Below are positions 1 to 64,000 of a stretch of DNA of 64,000 nucleotides, piece after piece. The notes beneath the pieces were generated by a model. The model was not told the origin of the DNA, ran no database searches, and saw only the letters and a list, made by a program, of their open reading frames with translations. Source of the DNA: Emcibacteraceae bacterium (GTDB lineage: Bacteria > Pseudomonadota > Alphaproteobacteria > Sphingomonadales > Emcibacteraceae); contig JANQJN010000078.1 of assembly GCA_028281625.1 (NCBI GenBank), forward strand, positions 41,770-105,769. Reading direction: 5' to 3'. The position numbers and the translations under genes are program-made. Position 1 is the stretch's first letter. Each line of letters starts with the position of its first letter.

Positions 1-2
1 CT

Positions 3-722
3 TTCCGTGTTGGCTCAAGCGTTGCACTTAACGAATCCTTTAATGTCTACGCAAGTTATGCGGAAGCCTTTACCCCACAATCTGGTAACCGGCTGGATGG
101 ATCCCCTGTTGAGCCAGAGACAACAGAAGGTTTTGAGATCGGCATCAAGGGTTCGGCCATCGAAGACCGACTTTCATTTACGGCAGCATATTTCAACACT
201 GACCGTTCCAACGTTGCAGTGAGCTTCTTTACACCAGAAGAAGCCGTTTACTATGAAACAATTGGTAAGGCGCGTGCGCAAGGGTTTGAAATTACAACAA
301 ACTTTGAGCCGTTTTCTGGCTTTAACATGGGTGTGAACTATGGTTACACAGACAGCGATGTTATTGAAGCGGGTGACTTTGGCGATGTAACTTCAACAGC
401 ATTTCCAAAACACACTGCAAGTGCGCATTTCTCCTACGAAGTGCAAGATGGTGCTCTCGAAGGCCTCACGCTGGGTGGGAATGTGCGCAATGTCGGCTCA
501 CGTGAATCCATTGTTGCGGATGCAATTTTTGATGGCTACACGGTAATTGATCTGAATGCATCAATGCCCATTGACGACAACTTTAACATCGCGTTGAACG
601 TCATTAACCTGGGTGATAAGCTGTACCTTGAAAGTAATGGTGAAATTACCGGACGCGTGACAGGCCTATCAAGACTTGGCGCGCCGCGGACAGTTGTTGC
701 CACTGTTAGCGGAAGGTTTTAA
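3..722 (+). CDS. TonB-dependent (siderophore-type) receptor, C-terminal part, 5' truncated by window edge
   Basis: Frame 3 is open from the window start (FRVGSSVALNESFNVYASYAEAFTPQSGNRLDGSPVEPETTEGFEIG...) and joins the ORF at 219-722; beta-barrel repeats, terminal aromatic (SGRF). Confidence 0.9.
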   Translation, partial: FRVGSSVALNESFNVYASYAEAFTPQSGNRLDGSPVEPETTEGFEIGIKGSAIEDRLSFTAAYFNTDRSNVAVSFFTPEEAVYYETIGKARAQGFEITTNFEPFSGFNMGVNYGYTDSDVIEAGDFGDVTSTAFPKHTASAHFSYEVQDGALEGLTLGGNVRNVGSRESIVADAIFDGYTVIDLNASMPIDDNFNIALNVINLGDKLYLESNGEITGRVTGLSRLGAPRTVVATVSGRF

Positions 723-764
723 CTCATCGCGCCGCAACCAAACCATAACAACCCGAATTCACCA

Positions 765-2225
765 ATGACCTCAGAAGATTGGTTTGAAAAAGGAAATGAA
801 TTTAAGCGCACTGGCAATCTTGCTGGTGCGCTTGACGCATATCGCATGTCCATAAAAATGAATGGTCATGTAGCGGCGCCTTGGATTGGGCTCGCAACTG
901 TGTTGGAGGCGAATAGCCAGTTTGAAGATGCCAGGGAATGTTTCCGACGCGCTACTTTGGCGGATCCCAACCACGTTGCGGCTCGCCTTTATCTTGCGAC
1001 ATCCCATAAGAATCTTGGTTATGTGGAAGATGCAGAAATAGAATATCAAAAAGCGCTTGAGCTTGATCCGCAGTCTTCGGACGCGTTTTTCGGACTTGGG
1101 GAGCTTTATGAGGATCTCGGTAAACCTGAAGAGGCCGCGAACGCTTATCGCAAAGCCATATCCATAGATGCCCCCAATTGCGATGCTCTTGCCAACCTTC
1201 TTGGTTTAGGTCGCCATATTGATATAAGCGCTGACATTGATGAAGCGAAGCGCCTTCTGGATAACTTGGATAAAAGGGAAAAAGCCCTTGTTGGCTACGG
1301 CCTGGGCAAAGCATATGAACAGAATAAGATTTATGATAAAGCCTTCGAAGCATACGCGATAGCCAATGCCGCCCGCAAAGAAGAGGCGGGTGCCTTTAAT
1401 CATGCTGTATTTGATAGTCGCATCGAAAAGCTGATAGATGTATTTTCTGAAAAGCTTTTTACTGATCGTTCGGATTGGGGAAATTATTCGGACAGACCAG
1501 TTTTCATTGTTGGCCTTCCGCGCTCCGGCACAACGCTGACGGAACAAATTATTGGCTCGCACCCTGAATGTTTTGGTGCGGGAGAGCTTAATGTTCTGAC
1601 CGATTTGGCAACCGCGACACCTGACAGACTTAACGATCCAAATACAAGATGGCCTGAGTGCGCAAATGAACTAAGTGAAACGCTGATATCCGATATTGGT
1701 CGCGATTATGTTTCCGCTTCTAGTGTACAAGCACCTTTTGACGTACGTCGCATCGTTGATAAACAACCCCTTAATTTCTGGCATTTGGGACTTGTGGCAC
1801 TGGCGCTCCCAAACGCCCGCATTATTCACTGTTCGCGCGATATTCGGGATTGCGGCTTTTCGATATTTTCTCAGAATTTCAATTTGCAGCAGCGCTGGGC
1901 AACCGATTTGAGCGATATTGGCCACTATTGGCAAGGTTACTCCCGACTGATGGAGCACTGGAAAAATGTGACGAACCTAGAAATATTGGATGTTTCGTAT
2001 GAAGAAACAATCAATGATACTGAAGCTCAGGCTCGCCGAATTTTGGAGTTTCTTGGTTTATCTTGGGATGACAGAGTTCTGGCTTTTCACGAAAATGAAA
2101 GGGCAGTTCAGACGCCTAGTCGTTGGCAGGTTCGCCAACCTATCTACACAAGCTCAAAGGCAAAATGGAAACGCTTTGAAGCGCATCTTGGGCCACTCAT
2201 TAAAGCCATGGAAAAACATCAATGA
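765..2225 (+). CDS. TPR-repeat sulfotransferase family protein
   Basis: N-terminal TPR repeats; VFIVGLPRSGTTLTEQIIGSHP PAPS-binding loop. Confidence 0.88.
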   Translation: MTSEDWFEKGNEFKRTGNLAGALDAYRMSIKMNGHVAAPWIGLATVLEANSQFEDARECFRRATLADPNHVAARLYLATSHKNLGYVEDAEIEYQKALELDPQSSDAFFGLGELYEDLGKPEEAANAYRKAISIDAPNCDALANLLGLGRHIDISADIDEAKRLLDNLDKREKALVGYGLGKAYEQNKIYDKAFEAYAIANAARKEEAGAFNHAVFDSRIEKLIDVFSEKLFTDRSDWGNYSDRPVFIVGLPRSGTTLTEQIIGSHPECFGAGELNVLTDLATATPDRLNDPNTRWPECANELSETLISDIGRDYVSASSVQAPFDVRRIVDKQPLNFWHLGLVALALPNARIIHCSRDIRDCGFSIFSQNFNLQQRWATDLSDIGHYWQGYSRLMEHWKNVTNLEILDVSYEETINDTEAQARRILEFLGLSWDDRVLAFHENERAVQTPSRWQVRQPIYTSSKAKWKRFEAHLGPLIKAMEKHQ

Positions 2226-3358
2226 AGTTTCGCTTACGTCCCACTCTTGTTGTCTGGCATCGCTGGTTTGGTTTGCTGGCAGCCATCTGGCTAATTTTAA
2301 TGGCCGTTACAGGTTCAATCATTGTTTTTTATGGCGAAGCCGATACCGCGCTGAACCCGGAAACAAGAACAGTGTCCACTACGCAACAGGGTTATGCACC
2401 GCTTGATGATGTTGTATCCAGTGCTGAAAACGACGTACCGGGGTCCTACGCAAGCTTTATCGATTTTCCTGAAGATCCAGAACGATCGCTGACGATTTTG
2501 TTAAGGGCGAAGCCAGGAGAGGAAAGCGAAGTCCGCGGCGCCCTTGAAGTTTTCCTCGATCCTTACAGAGCAGAAGTACTTGGGTATCGCGATCAAGGGA
2601 GGCCTGAGCTTAATAAAAATTTCATTATGGGAATCCTTTATCAACTTCATATTGATCTATTACTTGGGACGCCAATGGTGATCTTTCTGGGGGTGGTTTC
2701 ATTCTTTTGGTTTTTGGACCATTTTGTTGCGCTAATCTTGTCGTTTCCGACCCTCGCTAAATGGAAAAATAGCTTTATGGTCCGAGGCTCCAGACGAGGT
2801 CACAAGTTTAATTTCAGATTACACAGAGCTTCTGGTATTTGGCTGTTTCCAATTACGATGATGTTGTCTTTTTCGGGGGTTTACCTCAACCTGTATGAAC
2901 CCGTTGTGCATGTGGTAGAGGTCTTTTCTCCTATTACGCCTCGCTATGTTTGGCGTACCCCCGAACTAGAGCAGCCGGTTTTTGAACCGCAAGTATCCTT
3001 TGAGCAAGCTTCGGATATCGCAACCGACTATACTGGTGAAGGCCTTGATATGGTGCATTATTTTCCGGGACATGGTGTCTATCAATTCCGTGCGTTCAGC
3101 GAAGAATTGGATATGGATGGCATGGGGCGTCGTTATATTATTGTTGATGCGACGAGCGGTGATATTCTTGATGATGCGCATGCCAATGCCGGAACAGGCG
3201 GCGACAAATTTGTCTTATGGCAGTATGCACTGCACTCCGGTCGAGCATTTGGTTGGACCGGAAGGATCATCATTTTCCTATCCGGCATTGCGGTCACAGC
3301 ACTTTGTGTCACCGGGATATTAATCTGGTGGAAAAAGAAAAAAGCCAGAAGCAGCTAG
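2222..3358 (+). CDS. PepSY-associated TM protein (iron-regulated membrane protein family)
   Basis: VVWHRWFGLLAAIWLILMAVTGSIIVF N-terminus, several TM helices, ATGA overlap with upstream gene. Confidence 0.85.
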   Translation: MKFRLRPTLVVWHRWFGLLAAIWLILMAVTGSIIVFYGEADTALNPETRTVSTTQQGYAPLDDVVSSAENDVPGSYASFIDFPEDPERSLTILLRAKPGEESEVRGALEVFLDPYRAEVLGYRDQGRPELNKNFIMGILYQLHIDLLLGTPMVIFLGVVSFFWFLDHFVALILSFPTLAKWKNSFMVRGSRRGHKFNFRLHRASGIWLFPITMMLSFSGVYLNLYEPVVHVVEVFSPITPRYVWRTPELEQPVFEPQVSFEQASDIATDYTGEGLDMVHYFPGHGVYQFRAFSEELDMDGMGRRYIIVDATSGDILDDAHANAGTGGDKFVLWQYALHSGRAFGWTGRIIIFLSGIAVTALCVTGILIWWKKKKARSS

Positions 3359-3424
3359 TGGTAACTAGTGGACAGGTCCTCAGCCCTCTGGAGTATAATA
3401 TAAACATCAAGACAACGGACCGCG

Positions 3425-3454
3425 AATGTCCGCTTTGGGTCGTAAGCAGACATT
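3425..3454 (+). repeat. Hairpin repeat, AATGTCcGCTTtgggtcgtAAGCaGACATT (CTTTGGGTCG family member 1)
   Basis: Near-perfect 11-bp stem; CTTTGGGTCG core also found at 17014, 57570 and inverted at 54599. Confidence 0.75.
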
Positions 3455-3507
3455 CGTCAATTAGCTAAAAACCGCAGCGATAAACATTACTTTTGGGACG
3501 TTTGGGC

Positions 3508-3622
3508 GAAGAGGAGATTAGTTCGAATTCACTACGTGCCACCATCCATTCTCCTGCTAACCATGGTGTTTTTATCTCTATATGCTTAGTGCCTAAGTAT
3601 CAATGGGACAGGGCGTATACTT
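3508..3622 (+). repeat. Dispersed intergenic repeat, copy A (partner 27024-27143)
   Basis: Shares GAAGAGGAGAYTRGTTCGAAYTC, TCTCCTGCTAACCATRGTGTTTTTAT and GGGACAGRGCRTAYAYT with 27024-27143. Confidence 0.75.
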
Positions 3623-3946
3623 CAGAGAATTAGCGGATGGAGACGGTTATATTTTTTGGGTTTAACTGCATTCTCACCCAAAGTCTCTGTGGGTATTCAA
3701 AGTGCCCGCTGTTTTTAATTGAAATATAACTAACACTGATTTTTGTTTGCAGTATTTCTTATACAACATAAAAAAGTAGTTTTTATACAATGGTTTATCA
3801 TCTTCAAGGATAGAGGTATCTATTATATAAAGCTGTAACAGTTCGTTTTATGTATAAAGTCACTAAGGTGCACCTGTAAAACTCAGCAATTGCGTAACAA
3901 TTTTTATTCGTGCCAGATGTGTCATTATTGAGGATAAATTTAAGGT

Positions 3947-5206
3947 ATGAGCGATTACTCAGCGTTCTCACTGCTAAAGAATGCTTTTAGTGGACATAGA
4001 AACTGGAAGTCTGCCTGGCGCAAACCCGAGCCACGTGAAAACTATGAAGTGGTTATCATTGGTGGCGGTGGGCATGGATTAGCCACAGCGTATTATTTAG
4101 CAAAGATCTATGGTGTCAGAAACATTGCTGTCCTTGAAAAAGGTAACCTTGGCGGGGGCAATGTTGGAAGAAACACAACAATAGTTCGCTCCAATTATCT
4201 ACTGCCTGCAAACATTCGATTTTACGAATATTCAATGAAGCTTTGGGAAGGACTATCCCGGGAAATTAATTACAACGTCATGTTTTCTCAAAGAGGTGTA
4301 TTAAATCTGGCGCATACGCCTGGTCAGCTGGATGAGTATGCGCGCAGAGGGAATGCGATGCTCATGGAGGGCGCCGATGCGGAGTTATTAAGTAGAGAAG
4401 AGATCAGTAGAAGGATACCTGGCCTTTACACAGGTCAGGATACTCGATTTCCGATTTTGGGAGGATTAAACCAACCGCGTGCTGGAACAGCACGTCATGA
4501 CGCCATTGCTTGGGGTTACGCGCGTGCGGCAGATCGACAGGGCGTGGACATTATTGAAAATTGTGAAGTTATTGGATTTATCAAAGATGGCGATACCGTC
4601 ACGGGTCTTAATACAACTCGAGGTGAAATATCGGCCGCAAAGGTTGGTGTATCCGTTGCGGGGAGCACGTCTAATGTTATGAAATTGGCAGGAATTGATA
4701 AGCTTCCGATCGAATCCCATGTTCTGCAGGCATTTGTGACAGAGCCCTTAAAGCCGTTGATTGATACAGTGGTTACTTTTGGTGCAGGACACCTATACAT
4801 TTCGCAATCTGATAAAGGTGGATTGGTTTTCGGTGGAGATGTGGATGGTTACAATAGCTATGCCCAGCGAGGGAATTTACCGATATTTGAACATGTCGCG
4901 GCAGCGGCGGTAACAATGTTTCCTAATTTGTCACGCTTGCGCCTTCTCAGAAACTGGGGAGGAATTGTCGACATGTCGATGGATGGAAGCCCAATTATCT
5001 GCAAAGGGCCATTGCCAGGATTATATCTTAACGCAGGCTGGTGTTACGGTGGTTTTAAGGCGACACCTGCAGCAGGACACTGCTTCGCCCATACCATTGC
5101 CAAAGATGAGCCCCATGAACTTAATTCAAAATATACGCTGGACCGATTTTTTAATGGCAACGAACTTGATGAAAATGGGACCGGACCAATACCGGCGCTT
5201 CATTGA
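3947..5206 (+). CDS. soxB: Sarcosine oxidase beta subunit (heterotetrameric)
   Basis: NYEVVIIGGGGHGLATAYYLAK Rossmann motif, LNQPRAGTARHDAIAWGYARAA segment, operon with D, A, G subunits. Confidence 0.93.
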   Translation: MSDYSAFSLLKNAFSGHRNWKSAWRKPEPRENYEVVIIGGGGHGLATAYYLAKIYGVRNIAVLEKGNLGGGNVGRNTTIVRSNYLLPANIRFYEYSMKLWEGLSREINYNVMFSQRGVLNLAHTPGQLDEYARRGNAMLMEGADAELLSREEISRRIPGLYTGQDTRFPILGGLNQPRAGTARHDAIAWGYARAADRQGVDIIENCEVIGFIKDGDTVTGLNTTRGEISAAKVGVSVAGSTSNVMKLAGIDKLPIESHVLQAFVTEPLKPLIDTVVTFGAGHLYISQSDKGGLVFGGDVDGYNSYAQRGNLPIFEHVAAAAVTMFPNLSRLRLLRNWGGIVDMSMDGSPIICKGPLPGLYLNAGWCYGGFKATPAAGHCFAHTIAKDEPHELNSKYTLDRFFNGNELDENGTGPIPALH

Positions 5207-5225
5207 TGAGGGTTAGGAACTGATT

Positions 5226-5507
5226 ATGAAGATAAAGTGCCCCATCTGTGGAAAAAGAGAAGCGAGTGAATATACTTATATTGGTGACGCTACTGTAAAA
5301 CGCCCCGATGTAAATAATACGGATGAACAAAGTTGGTTCGAGTATGTTTTTCAAAGGAGAAATCCACGTGGTGATCATGAAGAGCATTGGCAACATACCG
5401 CGGCTTGCCGCTCCATCTTAAAAGTTAAGCGCAATACGGTAACTCATAAGATTTCATCGGTAGATTTAGAAGGCCCGTGGCAGGGTCAGGGCGAGGAAAA
5501 TAATTGA
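5226..5507 (+). CDS. soxD: Sarcosine oxidase delta subunit
   Basis: MKIKCPICGKREASEYTYIGDA, C-terminal HTAACRSILKVKRNTVTH typical of SoxD; between soxB and soxA. Confidence 0.92.
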   Translation: MKIKCPICGKREASEYTYIGDATVKRPDVNNTDEQSWFEYVFQRRNPRGDHEEHWQHTAACRSILKVKRNTVTHKISSVDLEGPWQGQGEENN

Positions 5508-8485
5508 TGAGTGGGTATCGGTTGAAAGACAGTGGTATCTATATCGATACTGCTCAAGAATTACGCTTCGAATTTGATGGGAAAAAATATGTCGGCTATC
5601 AAGGCGACACACTTGCTTCGGCGTTGCTGGCGAATGGCGTTACATTATTTGCGAGATCATTTAAATATCACCGACCGCGTGGTGTTTATACAGCGGGCCC
5701 TGAAGAACCAAATGCACTGGTGTCATTAAGGACAGGAGACCGACACGAACCAAATTGTCATGCAACCACCGTTGAACTTTACGATGGGTTGGTTGCGAGA
5801 AGCCAGAACGCCTGGCCGTCTTTGAATACAGATTTCATGGCAGTTAATCAATTTTTTGCGCCTCTGCTCATAGCAGGATTTTACTACAAGACATTTATGG
5901 GGACAGGGCAGAAGTTCTGGCATTTTTGCGAACATTTCATTCGTCGTGCCGCAGGAATGGGGCAGGGTGGTCTGAGCGCCGATCCGGATAAATATGAAAA
6001 AACAAACCATTTCACAGATGTGTTTATCATCGGAGGTGGCCCCGCGGGCCTGCTGGCAGCGGATACACTTGCCAAAATAGGCGCAAAGATAACTCTTGTG
6101 GAAGAGAGTAACAATTGGGGTGGGTCGTTATCGGAAGAAGAAGGGCTGATCAACGGCGAACCCGCTCTATACTGGGCTAACAATGTCGTTAAAATACTCA
6201 CTAAAAATGAAAAGGTTACAGTACTGCCGCGTACAACTGTCTATGGTTATTTCGATGATAATACACTCGGTGCAATTGAACGCGTTTCCGATCATAAACA
6301 AATGCCCAAAAACAACGAGCCAAGACAGCGGCATCATAAAATATTCGCAAAAAGAGTGATTATTGCGACGGGTAGTGTTGAACGTCCGATTGTGTTTGAA
6401 GGTAACGATATTCCTGGCGTAATGCTGGCTAATTCAGCGCTCCGTTATGCAAAAAGATATGGTGTAGCGGTTGGCAATAAAGTGGTTGTTTTTACGAACA
6501 ATGATGACGGTTATCATAGCGCAATAGAACTCAAAAAGATGGGCGTGAATATCATTGCTATGGTTGATCCTCGTTCAACACTGGATCCTGAACTTAAAAC
6601 GCAAATCGAAGAACAAAATATTGAACACCATCCGGGTTGCATGGTGACTTCAGCTAAGGGCGGCAAATCGCTTAACCATGTAAATATTGCTCACTTTAGT
6701 CGAGATAGCGGGTCTTCAGGCTCATTGCAAAGAATAAATGCTGATGTGTTGCTCATCGCAGGTGGCTATACGCCAACTATTAACTTGTGCAGTCAAATTG
6801 GAACTAAAGCTGATTTTGTAGAAGAAATTCAATCTTTTGTTCCAGGTGAGTCAACACAGCCTTTTGTTGCTTGTGGTGCAGCAAAAGGGCAACTTGATCT
6901 TGAATCTACATTGTGTGGTGCTGTTGAAGCGGCAGTTCAAACGGCAAAATATCTCAATCTAGATATCGATACACATCCTTCAATAAAAGTAGAAAAAGCA
7001 AACCGAAAAGCCATACCGTTTCCATTAACAGACATTCCATCGACTAATTCGAGCGCTAAAAAATTCATTGATCTTCAGCATGATGTAACGGTCAACGATT
7101 TAAAAATTGCTCACCGTGAAGGATTTAGCAGCGTCGAGCATCTTAAACGCTATACTACAATGGGTATGGCGGCGGATCAGGGCAAGACTTCAAATATGAA
7201 TGCGCTAGCCTTAATAGCAAAAGAGCGAGGGATATCTATCCCTGAAGCGGGAACCACAAGTTTTCGTGTGCCAAGTAAACCTGTGGCACTGGGGGCGCTT
7301 GCGGGTCGTGATGTTGGCAACCATTATCACGCACTTAGAAGAACGCCAGTGCACGAATGGCATATCAAAAATGGTGCAGAAATGGTGGATACAGGAGGTT
7401 GGCACCGGCCACGTGTATATAAAAAGGCGGGAGAATCATTATTCGAGGCATATTCGCGCGAAGCAAAGGCAGTGCGCAACAATGTTGGTATTGTCGATGT
7501 AACCAGCCTGGGAAAAATAGATGTTCAGGGGCCAGATGCAGCCGAATTTCTCGACCGGGTTTATGCCAATTCCTTCCAAAAGCTGCCTGTTGGAAAAGCT
7601 AAATATGGGATTATGTTGCGAGACGACGGTTATATTTTTGATGACGGTACAGTTTGGCGGCTCGGCGAGACACAGTTTTTGATGACCACGACAACGGTAA
7701 ATGCAGCAAGGGTCTTATCCGAGCTGGAGCGATTGTTATCCCTGTATTGGCCGGAATTAAAAGTGCATGTAAGTTCGCAATCTGATCAGTGGGCTGGAAT
7801 GGCGGTTGCTGGTCCAAAAAGTCGCTCGGTTCTTGAAAGCATTATAACTGATATGAGTTTCTCGGAGGAAGATTGCCCGGTAATGTCAGTACGAAAAGGT
7901 CGGATTGGAAAATGGCCTGTTATGGTGGCACGTTTATCTTTCTCGGGTGAGCGTGCCTACGAAATCCTTACTCCGAGGAATTACGGCTTGGACGTTTGGG
8001 AAGCGATCATGGATGCTGGAAAGCCTTTTGGGATTACTCCATATGGAACGGAATCGATGGGGGCTCTCAGGATTGAAAAGGGACATATTGGCGGTCCAGA
8101 AATGGATGGACGGACTACATTGGGTGATGTGGGAATGGAGCGTCTGTCTTCCAAAAAGGGATCTTATATAGGTTCGGTGCTCAAAAATCGACATGGCTTG
8201 AAAAGCGATGATCGAAAAACAATGGTCGGATTAATATCGGATGGCATTAAACCATTAAGACCTGGTTCGGTGGTGTTGAAAAATAATGAAATTGTGGGGC
8301 ACGTAACATCCGCAACATTTAGCCCTATACTCGATAAGAACATAGCACTCGCCTTAGTAAGAAAAGGCAAAAAACATATTGGAGAAAACCTTCAGGTTGT
8401 GTTTCCATTAAAAGATGAAGCATACAATGTAAGGGTGGTTGACCCCTGTTTTTATGACGCAGAAGGAAAACAATTATATGCCTGA
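5504..8485 (+). CDS. soxA: Sarcosine oxidase alpha subunit
   Basis: 993 aa; N-terminal Fer2_4-like GYQGDTLASALLANGV, FAD/NAD-binding and GCV_T-type C-terminus; ATGA overlap with soxD. Confidence 0.94.
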   Translation: MMSGYRLKDSGIYIDTAQELRFEFDGKKYVGYQGDTLASALLANGVTLFARSFKYHRPRGVYTAGPEEPNALVSLRTGDRHEPNCHATTVELYDGLVARSQNAWPSLNTDFMAVNQFFAPLLIAGFYYKTFMGTGQKFWHFCEHFIRRAAGMGQGGLSADPDKYEKTNHFTDVFIIGGGPAGLLAADTLAKIGAKITLVEESNNWGGSLSEEEGLINGEPALYWANNVVKILTKNEKVTVLPRTTVYGYFDDNTLGAIERVSDHKQMPKNNEPRQRHHKIFAKRVIIATGSVERPIVFEGNDIPGVMLANSALRYAKRYGVAVGNKVVVFTNNDDGYHSAIELKKMGVNIIAMVDPRSTLDPELKTQIEEQNIEHHPGCMVTSAKGGKSLNHVNIAHFSRDSGSSGSLQRINADVLLIAGGYTPTINLCSQIGTKADFVEEIQSFVPGESTQPFVACGAAKGQLDLESTLCGAVEAAVQTAKYLNLDIDTHPSIKVEKANRKAIPFPLTDIPSTNSSAKKFIDLQHDVTVNDLKIAHREGFSSVEHLKRYTTMGMAADQGKTSNMNALALIAKERGISIPEAGTTSFRVPSKPVALGALAGRDVGNHYHALRRTPVHEWHIKNGAEMVDTGGWHRPRVYKKAGESLFEAYSREAKAVRNNVGIVDVTSLGKIDVQGPDAAEFLDRVYANSFQKLPVGKAKYGIMLRDDGYIFDDGTVWRLGETQFLMTTTTVNAARVLSELERLLSLYWPELKVHVSSQSDQWAGMAVAGPKSRSVLESIITDMSFSEEDCPVMSVRKGRIGKWPVMVARLSFSGERAYEILTPRNYGLDVWEAIMDAGKPFGITPYGTESMGALRIEKGHIGGPEMDGRTTLGDVGMERLSSKKGSYIGSVLKNRHGLKSDDRKTMVGLISDGIKPLRPGSVVLKNNEIVGHVTSATFSPILDKNIALALVRKGKKHIGENLQVVFPLKDEAYNVRVVDPCFYDAEGKQLYA

Positions 8486-9056
8486 GTTAAATTTTGCGGC
8501 CAATCAATTACAAAATCCCTATTTAGATCTAATTGATGAGGTAAATAACAATTGTGTAAAGCTGAATGAAGTGCAATTTGGTTTTGGTGTGTTGGTGAAA
8601 GCATGGCCGGACAGCTTTACTAAAGTGCAAGAACTATTGACGTCGTATCTGAAAGTGCAAGAAGTGCCGAGGCTGCGCAACTTTGTTAATCGACACAACA
8701 TTTACTGTGCATTCCTGGCCCCGGGTCAATTTATTATATTCGGTCACGAACCTAATATGATCGAAGAAATAGCGAACTTATTTGAGGCCGACATTGCTTC
8801 AGTATTGGATATCTCCCATTCAAGACGCTGTTTTAGATTGTCTGCTGCAAAAAGTACTTTAGTTCTGAACAAAGGACTACCGATTAATCTTGAAGATGAA
8901 GAATTCGGAATTGGAAAAGCTTTTCAGTCAACCATTCATTCAATGGGAGTTATAGTTTTCAAGACTGGTGCCGATGAATTTCTGATCTTCACTAGCGCAA
9001 GTTATTCAGTGAGTTTCGTTGAATGGTTATTTGAAGCTTCAGCCGAGTTTGGATAA
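8478..9056 (+). CDS. soxG: Sarcosine oxidase gamma subunit (start revised from the 8439 in the ORF track to 8478, MPELNFAANQ)
   Basis: Position and size after soxA; 8-bp overlap with soxA stop. Confidence 0.82.
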   Translation: MPELNFAANQLQNPYLDLIDEVNNNCVKLNEVQFGFGVLVKAWPDSFTKVQELLTSYLKVQEVPRLRNFVNRHNIYCAFLAPGQFIIFGHEPNMIEEIANLFEADIASVLDISHSRRCFRLSAAKSTLVLNKGLPINLEDEEFGIGKAFQSTIHSMGVIVFKTGADEFLIFTSASYSVSFVEWLFEASAEFG

Positions 9057-9106
9057 TACAACTCGACTGATTGAAATAGTGCAGTAATGAATTCAATCGA
9101 ACTTGG

Positions 9107-10837
9107 TTAATAGCCTATCGCTGCTGCCCCAGGGCGCCTTGGGTCCGCTGAACCATAAAATGTGTCACCTACTTTCATGATGGTTTGGGTACTTCCCATG
9201 GTAAATGGTGTTGGCTCTATATCGTGACCTTTGTTTCGCAATATGTTCAACGTATCTGCGCTTATGCCAGGTTCAATATACACTTTATTTGGTAGCCATT
9301 GATGATGAAAACGCGGTGCGTGGGTCGCCGCTGCTACATTCATATCATGGTCGATAACATTCATTAAAATTTGCAAATTTGTGGTGATAATGCGGCTTCC
9401 TCCCGGACTGCCTGTTGTGAAATAAGGCTTGCCGTCTTTCGTTACAATCACGGGTGTCATGGAACTAAGTGCTCTTTTTCGTGGCGCAATGGAATTTGCC
9501 TCCCCACCTATCAAACCAAAACCATTAGGTGTACCTGGCTGCGCTGAAAAATCGTCCATCACATTGTTAAGAAGGATGCCTGTTCCTTCAGCAATAATTC
9601 CTGAACCATAGGTATAGTTAAGTGAATATGTATTGGAAACGATGTTACCCTGGCTATCCATTACTGAGTAATGAGTGGTGTCCGGACTTTCAGTTTGCGG
9701 TGCCATTCCGGGATTTACATCCTTCGAATCCCGTGCGTGATCTAACGAAATATTTTCAACCGTTTCGTTTGCATATTCTTTGCTCATCAGCCATTGCATT
9801 GGAATGTTATTAAAGTCCGGATCGCCTAAATATTTACTTCGGTCTGCATATGCCTGACGCATGGCTTCCGTCATAATATGGATTGTCGCCGCGCTGTTAT
9901 GGCCCATTTCCTTGATGTTGAACTTTTCAAATATATTCATCATTTGAATGATATGCACGCCACCAGAGCTTGGGGGTGGCATAATTGTAAGATCGTAACC
10001 GCGATAAGATCCTTTTACCGGCTCGCGTTCCGCAACAACATAGTTTGCCATATCATCCATTGTTACAAGGCCGTCATTCTTTTCCATATCGGCCGCTATC
10101 CGTCTTGCAATTTCACCTTTATAAAAAGCGTCTGCGCCATGCTCGGCAATCTGTTCAAGTGACCAGGCCAGATCTTCCTGTACCAGCAAATCGCCAACTT
10201 TTAATGTTTCGCCGGCTTCGTCAAAAAATATCTTCCGCGCTTCTGCGTCCCTATAGAGCTTTTCTTTCGCAAATATCAGTGCGCCAGCCAGTCCTTCTGT
10301 TACCTCAATTCCCTCTCGTGCAGCTTTAATCGAAGGTGCGAGAACTTCTCGCAATGTCATGGTTCCATGATCATCCAGCGCTTTTGCAAATGCTGCTACA
10401 GTACCCGGAACGCCAAAACCTTTTCTGGTGAAGCGAATTGCATCAAAATCAACTGTACCGTCTGATTTGATATACATATCCCGGCTCGCCGCAGCAGGCG
10501 CCATTTCCTTATAATCGAGCGCGACAAATTTATTTTCTTCAGCAAGATAAATAAGCATAAACCCACCGCCTGCGATGTTCCCGGCGCGCGGCAACGTGAC
10601 TGCTAATGCAAAACCAGTCGCCACGGCTGCGTCAACGGCATTGCCGCCCTTTTCAAGAATGTCCGCTCCTATTTGACTGGCCAATGTCACCTGTGAAGAA
10701 ACCATGCCATTTTTGGCGCTTACGGGATGGGTAATGCTGGCAAATTCAAGGAGCGGGGAATTAGCCTGTTGACTGTTAGCAGACAGGGTTAGCATTACTA
10801 ACACTGCGATGATTCTGAATATGTGATTTTGCTTCAT
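9107..10837 (-). CDS. ggt: Gamma-glutamyltransferase, exported
   Basis: Signal peptide; GGNAVDAAVATGFALAV; TTHYSVMDSQGNIVSNTYSLNYTYGSGI catalytic Thr region. Confidence 0.93.
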   Translation of the reverse strand: MKQNHIFRIIAVLVMLTLSANSQQANSPLLEFASITHPVSAKNGMVSSQVTLASQIGADILEKGGNAVDAAVATGFALAVTLPRAGNIAGGGFMLIYLAEENKFVALDYKEMAPAAASRDMYIKSDGTVDFDAIRFTRKGFGVPGTVAAFAKALDDHGTMTLREVLAPSIKAAREGIEVTEGLAGALIFAKEKLYRDAEARKIFFDEAGETLKVGDLLVQEDLAWSLEQIAEHGADAFYKGEIARRIAADMEKNDGLVTMDDMANYVVAEREPVKGSYRGYDLTIMPPPSSGGVHIIQMMNIFEKFNIKEMGHNSAATIHIMTEAMRQAYADRSKYLGDPDFNNIPMQWLMSKEYANETVENISLDHARDSKDVNPGMAPQTESPDTTHYSVMDSQGNIVSNTYSLNYTYGSGIIAEGTGILLNNVMDDFSAQPGTPNGFGLIGGEANSIAPRKRALSSMTPVIVTKDGKPYFTTGSPGGSRIITTNLQILMNVIDHDMNVAAATHAPRFHHQWLPNKVYIEPGISADTLNILRNKGHDIEPTPFTMGSTQTIMKVGDTFYGSADPRRPGAAAIGY

Positions 10838-10971
10838 AAGCTTACTTTCTAAAGGTCATAATATTGGCTGACATTAAGGTCATTGAACATATTCTGTAAG
10901 CAGATTGTAGAATTTACAAGACAATAGCTTTTGTGTTTTAAATTTGATATCTACTATCAGTAATTCTTATA

Positions 10972-12333
10972 TTAGCTGGCTTTTCGCCAATTCAATAAGA
11001 AACTCAGAAAGATGATTGTTGCCAGATAAAATAGCATTCCGGATAGGGCTTCAATGCCGTAGCCAGCCATGATCAATGTTGGTACAAATGAAACTAAAAT
11101 TATGTCGACAATTGACCCTGGAATATAAGCGATCGCGTAATCTTCGAGGATGCCATTTTTACCCTTGGGGTCAGCGATCCTCAATAACAGTATACCCATA
11201 GCAACAGTTCCAGTCATCCAGCCCCAGGAAAAAATACCTTTTTCAAACCAATGATTACCCAACATTCGTGGCGCTACAAAAAATAGCAGAAACAAGCAAA
11301 GTAACATCCCCATCAGCATAAGGAGTAAAAACGGCAAAGCATAAGATATAAGTACCGTAATTTTTATCGACGCAATTCCAAATACAACCAAATAGTCGGT
11401 TGCTGCTCCAGCGCTAAAAGAAAATAGCCGGTTTTCGAAGTGTGGAATTGCGCCGGTTCTTTTCATGATAGCCCGCACTAGGCAGCCAATAAGAAATGCG
11501 CAAGCAAATACAGGAATAGAAACAAATTCATAAAAGTCGGAAATAAAAGACGATAAGTAGTAGGCTGAAGCAGTCACAATACAAATCAACGATATATGAA
11601 GCGTAAATACGTTGACAGAAGAAGAAGCAACCGTTTCTTCACCGATGCTATTTCTTTCTGCCTTTGGGATAAGTCCTTTTCGAAAATGAAGTTCCATATC
11701 CTTGAAACGCGTAACATTCTGAATTAACCCCAATCGCGCACCGATATTTACAATTATCAGGCCACCTAAAACAGAAGCAAAAATTCCGAAGGTTGCTGAA
11801 GTCAGGGCAAGTGTTAAGGCATCTTCCCAACCTAAACTTATTAAGCTATTGCCCACTGCTGCTGCGGTACCGTGTCCGCCCATAAATCCAGCCGGTAGGA
11901 TAACGCCAAAAGATTCTGAAATATCATTTGCGAATATTTTTAATATAAATAGCCCTGAGACAGCGGCCAATATCCACTGGGATATGGTGATAGTCTGATT
12001 ATATACAAACAACTTTCCTGTTCTGTTTACAAGCAATGAAATCTTGGGAAATTCTGTTGATAGTCCGATTGATCCAAAAATAACTGCGATAAGAACACCA
12101 CCATAACTCGAGGCGATGTTTGAAAATGAAAAAAGTTCAACCCCATTTTGACTGAATAAGAGACCGAACAGTCCTGCAAGTAGCGCCACAGGGATATACA
12201 ATCTTTGAATTATTGTTACGGTGGTTCGGATATATTTCGCAATTAGTATTAATGCGCTTGCTATTCCAAAATCAGTTGCTAATTCCCAAATCAATGCTGG
12301 CTCCATTTCGAGAAGTTTTCTTATTTTGTGCAA
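10972..12333 (-). CDS. Sodium/glutamate symporter (GltS-like)
   Basis: GFMGGHGTAAAVGNSL motif and multi-TM architecture of the ESS/GltS family. Confidence 0.8.
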   Translation of the reverse strand: MHKIRKLLEMEPALIWELATDFGIASALILIAKYIRTTVTIIQRLYIPVALLAGLFGLLFSQNGVELFSFSNIASSYGGVLIAVIFGSIGLSTEFPKISLLVNRTGKLFVYNQTITISQWILAAVSGLFILKIFANDISESFGVILPAGFMGGHGTAAAVGNSLISLGWEDALTLALTSATFGIFASVLGGLIIVNIGARLGLIQNVTRFKDMELHFRKGLIPKAERNSIGEETVASSSVNVFTLHISLICIVTASAYYLSSFISDFYEFVSIPVFACAFLIGCLVRAIMKRTGAIPHFENRLFSFSAGAATDYLVVFGIASIKITVLISYALPFLLLMLMGMLLCLFLLFFVAPRMLGNHWFEKGIFSWGWMTGTVAMGILLLRIADPKGKNGILEDYAIAYIPGSIVDIILVSFVPTLIMAGYGIEALSGMLFYLATIIFLSFLLNWRKAS

Positions 12334-12722
12334 ATCAACTTATCAGATGACCGAGCAATATTAAGGTCTCGACACATGTACTTTATATCCCAATCTTAAG
12401 CTTATAGTTAATATCATCTTTGCTTAACTTAGCCACATACTAAATTTGGGGGTTAATTATAGTTAGTGAATTATATGTATTATTTTCAATAAGTTATATT
12501 GCTTTTGGTTTGGGGGGTAACTCGCCTGAGAAATGTTCAAATTTGGTTTTCCGCTTGGAGGATCGATTGACAGTGACAGCGCTAATCGTCATTCGTGGTT
12601 TCGAGTTTTTAGAAAACAGCAATTGAAGTCTGCGTTAAACGCCTTCTTTAAGCAACAACAATACAAGCCAGTGTTTGTTTCTCTAATAACTTGAACATGA
12701 AAACCGATATTAGGAGGAAACA

Positions 12723-15404
12723 ATGGTGAGTTTAAGTGAGAACCTACCAACTAGAAAATTCAAAAACACTGTATCAGCTACTGCTTTAATAATTGCTATG
12801 ACGACTATTCCGACCACTGCAGCTTTTGCGCAGCAAGCGGCTACACCGGTCAACGTGTTGCAAGATGATGATGTTGATACGATAGTAACCATTGGTACAA
12901 GAAGACCGGGAAGAACAGCTGTAGACAGTAATGTTCCTGTCGACTCAATTGATGCCGAAATACTTTCAACCACTGGATTTACTGACATTAACAGACAATT
13001 GCAGGGGGTGTTACCAAGCTTTAACTATCCACAACCTTCTGTTGTGGATGGTACAGAACATGTAAAACCTGCATCTATCCGCGGATTGGCGCCTGACCAA
13101 ACATTGGTGCTGATCAACGGTAAAAGGCGACACTCAAGTGCGCTACTTAACCTTAATGGTTCTGCAGGGCGGGGATCCGTTTCTGTTGATCTGAACTCAA
13201 TCCCTTCAATGGCCATACAGCGTGTTGAAGTGCTTCGTGACGGTGCTGCTGCTCAATATGGTTCAGACGCAATTGCCGGCGTTATCAATATTGTGACCAA
13301 AACTAAGCAGGAAGGTGGTTCAATAACAGTTAAGGGTGGATTTCATCGAACCACATTGGATGGTGTTCCGCAGTTACTAGGCATTCAAGAAGGGCCAAAT
13401 GGGTATCCTGTACAAAATGGTGGTTCTCGACTTGCACGTATTAACAGCGACGAAGATATTTCACGCACAGACGGCGAAACATTAAACGTGGCAGCAAATT
13501 ACGGTCTCCCAATTGGCGAGAACGGATATTTTAACATCACTGGTGAATATAACCTGGCCGCTCGAACCAACCGCGGGGGACAGGACGACGGCGATACTTA
13601 TCCTCTACTAGGAAATGGCGAACGTGACCCACGTGAGTTAACTGTGGATCGGAACCGTTACTTTTATGGTAATCCTTCGAGTGAGGCGTACACTGCTCTC
13701 GCCAACGCGGGTTACGAAATTAGTGATGCAATTGAATTATATGCAACGACCACCTTTCAGAATCGTGATGCGACATCTGGGGCTTTCTACCGTGAAGCGT
13801 CAGATGAAGCGTTTGGTATTCAGTCTATTTATCCCGATGGATTTACACCTCGCATTCAATCAAGAATTGATGATCTCTCTATTTTAGGAGGGGCAAGAGG
13901 CATGATTGGCGAATGGAATTACGACCTTAGTGGCGTGTGGGGGAAAAATAAAATTTCCTATAATAATATCAATACTGCCAATATCACTTTCCTGGAAGCG
14001 ACGCCAACAGAATTCTACGGTGGGTTTTTGGAACATAGTCAAACGACCATCAATGCGGATATGTCCAGATTGATTGATGTGCAAGGATTATCTTCGCCAC
14101 TGTCTATTGCTTTCGGAGCGGAATATAGAAAAGAAAACTATGGTATAGGTGCCGGGGATCGTGCCGCTTATACAAATCAGCCGCTTCTTGACGCCAATGG
14201 TGATTATATCCTTGATGCCAATGATAATATTCAATTTGGAGATGCGCTTTTGCCTGTTGGGTCGCACTTGTTTGCTCAGGGCTCCCTGTACTTTAGCGAT
14301 AATGATGCAACCAGTCGAAACAGGGATTCAGTAGGCATTTATGCAGAAGTTGATGCTGATGTTACTGACAGATGGAACATCACTGTAGCAGGTCGATTTG
14401 AAGATTATTCTGATTTTGGTAGTACCACCAACGGTAAAATCGCGACAAGATATAATCTCGCCGATACATTCGCGGTTCGTGGTTCATTCAGTACTGGTTT
14501 TCGCGCGCCATCATTGCATCAGCAGCACTTCACGTCAACAGTTACGCTGTTTACCAATGGAATACCATCTGACGTTGGTACATTGCCTGCGACAAGTCCG
14601 GCTGCAATGGCATTGGGTGGGACACAGTTGCAAGCAGAAAAATCGAACAACATCAGCTTAGGTTTTACCTGGACACCCACTGATGAATTTACGGTTACGG
14701 TTGATGCATACCAAATCAATATTGATGATAGAATAGTGTTGTCCGAAACATTAGGTAACAATGCAGAGGAAGCGGCAATCGTGCAGCAGGTGTTTGCACA
14801 AGAAGGTATCGTTGGTGTTGGCTCTGCTCGTTTCTTCATCAATGGTGTTGATAGTAAAACGGAAGGGGTAGACGTAACTGCTGTTTATTCTACGGAACTT
14901 GGTGATGGTAGTGATCTTGGAATTACGGGTGGATTTAACTATACAAAAACCGAAGTTAGTGACGTTATCGCAACGGTAGGGCCAGCCTCCCTTTTTGCGC
15001 CGGAAGTACTTTTCTCCAGACGTGAAACTAAGAGGTTGGAAAACGCCGCTCCAAAAACCAAAACTAACTTAACTGTAACCTGGGACAAAAATGATTTTGG
15101 AGTTGTGCTGCGTGGAAATTATTATGGCAGCGTTACACAGCCAGGTACCACAGAAGTTGGTGACGTGACCATAGATCCAGCACTTATTTTTGATGCGGAA
15201 GTAAATTATCGCTTTAATGAAACTTTTAGCGGTTCATTGGGTGTAAATAATTTATTCGACAAGTATCCAAAATCCGCAGTGCAAAGATCTATTGAAGCCG
15301 GGAATTCTCCGTCTCAATTTAACTATATTTTCCCATATGCAGGCTTCTCGTCTTATGGTTTCCAAGGCAGATATATTTATGGAACTGTAACAGCAGATTT
15401 CTAA
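12723..15404 (+). CDS. TonB-dependent receptor
   Basis: Signal peptide ...AAFAQQA, plug domain (IRGLAPDQTLVLINGKRRHSS, VEVLRDGAAAQYGSDAIAGVINIVTK), terminal aromatic; AGGAGG RBS upstream. Confidence 0.94.
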   Translation: MVSLSENLPTRKFKNTVSATALIIAMTTIPTTAAFAQQAATPVNVLQDDDVDTIVTIGTRRPGRTAVDSNVPVDSIDAEILSTTGFTDINRQLQGVLPSFNYPQPSVVDGTEHVKPASIRGLAPDQTLVLINGKRRHSSALLNLNGSAGRGSVSVDLNSIPSMAIQRVEVLRDGAAAQYGSDAIAGVINIVTKTKQEGGSITVKGGFHRTTLDGVPQLLGIQEGPNGYPVQNGGSRLARINSDEDISRTDGETLNVAANYGLPIGENGYFNITGEYNLAARTNRGGQDDGDTYPLLGNGERDPRELTVDRNRYFYGNPSSEAYTALANAGYEISDAIELYATTTFQNRDATSGAFYREASDEAFGIQSIYPDGFTPRIQSRIDDLSILGGARGMIGEWNYDLSGVWGKNKISYNNINTANITFLEATPTEFYGGFLEHSQTTINADMSRLIDVQGLSSPLSIAFGAEYRKENYGIGAGDRAAYTNQPLLDANGDYILDANDNIQFGDALLPVGSHLFAQGSLYFSDNDATSRNRDSVGIYAEVDADVTDRWNITVAGRFEDYSDFGSTTNGKIATRYNLADTFAVRGSFSTGFRAPSLHQQHFTSTVTLFTNGIPSDVGTLPATSPAAMALGGTQLQAEKSNNISLGFTWTPTDEFTVTVDAYQINIDDRIVLSETLGNNAEEAAIVQQVFAQEGIVGVGSARFFINGVDSKTEGVDVTAVYSTELGDGSDLGITGGFNYTKTEVSDVIATVGPASLFAPEVLFSRRETKRLENAAPKTKTNLTVTWDKNDFGVVLRGNYYGSVTQPGTTEVGDVTIDPALIFDAEVNYRFNETFSGSLGVNNLFDKYPKSAVQRSIEAGNSPSQFNYIFPYAGFSSYGFQGRYIYGTVTADF

Positions 15405-15431
15405 CAACCTCCCATCTAAGCATCAAATTGG

Positions 15432-15470
15432 AAAAGCGAGCTACTTATTGCAGTCTCGCTTTTTCTTTTT
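15432..15470. terminator. Rho-independent terminator between convergent TonB receptor and LysR genes
   Basis: AAAAGCGAG...CTCGCTTTTTCTTTTT hairpin. Confidence 0.75.
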
Positions 15471-15500
15471 AGGAAGATTGATACATTCTTCAGTATTCAT

Positions 15501-16475
15501 TCATCTAGTGTTTGAAAAGTCGAATTTGAAACTGTCAGATAGCCAGTCAAATCTTTCAACGAGTGACGCCACACTTTCGTTCCGAAGTATCTTTTGGCAA
15601 CTATTTGCGATCTTAGCTGCAATTACGTGGTCCTCTTTCTTTCGTGCAAGTAAATTTATTTGCCGCGAGAAAGACGCACGTGGCAGCGGCACTAACCTTA
15701 CATTGCTATAAATTTCCGCTAAGTTTGTAAAACATAGCGGCGTCGTGAGCCCAAACCCTTTACCCGAATTTATAATTTTCATCTGCCCAATTACAGACTC
15801 TATCTCAATCCACCTTGGCGGAGACACATTCATGCGGTTTAATTGCTGTTCGATCCTTCTTCCTGTCCGCGAATTTAAACCGTACCTGATTAGCGGTAAC
15901 TTGCGGGCTATGGCTTCAATATCTATCTCATTCTTATAGTTAGCTGGAAGCGCAAGTACGTAGGGTTCACGCATGAGTTCGAACCTATCTATGTCTTGTT
16001 CACCTTCGAGCATCTCGTCAATCGTGATGACCATGTCTACTCGGCGTTCAAGAAAAAGCTCGATGTGGTCAGGTGTGATGCCCGAAGATATTTTCCATTG
16101 GCTTGCAAGTTCGCCAAATTCGCTAACTAATTTAGGGGCAATCGTTTCAGCGCAACTGTTTGCCATGGCAATATGCAGGCGCGCAACATTGTTTCCTGAC
16201 AGATCTCTTACCGCACCAATTGTTTCATTTTGTAAAGCGAGTATTTTCAGAGAATAATCGTAGAATATTTCACCTTGACGGGTTAAAGCCAGTGGCCTTC
16301 TGTTTCGTGAAAGTAAAGTCACTCTAAGTTGCTCTTCTAAACTTCGAATAGTTTGGCTCACCGCAGACTGCGAAATTCCAAATTGTTTTGCCACAGCCGA
16401 CATGGACTTTGTTTCTGCCACAGCGACAAATATCTTTATGTATTTCGCATCTAAGAAAGTGTCTAGGTCGGTCAT
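15501..16475 (-). CDS. LysR-family transcriptional regulator
   Basis: N-terminal HTH: FVAVAETKSMSAVAKQFGISQSAVSQTIRSLEEQL. Confidence 0.9.
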   Translation of the reverse strand: MTDLDTFLDAKYIKIFVAVAETKSMSAVAKQFGISQSAVSQTIRSLEEQLRVTLLSRNRRPLALTRQGEIFYDYSLKILALQNETIGAVRDLSGNNVARLHIAMANSCAETIAPKLVSEFGELASQWKISSGITPDHIELFLERRVDMVITIDEMLEGEQDIDRFELMREPYVLALPANYKNEIDIEAIARKLPLIRYGLNSRTGRRIEQQLNRMNVSPPRWIEIESVIGQMKIINSGKGFGLTTPLCFTNLAEIYSNVRLVPLPRASFSRQINLLARKKEDHVIAAKIANSCQKILRNESVASLVERFDWLSDSFKFDFSNTR

Positions 16476-16861
16476 ACTATCATAGTACTAAAATAGATTG
16501 TTTCAGCAAGCAGAAGGTAGAGTGTCAAGTGCGGTAAGTTATTTGTGTATCAGTGAAACGGGAAATTTATGTACTAATTATCGAGTTAACATGTTGTGTT
16601 AAAACATCGTTTAAAAACATCATATTTGCTTATAGTATTAATAAGAACATCTTATTTTGAATTTTATTATTTCATCTATCCAACCAACACGACTTCCCCA
16701 AGACTAACTCTATTAAATAGTAATAAATATAATGTCGCAGTTTTTTAAAGTTGTACTGCTAGATTAGGATATATTTTCTTGCAAGTGGTAGTGAGGTCCA
16801 CCTCAGAGCGTTGCTTTGTTCATTACATCACAAAACCTTATTAAAATTATTGTAAATCGGT

Positions 16862-16996
16862 GGCTTTGTAAGCTTTATGGCTTTTGATCTACAGGCTCAA
16901 ATGGGAGTAGTAGTTTTGGTTAACGGCACAAGATATTTTAGTGATTTAGCCTTAAAAATTTTAGATCCTACCTATCCACTTCGGGATGTTAAGTAA
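16862..16996 (+). pseudogene. 3' fragment of a serine hydrolase gene, duplicate of the end of 56467-57552
   Basis: Encodes GFVSFMAFDLQAQMGVVVLVNGTRYFSDLALKILDPTYPLRDVK*, 41 of 44 residues identical to the C-terminus of the intact gene; no upstream coding region. Confidence 0.9.
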
Positions 16997-17275
16997 GGGA
17001 GCCTATCTTGCCGCTTTGGGTCGATAGCAATCATTTAGAGATTGCCTGTTATTGTCTTCTTGCGTGATCAAATTCCCAATGGGTAAGTTTGTATTCCCTG
17101 TTCTTGAGTCAGGGAAAAATTATGTAGAAAGACAGATTTTATGGGCTTTTTGACGCGAAAGAATGAATAACTGGATCAGATTCTTGCAAATTCCCTGTAT
17201 TTTAGGGAATTATGTCAGAGACGGGTTAGCCGTAGACTGCCCACACCACCACTCCCTTCTAAGTTTTATCATTAA
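16997..17275 (+). repeat. Noncoding part of segmental duplication (partner 57553-57710), with 107-bp indel
   Basis: GCTTTGGGTCGATAGCAATCATTTAGAGATTGCCTGTTATTGTCTT and AAATTCCCTGTATTTTAGGGAATT...AGAGACGGGTT shared with 57553-57710. Confidence 0.88.
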
Positions 17276-17412
17276 TTTATACAGAGTTGACAGCAACCGC
17301 AGAACAATATTGAAAGAATTTGATTTTTTTATGTATTGATGAAATCGTATTGATAAAGAATATACAGAAATAGTGTTTTCGTCATAAACTGAAATCCTCT
17401 TCAGGAAACATT

Positions 17413-19590
17413 GTGATCATTATGAAACAAGCGAAGGATACACAACCCTCAAGGCCAGTAAATCTATTCACATATTTTTTAGATATTAAAGTATCAACAA
17501 GATTGATTTCTGGTTTTACAATTATTGCGCTTATCGGTGTAATTGTTGGCAGTTCAGGGCTCTACTATATCTACAAAATTGATAATAATCTAAACCGGAT
17601 TACCGATATAACGGCACCTACGGTGGAAACGGCAGATGATCTTATTGCCAACATATGGGAAGCAATGAAAGTAGCAGAAGAGGTTATTGCTAATGAAGAA
17701 TTGCAGCAATTGCCTGCGTTGGTATTAGAGTTTGATAAACTGAGTGATGAATTTCAACAAACGTATGTAGAACTTACAACCATTGTTATCGATGAAAATC
17801 TGCTGGATGAATTGGAGGCGGTAAAATCCGGGCATGTAGAGTTTATCAGAGCCGCGCATGAAATGTTTGAAACTCATTCATTGGAACTTGAACAAATAGA
17901 GAGTGCGGACCAATTACTTATAGATTTTGATATTCAAGGGATCGCATTAATTACATCGCTTGATGAGTTTGCAGCAGATAACCAACTGGAAATGGCAAAT
18001 GCGGAGGAGGAGGGCGATCGCTTGGAACGTTCGGGGGCTAGCGCCGGGGACGTAAACCGTGTCCTTGGCGGACTATATGATCAAGATTATCCAGTAGTTG
18101 AAGCTTCGTTTAAATTTCAGCGTTTAATCTTAGAAATGCAGGACAGTGTCAGAGAGTATATGGTCGAAGAAAGTCCAGAAAAATTAACCGAGATAAGAGG
18201 CAAATATGAACAAAATAAAAGGCTTGCAACACCATATCTAAATTTGATCAAGCAATTGTCGGAAACTGAAAAGGAGTCGCAAGATATAAATCAGCTGGAA
18301 GCCCTCTTTAACAACTGGATATTGCTCGCTGAGCAGAATGAAGGATTGTTTAAAATTCATCTAAATTACCTTGATGTTGAAAATACAGCGGACAATTTAG
18401 CGGAAAGATTGGATTTGGATGCTGATAATATGGCGGGTATTCTGAACCAAGTTGCTGATTTCGCTGATGCTATTAATGATGGTGCGGATGAAGAGACAGC
18501 GGCGGTGGTGGAACAGGCGAGAAATGTCGTAGCAGTTTTATTGTTCCTAACAGTTCTTTCTTCAGCGTTCTTGATTGCCATGGTCATAAAAACAGTTACC
18601 CGGCCAATTCAAACTTTGACGCGTACCATGGCTAGCTTGGGAGCGGGTGATGAGCCAACCTCTCTATCAGAAGAGCAAGTACGAAATGACGAAATTGGTG
18701 AATTGGCGTCAACATTCAATACATTAATTTCCCAACTTCGTGCGGCTACTAAGAATCTGGAGGATCAAGTTCAAAATAGAACAACAGAACTTTATACCGT
18801 AAACAAAAACCTTGAAGAAGAATTGGAACTTCGACGTTCCTTGGAAAGCCAATTGGTTCACGCGCAGAAACTGGATAGTTTGGGAACGTTGGCCGGTGGC
18901 GTTGCACACGACTTTAACAATATGCTTTATGTTATTTCGGGAAGCAATCAACTTGCGCAGGATTTGGTCAAACCTGACAGTGAAATTGGAAAACATCTGA
19001 AGAGAATAGGCGAGGCGGCAGATCGTTCACACGAGATAGTCAGTCAAATTCTCTACTTTAGCAGGCAGGAAAGGTTAGACCGCAAACCAGTCATGGTCGC
19101 GAAAGTCATAGATGATGCCATTAAACTGGTTCGCGCAGGCTTGCCATCTACTATAAAACTGGATGTCAGTATTTCAGATAAATGTGGATCTATCTTGGCG
19201 GATGAAACCCAGATCCATCAGTTAATCGTCAATCTCACCACTAATGCGTTTCATGCGTATCAAGAAAGTAAGGGTACGGTCAGCGTATCTCTCATACCGA
19301 TAAATATTAGTGAAAAATCTGCCAGAAAACATGTCGGGTTACGTTCGGGTACCTATGTAAAGTTAAGTATTCAGGATGAGGGTATCGGGATCAAGGAAGA
19401 GCATTTTACCAAAATATTTGATCCGTTCTTCACAACAAAAGAAGTAGGAGAAGGAACGGGCTTGGGCCTCGCTGTTGTCCACGGAATTGTAACTGCGCAT
19501 GATGGTGTTATAATGTTTGAGAGTACTCCTTGTGTGGGAACGCAGTTTGATGTGTATTTACCAGAGATTGATGATGAGAACATCAAGTGA
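17413..19590 (+). CDS. Membrane sensor histidine kinase (HAMP, HisKA, HATPase)
   Basis: Two TM segments, HAMP region, GGVAHDFNNML phosphoacceptor motif, GEGTGLGLAVVHGIV. Confidence 0.9.
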   Translation: MIIMKQAKDTQPSRPVNLFTYFLDIKVSTRLISGFTIIALIGVIVGSSGLYYIYKIDNNLNRITDITAPTVETADDLIANIWEAMKVAEEVIANEELQQLPALVLEFDKLSDEFQQTYVELTTIVIDENLLDELEAVKSGHVEFIRAAHEMFETHSLELEQIESADQLLIDFDIQGIALITSLDEFAADNQLEMANAEEEGDRLERSGASAGDVNRVLGGLYDQDYPVVEASFKFQRLILEMQDSVREYMVEESPEKLTEIRGKYEQNKRLATPYLNLIKQLSETEKESQDINQLEALFNNWILLAEQNEGLFKIHLNYLDVENTADNLAERLDLDADNMAGILNQVADFADAINDGADEETAAVVEQARNVVAVLLFLTVLSSAFLIAMVIKTVTRPIQTLTRTMASLGAGDEPTSLSEEQVRNDEIGELASTFNTLISQLRAATKNLEDQVQNRTTELYTVNKNLEEELELRRSLESQLVHAQKLDSLGTLAGGVAHDFNNMLYVISGSNQLAQDLVKPDSEIGKHLKRIGEAADRSHEIVSQILYFSRQERLDRKPVMVAKVIDDAIKLVRAGLPSTIKLDVSISDKCGSILADETQIHQLIVNLTTNAFHAYQESKGTVSVSLIPINISEKSARKHVGLRSGTYVKLSIQDEGIGIKEEHFTKIFDPFFTTKEVGEGTGLGLAVVHGIVTAHDGVIMFESTPCVGTQFDVYLPEIDDENIK

Positions 19591-19648
19591 ACTGGGCAAA
19601 TTTGTTTATAATTATTATCTTTCATACTTCAATTTATAGAGGTTTATA

Positions 19649-20017
19649 ATGGCAAGAATTCTTATTATTGACGACGAAGAATTGATTTGCGGAATGCTGG
19701 AAACATTATTCGATAGAGCCGGTCATGAGGTTGATACAGCTCACGATGGGATAATGGGGCTTGAAATTTATCAGGAGAAACCGGCTCAGGTCGTAATAAC
19801 AGATATTATAATGCCAGAAAGTGATGGTTTGGAAACTATTAAAAACCTGAAACAGATCAATCCTGATGTCAAAATTATTGCTATTTCCGGAGGATCAAGA
19901 ATAAAACAGGTTGATTTTCTAGAAGTTGCATCTGATCTGGGGGCTGATCATGCATTTTTTAAACCGCTGGATCACACAAAATTAATGCAAGCCGTTGATA
20001 GTTGTTTGGTATCCTAA
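19649..20017 (+). CDS. Single-domain response regulator (receiver)
   Basis: ILIIDDEE, VVITDIIMPESDG, conserved Lys (FFKPLD). Confidence 0.92.
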   Translation: MARILIIDDEELICGMLETLFDRAGHEVDTAHDGIMGLEIYQEKPAQVVITDIIMPESDGLETIKNLKQINPDVKIIAISGGSRIKQVDFLEVASDLGADHAFFKPLDHTKLMQAVDSCLVS

Positions 20018-20044
20018 AAAATTAGTGACAGAATTATCTTTAAA

Positions 20045-20647
20045 TCAATTCTTGTCTTCGGGTGTCATTGGGCCATGTTTTGGGCATAACGGCGGTCCAA
20101 CTTTTTCGATCCATTTGCGTGAAACACGTGCCACGTAACCGCATTCATTGCAGGATACCTTTATTAGACGTGTAGTTTGTTTACCAGACCGAACATAATT
20201 CTGTGTCATCGTCTCCGACTCTGGTATAGAGCCAATAGTTTTTTCTATTGGGCGGAAGAGTTCTTTAAAAACCTGTCCCGGGGGTGTCTCAAATTTCTTT
20301 CCTCGTAGACCGATCGATATAGCGAGATGTTGAAACAAATGGCCGAACTGATCTTTAGGACCAGCAGCGATGCTGCATAGCTGTTGTGCAATGGCGGCGC
20401 CAACGGTAAGGGAGTCATTTTGATCGGGCCTAACAATTAAAACAAAACTTGCGCCATTATCGTGTGTCCAGGATTCAGCCACGGTATTACTGCGCTGGCC
20501 GGAACTTGGAAAACCGCTTTGAATTTCATATTTGGGTAGAGGGAAGCCAAGATCATCGTACCAGCTCGACATCAAGTTAGCAGCTTTCTTGAGCCATTCT
20601 TCTCTAGTCGTAGAGTTTTGACTATTTTCCTTTTCTGACTTTGCCAT
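20045..20647 (-). CDS. SprT-like protein with degenerate (non-HExxH) active site and C-terminal zinc-ribbon-like region
   Basis: TVGAAIAQQLCSIAAGPKDQFGHLFQHLAISIGLRGK and CNECGYVARVSRKWIEKVGPPLCPKHGPM resemble SprT-like proteins; HELVH position reads AQQLC. Confidence 0.65.
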   Translation of the reverse strand: MAKSEKENSQNSTTREEWLKKAANLMSSWYDDLGFPLPKYEIQSGFPSSGQRSNTVAESWTHDNGASFVLIVRPDQNDSLTVGAAIAQQLCSIAAGPKDQFGHLFQHLAISIGLRGKKFETPPGQVFKELFRPIEKTIGSIPESETMTQNYVRSGKQTTRLIKVSCNECGYVARVSRKWIEKVGPPLCPKHGPMTPEDKN

Positions 20648-20861
20648 AAATAAGAATTTCTTGAATGCTTGTTCGTCGTTGAACTTTCTTCGTAAATTCT
20701 ACACATCAAAAACTTTTAAGCAAGCATCTCAAGGCGTTCTGATAACAACTGAAATACTAAATTGTTGGAATATCTAATTATTCCACAATTTTAATATAAT
20801 GTTTACTTTACTGATCTATATGTTTAAACAAAATAAAATTGTTTAAACATAGTTACAGGTA

Positions 20862-22658
20862 ATGCATATGGATAAGTTTAAGTTCATTTTTAGAATCTCG
20901 GGTCGATTATCAGTTGGCATAGCATTTCTAATTTCGATGATGATTATAATTTCTGGAATAGGATTGTTTTATTTGTCTGCGCTCAATCAACGTGTTGAAG
21001 AGATGTATTACGAAGATTTGGTTCCGATAGAGGATCTGGATAACATAAAGTCTGCTCTCTACAGTATTCGCGGAGATGTAGTGGAACATATTCTCGCTGA
21101 TGATCCGGAAGAAAAACTAGATCATGAAAAACTGATAAGAGAAAACGAAAAAATAATTCAGAACCTCCTTTCTTCTTTTCAATCGGACCGCTCAATGGGC
21201 GAAAAAGGTGAATTATTAATTCAATTTGATAAGCATCTTTCTCAGTACCTTGCGATCCTGGAAGAGGATGTACTTCCTCTCAGTGGTTCTGGTGATCCAG
21301 TTTCTGTCACGGAGGCGGAAAGAATAGCACTGGGTGCGGCCTTGAGCTCTTTCCATCAGGCGCAAAATTCAATGACTGATCTTATGAATTATTCCGTCAC
21401 TCGTGCGGAGGAACATATTAAACATTCAGAGGCTGATTATCAGTCAGCAAAGTGGAAGCTTATCATTTTTGGTGGTTTAATGGTGTTGGTAGGATGCACT
21501 GAAGGTTTTTTGACCGCACGCAGTATTATCAATCCAATTAAATCCATTACAGATGCTATGTATAAGCTTTCTCAAGGTGAAATGGATACACCAGTTCCTG
21601 CCCTTACGCGCAAAGATGAGGTGGGAGAAATGGCTAAAGCGCTTGAGTTATTTAAAAATAGCCTTATCCAAATGGATAAAATGAGGGCAGAGCAAGCGGA
21701 CCTGGAGAAAAAGTCAGCTGATCAACTACAAAAATCCGCCGATGAAAGAGAAGCAAATCGTTTACGGGAAGAAGAACGAGCGACAAAAGAAAAACTGGAA
21801 GCAGAGCGGCGTGCAGAGAAAATTGAACATCTTTTGGCGGGTTTTAATGCAAAAGTTACGAAAGTAATCCAATTAGTGGATGATGCAGCTAACGAGATGG
21901 AAGAAACAGCACAGTCTATGGCAGAAGTCGCGCAGTCAGCAAGTAGTAAAACTGAAACTTCGGTATCCGGTGCTGATCAGGCGACCTCAAATGTGCAGGT
22001 AATGGCTGCAGCAGCGGAGGAGCTATCCGCATCTGTTTTTGATATAAGTCAGCGGGTCAAGGAATCTAGTATTGCGGCAACTGATGCAGTCGCGCAGTCA
22101 GAAGAAGCAAGTAAAACGATTGGAAAACTTGAGAACGCAGCTAAAAAGATTGGCGAAGTCGTAGAGCTTATTGATGACATTGCCAGCCAAACAAATTTAC
22201 TTGCACTCAATGCGACGATAGAAGCCGCGAGAGCAGGAGAATCCGGAAAGGGGTTCGCTGTCGTTGCAGGCGAGGTCAAAAGTCTAGCCAATCAGACGGC
22301 AAATGCTACCGAAGAAATTACCAAACAGATTTCTGGGATACAGACCATCACTGAAGAGTCGGTCGAGGTGATCGAATGCATCAATCAGAAAATACATGAA
22401 ATGAGCGAAATCAGCTCGAATATCTCCACTTCTGTTGAGGAGCAATCAGTTGCAACCAACGAAGTTTCTCAAGGAGCTAATCAGGCAGCAGCAGGAACCG
22501 ATGAGATTTTACAAAACTTATCTGGTGTACAGGTAGCAATTAGAGATACGGGTGCAGCTGCTTCCCAAGTCTTGGCGGCGTCAAAATCTCTATCTACGTA
22601 CACAGTCGATTTAAAAACCGATATTGAAACATTCTTTGCGGAAATCAAAGCCATCTGA
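20862..22658 (+). CDS. Methyl-accepting chemotaxis protein
   Basis: Two TM segments, [58 protein letters not shown]. Confidence 0.94.
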
Positions 22659-22725
22659 TGGCAACAGTCGATGATTGTAAACTTTCTAAGCCAATAGTTA
22701 GAAGTTAGGCCGAAGTGAGAAACAA

Positions 22726-24249
22726 ATGATCAAAAAAGTAATATCCGTTTTTATAACAGTATTTTGTTCTTGTTTGTTTGCAATAAATTATTTCAATCAT
22801 TTTTTTGCTCAGAATGAACTGAAACGCGATGCAGAACAATTAATATATCAGTTCCATGGCTCTTTGGACGAAGCGCGAGAAGTGCTTAACGAATTAACAC
22901 TTGATAATTCATTCAAGTGTCAAGGACCGGTTGACAAAACGCTAGCGGCGAACTCGTTTGATGCTCCAGCAGTAAGGTGGTTGGCGGTATATGATAGCGG
23001 GGGAAAAGGATGCAGCAGCGATGGCAGCCAATTAGATTTTAATGATTACAGGTCACATAAGATTGACGAAGAGTATGCGATATATTCTTCTGATAGCGAG
23101 AATATACCGGACATTTTATTGACGCGTGTACATAATGGTTCTCAATACTTCGCTGATCTGAACCCCTTTTTAACGGAGTATATGGCAGGATTTGCATGCG
23201 TCAATTGTCTGGAATATGAAATAAAAATTGGCGGAGAACCGGAACTTACTTTCGTAAGAAATACTTTTGACGAAATTCCAGCAATTGAATATTCGACATT
23301 AAAAAAAGAGGCAGGTCTTGATGTCTCAATAATAATTCGGGGTACGGATGATTTTCTGAATTACTATAGAGGATTCAGTTGGGCCCTGACGGTTGTGGTT
23401 GCTGGAGCTATCGCGTTCATAATTGCATTTTTCGTTTTTCGTGTCTTAAGCATTCGCCAGTCTTTAGAGCGATTAGTTAAGGATGCTATCGCCAATAAGG
23501 AATTCGTGCCTTTTTATCAACCGATTGTGGACACGCGCACAAACGAAACAATTGGTGCAGAAGTTCTTGTTCGTTGGAGAAGAATAGACGGTAGCGTCGT
23601 TTCACCAAACGATTTTGTACCTTTTTCCGAAAGAACCGGACTAATAATAGAAATTACTAAACAGGTAATTGAGCAAGTTGGGAAAGACCTCGTTAGGCTT
23701 GGCTGGAACGGCAGCTACAAGTATATGAGTATCAATATTGTAGCTGAACATCTTACATCAGATGATCTCTATCATTTAATATCAAGAACCATCGACAAAA
23801 ACAGATTACATCCAAGAAATTTTGCCTTGGAGATAACGGAACGTAGAAAAGTCAGAAACTTAAAACTAGCACGTGATGTTTTAGAACGATTTTACCAAAT
23901 TGGGATTAAGTTGAAGCTTGACGATGCGGGAACAGGATATGGCAGCTTCTCCTACATTCAGGAACTGGGCATATCAACTCTTAAAATAGATAAGATGTTT
24001 GTTGATGCAATTATGAACGTTAGAGATGTCAAGAATCCGATCTTGGGGGCGATCATCTCTTTCGCAAAATCTTCGCATATAGATGCAATTGCTGAGGGTG
24101 TCGAGACTGAGTTCCAGCTTGAATATCTGAAGAGCCAAGGGGTGTTCCATATGCAAGGTTTCCTTTTTTCCAAGCCTTTACCAGTGGAGGAATTCATGGA
24201 TTGGTTACCAGTAAAGATCGAGCCGACGTCTCCCTATTTGCGACGTTGA
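22726..24249 (+). CDS. CSS-motif EAL-domain protein (putative c-di-GMP phosphodiesterase)
   Basis: Periplasmic CSSDGS motif between two TMs; EAL domain with EVLVRW, LEITER, LDDAGTGYGSFSYI, EGVET. Confidence 0.88.
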   Translation: MIKKVISVFITVFCSCLFAINYFNHFFAQNELKRDAEQLIYQFHGSLDEAREVLNELTLDNSFKCQGPVDKTLAANSFDAPAVRWLAVYDSGGKGCSSDGSQLDFNDYRSHKIDEEYAIYSSDSENIPDILLTRVHNGSQYFADLNPFLTEYMAGFACVNCLEYEIKIGGEPELTFVRNTFDEIPAIEYSTLKKEAGLDVSIIIRGTDDFLNYYRGFSWALTVVVAGAIAFIIAFFVFRVLSIRQSLERLVKDAIANKEFVPFYQPIVDTRTNETIGAEVLVRWRRIDGSVVSPNDFVPFSERTGLIIEITKQVIEQVGKDLVRLGWNGSYKYMSINIVAEHLTSDDLYHLISRTIDKNRLHPRNFALEITERRKVRNLKLARDVLERFYQIGIKLKLDDAGTGYGSFSYIQELGISTLKIDKMFVDAIMNVRDVKNPILGAIISFAKSSHIDAIAEGVETEFQLEYLKSQGVFHMQGFLFSKPLPVEEFMDWLPVKIEPTSPYLRR

Positions 24250-24328
24250 GAATTATGGCTGGTCGTAAAAAGGAACTCGGACAAGAGATTTATAAAAACT
24301 ACTAATGGATTTGGAAAGGAACAGATTA

Positions 24329-24850
24329 ATGAAATTTAACGTGATTAGAATCCAGAGCTATCTAACGTTCCCTTGTATAGGGTTACTAATATTGGCTTCA
24401 ATGTTGTTTCCCGCCAAAGCGGAAGAGCATAATAGTTATCCGAAGCACATCATGGGTGTCATTGGCGGAGTGACTGTTGGAGATAATGAGACACGGCCAA
24501 TTTACGGTGCAGAGTACGAATTGCGCGTGAATAATTCTCTGGGCATAGGTGCTTCGGTAGAGCGGATATCAAACATGGCGACAGTTGGGATACTGGCGCT
24601 ATATGCACATCCGATGGAAAATCTGCGTTTGTCATGTGGTATTGGAAAGGAGTGGGCTGATAGTCATTCCGAAATCAGTCATGGGGAAACTCATATAATA
24701 CCATCTCACAGCGAAACGGTATACAGGGTTGGCTTCGCATACGACATCGAGGTAAATGAAAATATCGCTATAGCACCTACCTACAATCTCGACTTTATCG
24801 ACGATCATAACTCGTCTGTATTTGGCCTGGTGCTTCAAACTCATTTCTAG
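24329..24850 (+). CDS. Small outer-membrane beta-barrel-like protein
   Basis: Signal peptide ending FPAKAEE, alternating amphipathic strands, terminal aromatic LQTHF. Confidence 0.6.
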   Translation: MKFNVIRIQSYLTFPCIGLLILASMLFPAKAEEHNSYPKHIMGVIGGVTVGDNETRPIYGAEYELRVNNSLGIGASVERISNMATVGILALYAHPMENLRLSCGIGKEWADSHSEISHGETHIIPSHSETVYRVGFAYDIEVNENIAIAPTYNLDFIDDHNSSVFGLVLQTHF

Positions 24851-24859
24851 GGTGTCACA

Positions 24860-25057
24860 ATGCTTAAATTAACGATATCGGCTGTCCTGTTATCAGGTGT
24901 TATTGGTCTGATGAAAGATCATAGAGTAACCGGAGATAACTGCGTTTTGATCAAAGATCTTAGACAACACGAATATAGCGGTTCACATTTTATAGAAGCT
25001 TGCATCGTTAGAAACGGAAGGTTAGAGCTAACGTTCATTCGAACATTTACACCGTAG
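24860..25057 (+). CDS. Small hypothetical protein with N-terminal hydrophobic segment
   Basis: 65-aa ORF 10 bp downstream of the preceding gene, same strand. Confidence 0.35.
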   Translation: MLKLTISAVLLSGVIGLMKDHRVTGDNCVLIKDLRQHEYSGSHFIEACIVRNGRLELTFIRTFTP

Positions 25058-25118
25058 AACATCTGTCCATGTTCCTACGAACTCATTTCAACTTGGGGTA
25101 AAACAGGAGAATTTAGTT

Positions 25119-26750
25119 ATGTTTTCAGAACTAAAATCGAGAAAGAACCCTAAATTGCTTTCCTACCTTGTGTTGGGGTATTGCCCACTTATTTTTATCT
25201 TCATATTGATGGGAGGTTTATTGTTGCTTGCATTGCAAGCGACCAGTAAAGAGACACGCGAAATTGCTGACTACATGGTTCCTATAAGCGATGCGGCGTA
25301 TGAAATGGAGATCAATGCAAATGGTATGGCGATGGCAATGTTAGGTTACATACATACGCCTAACGAAAAATTAGTGGATCGGTTTTATGAAGATAGTGAG
25401 GAGTTCTGTCATTTCTTAGAAAAGTTTAAGGATTTGAGTAGAACAGAACGCCAGCGTCAAGAAAGTCGTTCAGTCGAAAAATTGTTCACTGAATTTTATG
25501 CCATAGGGCAAGAGCTAGTTAATCAGAGGAAGGACGCCATAGGTTTGGCAAACTTTTCTGTCATTGAAACACAGGCGGCTTACGTACCACGTATTATCAA
25601 TCTCAGAGAACAAATTGATGATATTCTTGATGACGAGATACAGAATGTGACAATCTCAAACCTTTCCACGACCACTAAAGATGTAGGTTTGCAGATTGAA
25701 AACGCAAATTGGTTGTTTATGGTTTTTTTGACGCTCGCTTTATTGTCTTCCACGACTGCAATAATTTTTCAGAATAGGAATATACTGACTCCCGTCAAAA
25801 CTATGAGTAAAATGGCAGCCACCGTCATCCGAGGAACCCCAAAGATTGAAGTTATTCATACTGGCCCGAAAGAAATAGTCGATACTGCAGAAGCGCTCAA
25901 CTTCATGCATAAAACTGTGAAGACCTATTTAGACAAACTGGAAGAGAATAATAAGATTCTGGACCAAAAGGTAATTGAGCGTACAAACGATCTACAACTT
26001 GCTAAACAAGAGGCCGAAATTGCAAATAAAACAAAGACTTTGTTTCTGGCAAATATGAGCCATGAACTTCGAACCCCGTTAAACGCCATCATTGGTTTTT
26101 CTGAGATGATGAAAACGGAAGTGCTGGGGCCAATTCAGGAACAATATCATTCATATGTAGAGGAGATTTTGGTCAGTGGCAGGCATTTATTTAAACTTGT
26201 TGATGATATATTGGAAATGTCTCGTATCGAGATTGGAAAGGTGGAGATATTCGAGGGAGAAGTTGAACTACCTCTCCTCATAGAAGATTGTATAAGGAGG
26301 GTTAGTGATAAAGCTGACCAAAAGCGAATTTCTATTAAGAAATGTATTCCGTCTAATGTTCCAGTTTTATGGGCAGATCAAAACCGTTTCAAGCAAGCTT
26401 TATTATATATTTTGGGTAATGCTATTAAATATACGCAGAGCGACGGAGCGGTAATAATAAGAGTTGATATGACAGAAAGTAACTTATTAGTAAAAATTAA
26501 AGATAATGGTGAGGGCATACCAGAAGACAAAATCAGTCATATACTAGAACCATTTACTCAAGTTGACTCATCTTTTACCCGAAAACACGGTGGGTCTGGA
26601 CTAGGATTGCCAATAGCAAAAGCTCTTATAGAACTGCATGGTGGCTCAATAAGTATAAAAAGCGAAGTAAATGTCGGTACTGAAGTCGACTTAATATTAC
26701 CGAAAGATAGGATAATGGCGATGGATGAACGTGAAAGTAAAGGCACGTAA
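25119..26750 (+). CDS. Membrane sensor histidine kinase
   Basis: MSHELRTPLNAIIGFSEMM HisKA and GSGLGLPIAKALIELHGG HATPase motifs. Confidence 0.92.
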   Translation: MFSELKSRKNPKLLSYLVLGYCPLIFIFILMGGLLLLALQATSKETREIADYMVPISDAAYEMEINANGMAMAMLGYIHTPNEKLVDRFYEDSEEFCHFLEKFKDLSRTERQRQESRSVEKLFTEFYAIGQELVNQRKDAIGLANFSVIETQAAYVPRIINLREQIDDILDDEIQNVTISNLSTTTKDVGLQIENANWLFMVFLTLALLSSTTAIIFQNRNILTPVKTMSKMAATVIRGTPKIEVIHTGPKEIVDTAEALNFMHKTVKTYLDKLEENNKILDQKVIERTNDLQLAKQEAEIANKTKTLFLANMSHELRTPLNAIIGFSEMMKTEVLGPIQEQYHSYVEEILVSGRHLFKLVDDILEMSRIEIGKVEIFEGEVELPLLIEDCIRRVSDKADQKRISIKKCIPSNVPVLWADQNRFKQALLYILGNAIKYTQSDGAVIIRVDMTESNLLVKIKDNGEGIPEDKISHILEPFTQVDSSFTRKHGGSGLGLPIAKALIELHGGSISIKSEVNVGTEVDLILPKDRIMAMDERESKGT

Positions 26751-27023
26751 AAATCGTTGAAGAACTTAAGATCATATGAAAGAACGTAAATTGTTAATGT
26801 TGAACTGGCGACCATTCTTGGTGTGAACAGTGTAGGTGCTTGTTGGATATTATGCTTTATATTTACCACTGTGTTGGTCATCAAAATAGTGATATTCAAA
26901 AAACTAACGTAACTTTGAAACGATGAGAACATCTGAAACGGGTCGTTAGCGATCATTGACCACGTTTAAATTAGTTTAGCAATGAAGCAACTATAGCTTG
27001 GGCGCTGAGATGAGATGTTGAGG

Positions 27024-27143
27024 AGAAGAGGAGACTGGTTCGAACTCTTGAAGTGTCACCGCCGTCGAATCTCCTGCTAACCATAGTGTTTTTATATCTC
27101 AATACTAAGTGTTTAAGTCTCAAGGGGACAGAGCATACATTAT
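27024..27143 (+). repeat. Dispersed intergenic repeat, copy B (partner 3508-3622)
   Basis: See copy A; near-identical blocks in the same order and orientation. Confidence 0.75.
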
Positions 27144-27305
27144 TGAAAATTGTTGGACAGAAATAGACTGTTCTTTGTAGCTGTGCAAATTGAAATACTC
27201 TGCCCCAAAGCGCCCTCTAGTTATAATGGTAATCGGATCCGCAAGCAGAAATGGGATACATTATAAGCGAACTTTGCACTGCGATAGCCGCTGTCAACCG
27301 CTTCT

Positions 27306-28937
27306 TCAGTTACTCTTCATTTCCGCATTCACCCATTCGACAAATTGGGCGCTATTAGTTTGCGCTGTGGCACTTACATTTTCAAATGCTGTTTTGTCTT
27401 CGGACAGGAGTGCGATGAAATAATCCGAAAACATGTAGGCTGCAATTTCATTTGGATGGTCAATTCCCCGTGTAACAGGAAAAGTGTCCACAAAAAATTT
27501 AAAGTCATCGATACCGAAGCTGACAAGATTATTAGTTTCGTCTTTTTCTACTTCATATTTTCCATTCTTTCTGACTACGGTAAAAACGGTATCCTGAAAA
27601 TCGCGGCCCATTTGTGGTAGTTCAACATCTTTATCAAGAAGTGTTCTTATCCAATAGAATTTATTTGCATCAGTTTGATGTGGAATAAGCCATTCTGCAT
27701 TTGGCGCGTCGGGATTGGAAACCTGGTTTAAAGTGATTTCAAGTTCTTTTTCAACTGTGCCATTTACAAAATTAAAAAATTCAGTGTTTAGGCGTTTAAA
27801 CTTTTCAGGAAAACTGCGCTGTAATGAATGCATTTGCTCATGAACAAGAAGCCCGCCCATACGATTAAGAACAGCGCGCTTTTCCTCATTTGTCATATCA
27901 TCTTTCCAATGTTCAACTAGATAATCCATATGCGATTGGCTGAGTATAATGAAGCTTCCACGGGTATGGGCGAAACCTCCACAAAGCCATGATGTAATTT
28001 TTATAAATCGCCACGGATGATTTGCCATTAATGTAATTCCATTCATGAGCAGGATGTCGTTTACTTCGCTGGTGATCGATTTTAAGGCAGCTGCTTCCTC
28101 TGGAGAAAACGGCAACACAGCATCTTGAAATCGTTGTCGCCCATATGCCCTTACTTCCTCGATATTTGTACTCTCAATTTTTTCTGCGATAAATGTTTCA
28201 ATTTCACGTTTCTGAAGCTTTGAAAAATAAGGTTCAAAACTTTCATCTAGTATAGATGCCTGACTTTCCTCCAAAGATAGAATGTCTATGCGTGGCCGAA
28301 CCAAGGGGCTTTTCATAATTTCGGCAATCTGATATTCGTTCAAACTATACTTCGGATCGATTCTGTCTTTGAATGCACCATCTCCTTGTATATTTGGAAT
28401 ATCGTTTGGCACATTTGGGTCATCAACTGCGTGAATAAGCCCAAGATTATGACCTACTTCATGTGCGATTACGAAAGCTTGCATGTATTTAAGGTCCGGA
28501 TCGCTCGATGCATCACCTAGAGCAATGAACGTAATATTGCCATCTAGCATTCCTCTACCAAGTGGACCATTTTCTCCATCAACGGAATTTACGAAGAACA
28601 TGTTAACGATTTCGCCTTGGCCACGCATGATTCCATCGTTGTTCGCCTCGATCACAATTTGATCAAGATTAATCAACCCGTCGCGTGCAGCGGTATTATT
28701 ATAAGGTATTGGTTGTAGGAAATAAAAATCTATACCAGCTTTTTCGTATGCTTTATCGACCAAGTCTTCCGGAATTGCCATCGATGCCGGAGCAGTTCCA
28801 TCATCGCTTTGAATTACGATTGGTTGAACAATTATAACATGGTCACTCCGTGTCTGGACTTGTACATCTGAAAATGAACAGCTCGTAATGGAAATGGAAG
28901 CTGTCAAGATTACTGCAATTAGGATTAGGTATTTCAT
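27306..28937 (-). CDS. Lipoprotein with metzincin-type zinc protease motif and a second HExxH region
   Basis: Lipobox ITSC; AFVIAHEVGHNLGLIHAVDD (HExxHxxGxxH) and RMGGLLVHEQMHSLQRS. Confidence 0.75.
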   Translation of the reverse strand: MKYLILIAVILTASISITSCSFSDVQVQTRSDHVIIVQPIVIQSDDGTAPASMAIPEDLVDKAYEKAGIDFYFLQPIPYNNTAARDGLINLDQIVIEANNDGIMRGQGEIVNMFFVNSVDGENGPLGRGMLDGNITFIALGDASSDPDLKYMQAFVIAHEVGHNLGLIHAVDDPNVPNDIPNIQGDGAFKDRIDPKYSLNEYQIAEIMKSPLVRPRIDILSLEESQASILDESFEPYFSKLQKREIETFIAEKIESTNIEEVRAYGRQRFQDAVLPFSPEEAAALKSITSEVNDILLMNGITLMANHPWRFIKITSWLCGGFAHTRGSFIILSQSHMDYLVEHWKDDMTNEEKRAVLNRMGGLLVHEQMHSLQRSFPEKFKRLNTEFFNFVNGTVEKELEITLNQVSNPDAPNAEWLIPHQTDANKFYWIRTLLDKDVELPQMGRDFQDTVFTVVRKNGKYEVEKDETNNLVSFGIDDFKFFVDTFPVTRGIDHPNEIAAYMFSDYFIALLSEDKTAFENVSATAQTNSAQFVEWVNAEMKSN

Positions 28938-29295
28938 TTTTATCTACCGATTTGACTTTCGAGTTGCCTTACTATCGTTAACGTAAGGTGAGCAAAAACT
29001 TACCAATTGAGTAATAATTTTCACAGTATCCACCATAAAATGAGATTTGCTTATCTCCCCATTAGTTTTGCTTAAATGTTTTATGAAAACCATTGATATA
29101 TAATGAAAAATTGAAGGTATTAGTTTTTCTTATCTCAAGATGAGAAACAATAGTTTGTACGTAAACTAATTCCCATAAATAAATATTTGTCAGGGCGAAA
29201 CTATGTAATCTTCAATGATTTTTGCAGTCACTTCCTAGAGCCCGTACACCGAATGGTGACTGCAATGCTAAATGATTGATACAGGGAGAGAGTTT

Positions 29296-31743
29296 GTGAA
29301 GAAAATACTCTTAAGTGCAACCGCAGCGGTCGCGATGATTCCGCATCTTGCACAAGCAGAAGAACCGGCCCCAGCGCCGCAGCAGGCAGCAACCGGAGAT
29401 GCTGCAGCTACCGCACAGGATAGTCAATATTTTGATACTATTACAGTTACAGCAGCCAAACGTGATCAGTCTTATATGGATGTCCCAGCCAGTGCGACAG
29501 TACTAAATGACACGGCACTGACAGAGATGCAGGCGACAGATGCTGCGAGCTATCTGGAATTAGTGCCCAATGTATCCTTCCAGGAAGGTGGATCAGGCGG
29601 CGCACGTGAGATAATCATCTCTATACGTGGAATTAGTGATCAAATTCAAGGTGAGCGCGTCGCGGCCAACTCAGCTTTCTCAACTTACTGGGATGGCTTT
29701 AGTGTTCAAGTAGCGGCAAATGGTGCTGCGAATCCACCGATATATGACGTGGAAGCAGTTGAAGTTCTCAGAGGACCTCAAGGAACGTTGTTTGGCCGTA
29801 ATTCACTTGGTGGAGCGATCAATATTCGATCCAAAAAACCAACAGATGAACTTTACGGGCAGCTTGACCTTGGTGCAGGTACTTATAATACCTTCAGATT
29901 GAATGGCGTTGTGAACCTTCCTGTCAACGACAAGATGTTTATTCGCACAGCATTTAACAACGAGAAATCAGATGGGTTTGTTAAAAATGTTCACCCAACT
30001 GGTGGAAGTAGTGCATCAAAGCTTACATCCATCCGTACGTCATTACGAATTATGCCATCTGAGAACACGACGATTGACGCTCAGGTTTCGTATACAGATG
30101 ACAGGCAGGACATGCCAGGGTTTGTTCCCACCTGTATTCGGGACTGGTTTGACTATAGAGTAGGCGATCCAGAATTTGCAGGCGTGGGTTGTCACCCCGT
30201 TGCAAAAGAAGAAGATCCTTCACTCGCTGGATTTCCAGATAATACCGATAAAACATCCCATGATGCAAAAGAGTTTACAAACAATACTTTTGAGCAATAT
30301 CAGCTGAACTTTAACCATGATTTCGATGGTTTTACTGTAAACAATGTGACTGGTTATCTGGCCACAAGTATGGACCAGTTAGAAGATTTGGATGATTCAT
30401 TTGTTACAAGTATCGAACGTCCAAACAACTACTCTTCCACTACTTTCAGTAATGAATTCAATGTTAAATCAAATGGAGATGGTGCATTGGATTGGGTTGC
30501 AGGTGGTCTTTATTATAAAGATACTCTGGACGCTCAGAATCAAATACATATTGTTGGTCCCTTATTTGGCTGGCTTCCAGGTGATGTTGCAAATGAAAAC
30601 AAAATTCATATGGAATATGAGGGATGGGCTGTTTTTGGAGATGCTATCTGGCAAATGACTGATAGAATTTCATTAACCGGCGGGCTTCGTTTTTCTAAAG
30701 ACAAGGTCGCGCAAAGTTGGACTGATGTTTTTGCGGCATGTGGAAGTCGTGCTGAAGGTGATCCGCTCGCTGAGGGTTGTTTAGCGAGACCGGATTGGCC
30801 TGATACCTTGCCTGTATATGATGGTATGATTTCAGGTGGGCGTATGGCGCAAACCGCAGGTACGGCTGGTAATACGCAATCCGATAATTTTTCTTACAGG
30901 GCTGCTATAAATTATGATATCAGTGACGATATCTCGTCTTATGCTACTGTATCGCGCGGTTATAAAGCGGCGACCATACGTGCAAACCCTGATGCCGGAT
31001 TTGAGAACATCTCGCGTGCTGACAGTGAGCACATGACAAACTACGAAGTTGGTTTTAAAGGAACAGCTTTTGACAATAGAGCACGTTTTGAAGTTGCAGC
31101 ATTCTATATGGACTGGAAGAACATGCAGGTGCCTCAAAGAGAATCTCTTTGTGATAACGGCAGCGGAACGCTTGTTCCACTAGCGACCGTAACGAATTGT
31201 GCGGTGATCGTACCTTATGATCGAATTGCCAATGTACCAAAGGCGCATTCAAAGGGTATCGAACTATCACTTTCAACATATCTGACAGATGACTTTATAG
31301 TTGGTGGTACCGTTGGTTATCTGAACGCGCGTTATGACGACTATTTTGATGAGAGACTAACGCTTGCAGAAGGTCAACGTGACCGCGCTGGCGACCGCAT
31401 TGACAATGGTGCACCGGACTGGACAGGTAACGCTTTTGCCAGATACAACTTCGAAGCTCTCGAGGGTGATGCATTCGTACAGGGAAATGTCTATTTCCGT
31501 AGTGGACAACAAACACCGCTATCAGGAGATAATTTCGTAAAAGGATACCCCAATAGCTACGATGGCTATGCAGTTGCCAGATTTAGTGCTGGTATTGAAT
31601 GGGATAACCAATCGTTGGTGCTTAATGTGAATAACTTGTTAAAAAACAACTACCATACAGCAACATTGGGTGGTTCGTATTTAGGTACAAATGTTGACGT
31701 GCATCCACGCACTGCGATGCTCACATGGAGCATCAAGTCATAA
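29296..31743 (+). CDS. TonB-dependent receptor (GTG start at 29296 proposed; ORF track start 29272)
   Basis: VKKILLSATAAVAMIPHLAQAEE signal peptide; plug motifs VEVLRGPQGTLFGRNSLGGAINIRSKKP; C-terminal barrel. Confidence 0.93.
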   Translation: MKKILLSATAAVAMIPHLAQAEEPAPAPQQAATGDAAATAQDSQYFDTITVTAAKRDQSYMDVPASATVLNDTALTEMQATDAASYLELVPNVSFQEGGSGGAREIIISIRGISDQIQGERVAANSAFSTYWDGFSVQVAANGAANPPIYDVEAVEVLRGPQGTLFGRNSLGGAINIRSKKPTDELYGQLDLGAGTYNTFRLNGVVNLPVNDKMFIRTAFNNEKSDGFVKNVHPTGGSSASKLTSIRTSLRIMPSENTTIDAQVSYTDDRQDMPGFVPTCIRDWFDYRVGDPEFAGVGCHPVAKEEDPSLAGFPDNTDKTSHDAKEFTNNTFEQYQLNFNHDFDGFTVNNVTGYLATSMDQLEDLDDSFVTSIERPNNYSSTTFSNEFNVKSNGDGALDWVAGGLYYKDTLDAQNQIHIVGPLFGWLPGDVANENKIHMEYEGWAVFGDAIWQMTDRISLTGGLRFSKDKVAQSWTDVFAACGSRAEGDPLAEGCLARPDWPDTLPVYDGMISGGRMAQTAGTAGNTQSDNFSYRAAINYDISDDISSYATVSRGYKAATIRANPDAGFENISRADSEHMTNYEVGFKGTAFDNRARFEVAAFYMDWKNMQVPQRESLCDNGSGTLVPLATVTNCAVIVPYDRIANVPKAHSKGIELSLSTYLTDDFIVGGTVGYLNARYDDYFDERLTLAEGQRDRAGDRIDNGAPDWTGNAFARYNFEALEGDAFVQGNVYFRSGQQTPLSGDNFVKGYPNSYDGYAVARFSAGIEWDNQSLVLNVNNLLKNNYHTATLGGSYLGTNVDVHPRTAMLTWSIKS

Positions 31744-31782
31744 AATTCTCCCAACCTTGTATTTTGTGACCCTAAACTTTTT

Positions 31783-31813
31783 AGTCTCCCCAACTCGTTG
31801 GGGGGGCTTTTTT
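31783..31813 (+). terminator. Rho-independent terminator after TonB receptor
   Basis: AGTCTCCCCAACTCGTTGGGGGGGCTTTTTT. Confidence 0.88.
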
Positions 31814-31835
31814 GCATATTATTTTCGAGAACAAC

Positions 31836-33011
31836 ATGGAAAACACGATAACTGAATTCAAAGACGACAGACCCGCCTACATAATTTCTGGAATTTCGCA
31901 CGAATTGGCTGGCTTGGCTATTTTCTCGGTTTTACCGATTTTTGTTTCGGCCCTGATTAGTGAAGGCGGGTTTACAAACAGCCAAGGTGGCTATGTCGCT
32001 TCTGCGGATATCGTTGGAATTTCTATTAGTAACCTGTTTGCTTATTTCTGGATCAATCGAGTTTCCTGGGCAAAAGCGTCCCGATTTTTGTTGAGTTCCC
32101 TCATATCCCTTAATTTAGTATGTATGTTCCTCACATCGTTTGAGCAAATTGTGGTGGTGCGATTGTTATGTGGATTACTTGAGGGTTCTCTTTTCTCTCT
32201 CGCTATTGCCATGTTGGCACGAACATCAAGACCTGATCGTAATTTTGCTTTCACATTTTGTACGAGCTTGCTCACAGGGGCATTGAATATCTATCTAATG
32301 TCATTTCTTGTTAATATTTTTGGCATCCGAGGCGTTTTCATCGATTTAATTTTGTTTAGCATTGTACCGCTGTTTCTATGGCGACATGTTCTACCCGACA
32401 CTGCAATGGAAGGGGCAAGTGACAATGTTGAACCCAGTGACAAAGTGGGGGCTTCTACTCTTGTTTTATCAATAGTATTGCTGGCAAACCTGATTTATTT
32501 TATCGGTCAAGGCGGGCTCTGGTCATACGTTAAAGAAATAGTTGCTCAGGCTGGTATATCGGAAAGTGACATAAAATCCGGACTTTCTATTTCCCTTATT
32601 GCAGGCATGATAGGTGCCGGTTTGGCGTCGTGGCTTGATATAAAAGTTGGCCGCGTAGTTCCCCTTGCTGTTGCAATCATAATGGCTATAGGAAGCGTTT
32701 ATTTGCTTGATGGTGAAGTGACTTATGTGATTTTTGTGATAGCAGCATGTCTCTACAATTTTGGCAGTAACCTTGGTCATCCTTATCTATTCGGATATCT
32801 TGCTTCAATTGATCCAAAACGAAAGTTTGTCGTAATTTCGGGAGCGATGCAAACAGGTGGCATGGGTTTGGGGCCAGCGATCGCTGCTTACTTTATTGTG
32901 GGTGAGAATTTGGACCCGGTTTTGTCACTTTCTTATTTTGCATTTATCGGTGCATTGGTATTGTTTGTTCCAATAATGTTATTAATCCGAGGGCAAAACT
33001 TAAGAGAGTAG
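31836..33011 (+). CDS. MFS transporter (start revised to 31836, MENTITEFKDDRP)
   Basis: About 12 hydrophobic segments; annotated start at 31812 lies inside the terminator T-tract. Confidence 0.8.
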   Translation: MENTITEFKDDRPAYIISGISHELAGLAIFSVLPIFVSALISEGGFTNSQGGYVASADIVGISISNLFAYFWINRVSWAKASRFLLSSLISLNLVCMFLTSFEQIVVVRLLCGLLEGSLFSLAIAMLARTSRPDRNFAFTFCTSLLTGALNIYLMSFLVNIFGIRGVFIDLILFSIVPLFLWRHVLPDTAMEGASDNVEPSDKVGASTLVLSIVLLANLIYFIGQGGLWSYVKEIVAQAGISESDIKSGLSISLIAGMIGAGLASWLDIKVGRVVPLAVAIIMAIGSVYLLDGEVTYVIFVIAACLYNFGSNLGHPYLFGYLASIDPKRKFVVISGAMQTGGMGLGPAIAAYFIVGENLDPVLSLSYFAFIGALVLFVPIMLLIRGQNLRE

Positions 33012-34136
33012 TGTCGTTAAAGCTACACCGATGAAATTGGCAACAACATAGCCAAATATGCCAGTCATAATCGCCGGAGTAACCATTGTTGGCCATCCTT
33101 TGGAAGAAACAACTGCTGCAGTTACCGCAGGTCCTACAATTGCTGCCCCAGATCCTGTAATGGCTTCTGCAAGATCAATTTTAAAAACGCGAGCCGCAGT
33201 AAGCACAACTACAAACTGGATAATAATAATCATCATTCCATAAACAAACAAAATCAAAGCGTGATCAAAAAATGTCGTCATATTGGTTTTAAGTCCTACC
33301 ATGGCAAAAAATAAATACATGAACACCATGCCGAGTTCGTATTCGCCTTTAAGTTTTCCGAGTTGAGCAGGCAAAAGATTGGCAATAGTGACCGTGAACA
33401 AAGTTACAAAAAGAATGTTGAATTGTGATAAACCAATCAGATTAGATATATATTCCGAGAACAGACATATGCTGAAACTCAAAGAAAGCGCACCCGTCAT
33501 ATGGGCAAGCTTAATTTCTGAAACAGCGGATTTCTTATTATCGTTGTTTTCCCCGGACACGTTTGCTTCATCCATTATGCGAGAGGGGAAATTGCGTTTA
33601 ACGATTCCAATGGATGGCAGTGCTGCCAATAATAGAAGGCCAATAACACTTACAAAGCTACTGGCTCCAATGGCGGCACTAAATTCGGTGGGTGTCATAC
33701 CCACTGATTTGGACACGGCGAAAAAGTTCATGGCGCCGCCGATGTAGCCAGCCGTATAAACGCCAGCGACTTTAGGGCCAATCTCCCCAAGGTCCAGCAC
33801 CATGTATCCGATGATAACTCCGGAAATAACACCAAGCGCTGCAATGATTAGCGTTATCATCACTCGGCCGCTGTCCCTAAAAATTTTTCTTAAGTTAGCT
33901 TTAAACAGTAAAAGGGGTATTGCTGTTATAACCAAATATTTGTCAATGACATCGTAAACAGGAGACTCAAAAGGTGTTAGGTGAAAGTTGGAAAATATGA
34001 TGCCGATTGTAATGATCCATACAACACCGGACGTCACTTTCCCCAGGCGATTGTTATCGATCCAAAACCCAAGCCACGCCAAGAAAAATACTATAGCGCT
34101 AACGGCCAAAATGTTTTCACCAATAATGTAAGACAT
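33000..34136 (-). CDS. DUF819-like multi-TM carrier protein
   Basis: Multi-TM; AGVYTAGYIGGAMNFFAVSKSVGM and GAAIVGPAVTAAVVSSKGWPTMVTPAIMTGIFGYVVANFIG. Confidence 0.72.
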   Translation of the reverse strand: MSYIIGENILAVSAIVFFLAWLGFWIDNNRLGKVTSGVVWIITIGIIFSNFHLTPFESPVYDVIDKYLVITAIPLLLFKANLRKIFRDSGRVMITLIIAALGVISGVIIGYMVLDLGEIGPKVAGVYTAGYIGGAMNFFAVSKSVGMTPTEFSAAIGASSFVSVIGLLLLAALPSIGIVKRNFPSRIMDEANVSGENNDNKKSAVSEIKLAHMTGALSLSFSICLFSEYISNLIGLSQFNILFVTLFTVTIANLLPAQLGKLKGEYELGMVFMYLFFAMVGLKTNMTTFFDHALILFVYGMMIIIIQFVVVLTAARVFKIDLAEAITGSGAAIVGPAVTAAVVSSKGWPTMVTPAIMTGIFGYVVANFIGVALTTLLS

Positions 34137-34149
34137 TTATATTTATACC

Positions 34150-34989
34150 CTATTTTCTATTTTGATTTATTTTATCACGCCAATTGTTTAATCCGGAAAC
34201 TTCATAGGCCAATTCTTCACGATCTCTCTCGTGTAAAAACTTGATTGTTTTATACTGATTGATGGTTTTCTCACCTATGGGGCAAAATAAAGATCGATTT
34301 GACCCTTGAAGTTTAGCGATCAATTCTTGAGCCACATTTTGCGTGTCTGATCCAGGTTCGGCGTTTTTAACTTTTTTCAAAAATAAATCATTCGCAATCT
34401 TGTAGTCATCAATGTTTAAGCCATATTTTACTTTGAAATTTAGATTTGTCGCAACAGATCCAATGATGGCGATGCAAACTTTTATTCCCAGAGGTTTTAG
34501 TTCGTGGTAGAGGCTTTCCGCCATGTTGTTAAGTGCAGCCTTACTTGCAGCGTATGGTCCATCCATTGGTAATCCAATAGCCGCGGAAAGTGATGAAATC
34601 ATGACAATTGTGCCATTCCCTTTTTCACGCATTGAAGGCAGTATTGCTTTTGTAACGTTAATGGCACCAAATAAATTTACATCAAATATTTTGCTCAAAT
34701 TCTCTTGGCTGCATTCTTCAACGGTGCCAGGCAAATTTATACCGGCGTTGTTGATTAAGATATCTGGTGATCCATTGCTTTGTTCCATTTTTAGAACAGC
34801 AGAATTGATATCGTCCAAAGACGTTACGTCGAGTTGCAAAAGCATTATATTCTTATGATCTGACAATTCCGTTGGAACTGCTTCAATATTACGTACGCCT
34901 GCATAAACAAAGTGTCCCATACTGGCATATTCTCGCGATAACGCGAGGCCAATACCGCTTGCTGCACCTGTGATTAAGATTTTCTGCAT
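34150..34989 (-). CDS. Short-chain dehydrogenase/reductase
   Basis: ILITGAASGIGLALSREYA, NNAG, YAASKAAL. Confidence 0.9.
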   Translation of the reverse strand: MQKILITGAASGIGLALSREYASMGHFVYAGVRNIEAVPTELSDHKNIMLLQLDVTSLDDINSAVLKMEQSNGSPDILINNAGINLPGTVEECSQENLSKIFDVNLFGAINVTKAILPSMREKGNGTIVMISSLSAAIGLPMDGPYAASKAALNNMAESLYHELKPLGIKVCIAIIGSVATNLNFKVKYGLNIDDYKIANDLFLKKVKNAEPGSDTQNVAQELIAKLQGSNRSLFCPIGEKTINQYKTIKFLHERDREELAYEVSGLNNWRDKINQNRK

Positions 34990-35149
34990 TCACAACTTTA
35001 ACTAATTTTTGCTTCCCCGCATGATAGCGCAGAGGAACTAAATTATCTTCATTGATAATTCTAATGTGACGATGAGAATCTATCATTTGTTGGTACAAAA
35101 TCGTTCAAGTATCAAGAACACTACGACCAATGGAACTATAGGAAAAGTA

Positions 35150-36721
35150 ATGAAGCAGTATGATGTTGTCATCGCTGGTGGCGGGGTCAATGGCTTGGCA
35201 TGTGCAAGCCTGCTAATTAAATATGGCCTTTCGGTTTGCGTTTTGGAGCGAAATCCTTGGGTGGGCGGGGGTGCAGTAACCAGAGAAGTAACTTTACCGG
35301 GATTTAAACATGACATGTTTGGGTCTTCGCACGTGTGGATACATTGCAACCCCGATTTTCAAGAGATTAAACAAGAACTGGAGCAATATGGTCTTAAGTA
35401 TATCTGGGCTGATGATCAAATTACCGGGCATCCGGATCAAACTGGTGGTCCAGGCATTGTTATTTTTAAAAGCGTAGAAAAAACGGCAGAAAGCATTGCG
35501 CAATATTCCAAAAAGGATGCTGAAAGGTACCTGGAAGTCTATGAAGATTTTGAACTTGTGCGAGATGGATTTTTAAAAGCATTTTTCTCGCCCCCTGCAC
35601 CTCCAAGTTACATGGCGCAAGCAATGGAGAACAGTAAAGAAGGTCTTCTTCGTATGCGTGAATTCTCCCTGAGTGCGGTGGCCTGGGTGGAGCAGAACTT
35701 TGAAAATGAATTTGTAAAGGCAACTATGCTGAATTGGGCTATGGCACCACAAATTCTTCCAGAACAGGAAGGGGCTGGCCAATCTTGTTACATCATGATT
35801 CCAGCGATCCACGTGTTTGGACAATCCATCCCAGAAGGTGGCAGCATGATGCTGCCGGTGGCCATGCAGAACTATATCAACGACAATGGTGGAGAGGTTA
35901 TTACCGAAGCGACCATTAGCCAGTTCATCGTTGAGGACGGTGAGGCAAAAGGGTGTGTTCTGGTAGACGGAAGAGAAATTCGGGCAAGCAAAGCTGTCGT
36001 AAGTGCCCTGGAGCCGAAACAGACATTTCGCAAGTTCATTGAACCTGGAATACTGGATGATGAATTTCTCAAGCTCGTTGATCGTTATTCATTTGGAAAA
36101 ATTACAATTTGCCGCGTTCATCTTGCGCTATCGGAGCCGCCAAAATTTAACAATGGTGAATTAATGAGCAGTTGTGCATTTCACCGCATCGTTGACACGG
36201 CTCCGCAACTTTTAAAACAATATGCGGAAATTGCCCAAGGAATTCCACCAAGTGATCCGTTTCTTTGGAGCGCCTGTTGGACGGTAGTGGATCCTACCAG
36301 AGCGCCGGAAGGACAACACACACTTATTTTTGATACTTTCGTATCAAATTGGCTTGCGGACGGGCAGTCCTGGGAAGACATCAAAGAAGACTACGCTCAC
36401 AATGTTCTGCTTAAAAAACTGCAACAATATGCGCCCAATATTAACGAGGATACAATTCTGGGCGAGTATATTGAAACAAAAGAAAGCTTGGAGGCTGCCA
36501 ACCACAGTTTCGTTCAGGGTGTAACAACTGGCGGTGAAAGGATACAAGCTCAACTTGGTTACTTTAGACCGTTTCCCGGATATGCACATTATCGTTCTCC
36601 TGTGAAAAATCTTTATATGACTGGCCCACACTGCCACCCCGGCGGGGCCATATCAGCAATGGGTACAATAACGGCGAATATTATGCTCGAAGATTTCGGC
36701 ATTAAAAGTAATGATTATTAA
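35150..36721 (+). CDS. FAD-dependent oxidoreductase, phytoene dehydrogenase-like (start revised to 35150, MKQYDVVIAGGG)
   Basis: N-terminal VVIAGGGVNGLACASLLIKYGLSVCVLERN; C-terminal NLYMTGPHCHPGGAISAMG. Confidence 0.85.
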   Translation: MKQYDVVIAGGGVNGLACASLLIKYGLSVCVLERNPWVGGGAVTREVTLPGFKHDMFGSSHVWIHCNPDFQEIKQELEQYGLKYIWADDQITGHPDQTGGPGIVIFKSVEKTAESIAQYSKKDAERYLEVYEDFELVRDGFLKAFFSPPAPPSYMAQAMENSKEGLLRMREFSLSAVAWVEQNFENEFVKATMLNWAMAPQILPEQEGAGQSCYIMIPAIHVFGQSIPEGGSMMLPVAMQNYINDNGGEVITEATISQFIVEDGEAKGCVLVDGREIRASKAVVSALEPKQTFRKFIEPGILDDEFLKLVDRYSFGKITICRVHLALSEPPKFNNGELMSSCAFHRIVDTAPQLLKQYAEIAQGIPPSDPFLWSACWTVVDPTRAPEGQHTLIFDTFVSNWLADGQSWEDIKEDYAHNVLLKKLQQYAPNINEDTILGEYIETKESLEAANHSFVQGVTTGGERIQAQLGYFRPFPGYAHYRSPVKNLYMTGPHCHPGGAISAMGTITANIMLEDFGIKSNDY

Positions 36722-36733
36722 GGACTATGTGAA

Positions 36734-37903
36734 ATGAACCAACTTAATCAACCAGCACCAAAAATTGATAAATATACTGCGCTTGTTATTCAGCCGCAGG
36801 TAACCATTTCGGAAGACCAGTCGGCGGTTCAGAAGAATTTGGACCGGGTTTGCAATCTTATTGATTTTAGCGTGGGCTATCATTGGGAATTGCCCGCAAG
36901 GCTGGTCGTGTTGCCGGAATATTTTATGCAAGGTGTTACCACCCCAGGTAAGGGCGAAGATGGTTTGGCAGGTTTTATGAAAAAGGCTGTAACTTTCGAT
37001 GGCCCTGAAATTGGTCGTCTTTGTGACAAAGCAAAAGAATATAATATTTATATTTCCGGCGGTGGAATTATCGAGCAGGTGCCAGAATTTCCGGATCGAT
37101 GGTTTAACACAGCTTTTATTATCGGCCCATCAGGGGATGTCATCCTGAAATATCATAAATGGCATATCAATGCGTCACTTGGTCTTGGGACGAGCCCCCA
37201 TGATATTCTTGATGAATATACGGAAGTCTTTGGAGGAGATATCAAGGATCTGTTTCCAGTGATTGATACGGATATCGGAAAACTTGGGACAATGACCTGT
37301 CATGATGGTTGTACCCCTGAAGTATCAAGGGCGCTTGGCTATAATGGTGTTGAAGTCATATGTCATCCTGGTGCTATTCAGGAAGTTGAAGGGGTAAACG
37401 AACCGTGGGATTTCTGGACATTTACACGAAGAGCCAGAGCGCATGATAATATGTGTTACTTGCTCGGATCCAACTGGGGAACCGTGGATCACAAGTTCTA
37501 TCCACGGGCATTCTGTCCGGGTCATTCATTCGTCATTGATTATACAGGGCTCGTTTTAAGGCGGGCTGATTATCCGGAAGAACAGGTGATCAGCTGCCCG
37601 ATAGATATAGAGAGTCTTCGTGAGCATAGATCTCGTTGCAATCATAATTGCTGGGTTGATGTTAGAACTGAGGGTTTTAAGCAAATTTATGAAAAACCTA
37701 TTTATCCTCCCAATCAATTTCCATCCGGTAAGCCACCACAAAATCTTGCTGACAAAATGAAACCACTTAGGGAAGTGTTTCTTGATGTCTATGGACGCGG
37801 CCAATTTACGCCGCCAGCAGGAAAAACGGTTGAAGATATGGCGAACTTACATGAACAGAGAATCCGTGCAGCTCAGAAAATTGGCTTACTTCGGGAGGAT
37901 TAA
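36734..37903 (+). CDS. Nitrilase/amidase superfamily hydrolase
   Basis: Glu-Lys-Cys triad: VLPEYF, ILKYHKWHI, GTMTCHDGCTPEVSRALGYNG. Confidence 0.85.
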   Translation: MNQLNQPAPKIDKYTALVIQPQVTISEDQSAVQKNLDRVCNLIDFSVGYHWELPARLVVLPEYFMQGVTTPGKGEDGLAGFMKKAVTFDGPEIGRLCDKAKEYNIYISGGGIIEQVPEFPDRWFNTAFIIGPSGDVILKYHKWHINASLGLGTSPHDILDEYTEVFGGDIKDLFPVIDTDIGKLGTMTCHDGCTPEVSRALGYNGVEVICHPGAIQEVEGVNEPWDFWTFTRRARAHDNMCYLLGSNWGTVDHKFYPRAFCPGHSFVIDYTGLVLRRADYPEEQVISCPIDIESLREHRSRCNHNCWVDVRTEGFKQIYEKPIYPPNQFPSGKPPQNLADKMKPLREVFLDVYGRGQFTPPAGKTVEDMANLHEQRIRAAQKIGLLRED

Positions 37904-37905
37904 TA

Positions 37906-38178
37906 ATGAAAGTTGTTAGTAAACTTGCGAACATGAATTTAACCGTCGGCCATATGTTTCGTGAAGGAAATAGACTGGTGATTACCAATGAAGGTGGTGA
38001 AGGCATTCCGACAAAAGTTTACGTGCACCCGCGTGATGTTATAGGAGCGTTGGCTGCTTTTTTTAAAAGTTTTTCAGCTATTATCTTCATCGTTGGATTT
38101 CCGTATTTCTACATTAAAGCCAAAAATGACAAAGAAGATGTTGTAACACCAAAATCCATGAATAATCCTTGGGTGTAA
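37906..38178 (+). CDS. Hypothetical small protein with one TM segment
   Basis: 2 bp after upstream stop; ALAAFFKSFSAIIFIVGFPYFYIKAK; overlaps start of next gene. Confidence 0.6.
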   Translation: MKVVSKLANMNLTVGHMFREGNRLVITNEGGEGIPTKVYVHPRDVIGALAAFFKSFSAIIFIVGFPYFYIKAKNDKEDVVTPKSMNNPWV

Positions 38179-38822
38179 AAATGGGGTTGGAGAAAAGATT
38201 CTACGAACTTGGGATCATCCCGGTGGTCGCCTTTTCAGATATAGAAGAAGTGGTGCCAACAGCACAGGCTCTTATCAACGGAGGTCTGCCGGCTATCGAG
38301 GTGACATTCAGAACCGATATCGCTGCTGGTGCAATTCATTTAATCAAGCAAATGTTTCCAAAAATGCTTGTGGGCGCAGGAACGCTGCTTTCAATAGATC
38401 AAGTGGAGCAAGCAATTAAAGTCGGGGCAGATTTTTTCGTTGCTCCTGGCTTTAACGCAGATTTGATAACGCAAGCGTGGGAATATGACCTGATGTTTAT
38501 ACCGGGCTGCGCAACAGCCAGTGAGGTGGATGAGGCGCTTCGCATGAATATAAAGTTCGTCAAATTTTTTCCAGCGGAAGCTTGCAACGCCAGAAAATAT
38601 ATATCTGCACTCAATGGCCCTTATCCTCAAATGAACTACATGCCTACAGGTGGCATAAGCCTTGAAAATATGGCGGAATATCTTGAGATAGATAATGTTG
38701 TTTGCTGCGGTGGATCTTGGATTGCGTCTAGCAGTTTGATGCAAAGCGGCAATTTCGAACAAGTAAGAGAAAATGCAAAGCAAGTTGCAGAAAAAGTTAA
38801 ATCTATAAGAGGAAACAACTGA
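38169..38822 (+). CDS. eda: 2-dehydro-3-deoxy-phosphogluconate (KDPG) aldolase family (start probably 38181, ATGGGGTTGGAG)
   Basis: GIIPVVAFSD, PAIEVTFRT, VGAGTLLS, FVKFFPAEACN. Confidence 0.88.
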   Translation: MGVKMGLEKRFYELGIIPVVAFSDIEEVVPTAQALINGGLPAIEVTFRTDIAAGAIHLIKQMFPKMLVGAGTLLSIDQVEQAIKVGADFFVAPGFNADLITQAWEYDLMFIPGCATASEVDEALRMNIKFVKFFPAEACNARKYISALNGPYPQMNYMPTGGISLENMAEYLEIDNVVCCGGSWIASSSLMQSGNFEQVRENAKQVAEKVKSIRGNN

Positions 38823-39874
38823 TGCTGAATTACATGTTGGATTATGAACAAGGCATCAAAGTAGCGGCATTTGGTGAAGTTTTGCTTCGGCTTAAGTCAC
38901 CTGGCGCTGAAAGATTTATGCAAAGTCAGACGCTGGAGGCAACATTTGGAGGAGCCGAATATAACACTCTGGCATCGCTGGCCCAATTTGGAATTCACAC
39001 CCGGCTTATCACTCAATTACCCAAAAATGAAATCGGTGAGGCTGCATTGCGGGAAATAAGATCATTTGGAATTGATGTTGATTATATATATCGTCATCAT
39101 GCACGTATGGCTCAATATTTTCTGGAAGCTGGCAGTAACCAGCGATCCGGAAAGGTTATTTATGACCGGGATCACTCCGCTTTTCAGCAACTAAATAAGA
39201 AACAATTGAATTGGCCAGAACTTTTTGACGGATGTCATTGGTTTCATATTTGCGGAATTACCCCGGCGCTTAGCGCTGAACTGGCTGAACACTCATTGGA
39301 GGCAGTTAAATTTGCAAAGAAAAAAGGTCTTTCCGTTGCTTTTGATTTCAATTACCGTGAATCGCTATGGAGAAATAATGGGTTGAACGCAAATAATATA
39401 CTGGCAAATATTGTCGAACATGTGGATGTTCTGATGGCCAGTGAGCGTGATTGTCAGACTTGTCTGGGTGTCGAAGTACAAGGTACCTCCCAGGATACTG
39501 CCGGCAGATATTATAATCTGACAGAAAAAATGTTTCAGAGCTTCCCTAATTTAAAGGTAATGACCAGCACCCATCGCGATGTTCATAGTGCAGAGCATAA
39601 TACCATTAGCGCGAGCTTAAGAGACCGTGATGGATACTATGTAAGTCGCAATTTCGATATTAAAAATATTGTCGACCGGATAGGTGCCGGTGATGCTTTT
39701 GCAGCAGCCTTAATTTACGGCCTTATGAAAAATCAGGGGGGACAAAAAGCACTGGATTTCGCAAGTGCAGCGGCTTGCTTAAAGCATACAATACCAGGCG
39801 ATATAAACAGAACCAGTCGGAAAGAAATAGTCGGCTTGCTTGGCGGCAACTTCATCGGTCAGGTAAAAAGATAG
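38822..39874 (+). CDS. kdgK: 2-keto-3-deoxygluconate kinase, PfkB family
   Basis: AAFGEVLLRLKSPG, FGGAEYNTLASLAQFG, DRIGAGDAFAAALIYG; directly after eda. Confidence 0.87.
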   Translation: MLNYMLDYEQGIKVAAFGEVLLRLKSPGAERFMQSQTLEATFGGAEYNTLASLAQFGIHTRLITQLPKNEIGEAALREIRSFGIDVDYIYRHHARMAQYFLEAGSNQRSGKVIYDRDHSAFQQLNKKQLNWPELFDGCHWFHICGITPALSAELAEHSLEAVKFAKKKGLSVAFDFNYRESLWRNNGLNANNILANIVEHVDVLMASERDCQTCLGVEVQGTSQDTAGRYYNLTEKMFQSFPNLKVMTSTHRDVHSAEHNTISASLRDRDGYYVSRNFDIKNIVDRIGAGDAFAAALIYGLMKNQGGQKALDFASAAACLKHTIPGDINRTSRKEIVGLLGGNFIGQVKR

Positions 39875-39892
39875 TTATATTCTAAGCCAGCA

Positions 39893-39930
39893 AAAACCCC
39901 GCAAGTTGAGAGATACTAGCGGGGTTTTTT
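39893..39930 (+). terminator. Rho-independent terminator after kdgK
   Basis: AACCCCGC...GCGGGGTTTTTT. Confidence 0.88.
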
Positions 39931-39981
39931 CTATCGTGATCAAAGGAAGTCAAGATCAGATAGTTTTGGAGGAATAATTTA

Positions 39982-41190
39982 CTACCAGTTCCACATTGTA
40001 CCGTCTTCTTTTCTATTCACCGGGAGGAAAGCTCTTTTATATGGATATTTTGCAGCCAACGCCTCATCAATTTCCACGCCGTGTCCTGGTTTATCGCCTG
40101 GATGTAAGTATCCATCTTTGAAACTATATGCATGCGGAAATACTGCGTCAGTTTCTTCTGTGTGCCGCATATATTCTTGAACGCCGAAGTTAGGCACCCA
40201 AAGATTAAAATTAAGGCTGGCTCCCATACAAACGGGTGAAAGATCTGTTGCGCCGTGGCAGCCCATTTTCACATGATGAAGTGCTGCAAAGCCCGCTATT
40301 TGTTTGAGATGTGAGATGCCACCGGCATGAACAACCGTGGTTCGAATATAATCAATTAGTTCTTGTTCTATAAGGGTTTTACAGTCCCAGACGGTGTTAA
40401 ATATTTCACCAATGGCCAATGGAGTTACAGTGTGTTCACGAACACGCCGTAAACTTTCCTGATTATCTGCTGCGACGCAATCTTCCATCCAAAAAAGTCT
40501 GTAAGGTTCCAGTGATTTTCCAAGTCGCGCCGCCTCAATCGGCGTTAATCTATGATGAACATCATGAAGTAAATGATGTTCAAAGCCAAACTCGTTTCTT
40601 AGTGCTTCGAATAATTTTGGTGTATGATCCAGATATTTTTCAGTCGACCAGACATTCTCGGTGGGTAGAGCACCGTCTGCCGGCTCATAATACATTTTAT
40701 CTTTTGAAACACCGTATGTAGAAGGTAGGCCGGGAATACCTGTTTGAGCACGGATAGCCTTATATCCTAGTTCGATATATTTACTGACTTCTTCTTTAGT
40801 TTCTTCAATATCATTGCCATTGGCATGCCCATAAACCATCACTCCTTCGCGACTTGCACCGCCGAGCAACTGATAAAGCGGCATATTCGCTGCTTTGGCT
40901 TTAATGTCCCACAACGCAGTATCAACGGCTGATATTGCGGACATAGTTACCGGTCCACGGCGCCAATAACAACCACGGTATAAATATTGCCATATGTCTT
41001 CTATGCGTGATGCATCTCTGCCAATTAAGCAAGGAATAACGTGATCTTCGAGATAAGAAACCACTGATAACTCTCGCCCGTTGAGGGTTGCGTCGCCAAT
41101 ACCATATAGACCCTGATCCGTAATTATCTTAAGGGTTACAAAATTTCGTCCCGGGCAGGTGACAATGACTTTCGCTTCAATTATCTTCAT
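39982..41190 (-). CDS. manD: D-mannonate dehydratase (ManD/RspA, enolase superfamily); start revised to 41190 ([10 protein letters not shown])
   Basis: [32 protein letters not shown]-terminal [17 protein letters not shown]. Confidence 0.85.
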
Positions 41191-41313
41191 AAATTTAATC
41201 CGCCATTCTGTGCATATTCTACTGAAAATATTGATTTTAAGGCTTGCGAGCAAACGAGTCTTTGTCATAGTGTGGATTAGATTTATTTATGGGTCAAAAT
41301 TAGAGGAAAAGCC

Positions 41314-42225
41314 ATGGGCCGCAGATTACCGCCCCTGAATTCAATGAGAGTATTTGAAGCTGCTGCAAGGCATTTGAGCTTCACACACGCAGGTGAAGAA
41401 CTGCATGTGACACAAGCAGCTGTCAGTCATCAGATCAGGGTGCTTGAGGAATGGCTCGGTGTCCTGCTTTTTCAAAGACTTAAAAATGGTATTAAACTCA
41501 CCGAAGAAGGCGAAGCCTATCTGGAACCTCTTACAGAGGCATTTGATAAGTTGGCTGACGCTACAAACCAGCTTGTAAATCGTGATGAGGTTAAAACATT
41601 GAGTATTTCTACCTTAAGTTCGTTTGCATCAATTTGGCTGGTTCCTAGACTGAAAAGTTTTAGAGATCATTATCCCGATTTGGATGTCAGAATTGAAACG
41701 ATTGATCAGGAAGAAGACTTGCTTAGTAAAGGAGAAGTTGATCTCGACATTAGATACGGTGACGGAAAATGGCAGCATGTTAATGCAAGTAAATTCTTAA
41801 GCGAAAATATTTATCCTGTTTGTAGCCCAGCATACCTACGGGAAAATGGTCCATTGAAAAAATTAGACGATTTGAGGGGTCATACATTACTACATGATGT
41901 GGGTGTAATGGGCTGGAAAGAATGGATAGAACTTGCAGGCGTGGAAGGTATTGATGTTAATCGTGGCCCAGGTTTTAATCATTCTCATTTAGTCTATCAG
42001 GCTGCTATATCAGGAGAAGGAATTGCTCTTGGGCGGGGGGCGTTGGTCGCGGATTCGATAGCCAAAGGTGATTTGGTTGCGCCATTTAGCAGGAAAATTC
42101 CCTGCACCTTCAGTTACTATCTGGTGAGTACCAAAACCGCGTCCGATCAACCCAAAACCAGGGCATTTACCAGTTGGCTAATGAAAACCGCCGAAGAGTT
42201 TAATATGATGAAAGAGGGACTTTAG
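41314..42225 (+). CDS. LysR-family regulator (GcvA-like)
   Basis: RLPPLNSMRVFEAAARHLSFTHAGEELHVTQAAVSHQIRVLEEWLG. Confidence 0.92.
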   Translation: MGRRLPPLNSMRVFEAAARHLSFTHAGEELHVTQAAVSHQIRVLEEWLGVLLFQRLKNGIKLTEEGEAYLEPLTEAFDKLADATNQLVNRDEVKTLSISTLSSFASIWLVPRLKSFRDHYPDLDVRIETIDQEEDLLSKGEVDLDIRYGDGKWQHVNASKFLSENIYPVCSPAYLRENGPLKKLDDLRGHTLLHDVGVMGWKEWIELAGVEGIDVNRGPGFNHSHLVYQAAISGEGIALGRGALVADSIAKGDLVAPFSRKIPCTFSYYLVSTKTASDQPKTRAFTSWLMKTAEEFNMMKEGL

Positions 42226-42243
42226 GGATATCACCAAATGACT

Positions 42244-43716
42244 TTAAAGCGCGGCGATGACAGATTTGGTTTCTAAATAATAATCTAGTCCCTCCGGACC
42301 ACCTTCGCGTCCCCAGCCTGATTGATTGTAGCCGCCGAAAGGCACTGCCATATCTGGTATGCCATGGCAGTTAATCCAGAAAATGCCAGCATTAATCTCG
42401 CTGGCAATTTTATGTGCTTTGGAAATGTCTTGTGTCCAAACACTACCAGCCAGGCCATAATTTGATGCATTGGCTTGCACTATCGCTTCATCCATATTTT
42501 CAATCTTGATAATTGAAAGAACGGGACCAAATATTTCTTCCTGCGCAACACAATTGGATGGAGCAACATCGCTAAGGATTGTTGGTTCAATAAAAAAGCC
42601 GTCACCGTCAATTTTATTACCGCCGGCCTCCACTTTTGCGCCTTGATCAATACCATCGCTAATGTAGCGTAGCACTTTATTCCGATGCTGCGCTGAAATA
42701 AGTGGGCCCATCTGGGTTTTAGGGTCTAGACCGCTACCCACTCTCAGATTGTTTGCGTAATCAATAAGACCACTTAACAAATCATCATATATTTCAGGTG
42801 CAGCATACAGGCGCGATCCTGCTACACAAACTTGACCGGCATTCGAAAAAATGCCGTCCGCTATACCGGGTATTGCTTTGCCAAGGTCGGCATCATCAAA
42901 GACTAACACGGGAGATTTCCCACCAAGTTCCAACGTCAGTTTCTTAAGATTGCCAGCAGAAGCTTGAATAAGTTTCTTCCCTGTTTCAGTCGAACCGGTA
43001 AAGCTTACTTTCTTAACCATGGGGCTATTCACGATGGTTGCACCAACCGTTTCACCGTCGCCAGGAACAATATTTACAACACCGTCAGGGATACCCGCTT
43101 CAGAAATTAACTTTCCCAGGTACAATGTGGAAAGCGAGGTAAGCTCTGATGGTTTTATGACCAAACTGCATCCAGCAGCAAGTGCAGGCGCAATTTTCCA
43201 CGCAGCCATTACGAGTGGACCGTTCCATGGCGTGATTAATCCAACAACACCAATTGGTTCTTTCTTTGTATATGAATGAAAATCTCCAGGGATTGAGATA
43301 TCTGTTGTCCGACCGCCAATTTTGCTGCACCACCCAGCATAATATCTGAAACTTTCTGCTGCCATTGACACTTCGCCGTATCTTGCTGCTGCGAATGGTT
43401 TACCACCATCCAGTGTTTCCAGATAAGCCAAAGTATCTCCGTGTTCATCTATAAGGTCAGCGATTGTCCACAAATGTTTGGCCATTTCAGAAGGAGTTTT
43501 GCCACGCCAGTTTTTCTGTTGGAAGCTTGAATGCGCTGCGGTAATAGCTTTATTCACATCTTGAATCGCTGCGGCATAGAAAGATCCAATGACTTTCTCA
43601 GTTGCCGGGTCTATCGAATTTTCAATTAGATTCTCGTCTGATGTTATCCACTCACCATTCACTAGAAATGGTCTTGGAGTAGCTAAATAATCAATAACAG
43701 CTTTATTTGGTTTCAT
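42244..43716 (-). CDS. Aldehyde dehydrogenase
   Basis: LELGGKSPVLVFDDAD and NAGQVCVAGSRLY active-site motifs. Confidence 0.93.
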   Translation of the reverse strand: MKPNKAVIDYLATPRPFLVNGEWITSDENLIENSIDPATEKVIGSFYAAAIQDVNKAITAAHSSFQQKNWRGKTPSEMAKHLWTIADLIDEHGDTLAYLETLDGGKPFAAARYGEVSMAAESFRYYAGWCSKIGGRTTDISIPGDFHSYTKKEPIGVVGLITPWNGPLVMAAWKIAPALAAGCSLVIKPSELTSLSTLYLGKLISEAGIPDGVVNIVPGDGETVGATIVNSPMVKKVSFTGSTETGKKLIQASAGNLKKLTLELGGKSPVLVFDDADLGKAIPGIADGIFSNAGQVCVAGSRLYAAPEIYDDLLSGLIDYANNLRVGSGLDPKTQMGPLISAQHRNKVLRYISDGIDQGAKVEAGGNKIDGDGFFIEPTILSDVAPSNCVAQEEIFGPVLSIIKIENMDEAIVQANASNYGLAGSVWTQDISKAHKIASEINAGIFWINCHGIPDMAVPFGGYNQSGWGREGGPEGLDYYLETKSVIAAL

Positions 43717-43717
43717 A

Positions 43718-44830
43718 TTAGCTCTTGTTCATGAAGGCCCCGAGCGACTTTAGCACGGCTTCATTTTCATGGTCTAGACCGATTGTAATTCGTAGGCAAT
43801 TGTCAGGACCGCCTGCACCTACCGGGCGAGGAATGATACCATCCGCCAAGAGGTGCTCCCACGCTGCTTTTGCACTACGTGCTGAATTGCTTGGATAGTC
43901 ACTATCGGGAAATCTCATAAGAATAAAATTTGTTACACTGGGAATGATGTCCAGTCCCAAATTTCCCAACTCGGTTGACATCTTGACGAGCCATTTGTTG
44001 TTGTGATTTCGAACCATTTCTTCATGATCTGTGTCCTTTATTGCTTCACATGCCGCAGCAAGGGCAGGAGCATTCGTATTAAATGGCGTCCGAATTCGCT
44101 GTAATATACCTATGATATCTTCGTGGCAAAGTGCCCAGCCAATACGAACAGCTGAAAGTCCGTAGAGCTTTGAAAAAGTGCGCGTCATCACTACATTGCT
44201 GGTCGTTTCCGCAAGTTCCATACCACAATCGTAGTCGCTGTTTATAACATAGTCTGCATAGGCGCTATCCACCAACAACAGAACATTGTCCGGAATGCTG
44301 TCATGCAGCCTTTTTAGTTCGTCTCTGGTCACATATTTACCCGCTGGATTATTGGGTGAAGCAATTGCGATCATTTTGGTTTTTTCAGTAACACGGGACA
44401 GGATTTCATCGACATCTGCTACCAACGTCGGTTCTGGTGCATTTATTACTTCCGCCCCTTGTGCTAGTGCATGAACCCGACACATTGCAAAAGCCATTTC
44501 ACTGACAATGATTTCATCACCTGGGCCAACATATGCTCGTATAAGCATCTGAATTAGTTCATCAGACCCGTTGCCACAAATGAGTTTACTTTTAGTGACC
44601 CCGAAGCGCTCAGCAATAGCTTCGATCAATTGTTGTTGTGAGCCGTCAGGGTATCGGAATAGATTTTTTGAAGCATTCATGTACGCCTCGATCGCCTTCG
44701 GGCTAGGGCCAAGTGGGGATTCATTAGAAGAAAGTTTTATAGGATCTGCGATATTGTCAATTTCGCTTTTGCCCTGCTTATACGGTTGAATTTTCAGTAT
44801 CCCCGGCCGAGGAGTCAAATCAGTCATCAT
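43718..44830 (-). CDS. Histidinol-phosphate/aromatic aminotransferase-like (HisC family)
   Basis: KLSSNESPLGPSPKAIEA; PLP-lysine motif RTFSKLYGLSAVRIGW. Confidence 0.88.
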   Translation of the reverse strand: MMTDLTPRPGILKIQPYKQGKSEIDNIADPIKLSSNESPLGPSPKAIEAYMNASKNLFRYPDGSQQQLIEAIAERFGVTKSKLICGNGSDELIQMLIRAYVGPGDEIIVSEMAFAMCRVHALAQGAEVINAPEPTLVADVDEILSRVTEKTKMIAIASPNNPAGKYVTRDELKRLHDSIPDNVLLLVDSAYADYVINSDYDCGMELAETTSNVVMTRTFSKLYGLSAVRIGWALCHEDIIGILQRIRTPFNTNAPALAAACEAIKDTDHEEMVRNHNNKWLVKMSTELGNLGLDIIPSVTNFILMRFPDSDYPSNSARSAKAAWEHLLADGIIPRPVGAGGPDNCLRITIGLDHENEAVLKSLGAFMNKS

Positions 44831-44839
44831 ACACCTATT

Positions 44840-46468
44840 TTATTTTCCACGAACCTGGGGGGTTAGAATAAATTCCCAGGGGGTTGCCATGCTTTCAGTT
44901 ATTTCAACCTCGATAATAGTGGGGCATTTATTGTCTAGTCCTTTGCGAATACATTCACGAAGACCATGCGGGCTATCTGTTTTATAGGCTGCAGCGCCGA
45001 AGCTCTCCGCGAACTTTACAAAATCAGGATTATGCAAGTCCGAATATATTTGACGACCACCAAACCATTCATCTTGCTGACGCTGAACATTACCATATTT
45101 ATTGTTGTTAAAGATTATTGTTACGAGATTAATGCCAAACTGTACTGCACTGGCAAGCTCAGTTGCGGTAAACAAGAACCCTCCATCACCTGAGACCGAA
45201 ATTACGGGTTTGTCAGGGTGCGCTACTTTTACACCAAGCGCGGTTGCATATCCGTAGCCAAGAGTACCTTGGTACCCGCATGTAATAAGTTGCCTGGGTT
45301 CGTAAACTGGGAATCCATACCAAGAGGCAAAGCCGACTTGTGTGATTTCATCACAGAAAATACCGTTGTCGGGTAACTCTTCCCGTATGACTTCAAGATA
45401 TGACATTTGTGGCTGAACTTTGCTTATGCGATTTAGTGTTGATTCCTTCAATGCACTGAGTTCGTCCTGGCGGCTTTCGCGCTTTGGATTACTTGTTTCC
45501 ACTTTCGATATTAAATGTTGTAGCGTTACTTTTGAATCGCCCACAATACCTACTTCAGGGATATTAATGCGGTCGATCTCGACAGGATCAATATCGATCC
45601 GAATTATTTTTAGATCGTCATCCACACCCCAAAATTGTTGCTGAAGTTGGAGCCTTGTGCCAATTCCGATCACCACGTCGGCTGTCTCCCACAAAGTATG
45701 GCCTGCTGGATAATTCTGACTTAGATAGCTTCGATCGCTAACGATACCGCGACCGCTGCGGAAAGAAACGACCGGCGCTTGAAGCATTTTTGCTAATTCA
45801 TTTACTTCCGGTGAGGCATGGTTTGCTCCGCCGCCTACAACAATCATTGGTTTTTTAGCATCAGCCAAAACTTTTGCAGCTTTCTTCACCTGATCGAGAT
45901 CTGGCTCCTGTGGCGTATGAACGTAGGCATCCTGAAGAGGGACTTCACTTTGCATTTCCATAACATCCATTGCCATTTCCAGAGACACGGGTCTGGGGCG
46001 TCCTGATTTTAACGCTTTAAAGGCTTCTGTTACAATATCAGGTGCTTGCGATGGATGATCAATTCTTTCGGCATATTTAGTCAGGCTCTTCATTGTTGCA
46101 AGCTGATCTGGAAGTTCATGAAGCTCGCCGTATCCTTTTCCAATGGACCCGGACGGAATTTGACCAGTTACGCAGAGTACCGGAGCGTCAGTCGCATATG
46201 CGGAGCAAAGTGCAGCAGTACTGTTTAATACGCCGGGTCCCGGTACAACGGTATAGGTTCCAACTTTACCGGTTGAACGGGCGTACCCGAAAGCCATGTA
46301 CGCAGCACCTTGTTCATGGCGTGCACCAACAAGTTTAATGCGGTCTTTTTCATGATACATGGCGTCAAAAAAGTGATCCAGCTGACCACCGGGTAATCCA
46401 AAAATGGTATCAACGCCGTTATTAATTAGTGATTGTAAAATCGCGTCGGCACCTGACAAATGTGTCAT
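44840..46468 (-). CDS. Thiamine diphosphate-dependent enzyme (acetolactate synthase/decarboxylase-like)
   Basis: ARHEQGAAYMAFGYAR; GDGGFLFTATELASAVQFGINLVTIIFNNNKYGN ThDP motif. Confidence 0.9.
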   Translation of the reverse strand: MTHLSGADAILQSLINNGVDTIFGLPGGQLDHFFDAMYHEKDRIKLVGARHEQGAAYMAFGYARSTGKVGTYTVVPGPGVLNSTAALCSAYATDAPVLCVTGQIPSGSIGKGYGELHELPDQLATMKSLTKYAERIDHPSQAPDIVTEAFKALKSGRPRPVSLEMAMDVMEMQSEVPLQDAYVHTPQEPDLDQVKKAAKVLADAKKPMIVVGGGANHASPEVNELAKMLQAPVVSFRSGRGIVSDRSYLSQNYPAGHTLWETADVVIGIGTRLQLQQQFWGVDDDLKIIRIDIDPVEIDRINIPEVGIVGDSKVTLQHLISKVETSNPKRESRQDELSALKESTLNRISKVQPQMSYLEVIREELPDNGIFCDEITQVGFASWYGFPVYEPRQLITCGYQGTLGYGYATALGVKVAHPDKPVISVSGDGGFLFTATELASAVQFGINLVTIIFNNNKYGNVQRQQDEWFGGRQIYSDLHNPDFVKFAESFGAAAYKTDSPHGLRECIRKGLDNKCPTIIEVEITESMATPWEFILTPQVRGK

Positions 46469-46629
46469 ATAATTTAAACTCCAAAATTTACCTTATGTAC
46501 TCAGAGTTAAAGAATGGACCGCCGAACAACAAATGATCCTTTTTCATCGCTGCATAAGGAAAATTAATCGAAGCAAAGTTCTTTTATAATTAATAACTTA
46601 AGTTAGGATAAAAGTAGTTTTATTGAGAA

Positions 46630-47115
46630 TTAAATATAACTTATAATAGTGCCATGAGACGCGTCACAATTAATCAGAACGACTTTCTTCTGTTGAATTT
46701 GTATCCCGCCGTTCTTTATCAATAAGTCATGTTGATAGGTACCCGCGAATAAAGTTTGTTCACCATAGTAAACGATTGCTTGAAAGTTTGATGTAACTGT
46801 GCAAAGGCCCGTTTTTTCATCATAGCTTTTGATTTTTACATTGCCGATTAAGTGAGAACTACGTATTTCAATTTCTTTGGAAGGTGCACGTTTGTGGATT
46901 AAGTTATGTTTACGAATTTGCATCATTGGCTTGTCGTCATAAAAAATCGAGATATGGTTGAGCGGATCTACCTGATCTCTTTCAACGGGCATCCAGTAGG
47001 TTCCCTCATCTGTATAAAGGTCAATCCAGGAACCCAGATCATTTTGGTCAAGCAGATCGGCTTCTTGATACAGAAATTCTGTAATTTTCTCGATTTGAGG
47101 CGTTTGTGTTGTCAT
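46630..47115 (-). CDS. Aromatic-ring-hydroxylating dioxygenase beta subunit
   Basis: 161-aa beta-subunit-like sequence immediately downstream of the alpha subunit. Confidence 0.85.
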   Translation of the reverse strand: MTTQTPQIEKITEFLYQEADLLDQNDLGSWIDLYTDEGTYWMPVERDQVDPLNHISIFYDDKPMMQIRKHNLIHKRAPSKEIEIRSSHLIGNVKIKSYDEKTGLCTVTSNFQAIVYYGEQTLFAGTYQHDLLIKNGGIQIQQKKVVLINCDASHGTIISYI

Positions 47116-47116
47116 G

Positions 47117-48439
47117 TTATGCTACCTCCTGCTCATCTTTAGACGCTGACATATATTCAAGCCATGCTTGATATTGATTGCGCAGTGAAATGTCGCTTGT
47201 GCCGATCGCTCGGATCATATTGCCTTCTTTATGTTGTTCACGATCAACAAAACGCGACATATCCACCCATTCTGAACCGCCGGATGATAACCCTTCCTGC
47301 AGTCTGACGTAAGCTTCCAGATCATCTGCGCCAACCATTGAGGAAGGAGAGTTGATTAACCTGGAATAAAGCATTGTCCGTTGAAGCATCTTGTCTGGAG
47401 CACCCTTTAGCCGGAAAGTCCAGGTTTCAATTTCTGTCTCGTCAACGGCAATTGGTCTAACGATTCTGATCGCCTGTATTGCGCCTTTAATTGTAAGAGA
47501 CGGATAATAAATTGTGTTATGACGATTTATGGAGAGAATCTCTTCGGTTTTTTCCACGCCATAGTTCGCATGCATCGCATCAAGATACCCGGGTATTTCT
47601 GAATAGCTGCTGTGGATGCTGGTTTTGCCACCTGTATAGGCATGGCCATTGTGACCAACCGATACACCCATATCATCGAACATTTTATAGGAGCTACCGA
47701 AGGGAGAAATTATTTCGGATTCTTTACTTCTGGTTACGCCTTCCGGCAGTTCGTCCATATAAGCTTGACAAGCATCGTCGACGGATTGGTGGGTGACCAT
47801 TGGATGCATCGTGTCATTAAGATTGTCGACAAAAAACTTCCAATTGCATTTGTGGCGATAGCGCAGAACACCGCCTGCGATTTCCAGTTCGCCGTCGGGA
47901 GATCTGTCGATCATATTGTCTATTGAAGTCGCAGCATCACCAAGAAAACCTTCCAAATCGGGGCCGTCATCGCATAGATTTGCAAACACAAAACCACGAT
48001 AGTTTTCGGATCGGATGGCTTTGAGATTTAGATCGGGATTATCGACTGAAATATCAGTACCATCATATCCCGTTTTATGAGGCATTCCTATTATCTTGCC
48101 ATCTGTTTTGAATGTCCAACCGTGATAACAGCAACGAAAGGCGCGTGCATTACCGCATGTTTTTCCAGCAACTTTTGCGCCTCTATGGGTGCACTGATTA
48201 TGCAGCACGTGAATTTCGTTGCTTTTACTGTCCCTGACCATAATGGCAGGTCGGCGCCCGATGTTCATGGTTAGATAATCGCCCGGGTTTGCTACTTGGC
48301 TTTCGTGTCCAACATAAATCCAGGTTTTTTCAAATATTCGCTCCATTTCGAGCTGGTATAGTTCAGGGTCGGTATATATGGTTCGGTGAATTTTTGTGGG
48401 ATGAACCATATTTTTGATATGTTCGATGCTGTAACTCAT
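47117..48439 (-). CDS. Aromatic-ring-hydroxylating dioxygenase alpha subunit (Rieske)
   Basis: QCTHRGAKVAGKTCGNARAFRCCYHGWTF Rieske motif; DNLNDTMHPMVTH mononuclear iron region. Confidence 0.92.
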   Translation of the reverse strand: MSYSIEHIKNMVHPTKIHRTIYTDPELYQLEMERIFEKTWIYVGHESQVANPGDYLTMNIGRRPAIMVRDSKSNEIHVLHNQCTHRGAKVAGKTCGNARAFRCCYHGWTFKTDGKIIGMPHKTGYDGTDISVDNPDLNLKAIRSENYRGFVFANLCDDGPDLEGFLGDAATSIDNMIDRSPDGELEIAGGVLRYRHKCNWKFFVDNLNDTMHPMVTHQSVDDACQAYMDELPEGVTRSKESEIISPFGSSYKMFDDMGVSVGHNGHAYTGGKTSIHSSYSEIPGYLDAMHANYGVEKTEEILSINRHNTIYYPSLTIKGAIQAIRIVRPIAVDETEIETWTFRLKGAPDKMLQRTMLYSRLINSPSSMVGADDLEAYVRLQEGLSSGGSEWVDMSRFVDREQHKEGNMIRAIGTSDISLRNQYQAWLEYMSASKDEQEVA

Positions 48440-48460
48440 AGTCTATCCTCTTGTGTTCGA

Positions 48461-49186
48461 TTAATTAAAGGAAATGGAACCTAAACTTGTTCCGCCGCAT
48501 ACGAATAGCGTTTGTCCAGTGATGAAACTGTTCTCAGGATCGACCAAAAACAGTGCAGCTCGTGCAACATCATCAGATTGCCCCAATCTTTTAACGGGAA
48601 TTGTTTGGGCTAAAGCTTCGGCCTGATCACTATCTTCAGGAATAACTTCCGTAAACATGTCCGTCACAATTGGACCAGGTGCTACAGCATTTACGGTAAT
48701 TCCATGTTTGCCAAGTTCCATAGCCCATGTTCTGGTAATACTAATTATAGCTGCCTTGGTTCCAGCGTAGGATGTGCGGGAGGGTAGCCCTACCACTGCT
48801 CGGCTTGACATATTAAGAATACGCCCAAACTTTAATTTTTTCATGGCTGGTAGAAAGGCTTGTGTTAAGATAATCATCGCGTTTATATGAAGATTGGTCA
48901 GATAATTGACATCTTCCGTTTGAACGTCTTCAATTAAATCAGGGCGAATGACACCGGCATTGTTGATGATTGTGGTTACATCATATTTGCGGGCTATTTC
49001 CTTCGACACTGATTTCGTTTTTGACGGATCGGAAAGGTCAAGTTCAAAATAAATTAAGTTCTCGTGCTCAAAGTCTGGTGCCCTACGTGCCAGGCTTATA
49101 ACCTTGTAGCCCTCCGTTAATAGCGATTTCGAAACTTCTGCGCCTATGCCGGCACTGCCACCTGTTACAACTGCAATATTAGTCAT
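48461..49186 (-). CDS. Short-chain dehydrogenase/reductase
   Basis: VVTGGSAGIGAEVSKSL, NNAG, SYAGTKAA. Confidence 0.92.
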   Translation of the reverse strand: MTNIAVVTGGSAGIGAEVSKSLLTEGYKVISLARRAPDFEHENLIYFELDLSDPSKTKSVSKEIARKYDVTTIINNAGVIRPDLIEDVQTEDVNYLTNLHINAMIILTQAFLPAMKKLKFGRILNMSSRAVVGLPSRTSYAGTKAAIISITRTWAMELGKHGITVNAVAPGPIVTDMFTEVIPEDSDQAEALAQTIPVKRLGQSDDVARAALFLVDPENSFITGQTLFVCGGTSLGSISFN

Positions 49187-49563
49187 TTCATTCTCTCTTT
49201 TATTAAATCTTCCCAGGAGATAGCTTTCATTGACAATGGAAGTGCGATAAAAACCCTCCGACCATCAGGGTCCATAAGTGATTGAAGACGAATCTTTGCA
49301 CCGGTTGTCATGGCGCTATCGAAAAGATGAACAATCAAAACCGTGCCTTTGTTTAACTGCACCGTAGCAATCGGCCATCCAGCAGGCGTCGAAAATTGGT
49401 TATGTAAACTGTGTCCAATCGTTGAATGCGCGAGCAATATGCCAGATGCGTCTGTGTCTTTATGAGTAATATTCTCACTGAAGCAGTTTCTACAAATTTC
49501 CCTGCTGGGATACTGTACGGCGTTACAACTATCGCATGTTGGCAAGCTTATTGTGTATGTCAT
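49183..49563 (-). CDS. DUF35/OB-fold Zn-ribbon acyl-CoA-associated protein (start revised to 49563)
   Basis: CDSC...CRNC zinc ribbon; overlaps thiolase-like gene. Confidence 0.85.
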   Translation of the reverse strand: MTYTISLPTCDSCNAVQYPSREICRNCFSENITHKDTDASGILLAHSTIGHSLHNQFSTPAGWPIATVQLNKGTVLIVHLFDSAMTTGAKIRLQSLMDPDGRRVFIALPLSMKAISWEDLIKERMK

Positions 49564-50744
49564 AACCTTGCTCCTGCTTTGAGAATGGAGCCGACCGAAC
49601 ATAATCCCCTATCATAATTGACCATTCCATATCCGCTTATCAGTGCTGTGAATGGTCTGGAAACCTGATTTCCCAAAGCGCTATTGGTAAGTTGCCTGAT
49701 GGCTTCAACAATGCCCATGTAACCTGCCGCTGAGCCTGCTTGTCCGCAGGATAATTGCCCGCCCGAACTGTTATGCACCAGGCCCGGGCTATCAAATGTT
49801 AGATCCTGATTTTTTACAAATTCAGCGGCTTTGCCTTTATCGCAGAAGCCAAGATCTTCTATTTGCATCATGGAAATAACGGGATAATCGTCATAGGTGT
49901 AAAGCAGGTCGATATCGCTGCGAGCTAGATGTGCACTCTCAAACAAGTGATTTGCAAATATTGACCACCCCCCACGATATTGAACGGGATCGGTTGAGTA
50001 CGCGTTATACCGCTCTTCAATACCCGCAATCTCAACAAATGGAACATCAAGCTCAATCGCTTTATCAACACTCATGACCAGAAATGCTTCAGCACCCGCA
50101 CAGGGCATCACACAGTCAAACAGATGTAGAGGGCCAGCAATGTGTCGCGCTTCTAAATAATCTTCAAGGGTTAACTTCGTTTTTAATAAGGCATTTTCAT
50201 AATGTTGAGCATTTTGTCGCTGATCCAGGCAGATTTTTGCAAAGTCTTTGCGAGAGAGGTCAAATTTATCCATGTAGTTCTGGGTAATTAATGAAAAAAC
50301 GCCGTTTGGTCCGGCTGCGCCATACGGGTATGTAGCTTCTGACGAAAAACTACTGAAATTTTCAACCAGTTCCTTAAAACCTTCTTTCTTGTTTGTATCC
50401 GCTCCGATACAGGCAATAATGTTTGCGTCACCCATTTGAACCGCGCGCGCCGCTCGTTGCATCGCAACCACTCCTGATGCGCCCCCCAGTGAAACCTGCT
50501 CTATCCATGTTGGTGACATATCGAAATATTCGGTTAAGCTAATGACTGTATCGGGAAGTAACGTAAAGCTGGAAACAGCAATACCATCGATATGATCTTT
50601 ATGTATGTTTGCCTGCAGAGTTAGTTCTTTCAAAGACCGCCCAAAAAAATAGTGCGCGCTTTTATCGCTGATTTTTGTATATGGGATACTCACTGGCGCT
50701 ACCAGCGCGACCTTGTCAAAGCCTGTTTTTTGGAGACTGCTCAT
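49560..50744 (-). CDS. Thiolase-like (SCP2/Ltp2-type) protein
   Basis: Thiolase fold motifs GGASGVVAMQRAARAVQMGDANIIACIGAD, NSSGGQLSCGQAGSAAGYMG. Confidence 0.85.
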   Translation of the reverse strand: MSSLQKTGFDKVALVAPVSIPYTKISDKSAHYFFGRSLKELTLQANIHKDHIDGIAVSSFTLLPDTVISLTEYFDMSPTWIEQVSLGGASGVVAMQRAARAVQMGDANIIACIGADTNKKEGFKELVENFSSFSSEATYPYGAAGPNGVFSLITQNYMDKFDLSRKDFAKICLDQRQNAQHYENALLKTKLTLEDYLEARHIAGPLHLFDCVMPCAGAEAFLVMSVDKAIELDVPFVEIAGIEERYNAYSTDPVQYRGGWSIFANHLFESAHLARSDIDLLYTYDDYPVISMMQIEDLGFCDKGKAAEFVKNQDLTFDSPGLVHNSSGGQLSCGQAGSAAGYMGIVEAIRQLTNSALGNQVSRPFTALISGYGMVNYDRGLCSVGSILKAGARL

Positions 50745-52435
50745 GCGGTTTCCTTATTTTTTGAGCGTTTTTTTAAGTGGCGTAAATCAAATACTTTTCC
50801 TTCGCTAATAAGTTTCACGCAAAGAGTTTTCATTTCGCCCCTTTTTAACTTTTGCGAAGCTGTTAGGGGGAGCTCTTCGACGAACGCTATGTAACCAGGC
50901 GTTTTAAAATATGTTAGTTTATGAAAACTGCGTTCAAAGACAGAGATTGCCGTATCTAATGAATTTTCCACTCCTTGATTAAGAACCACGCAAGCCATTA
51001 CTTCGTCGCCGCGAATTTCATCATAAACCGGCGCAACAGCAACTTTATCTATCTGCTCATCAAGAATTAATGCTGTTTCCACCTCCAGCGCAGAGATATT
51101 CTCACCGCTTCTGCGTATTACATTTTTGCGACGATCAACAAAAAATAATGAACCATCTTCTCCCTGGCGTACCACGTCACCTGTATGGAGCCAGTTGTCC
51201 TTCCAGGTTTCGTTTGTTGCGCCTGCATTCTTATAGTAGTGCGAGAAAAATCCGCGCCTGGGGTCTTTTCCAGATGCCCGAACCAGTAATTCACCGTCGG
51301 ATCCGGACTTGACTTCACGTCCACTTTCATCCACCAGCTTAATTTCAACATCTTCTGATGGCTTGCCGAAGCAACAAGTTCCTACGTGGCGTGGTTCCTT
51401 GTTGGCAGCGATGCAACCACCCGCCCCAGATTCAGTCATTGCCCACGCTTCGATAAGCGGAAATCCGAACCGTTCTTCAAATTTTGCGTGGTGTTTCGGG
51501 TTAACGCCCGCGCCAAAACCAAAGCGAACATTATGGGATGTTTCATCTTCGGTCTTTTCGATGTTCAACAAAATCGCAGGAAGTACACCCAAATAATGTA
51601 GTGCTGTTGCCTTACTTTCTTTGACTGTTTTCCACCAGGTGGAAGGATGGAATCGATCAAGTTGAATAATGCAACCACCTGTGAAAAGCATTGCCATGGT
51701 CGAGCATGCGAGGGCATTCATGTGCACCAGAGGCAGAGGGGTCAGCAATCTTTCTTCGCCGGGCATTAATGTACATAAACCACCCAGGTCGCGATACCAC
51801 TCTCCAAACACGATGAAATATTCATTGGTTAGGACGCACCCCTTCGGCTTACCCGTGCTGCCAGATGTAAAAAGCATTGCGCACTCTGTGTTCTGGTCTG
51901 GTGCTTGAGGCGATATTACTTTTTTAGGCTCCGTTAGATTTTGAATATTGCGTAAAGTGAAAATCGGGCAATCGAGCGCTTTGGTGTCGACTGCTTTGCA
52001 AACCAGCTCCGCCTTTTCCTTTAAACACACAATTAAATCCAACTCGCTATGGGAAATCACATATGTCAACTCGTTTGCTGGAAATTCGCTGTTGAGGGGT
52101 ACTATGCTGACACCCAATGCATTCAGTGCAAGCCAATGAAAGAAAAACTCTGCTCTGTTTTCAAGCATCAAACCGACTCTGTGGCCAACGGTGTATCTTT
52201 TGTCAGAGTAGAGATTGATCAACTTGGCTATTTCATGGTGTGCCTGCGCATAAGTGTGCTCTATATCCACAGCACTATATTTTTTTGCCGCAATAGCCGG
52301 TATATGCAGAAATGGATTATTTCCAAATCTCTGAGAACTTGTTTCGAATACTTCGTAAACTGTGTCCATTTTAAGTTTTGTCACGCCCGAATTATTTTGA
52401 CTATCCAACTTGACATCATCTGTAACATAATTCAT
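50741..52435 (-). CDS. AMP-dependent acyl-CoA synthetase/ligase
   Basis: AMLFTSGSTGKPKGCVLTNEY; NWLHTGDVVRQGEDGSLFFVDRRKNVIRRSGENIS. Confidence 0.92.
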   Translation of the reverse strand: MNYVTDDVKLDSQNNSGVTKLKMDTVYEVFETSSQRFGNNPFLHIPAIAAKKYSAVDIEHTYAQAHHEIAKLINLYSDKRYTVGHRVGLMLENRAEFFFHWLALNALGVSIVPLNSEFPANELTYVISHSELDLIVCLKEKAELVCKAVDTKALDCPIFTLRNIQNLTEPKKVISPQAPDQNTECAMLFTSGSTGKPKGCVLTNEYFIVFGEWYRDLGGLCTLMPGEERLLTPLPLVHMNALACSTMAMLFTGGCIIQLDRFHPSTWWKTVKESKATALHYLGVLPAILLNIEKTEDETSHNVRFGFGAGVNPKHHAKFEERFGFPLIEAWAMTESGAGGCIAANKEPRHVGTCCFGKPSEDVEIKLVDESGREVKSGSDGELLVRASGKDPRRGFFSHYYKNAGATNETWKDNWLHTGDVVRQGEDGSLFFVDRRKNVIRRSGENISALEVETALILDEQIDKVAVAPVYDEIRGDEVMACVVLNQGVENSLDTAISVFERSFHKLTYFKTPGYIAFVEELPLTASQKLKRGEMKTLCVKLISEGKVFDLRHLKKRSKNKETA

Positions 52436-52447
52436 TTATATGAAAAA

Positions 52448-52464
52448 GAATAATTTCATTATTC
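52448..52464. promoter_or_regulatory. 17-bp perfect inverted repeat GAATAATttcATTATTC in divergent promoter; candidate MarR operator
   Basis: Perfect 7-3-7 palindrome between divergent CoA ligase and rubredoxin-reductase genes. Confidence 0.45.
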
Positions 52465-52539
52465 ATATATTATTATAAGTAATGAACTTAAAAATCATTT
52501 AATTTCAAAGTTTTAATAATAATTAATGTAAGGAAAATT

Positions 52540-53889
52540 ATGAAAAAATGGCAGTGTCTGGTCTGCGGTTGGATTTATGATGAGGCGATGGGGTGGCCAG
52601 AAGATGGAATCGAACCAGGTACAAAATGGGAAGATATTCCTGATGATTGGACATGTCCTGATTGTGGTGTAGGCAAAGAAGATTTTGAAATGCTGGAGAT
52701 AAAATCCAAAATTACATCAAATTCTTCATCTAAAGTAGAAATTGATCCAATTTTGATTATTGGCTCCGGATTGGCTGCACAAAATCTGGTTAAAGAGATT
52801 AGAAAACGGGATCAGTACACTCCCATCACAATGATTACGAGGGATGATGGTACCTTATACTACAAACCCAATATATCTGCGGCTTTATCTCAAAGTAAGA
52901 CGCCTGATGAGCTTATACTTTCACGGCGAAATGAAATTGAAACCAAGCAATCGATCCAGATCAAACCATACACCAGTGTGTCATCAATTAATTGCCAGGA
53001 TAAAACTATTGTCGTCGACAATAAAACATTGCGCTATTCTTCACTGATCTTAGCAACCGGGGCAAGCGCACCAAAGCTTCCGTTTGGAGGTAACGCTTCT
53101 GATCAGGTTTTATCTGTAAATGACCTAGACGATTATCGAATCTACCGGAGAATGCTGGTTGAAGCGAGGAGTGTTACGATTGTTGGTGCTGGGCTTATCG
53201 GATGCGAATTTGCAAATGATCTATTAGAGAACAACGTTGATGTGAAACTCGTTGATACAATGGATCATTGTATGTCTCGTCTTCTTCCACCCCGAGCAGC
53301 ACAGGCATTGGAAAGCGGTCTTAGCAGCCACGGGGCAAATTTTTATTTTGGCCGCAATGTGGAGGGGATTAACAAGATCAAAAACGGTTTCGATGTGCTG
53401 TTGAGCGACGGAACCAGGATCAAAGCAGACATGGTAGTATCTGCTGTTGGATTAAAGGCAAATACAATGATTGCAGAAAATAGTGGTATCAGATGTACGA
53501 GTGCAATCGAAGTTAACGAATATCTCGAAACTTCAGTTGAAGATATTTACGCCATTGGTGACTGTGCGAGTGTTAAAGGTCGAAACTTGATGTTTGTTGA
53601 TCCGCTAATTCTTTGCGCAAAGGCGCTTGCCAAAACTCTTACTGGACATAAAACCGCAGTTAATATGGGAGTTCTGCCTGTAACGGTGAAAACGCCTTAT
53701 TGTCCAGTGGTGATAGCGTTACCGATTGATGCAACCAGTGGCGAGTGGGAAATTGAGGGTATTGGTATGGACATCAAGGCAGTTTTAAATGATAGTTTTG
53801 GAAAACCTGTTGGTTTTGCGTTAACAGGTGATAAGGTGTCGTTTAAAGTAGATTTACTTCAGCGAATTAACGGCATTAGTGCTACTTAA
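52540..53889 (+). CDS. Rubredoxin-FAD/NAD(P)H reductase fusion
   Basis: N-terminal rubredoxin [16 protein letters not shown]...[13 protein letters not shown], then [23 protein letters not shown] and [17 protein letters not shown]. Confidence 0.92.
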
Positions 53890-53903
53890 GTGGAAAGTAT
53901 TTT

Positions 53904-54338
53904 TTGGCCAGAAAAGAAGACAAATTTCTTGATGATTTTCTCGCGTATCTATTGGCGCGTGCAAGTCATTTGGTATCAGAAGATTATGCTATTGTTTTAA
54001 AAGAAGCGGGTATAGACAGACCACGCTGGCGCGTACTCGCTTCACTTAGTGATTATGATAAAATGACAATTGGCGAGCTTGCACGCAAAGTTTTGATGAA
54101 GCAGCCAACATTGACCAAAGTTCTCGATAAAATGGAAGAAGAGAAACTTGTAAAACGCCGGCATTCCAAGGAAGACCGGAGAGCCATTAAGATCGCGATC
54201 ACAAAAAAAGGAAAAGAAAAAGTCTCTAAACTTCTGATCAAGGCTAAAAAACATGAAAAGGCAATTCTAAAAAACTACACCAAAGAAGAAGAGAAGGTCT
54301 TGAAACACGTATTAAGAACTTTCATCGAAAGATTGTAG
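53904..54338 (+). CDS. MarR-family transcriptional regulator (TTG start)
   Basis: winged-HTH: LARKVLMKQPTLTKVLDKMEEEKLVKRRHSKEDRRAIKIAITKKGKE. Confidence 0.88.
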   Translation: MARKEDKFLDDFLAYLLARASHLVSEDYAIVLKEAGIDRPRWRVLASLSDYDKMTIGELARKVLMKQPTLTKVLDKMEEEKLVKRRHSKEDRRAIKIAITKKGKEKVSKLLIKAKKHEKAILKNYTKEEEKVLKHVLRTFIERL

Positions 54339-54598
54339 TGACAGCCATGTATAGGGAATATTGCAGCTGCCTCAGGATCCGCAAATTTCAATTTTGGGCT
54401 GCTCAGGAATTCCCACCCATTTGGAAATGATTATGAAATTGTCTTATGTTGAACCACCGTCACGGGAACTAATAATCCGCGTGTCGAGGGTGGTAACGTA
54501 TATAAGTTAAAAAAAATTCGAGGTGGGACTTTCGGGTGCCGTTGGAGTGACAAAAGTTGTTTATCTAAAAAAACAGTGGAAAGCTGAATGACCTCTAA

Positions 54599-54608
54599 CG
54601 ACCCAAAG
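54599..54608 (-). repeat. CTTTGGGTCG motif on minus strand (family member 4)
   Basis: Reverse complement reads CTACTTTGGGTCGTTAGAGGTCATTCA, matching the extended consensus of the other copies. Confidence 0.6.
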
Positions 54609-54850
54609 TAGGCAAATAGAAAAACGCACTTTTACAACCCAAGTTATAAGTATGAGCACTTTTTGACGCACAGAATATGACAATGACTAGCCTATAAAAA
54701 GGGGAGTTGAAATAAACTGAACTGACTAGTAATTTTATGAACGACCCGAGAACAAATGACATTTTAAGTAATGCAAAAATATGTATTGCGGGACCTAGCC
54801 ATAAAGTAAAGTCAAATATAATGATAACTCGATTACTTTGAAGAAAGAGT

Positions 54851-56338
54851 GTGATGAAAAAGATTTGTAGTTTTGTAATTCTGGTTTTGAGTATATTAGC
54901 CAGCTATACGGCGCAGGCAAACGAAAACAACTGGAATTTTCTAATCATCGTGGTCGATGACTTGGGACAGATGGATATTTCGCCCAACAATCCAAACACC
55001 TTTTATCAGACACCAAATTTGCAAAAACTTGCTTCTGAAGGTGTCCGTTTTAGCCAAAATTATTCAGCAAGCCCTGTCTGTAGCCCGGCGCGCGTAGCCT
55101 TAATGACTGGGCGCCATCCAGCACGCATCAACGCCACAGATTGGTTTCATATGGAAGAAGGTCAGGGGCGAGCAGAAACGTATCAATGGGCAAAAGATAT
55201 TCAATATATGCCGCTCGAAGAGAAAACCATCGCCGAAGCTTTGAAACCAAAGGGGTATCAGACCTCATTTATTGGAAAATGGCATTTAGGGCATGATGAA
55301 AAATACTGGCCAGAAAATCAGGGGTTTGACCGGAATATCGGCGGATATTGGAGCGGTTCTCCCCGCGGCAGCCATGAAGAACTAGGTATAGGCTATTTTT
55401 CGCCGTTCAATAATCCGCGATTAACGGATAAAGAAAAAGGCGAATATCTAACCGAAAGATTAAGTAGTGAAGCTATAAATTTACTTGAAGAATACAGCAG
55501 AAATGACGATCCGTTTCTCATGGTCCTTTCCTTCTACACAGTGCATACGCCATTAAACGCACCGGAGGAAACAGTAAAAAAATATGACCAATTGTCTCAG
55601 GAGAATAACTTAACAGGCATATTTACAGAAGAAGAACAAGTATGGCCAACAGAGGAAGTGCGCGTGGTGAGACAAAATCAAACTCACCCGACCTACGCCG
55701 CGATGGTGGAGCAAATGGACTTGAACATTGGTCGAGTGCTTGACCAGCTTGAAAAAACAGGCCTCGCAGAAAATACTGTGGTGTTTTTTACATCTGACAA
55801 TGGTGGACTTTCTTCGGCTGAAGGGTCGCCAACAAGTAATCTACCATTTCGGGGTGGCAAGGGCTGGATGTATGAAGGCGGTATTCGCGTTCCGTTGCTG
55901 GTCAAATGGCCGAATAATGGGAAGGCCGGTTTCGAAAATCCTGTCCCGGTCTCTGGCCTTGATATTTTTCCGACCGTCATGGAGATATCAAACTCTAAAT
56001 CTGCCGAAGTTGATGGAAAAAGCTTGGTTGCTATGATTAAAGGTGAAGCGCTTTCCAGTGATCTTCCTATTTTCTGGCACTATCCCCATTACAGTAATCA
56101 AGGAGGCATTCCCGCTTCAGCAATACGCCTGGGCGAATACAAACTAATACAAAGGTTGGAAGATGGACAATATCATCTTTATAACTTGGTAAGTGATCCT
56201 GGTGAACAAAATGATTTGGCCGATGATAAACCAGATCTCGTTGGGCAAATGCGTGCACTACTTTTTGATTGGTATAAAGAAACTGGAGCAGAGTTTTTAA
56301 GGGAAAAAGACGGCAAACAACCATGGCGCCCGTGGTGA
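54851..56338 (+). CDS. Exported sulfatase (Cys-type, FGly-dependent)
   Basis: Signal peptide; CSPARVALMTGR sulfatase motif; GKWHLGH. Confidence 0.93.
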   Translation: MMKKICSFVILVLSILASYTAQANENNWNFLIIVVDDLGQMDISPNNPNTFYQTPNLQKLASEGVRFSQNYSASPVCSPARVALMTGRHPARINATDWFHMEEGQGRAETYQWAKDIQYMPLEEKTIAEALKPKGYQTSFIGKWHLGHDEKYWPENQGFDRNIGGYWSGSPRGSHEELGIGYFSPFNNPRLTDKEKGEYLTERLSSEAINLLEEYSRNDDPFLMVLSFYTVHTPLNAPEETVKKYDQLSQENNLTGIFTEEEQVWPTEEVRVVRQNQTHPTYAAMVEQMDLNIGRVLDQLEKTGLAENTVVFFTSDNGGLSSAEGSPTSNLPFRGGKGWMYEGGIRVPLLVKWPNNGKAGFENPVPVSGLDIFPTVMEISNSKSAEVDGKSLVAMIKGEALSSDLPIFWHYPHYSNQGGIPASAIRLGEYKLIQRLEDGQYHLYNLVSDPGEQNDLADDKPDLVGQMRALLFDWYKETGAEFLREKDGKQPWRPW

Positions 56339-56466
56339 GGGCCTTTCATCTACAAAATATTAAAAAACATTAACTTACCGGGCAAAACGCTGGTGCAACA
56401 AGTGCAATATTTTATGACTTTTATTTTCTACGATAATTTTAGAATTTTACTTATAGGAGTACAATA

Positions 56467-57552
56467 TTGATAAAATTCTTTTCTCTATTCATTCTAATGA
56501 TTGTCACAATTTTATCGAATTTACCAGCTGGCAATGCAAACGAGCTACCGGAAGACGTAAACCATCAAGCGCAAGTTCGCATCGATACAGGTTACCATTT
56601 AGGAACCGTGATAGGAATTATCGATAATAATGGCTCCCGATTTTACGGTTTCGGGCAAATGTCGCTAACAGATCATAAAAAACCCAATAAAAACTCAATA
56701 TTTGAGATAGGTTCTCTGACCAAACCTTTTACTACGCTTTTGTTGGCAGCATTGGAAACGGAAGGAAAAATGGACTTCAATGAACCAGTGAAGAATTATG
56801 TTCCTGCGCTAAGAAATGCTATTGGGAATAATGGTAAATCTAGTACTTTGAAAAACTTAGTTACACATACAGCTGGGCTTCCAAGAAACCCGGACAATAC
56901 TAGAAGAGATGATAGCAATCGCTTTGCAGACTATACCGTGCAAGATTTAAACGAATTTCTTTCGACCTATTCGTTTGAGGGCGGAACACCAGAGTATAGT
57001 TATTCTAATCTAGGTTTCTTAATTCTTGAGCATGCGATTGAGAATGAACTGAAGTCATCTTATGAAACACTACTTCAGGAAAAGATTTTAGATAGACTAA
57101 ACTTAAATGATACTCACTTTGATGTTCCTAATAGCAAGCGTCAAAGGCTGGTGGCAGGATTTAGAGCTGGTGAGATTACCGATGAGGTGAATTTAGGTGA
57201 GTTTCCTGCGATGGGTGGACTTAAGTCAACAGCTGAAGATATGTTGAGGTTTTTAGGCGCGCAAATTGGGTTAGTTCCTTCAAATTTGCATAAACCGATA
57301 AAACTTATTCAGTCTGAAGTGTATTCGGACGATGAAATCAGTATGAGTTTAGGTTGGGAAATATTAAAACGCGAGGAAAGCGGAAAGACAATTTACAAGT
57401 TTAGCGGAGGAACTAATGGTTTTGTCAGCTTTATGGCGTTTGACGCAGAGGCTCAAATAGGAGTTGTTGTTTTGGTCAACGGCACAAGATATTTTAGTGA
57501 TTTAGCCTTAAAAATTTTGGATCCTACCTATCCACTTCGAGATGTTAAGTAA
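56467..57552 (+). CDS. Serine hydrolase (class C beta-lactamase family), TTG start
   Basis: SLTK (SxxK), YSYSN (YxN), signal peptide. Confidence 0.88.
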   Translation: MIKFFSLFILMIVTILSNLPAGNANELPEDVNHQAQVRIDTGYHLGTVIGIIDNNGSRFYGFGQMSLTDHKKPNKNSIFEIGSLTKPFTTLLLAALETEGKMDFNEPVKNYVPALRNAIGNNGKSSTLKNLVTHTAGLPRNPDNTRRDDSNRFADYTVQDLNEFLSTYSFEGGTPEYSYSNLGFLILEHAIENELKSSYETLLQEKILDRLNLNDTHFDVPNSKRQRLVAGFRAGEITDEVNLGEFPAMGGLKSTAEDMLRFLGAQIGLVPSNLHKPIKLIQSEVYSDDEISMSLGWEILKREESGKTIYKFSGGTNGFVSFMAFDAEAQIGVVVLVNGTRYFSDLALKILDPTYPLRDVK

Positions 57553-57710
57553 GGAAGCCTATCTCGCTGCTTTGGGTCGATAGCAATCATTTAGAGATTG
57601 CCTGTTATTGTCTTTTTGCGCGATCAAATTCCCAGTAAATTCCCTGTATTTTAGGGAATTGAGCCAGAGACGGGTTAACGAGCGACTGGTAACGCCACCA
57701 TTTACCCTTC
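57553..57710 (+). repeat. Downstream part of segmental duplication (partner 16997-17275)
   Basis: Shared hairpin GCTTTGGGTCGATAGC, AATTCCCTgtattttAGGGAATT palindrome and AGAGACGGGTT box. Confidence 0.88.
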
Positions 57711-57726
57711 TTTACTGAAAATCTCA

Positions 57727-59793
57727 TCATTGGAAATCTCTGGGGATAATTTCGTCCCAGGATTTTTCGTGGGTGACTTCACCGTTTACTTTTAGCCGTC
57801 GGTGGAAGATCAGTCGGAAATTTTCTTCATCACTGCTGAAGGTGACATCCTGTTCAAGGCGCAAAGTGCGACCTTCAAGTTCTTTGACCACCGCATAGGT
57901 TCCCTGAACGGACGTTACCGCCGGGTTGGTGTCTGAAGTGCGATGTTCAAGTTCTTCTTCAAACCTTTCAATCCCCCAGGGAAATTGTGACGCTGTCGCA
58001 TTGCGGGCAAATCCGTAAGACTGTCCGGTTTGCTCGTCACAATGAATGGTATCAATTTCTGCGTAACCTGTGACGTTACCGGCATCAATAGATCCAAAAC
58101 CGGGCAAAGAAGGGCTTTCCACAGGTTCCTTAAACGTCGGTACGGGGCGGTCTTCAAATGGGATCACTGGCAGATCAACGCGGGCGCTGTTCTGACCGCC
58201 TACTGTAAGAGTGGTTGTCATGGGGTATGGCGTGGGCCACAGCATTGGCCACATGCCATTGGTCACAGCCAGGCGAATTTTGTGACCTTTTGGAAAGACC
58301 CATGAGGTAAAATGCATCTTTATATTGAGAGGAATTTCTTCGCCTGGGACAATGTCTTCGGGCTGACGCGCTGAATTTCTGTGTGTGCCGTTAAATCCTG
58401 CACCTGTGACCTGAGTGACCGACCCATCCGGTGCCACATCCGATATGCGGGCGACCCAGTTGGCTCTTGTAACGGGTGCCGAAACATTCAAGAACGCTTG
58501 CGGATGGCCAAGTATTTCAAGGGGTTCTTCAAGGGGCGCTGTTTCATATACAAGGGCATAATCATCCATAGGCTGCTGATCAGGCGGAACACTGCCCCAC
58601 CACATAACCGGACCGCCGCCTTCAAGTCCTACGGACGCTTTATATTCTAAATTATGAATCGCTTCTTCCGTTGGCTCAATGGATAATTCATTATTGGCTG
58701 TGGCGAACAGGGACTTTATTTCCGTTCTTTCGATGGGCCAACCTTCTTCAAAGCGCCACTTACCGGGAATATCGACGATGTCAGATTGCGGTGGGTGCCA
58801 GTCGCGGATAAAAACACTGAATTTCGGTTCGTCCATAATCCCGGTATCAATGCCTTTTAACCAATGATCAAACCAGCGTACCGCTTCATGGCGCCATTCG
58901 ATGCGCGGCGTGTGGCCAGCGTTATGGGGCTGGTCATGATCCCACGGGCCGATCAGAGCTTTAACGGGTGCATCAACATTTTCAAGCATTCGTGGCAGGG
59001 AATTACGGTAACCATCATACCAGCCGCCAATGTGATAGCCGGGTATTTTGATCTGGTCATATTTATCCAGTGTAGATGCCCGGTCCCAGAAGGCGCTGTC
59101 ACGCTGATTTCGCATATAGGTATAGACGCTGGGTTCAGCTTCAAAACGGTTTTTAAGCCAGTCGTCATCCAAAACATAATCTGGCGCACCGGGCAGGGAG
59201 TTGTTCAGATCATTGCTCATCATCCAGCTGTCGGTATGGATAATGCCGTCCATATAGTGCACATCTTCCTGATAGATCGCTTCGGTGGCCATCATCGCCA
59301 TAAAGGCTTTTAGCGCAGGTGGATTACGCACAGCCATCTGAATGGAATTAAAACCGCCCCAGGATAGCCCGATCATGCCCACATTGCCGTTGGACCAGTC
59401 CTGCTTGGAAAGCCAGTCGATGACCACTTCGCCGTCGTTCAGTTCAATGTCTGAATATTCGTACGGAATAACATGGCCTTCGCTTCTGCCCGTACCCCTT
59501 ATATCAACCCGTGCAAAAACATACCCGTGTTCTACGAAGTAGCCGTAAGCACTGTAAAGCCCGCCGCGGCTTTCTGTTTTACGGTAAGGTTCATATTCAA
59601 GGATCACCGGTATTCTTTCGCCGGAATTTATATCGGTGGGGAAATATAGATCAGCGGCCAAGTTTACACCATCCGCCATCGGGATCATCACTTCACGAAT
59701 TTCAATGGCTGCGGTCTGCGCTTGGTCAGTTACTTCAGTGCAGGCTTGCACCAGCAATGCAAAAGTCAAAAGAATAATTGCTCTAAAACGCAT
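57727..59793 (-). CDS. CocE/NonD family (X-Pro dipeptidyl-peptidase-like, S15) hydrolase, lipoprotein-like N-terminus
   Basis: IEIREVMIPMADGVNLAADLYFP, GMIGLSWGGFNSIQMAV nucleophile elbow; LLVQAC lipobox-like. Confidence 0.92.
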   Translation of the reverse strand: MRFRAIILLTFALLVQACTEVTDQAQTAAIEIREVMIPMADGVNLAADLYFPTDINSGERIPVILEYEPYRKTESRGGLYSAYGYFVEHGYVFARVDIRGTGRSEGHVIPYEYSDIELNDGEVVIDWLSKQDWSNGNVGMIGLSWGGFNSIQMAVRNPPALKAFMAMMATEAIYQEDVHYMDGIIHTDSWMMSNDLNNSLPGAPDYVLDDDWLKNRFEAEPSVYTYMRNQRDSAFWDRASTLDKYDQIKIPGYHIGGWYDGYRNSLPRMLENVDAPVKALIGPWDHDQPHNAGHTPRIEWRHEAVRWFDHWLKGIDTGIMDEPKFSVFIRDWHPPQSDIVDIPGKWRFEEGWPIERTEIKSLFATANNELSIEPTEEAIHNLEYKASVGLEGGGPVMWWGSVPPDQQPMDDYALVYETAPLEEPLEILGHPQAFLNVSAPVTRANWVARISDVAPDGSVTQVTGAGFNGTHRNSARQPEDIVPGEEIPLNIKMHFTSWVFPKGHKIRLAVTNGMWPMLWPTPYPMTTTLTVGGQNSARVDLPVIPFEDRPVPTFKEPVESPSLPGFGSIDAGNVTGYAEIDTIHCDEQTGQSYGFARNATASQFPWGIERFEEELEHRTSDTNPAVTSVQGTYAVVKELEGRTLRLEQDVTFSSDEENFRLIFHRRLKVNGEVTHEKSWDEIIPRDFQ

Positions 59794-59929
59794 GTTTTAA
59801 TCCCCTAATTCCCTTTTTTAACATGGTACAGCAGTTGACGATTTTGGCAATATTTTTTGTACGGTTGTATAATGGTGTGATATAAGATGCAGAATCAATT
59901 ATAATGTGGTCGGTTTATAGGGGAAAAAA

Positions 59930-61066
59930 GTGCAAGCGATTGAAAAAACACTGCCATCAAACTGGTATTTGGATGAAGATATATTCGCGCTGGAACGCGA
60001 ACATATCTTTTTTAAAGAGTGGGTATGCATAGGTCGCGAGGAAGAATGGCCAGACGCTGGCTCTCATAAAGTGCTGGATATACTGGGTGAAAGCATCATT
60101 GTCGTGCGCAGTAAAGAAGGCAGGATTAATGGTTTTTATAATGTCTGCGTCCATCGCGGTTCACAGCTTTGCGCGACGAGCGACAAACTTGCCGAAGACC
60201 GTCTTCCCATTAAAGGGGGTGTAATTGGAAGTAAGTTGATTATGTGCCCCTATCATGCCTGGAGTTATGACCTTGATGGTAACTTGAAAGCCGCACCCCA
60301 TATGGCAGGAGTGGAAGGTTTTAACAAAGAAGATTACCATCTTCATAAAGTGGCAGTTGAAATACACTCTGGATTTGTTTTTATCAATATGACCCCTGAT
60401 AGCGCTCCTGACTTTAACGATCATGTTGCCACCCTAGATAAAAATTTTTCTCGCTACGGACTGGGCAATCTTCGGATCGCCAAAACCATTCATTATGACA
60501 TTGATGCCAACTGGAAAGTGCTCTGCGAAAATTACAATGAATGTTATCACTGCGGCCCTGTGCATCCGGAACTCTGTCAGATCGTGCCAGCATTCAAGGA
60601 CAAAGGAGGGGCCGACTTGAATTGGGATAAAGGCATTCCCCATACAGAAGGCGCTGATACATTTACCTTCACTGGTACAAGCACACGCCGGTCCTTCCCG
60701 GAGTTAAACGAGGATGAGCAGACCCATCACAAGGGCGAGCTTCTTTATCCCAACATGTTTATCAGTCTTGCACGTGAACATTTGGCGATTTTTATCTTCC
60801 TGCCGGAAAGCGCTGGGCGGACTCGTCTTGACTGCCATTTCCTCTTCGAGCCATACGAAATGGAAAAGGATGATTTTGATGGTTCAGACGCCATCGATTT
60901 TTGGCATATCGTGAACCAGCAAGACTGGCATATTTGCGAGCGCGTACAAAAAGGCATGTCCGCACGGGTCCATGATTATGGTATCTTCTCACCCATGGAA
61001 GATTGGAACCTGGACATCAGAAAATATGTCTCCGACCGTATCGGTCCATATGTGGATAGCGCTTAA
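59930..61066 (+). CDS. Rieske non-heme iron oxygenase alpha subunit (GTG start)
   Basis: CVHRGSQL...KLIMCPYHAWSYDLDGNL; NYNECYHCGPVHPEL. Confidence 0.92.
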   Translation: MQAIEKTLPSNWYLDEDIFALEREHIFFKEWVCIGREEEWPDAGSHKVLDILGESIIVVRSKEGRINGFYNVCVHRGSQLCATSDKLAEDRLPIKGGVIGSKLIMCPYHAWSYDLDGNLKAAPHMAGVEGFNKEDYHLHKVAVEIHSGFVFINMTPDSAPDFNDHVATLDKNFSRYGLGNLRIAKTIHYDIDANWKVLCENYNECYHCGPVHPELCQIVPAFKDKGGADLNWDKGIPHTEGADTFTFTGTSTRRSFPELNEDEQTHHKGELLYPNMFISLAREHLAIFIFLPESAGRTRLDCHFLFEPYEMEKDDFDGSDAIDFWHIVNQQDWHICERVQKGMSARVHDYGIFSPMEDWNLDIRKYVSDRIGPYVDSA

Positions 61067-61070
61067 GCCA

Positions 61071-63992
61071 TCAATCTTGAACATCTTTGCCCGGAACACC
61101 CACAGGTGGGATGGGATTACCTTTAAGTTCGGGGATCGGTTCTTCACTGATTTTATTTTGCAAGAAATCAATCGCGGCGGATAGTTGCGCGTCAGAGCCG
61201 TTATATGTGCTATAGGGCTTGTTTTCCACTTCGATGTCGGGGGCGATACCCCATCCTTCAATGAGCCAGCGACCATCAAGGCCGAATTGTGGTGATTCAG
61301 CAACCCGCGCTATGCCGCCATCTACGAGCACATTACCACTTGAGAGCCAGATACCGGCGCCAGCGGTTCTGGTGCCAATTAGGGTTCCAAGATCCATCGC
61401 CTTGATACCGGCGGCAAAGGTTTCACCATCTGAATAGGTGCGTTCATCAATCACGACCGCAAGATGACCGCGGAAGGTTTGCTGCATGTTGCCAAACTCT
61501 TCTGAATTATCGGCAAAATACCAAAAGGCCCACACCTGCCGGAGAAGCTCACCGAGCAGGATACTATCGATATTTCCGCCGTTGTTTCCGCGCACGTCAA
61601 TGATTAGTCCATCTTTATTCACATGTTCGTAGAAATCGCGGGCGAAGCTGGAAACATCGTTACCGCCCATAGCACGCAGATGCAGATATCCAATATTATC
61701 GGATGCTGCGCTCGCAACAAATTCTCGTCTTCCTTCGACCCAGTTGCGGTAACGCATCAGGCGTTCATCTCCTTTATCCATCGCTGTCACGATGGTTTGG
61801 TGACGGCCTTCGCCTCTCCTGATATCAAGCAGTACCTGCTCCTCTGCCTGACCGAATAGTGCATTGTCCAGATCTTCAATGGAGGTTACCCGAATTCCAT
61901 TGACAGCTTCGATAATATCGCCAGTCATAACATCAACATTGGGTTTTGCGAGTGGAGTTTGATAGTTGGGAAGACCAGGCTCGCTTTTGTATATATGGTC
62001 AATTGCCAACCCGCCATCCACTGTGCTGTAAGTTGCGCCCAATGTAGCACCAGACGCTTTCTCTTCATCATCCGGTTGCTCGCCCAAGCGGACTTGTGAA
62101 TGTAAAATACCCAGTTCGCTAACCATTTGTGCGATAAGGTCGTTAAGCTCATCCCGATGTCCAATGCGAGCGACGAGTGGTTCATATTTGGTTCTTACCT
62201 GATCCCAATCAAGACCCCGCAAATTGGGATCAAACGCATAGTCCCGGTGCATGCGCCAAGCGTCTAAAAACATCTGTGGCCATTCGTCGGCCGGATTAAT
62301 GCGCAGTGACCAGTCATCCGTTCTCAGTTTCGCATCATTTAAATCTTCTGGCGCCTTTTCGCCTGCGGGCACTATATACATATTACCGTTTGCACGATTT
62401 CCTGTCGAAAAGAAGAGCTTCTTACCATCGCCTGAGAGGGCATAACTACGCACGCGCCCTGCAAATGTACTTAGTTCAGGATTGTCATTGCTAATCTTCA
62501 GGCTTTTTAAATCACTATTGCCGCCAAACTCATTTTTTATCAGGTAGAGATGCTCCTCTGTTGCTTTAAGATCATTATAGTCGCCAGCCGGTACGGGTAC
62601 TTCGTAAAGGCGATCCGTTAAGCCGTTCCAATCTATGGTTACAAGCTGTTCTTCAGGACTTTCTTCTTCGTTTTCGGCCTGCTCCTCTTCATCATCGTTC
62701 TTCATAAGCTCGTGATCAGGCGCAAAGGGAAATGTTGCAGCGTTGTTTAGGGCAAGGGCGTAGATTTTTTCCCGTTCAAGCAAAGAAGCGCCCATGTTGC
62801 GATCGCCCCAAGGATGGGATGGGCGCCCCCTGAAATTGGTCTGCGCAAGATAATATAGCCAGTTACCATCAGCAGAAAATGCAGGAGAATGTGCAACATA
62901 TTTGTTTCCGGAGATCACCACTTTTCGGCGGCTTTCGATCTCCATCAAGACTATCTGAGCAAGGCCTTCAATATTTGAACGATTATAGGCGACATAGCGG
63001 CCGTCCGGTGACCAGGTCAGCCCGGTAAAGCTTGATCCAAGTGTTCGGTCCTGATCATCAATCAGATGATTTTCACCGGTTTCAAGATCAATCATCCAGA
63101 GCCGGTCCGCTTTATCATCGTGGAACAGATATTTGCCATCTGGAGACGGAAATAGATCCCAGCGGTGCGCGGTAGCATCATTGGTAAGCCTTGTAGGCTC
63201 ACCAACACCGTTTGCGGGATAACGCCAGATTTCACCGCGCCGATCCTGGTCGATGATGACATAGACCCATTCCTCATTTGCGCCAAGTACAGCGTTTCTT
63301 GCCCGGGCATGCTTGGGAACGTCAAGCTCAACTCTGCGCAGAGGTCCGGGGCTAGCGAGCGCCACATGACCACGTGCTGTGAGTGCTACGCGATTTCCTT
63401 TTGCGGATAAAACAGCGGATGTTAAATGATTAAGCGGTTTATCAAGCCAGCGGGTGCGACGGGCATCCATATCCCCTACAAGTTTGATATCAATGGCTGC
63501 GTATTCACCTGACGCAATATCGTAAATGTGAACGTCCACTCCCATTTGGTAAGATATTTTTCCACCGTTCATGTGGGGCGTGCGAATATCCCAGCCGTCG
63601 TAGTCGGTATGCTGGCGCAGGTCATTTCCGTCTTCAGCCATTGACCATATGTTGTCTGTACCGTCCTGGTCAGTGATGAAATAAACCCGTCCATCCCACC
63701 ACATCGGATGCAGAATTGGAGCTTCAAAGTCACTGGCAAGTCGCACGGATTCATCGGTTTTTTCAAGATCAAAATACCACAGTTGTGACATACCACCACC
63801 ACGATAAAGCTTGGCATTATCCCCCACGTTGGCAAGGCCGTAGCGGGTGAAGAAAACCTCATTACCATTTGACGCAAATGTGGCCTGATTGGCGTCTGCA
63901 AGAGGAAGTTCATTTGTTGCAAGAGTTTCCGGGTTCACCGTAAAAACACGGCGCCCCTCCGGTGTGCTTCCATTCATGCTTGTGTAAATCAC
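61071..63992 (-). CDS. Tricorn-like/S41 C-terminal processing peptidase, N-terminus truncated by window end
   Basis: Beta-propeller (WD40/TolB-like) repeats, PDZ segment, DERTYSDGETFAAGIKAM S41 active site. Confidence 0.9.
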   Translation of the reverse strand: MIYTSMNGSTPEGRRVFTVNPETLATNELPLADANQATFASNGNEVFFTRYGLANVGDNAKLYRGGGMSQLWYFDLEKTDESVRLASDFEAPILHPMWWDGRVYFITDQDGTDNIWSMAEDGNDLRQHTDYDGWDIRTPHMNGGKISYQMGVDVHIYDIASGEYAAIDIKLVGDMDARRTRWLDKPLNHLTSAVLSAKGNRVALTARGHVALASPGPLRRVELDVPKHARARNAVLGANEEWVYVIIDQDRRGEIWRYPANGVGEPTRLTNDATAHRWDLFPSPDGKYLFHDDKADRLWMIDLETGENHLIDDQDRTLGSSFTGLTWSPDGRYVAYNRSNIEGLAQIVLMEIESRRKVVISGNKYVAHSPAFSADGNWLYYLAQTNFRGRPSHPWGDRNMGASLLEREKIYALALNNAATFPFAPDHELMKNDDEEEQAENEEESPEEQLVTIDWNGLTDRLYEVPVPAGDYNDLKATEEHLYLIKNEFGGNSDLKSLKISNDNPELSTFAGRVRSYALSGDGKKLFFSTGNRANGNMYIVPAGEKAPEDLNDAKLRTDDWSLRINPADEWPQMFLDAWRMHRDYAFDPNLRGLDWDQVRTKYEPLVARIGHRDELNDLIAQMVSELGILHSQVRLGEQPDDEEKASGATLGATYSTVDGGLAIDHIYKSEPGLPNYQTPLAKPNVDVMTGDIIEAVNGIRVTSIEDLDNALFGQAEEQVLLDIRRGEGRHQTIVTAMDKGDERLMRYRNWVEGRREFVASAASDNIGYLHLRAMGGNDVSSFARDFYEHVNKDGLIIDVRGNNGGNIDSILLGELLRQVWAFWYFADNSEEFGNMQQTFRGHLAVVIDERTYSDGETFAAGIKAMDLGTLIGTRTAGAGIWLSSGNVLVDGGIARVAESPQFGLDGRWLIEGWGIAPDIEVENKPYSTYNGSDAQLSAAIDFLQNKISEEPIPELKGNPIPPVGVPGKDVQD

Positions 63993-64000
63993 CTCGCCGT

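Follow-up and report, generated by a model that had tools for sequence, protein, structure and literature searches.

An orphan 3′ end of a serine hydrolase gene, 40 kb upstream of the intact gene, is in our view probably a remnant without function, left from a second, older and already diverged copy of the hydrolase 3′ region (a paralogue or an allele of a related strain) and lying beside a solo repeat linked to mobile elements; the events that would have produced it we infer from sequence comparison. Both loci lie in the window, the 64,000-nucleotide stretch of DNA analysed here (contig C110, positions 41770–105769, of the 3.9-Mb assembly G000, which is in 205 contigs). The left fragment is homologous to the intact gene and truncated, with neither start nor catalytic part, the traits by which a gene remnant is recognised. 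As a putative fossil gene end the hydrolase remnant itself matters little; the tail repeat that adjoins it is the more interesting object, offering a handle for locating where large serine recombinase elements end and which sites they target. The features of the two loci are collected in Table 1.

Table 1 Features of the left and right loci, in window coordinates. Covariance model R1 was built from 23 sequences that include both window copies of the tail, and the pattern match of the left copy is the more independent test.
Feature	Position	Strand	Evidence and remarks
Homologue of ABC transporter membrane gene 3′ end and downstream DNA, 58 bp	16815–16872	−	84% identity, E about 6e-11 genome-wide; overlaps hydrolase fragment in junction word
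Junction word in both parents, ~11 bp (TGGYTTTGTCAG)	16861–16872		Three-way alignment; ABC 3′ end GGCTTTGTCAG, hydrolase GGTTTTGTCAG
Orphan last 44 codons and stop of serine hydrolase gene	16862–16996	+	Without start or 5′ part
Stretch after stop, left copy, 82 bp	16997–17078	+	94% identical to right copy
Terminator-like hairpin inside left post-stop stretch	17027–17045		
Left tail copy, apparently full length	17068–17255	+	Core 17168–17255; R1 78.2 bits, E 5e-21; layout compared with other copies
Intact serine hydrolase gene, 361 aa	56467–57552	+	Beta-lactamase family PF00144, Pfam E 1.3e-50
Right copy of 218-bp repeat (intact gene's 3′ end and 82 bp)	57417–57634	+	BLASTN
Right tail copy, internal ~96-bp deletion	57626–57704	+	Core model match 57617–57704; R1 73.8 bits, E 1e-19

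Divergence of the two hydrolase 3′ ends

Alignment of the two segments by BLASTN gives a direct repeat of 218 bp (16861–17078 and 57417–57634) that is ungapped and 91.7% identical (E about 8e-87), bearing out the first-pass annotation where it had described the orphan 3′ end and its downstream DNA as one of two direct repeats 40 kb apart. The 44 C-terminal residues indeed differ at exactly three positions (L/A, Q/E and M/I) ahead of a common stop, and a whole-genome protein search recovers only hydrolase residues 316–361 at the left locus, confirming that the 5′ part is missing there. The further description of the same noncoding tail behind the stop needs correction: the homology as a whole falls into two unequal blocks, the second of which (17174–17260 against 57622–57711, 77.8% identity by BLASTN) belongs to a dispersed repeat family and is separated from the first by 96 bp (17079–17174) that are present in the left copy and missing from the right. 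The longest identical runs between the copies are 46 and 41 bp.

The 18 differences in the 218-bp block are divided between the 44 codons (13) and the 82 bp that follow the stop (five). By our count nine of the coding differences are synonymous and four nonsynonymous, giving a divergence of about 27% of synonymous sites, also by our count, and ten of the 13 fall at third codon positions (binomial P 0.0016). This third-position excess suggests that the divergence accumulated mostly under coding constraint; the left copy probably stayed protein-coding through much of the time since the copies separated, and its truncation came later. Judged from the alignment, the two copies stand apart at the level of gene alleles, which is not the picture of a recent copy-paste.

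A diversity-generating retroelement, with the copies as template and variable repeat, was also considered and rejected, as the substitutions lie at third codon positions and are not adenine-directed. Searches for relatives of the hydrolase returned no close homologue in the genus (best match at most 34% identity) and only distant relatives on plasmids (at most 34%, among the matches listed), while a peptide-pattern scan of GTDB genome contigs left no homologue confirmed.

Fusion with an ABC transporter gene fragment

At its left edge the hydrolase fragment is fused with a 3′-end fragment of another gene, which the first-pass annotation had missed. The 58-bp match to the parent lies on the same contig at 21526–21583 (contig coordinates), and the intact gene, encoding an ABC transporter membrane protein (ABC_membrane_3, PF13748), occupies about 21552–22478 of that contig on the minus strand. 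The short word in which the two fragments overlap occurs in both parents, and would be the scar expected if two divergently transcribed genes had undergone illegitimate recombination at a short direct repeat, with deletion of the sequence between them.

A dispersed palindromic repeat in the distal tail

The distal tail is not private to the hydrolase gene, being a palindrome-rich dispersed repeat of ~190 bp found in many Alphaproteobacteria. The family consensus consists of TTCCCTG/CAGGGAA palindromes followed by AGAGACGGGTTCGCnnnnGACTGCnnnCACCACCA, and its hallmark, the core GAGACNGGTTCGCnnnnGACTGCnnnCACCACCA preceded by TTCCCTG palindromes, is found at both window copies, of which the right is internally deleted. 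The first-pass annotation had allowed that the repeats might be only members of a genome-wide family; the tail does form a family when genomes are compared, yet in its own genome the covariance model detected exactly two copies, the two in the window, on the same strand and 40.4 kb apart. A pattern search found the core in 17 of the 301 genomes of the order, with zero matches to a reversed control pattern, and GTDB genomes yielded 110 stretches with it; the 80 of these that were listed are nearly all from Alphaproteobacteria, with Mesorhizobium, Ruegeria, Methylobacterium, Microvirga and marine Alphaproteobacteria as the main hosts. A tail of G007, from the same genus, is identical to one from an uncultured Kordiimonadaceae. 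No tail was found on plasmids, and the repeat has no match in Rfam, from which it is apparently absent; a literature search on it found nothing.

A large serine recombinase gene has its 3′ end between +212 and +373 relative to the core in eight of the 66 loci with enough sequence, at +212 to +237 in seven of these and on the opposite strand in all eight, and the Resolvase and Recombinase domains were confirmed in four. The same recombinase-tail layout is found in G011, from the same genus; at neither window copy does a recombinase gene end at this near-fixed distance beyond the core. Tails often stand solo and sometimes in same-strand groups, as in G008, with pairs 11 kb and 51 kb apart (C2, C25), and in G038, where three lie within 37 kb (C74). 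In SI054_bin61 (L157) a tail is flanked on both sides by large serine recombinase-like open frames, the two sharing one strand, an arrangement that resembles insertions stacked at a single site.

Two other identities for the tail were set aside. By eye it has no RYYYAAC/GTTRRRY pair of an integron-type attC site, and a structured RNA is disfavoured by the absence of an Rfam match and by covariation across 23 tails at only four pairs, none with both sides changed.

Putative history of the left locus and alternative explanations

The history we propose would begin with a second hydrolase copy and its downstream DNA at, or brought to, the left locus, where it diverged while still coding. Illegitimate recombination between short words (TGGYTTTGTCAG) in the 3′ coding parts of the hydrolase and the other gene would then have fused the two gene ends, with the loss of both 5′ bodies. 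On its other side the fragment abuts the solo recombinase-linked repeat, which is also found 3′ of the intact gene, and which may have acted as a homologous anchor or may have been no more than a passenger in the duplication of the gene. The ancestral arrangement, an intact ABC-like and hydrolase gene pair, was found in no relative, and the first two of these steps therefore rest on one genome. The placement of the tails speaks against this history: random solo remnants do not account for two copies just 40 kb from each other in a genome of 3.9 Mb, nor for the same-strand pairs of G008 and G038.

The order of the blocks, alike in both copies, would also follow from a single duplication that copied gene and tail together, the left 5′ part being deleted later and the tails diverging freely; we consider this unlikely. 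It would accommodate a tail divergence between left and right (about 22–31%) that is near the synonymous divergence, and a 23-bp tail segment that is identical in both. Speaking against it, identity steps down at the tail boundary, from 94% over the preceding 82 bp to ~70–78% in the tail (Fisher P 0.013), a step that could reflect either separate histories or neutral decay at the synonymous rate. In addition, the left tail is 69% identical to the right and 71.6%, 70.5% and 71.4% identical to tails of G011, G010 and a different family, respectively; as tails of other species match the window tails at least as closely as these match one another, the tail pair lends no support to a recent shared origin. 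The duplication that the first-pass annotation described is real, while a single recent event is doubtful given the allele-level divergence, the left flank derived from another gene and the dispersed distal tail. Less probable still is that the tail is an undescribed recombinase-linked element, namely one that serves large serine recombinase elements as attachment or target site, with non-autonomous solo copies, and that tends to form same-strand pairs tens of kb apart, in which case the hydrolase 3′ end adjoining both copies would be cargo-linked sequence or target sequence that the activity of such elements had duplicated.

That the repeats are attachment-site-like ends of an integrated 40-kb element, able to excise or amplify, is highly improbable, even though the genome has exactly two tails at that spacing on one strand, same-strand pairs recur in G008 and G038, and tails elsewhere are linked to large serine recombinases. 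On contig C110 neither a tyrosine integrase nor a large serine recombinase was found (zero matches to PF00589 or PF07508), and of the three tyrosine integrase matches and two large serine recombinases elsewhere in the genome, the two high-scoring tyrosine integrase matches are probably XerC/XerD. The orphan (16862) precedes the interval and the intact gene (56467), with orphan and gene both on the plus strand, whereas insertion into a gene 3′ end should give the opposite order; the copies are merely 92% and ~70% identical in the two blocks; and the intervals between tail pairs have no gene content in common above scattered paralogues. No interval-free locus, or empty site, was seen among the relatives, none of which keeps both flanks together, and the same-genus genomes differ in flanking order. 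Parts of the region are kept by relatives in other contexts, including the sulfatase gene, the 44–52.7 kb cluster (G009) and the S15 peptidase with the Rieske gene (G007). As far as tested, the 40-kb interval is ordinary chromosome and not a mobile unit. The proposal of the first-pass annotation that RecA-mediated recombination could delete or amplify it is unsupported, with no recombinase found on the contig, no interval-free locus seen in the relatives and identical runs of at most 46 bp between the copies. Runs of 46 and 41 bp at 8% divergence are a poor substrate for homologous recombination.

As for the assembly itself, it is very unlikely that a misjoin in this metagenome contig created the fragment. 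The assembly is in 205 contigs, and the end of C110 (window 63902–64000) overlaps contig C96 by 99 bp at 100% identity, as is typical of a graph assembler; from this overlap, C96 is probably the continuation of C110 in the assembly graph. However, the longest identical run between the two copies falls well below that apparent overlap of 99 bp, and copies that differ by 8% are not one locus read twice.

Comparison with known systems

The favoured reading, a diverged hydrolase copy reduced to its 3′ end, would make the left locus an ordinary gene remnant whose breakpoint is associated with a repeat. Bacterial gene remnants that arise by microhomology-mediated illegitimate recombination likewise have a truncated 3′ end with an intact homologue elsewhere, a breakpoint at a short word common to both parents and a second gene fragment fused to the first. 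The difference here is that the parent arrangement was recovered in no relative. The tail resembles elements of alphaproteobacterial large serine recombinases (Resolvase PF00239 and Recombinase PF07508) in matching the conserved noncoding DNA that lies 212–373 bp past the 3′ ends of such genes, and differs from them in that both copies are solo, with no recombinase gene beside either. An orphan, slightly diverged 3′ end and an intact gene in direct repeat also recall integrative elements that insert into the 3′ end of a gene, whereas here the orphan lies upstream of the gene, the repeats are diverged, the search of the contig yielded no integrase and no empty site was seen.

Other repeats

Two smaller observations concern other repeated sequence in the window. 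The motif CCGCTTTGGGTCGATAGCARTCATT, 3′ of the hydrolase stop (17010–17036), recurs at unrelated sites in G001 and G011 (L011 and L012, near base 1501), and may be a further small repeat. Another direct repeat, of 127 bp and 75.6% identity, pairs positions 3494–3617 with 27011–27137.
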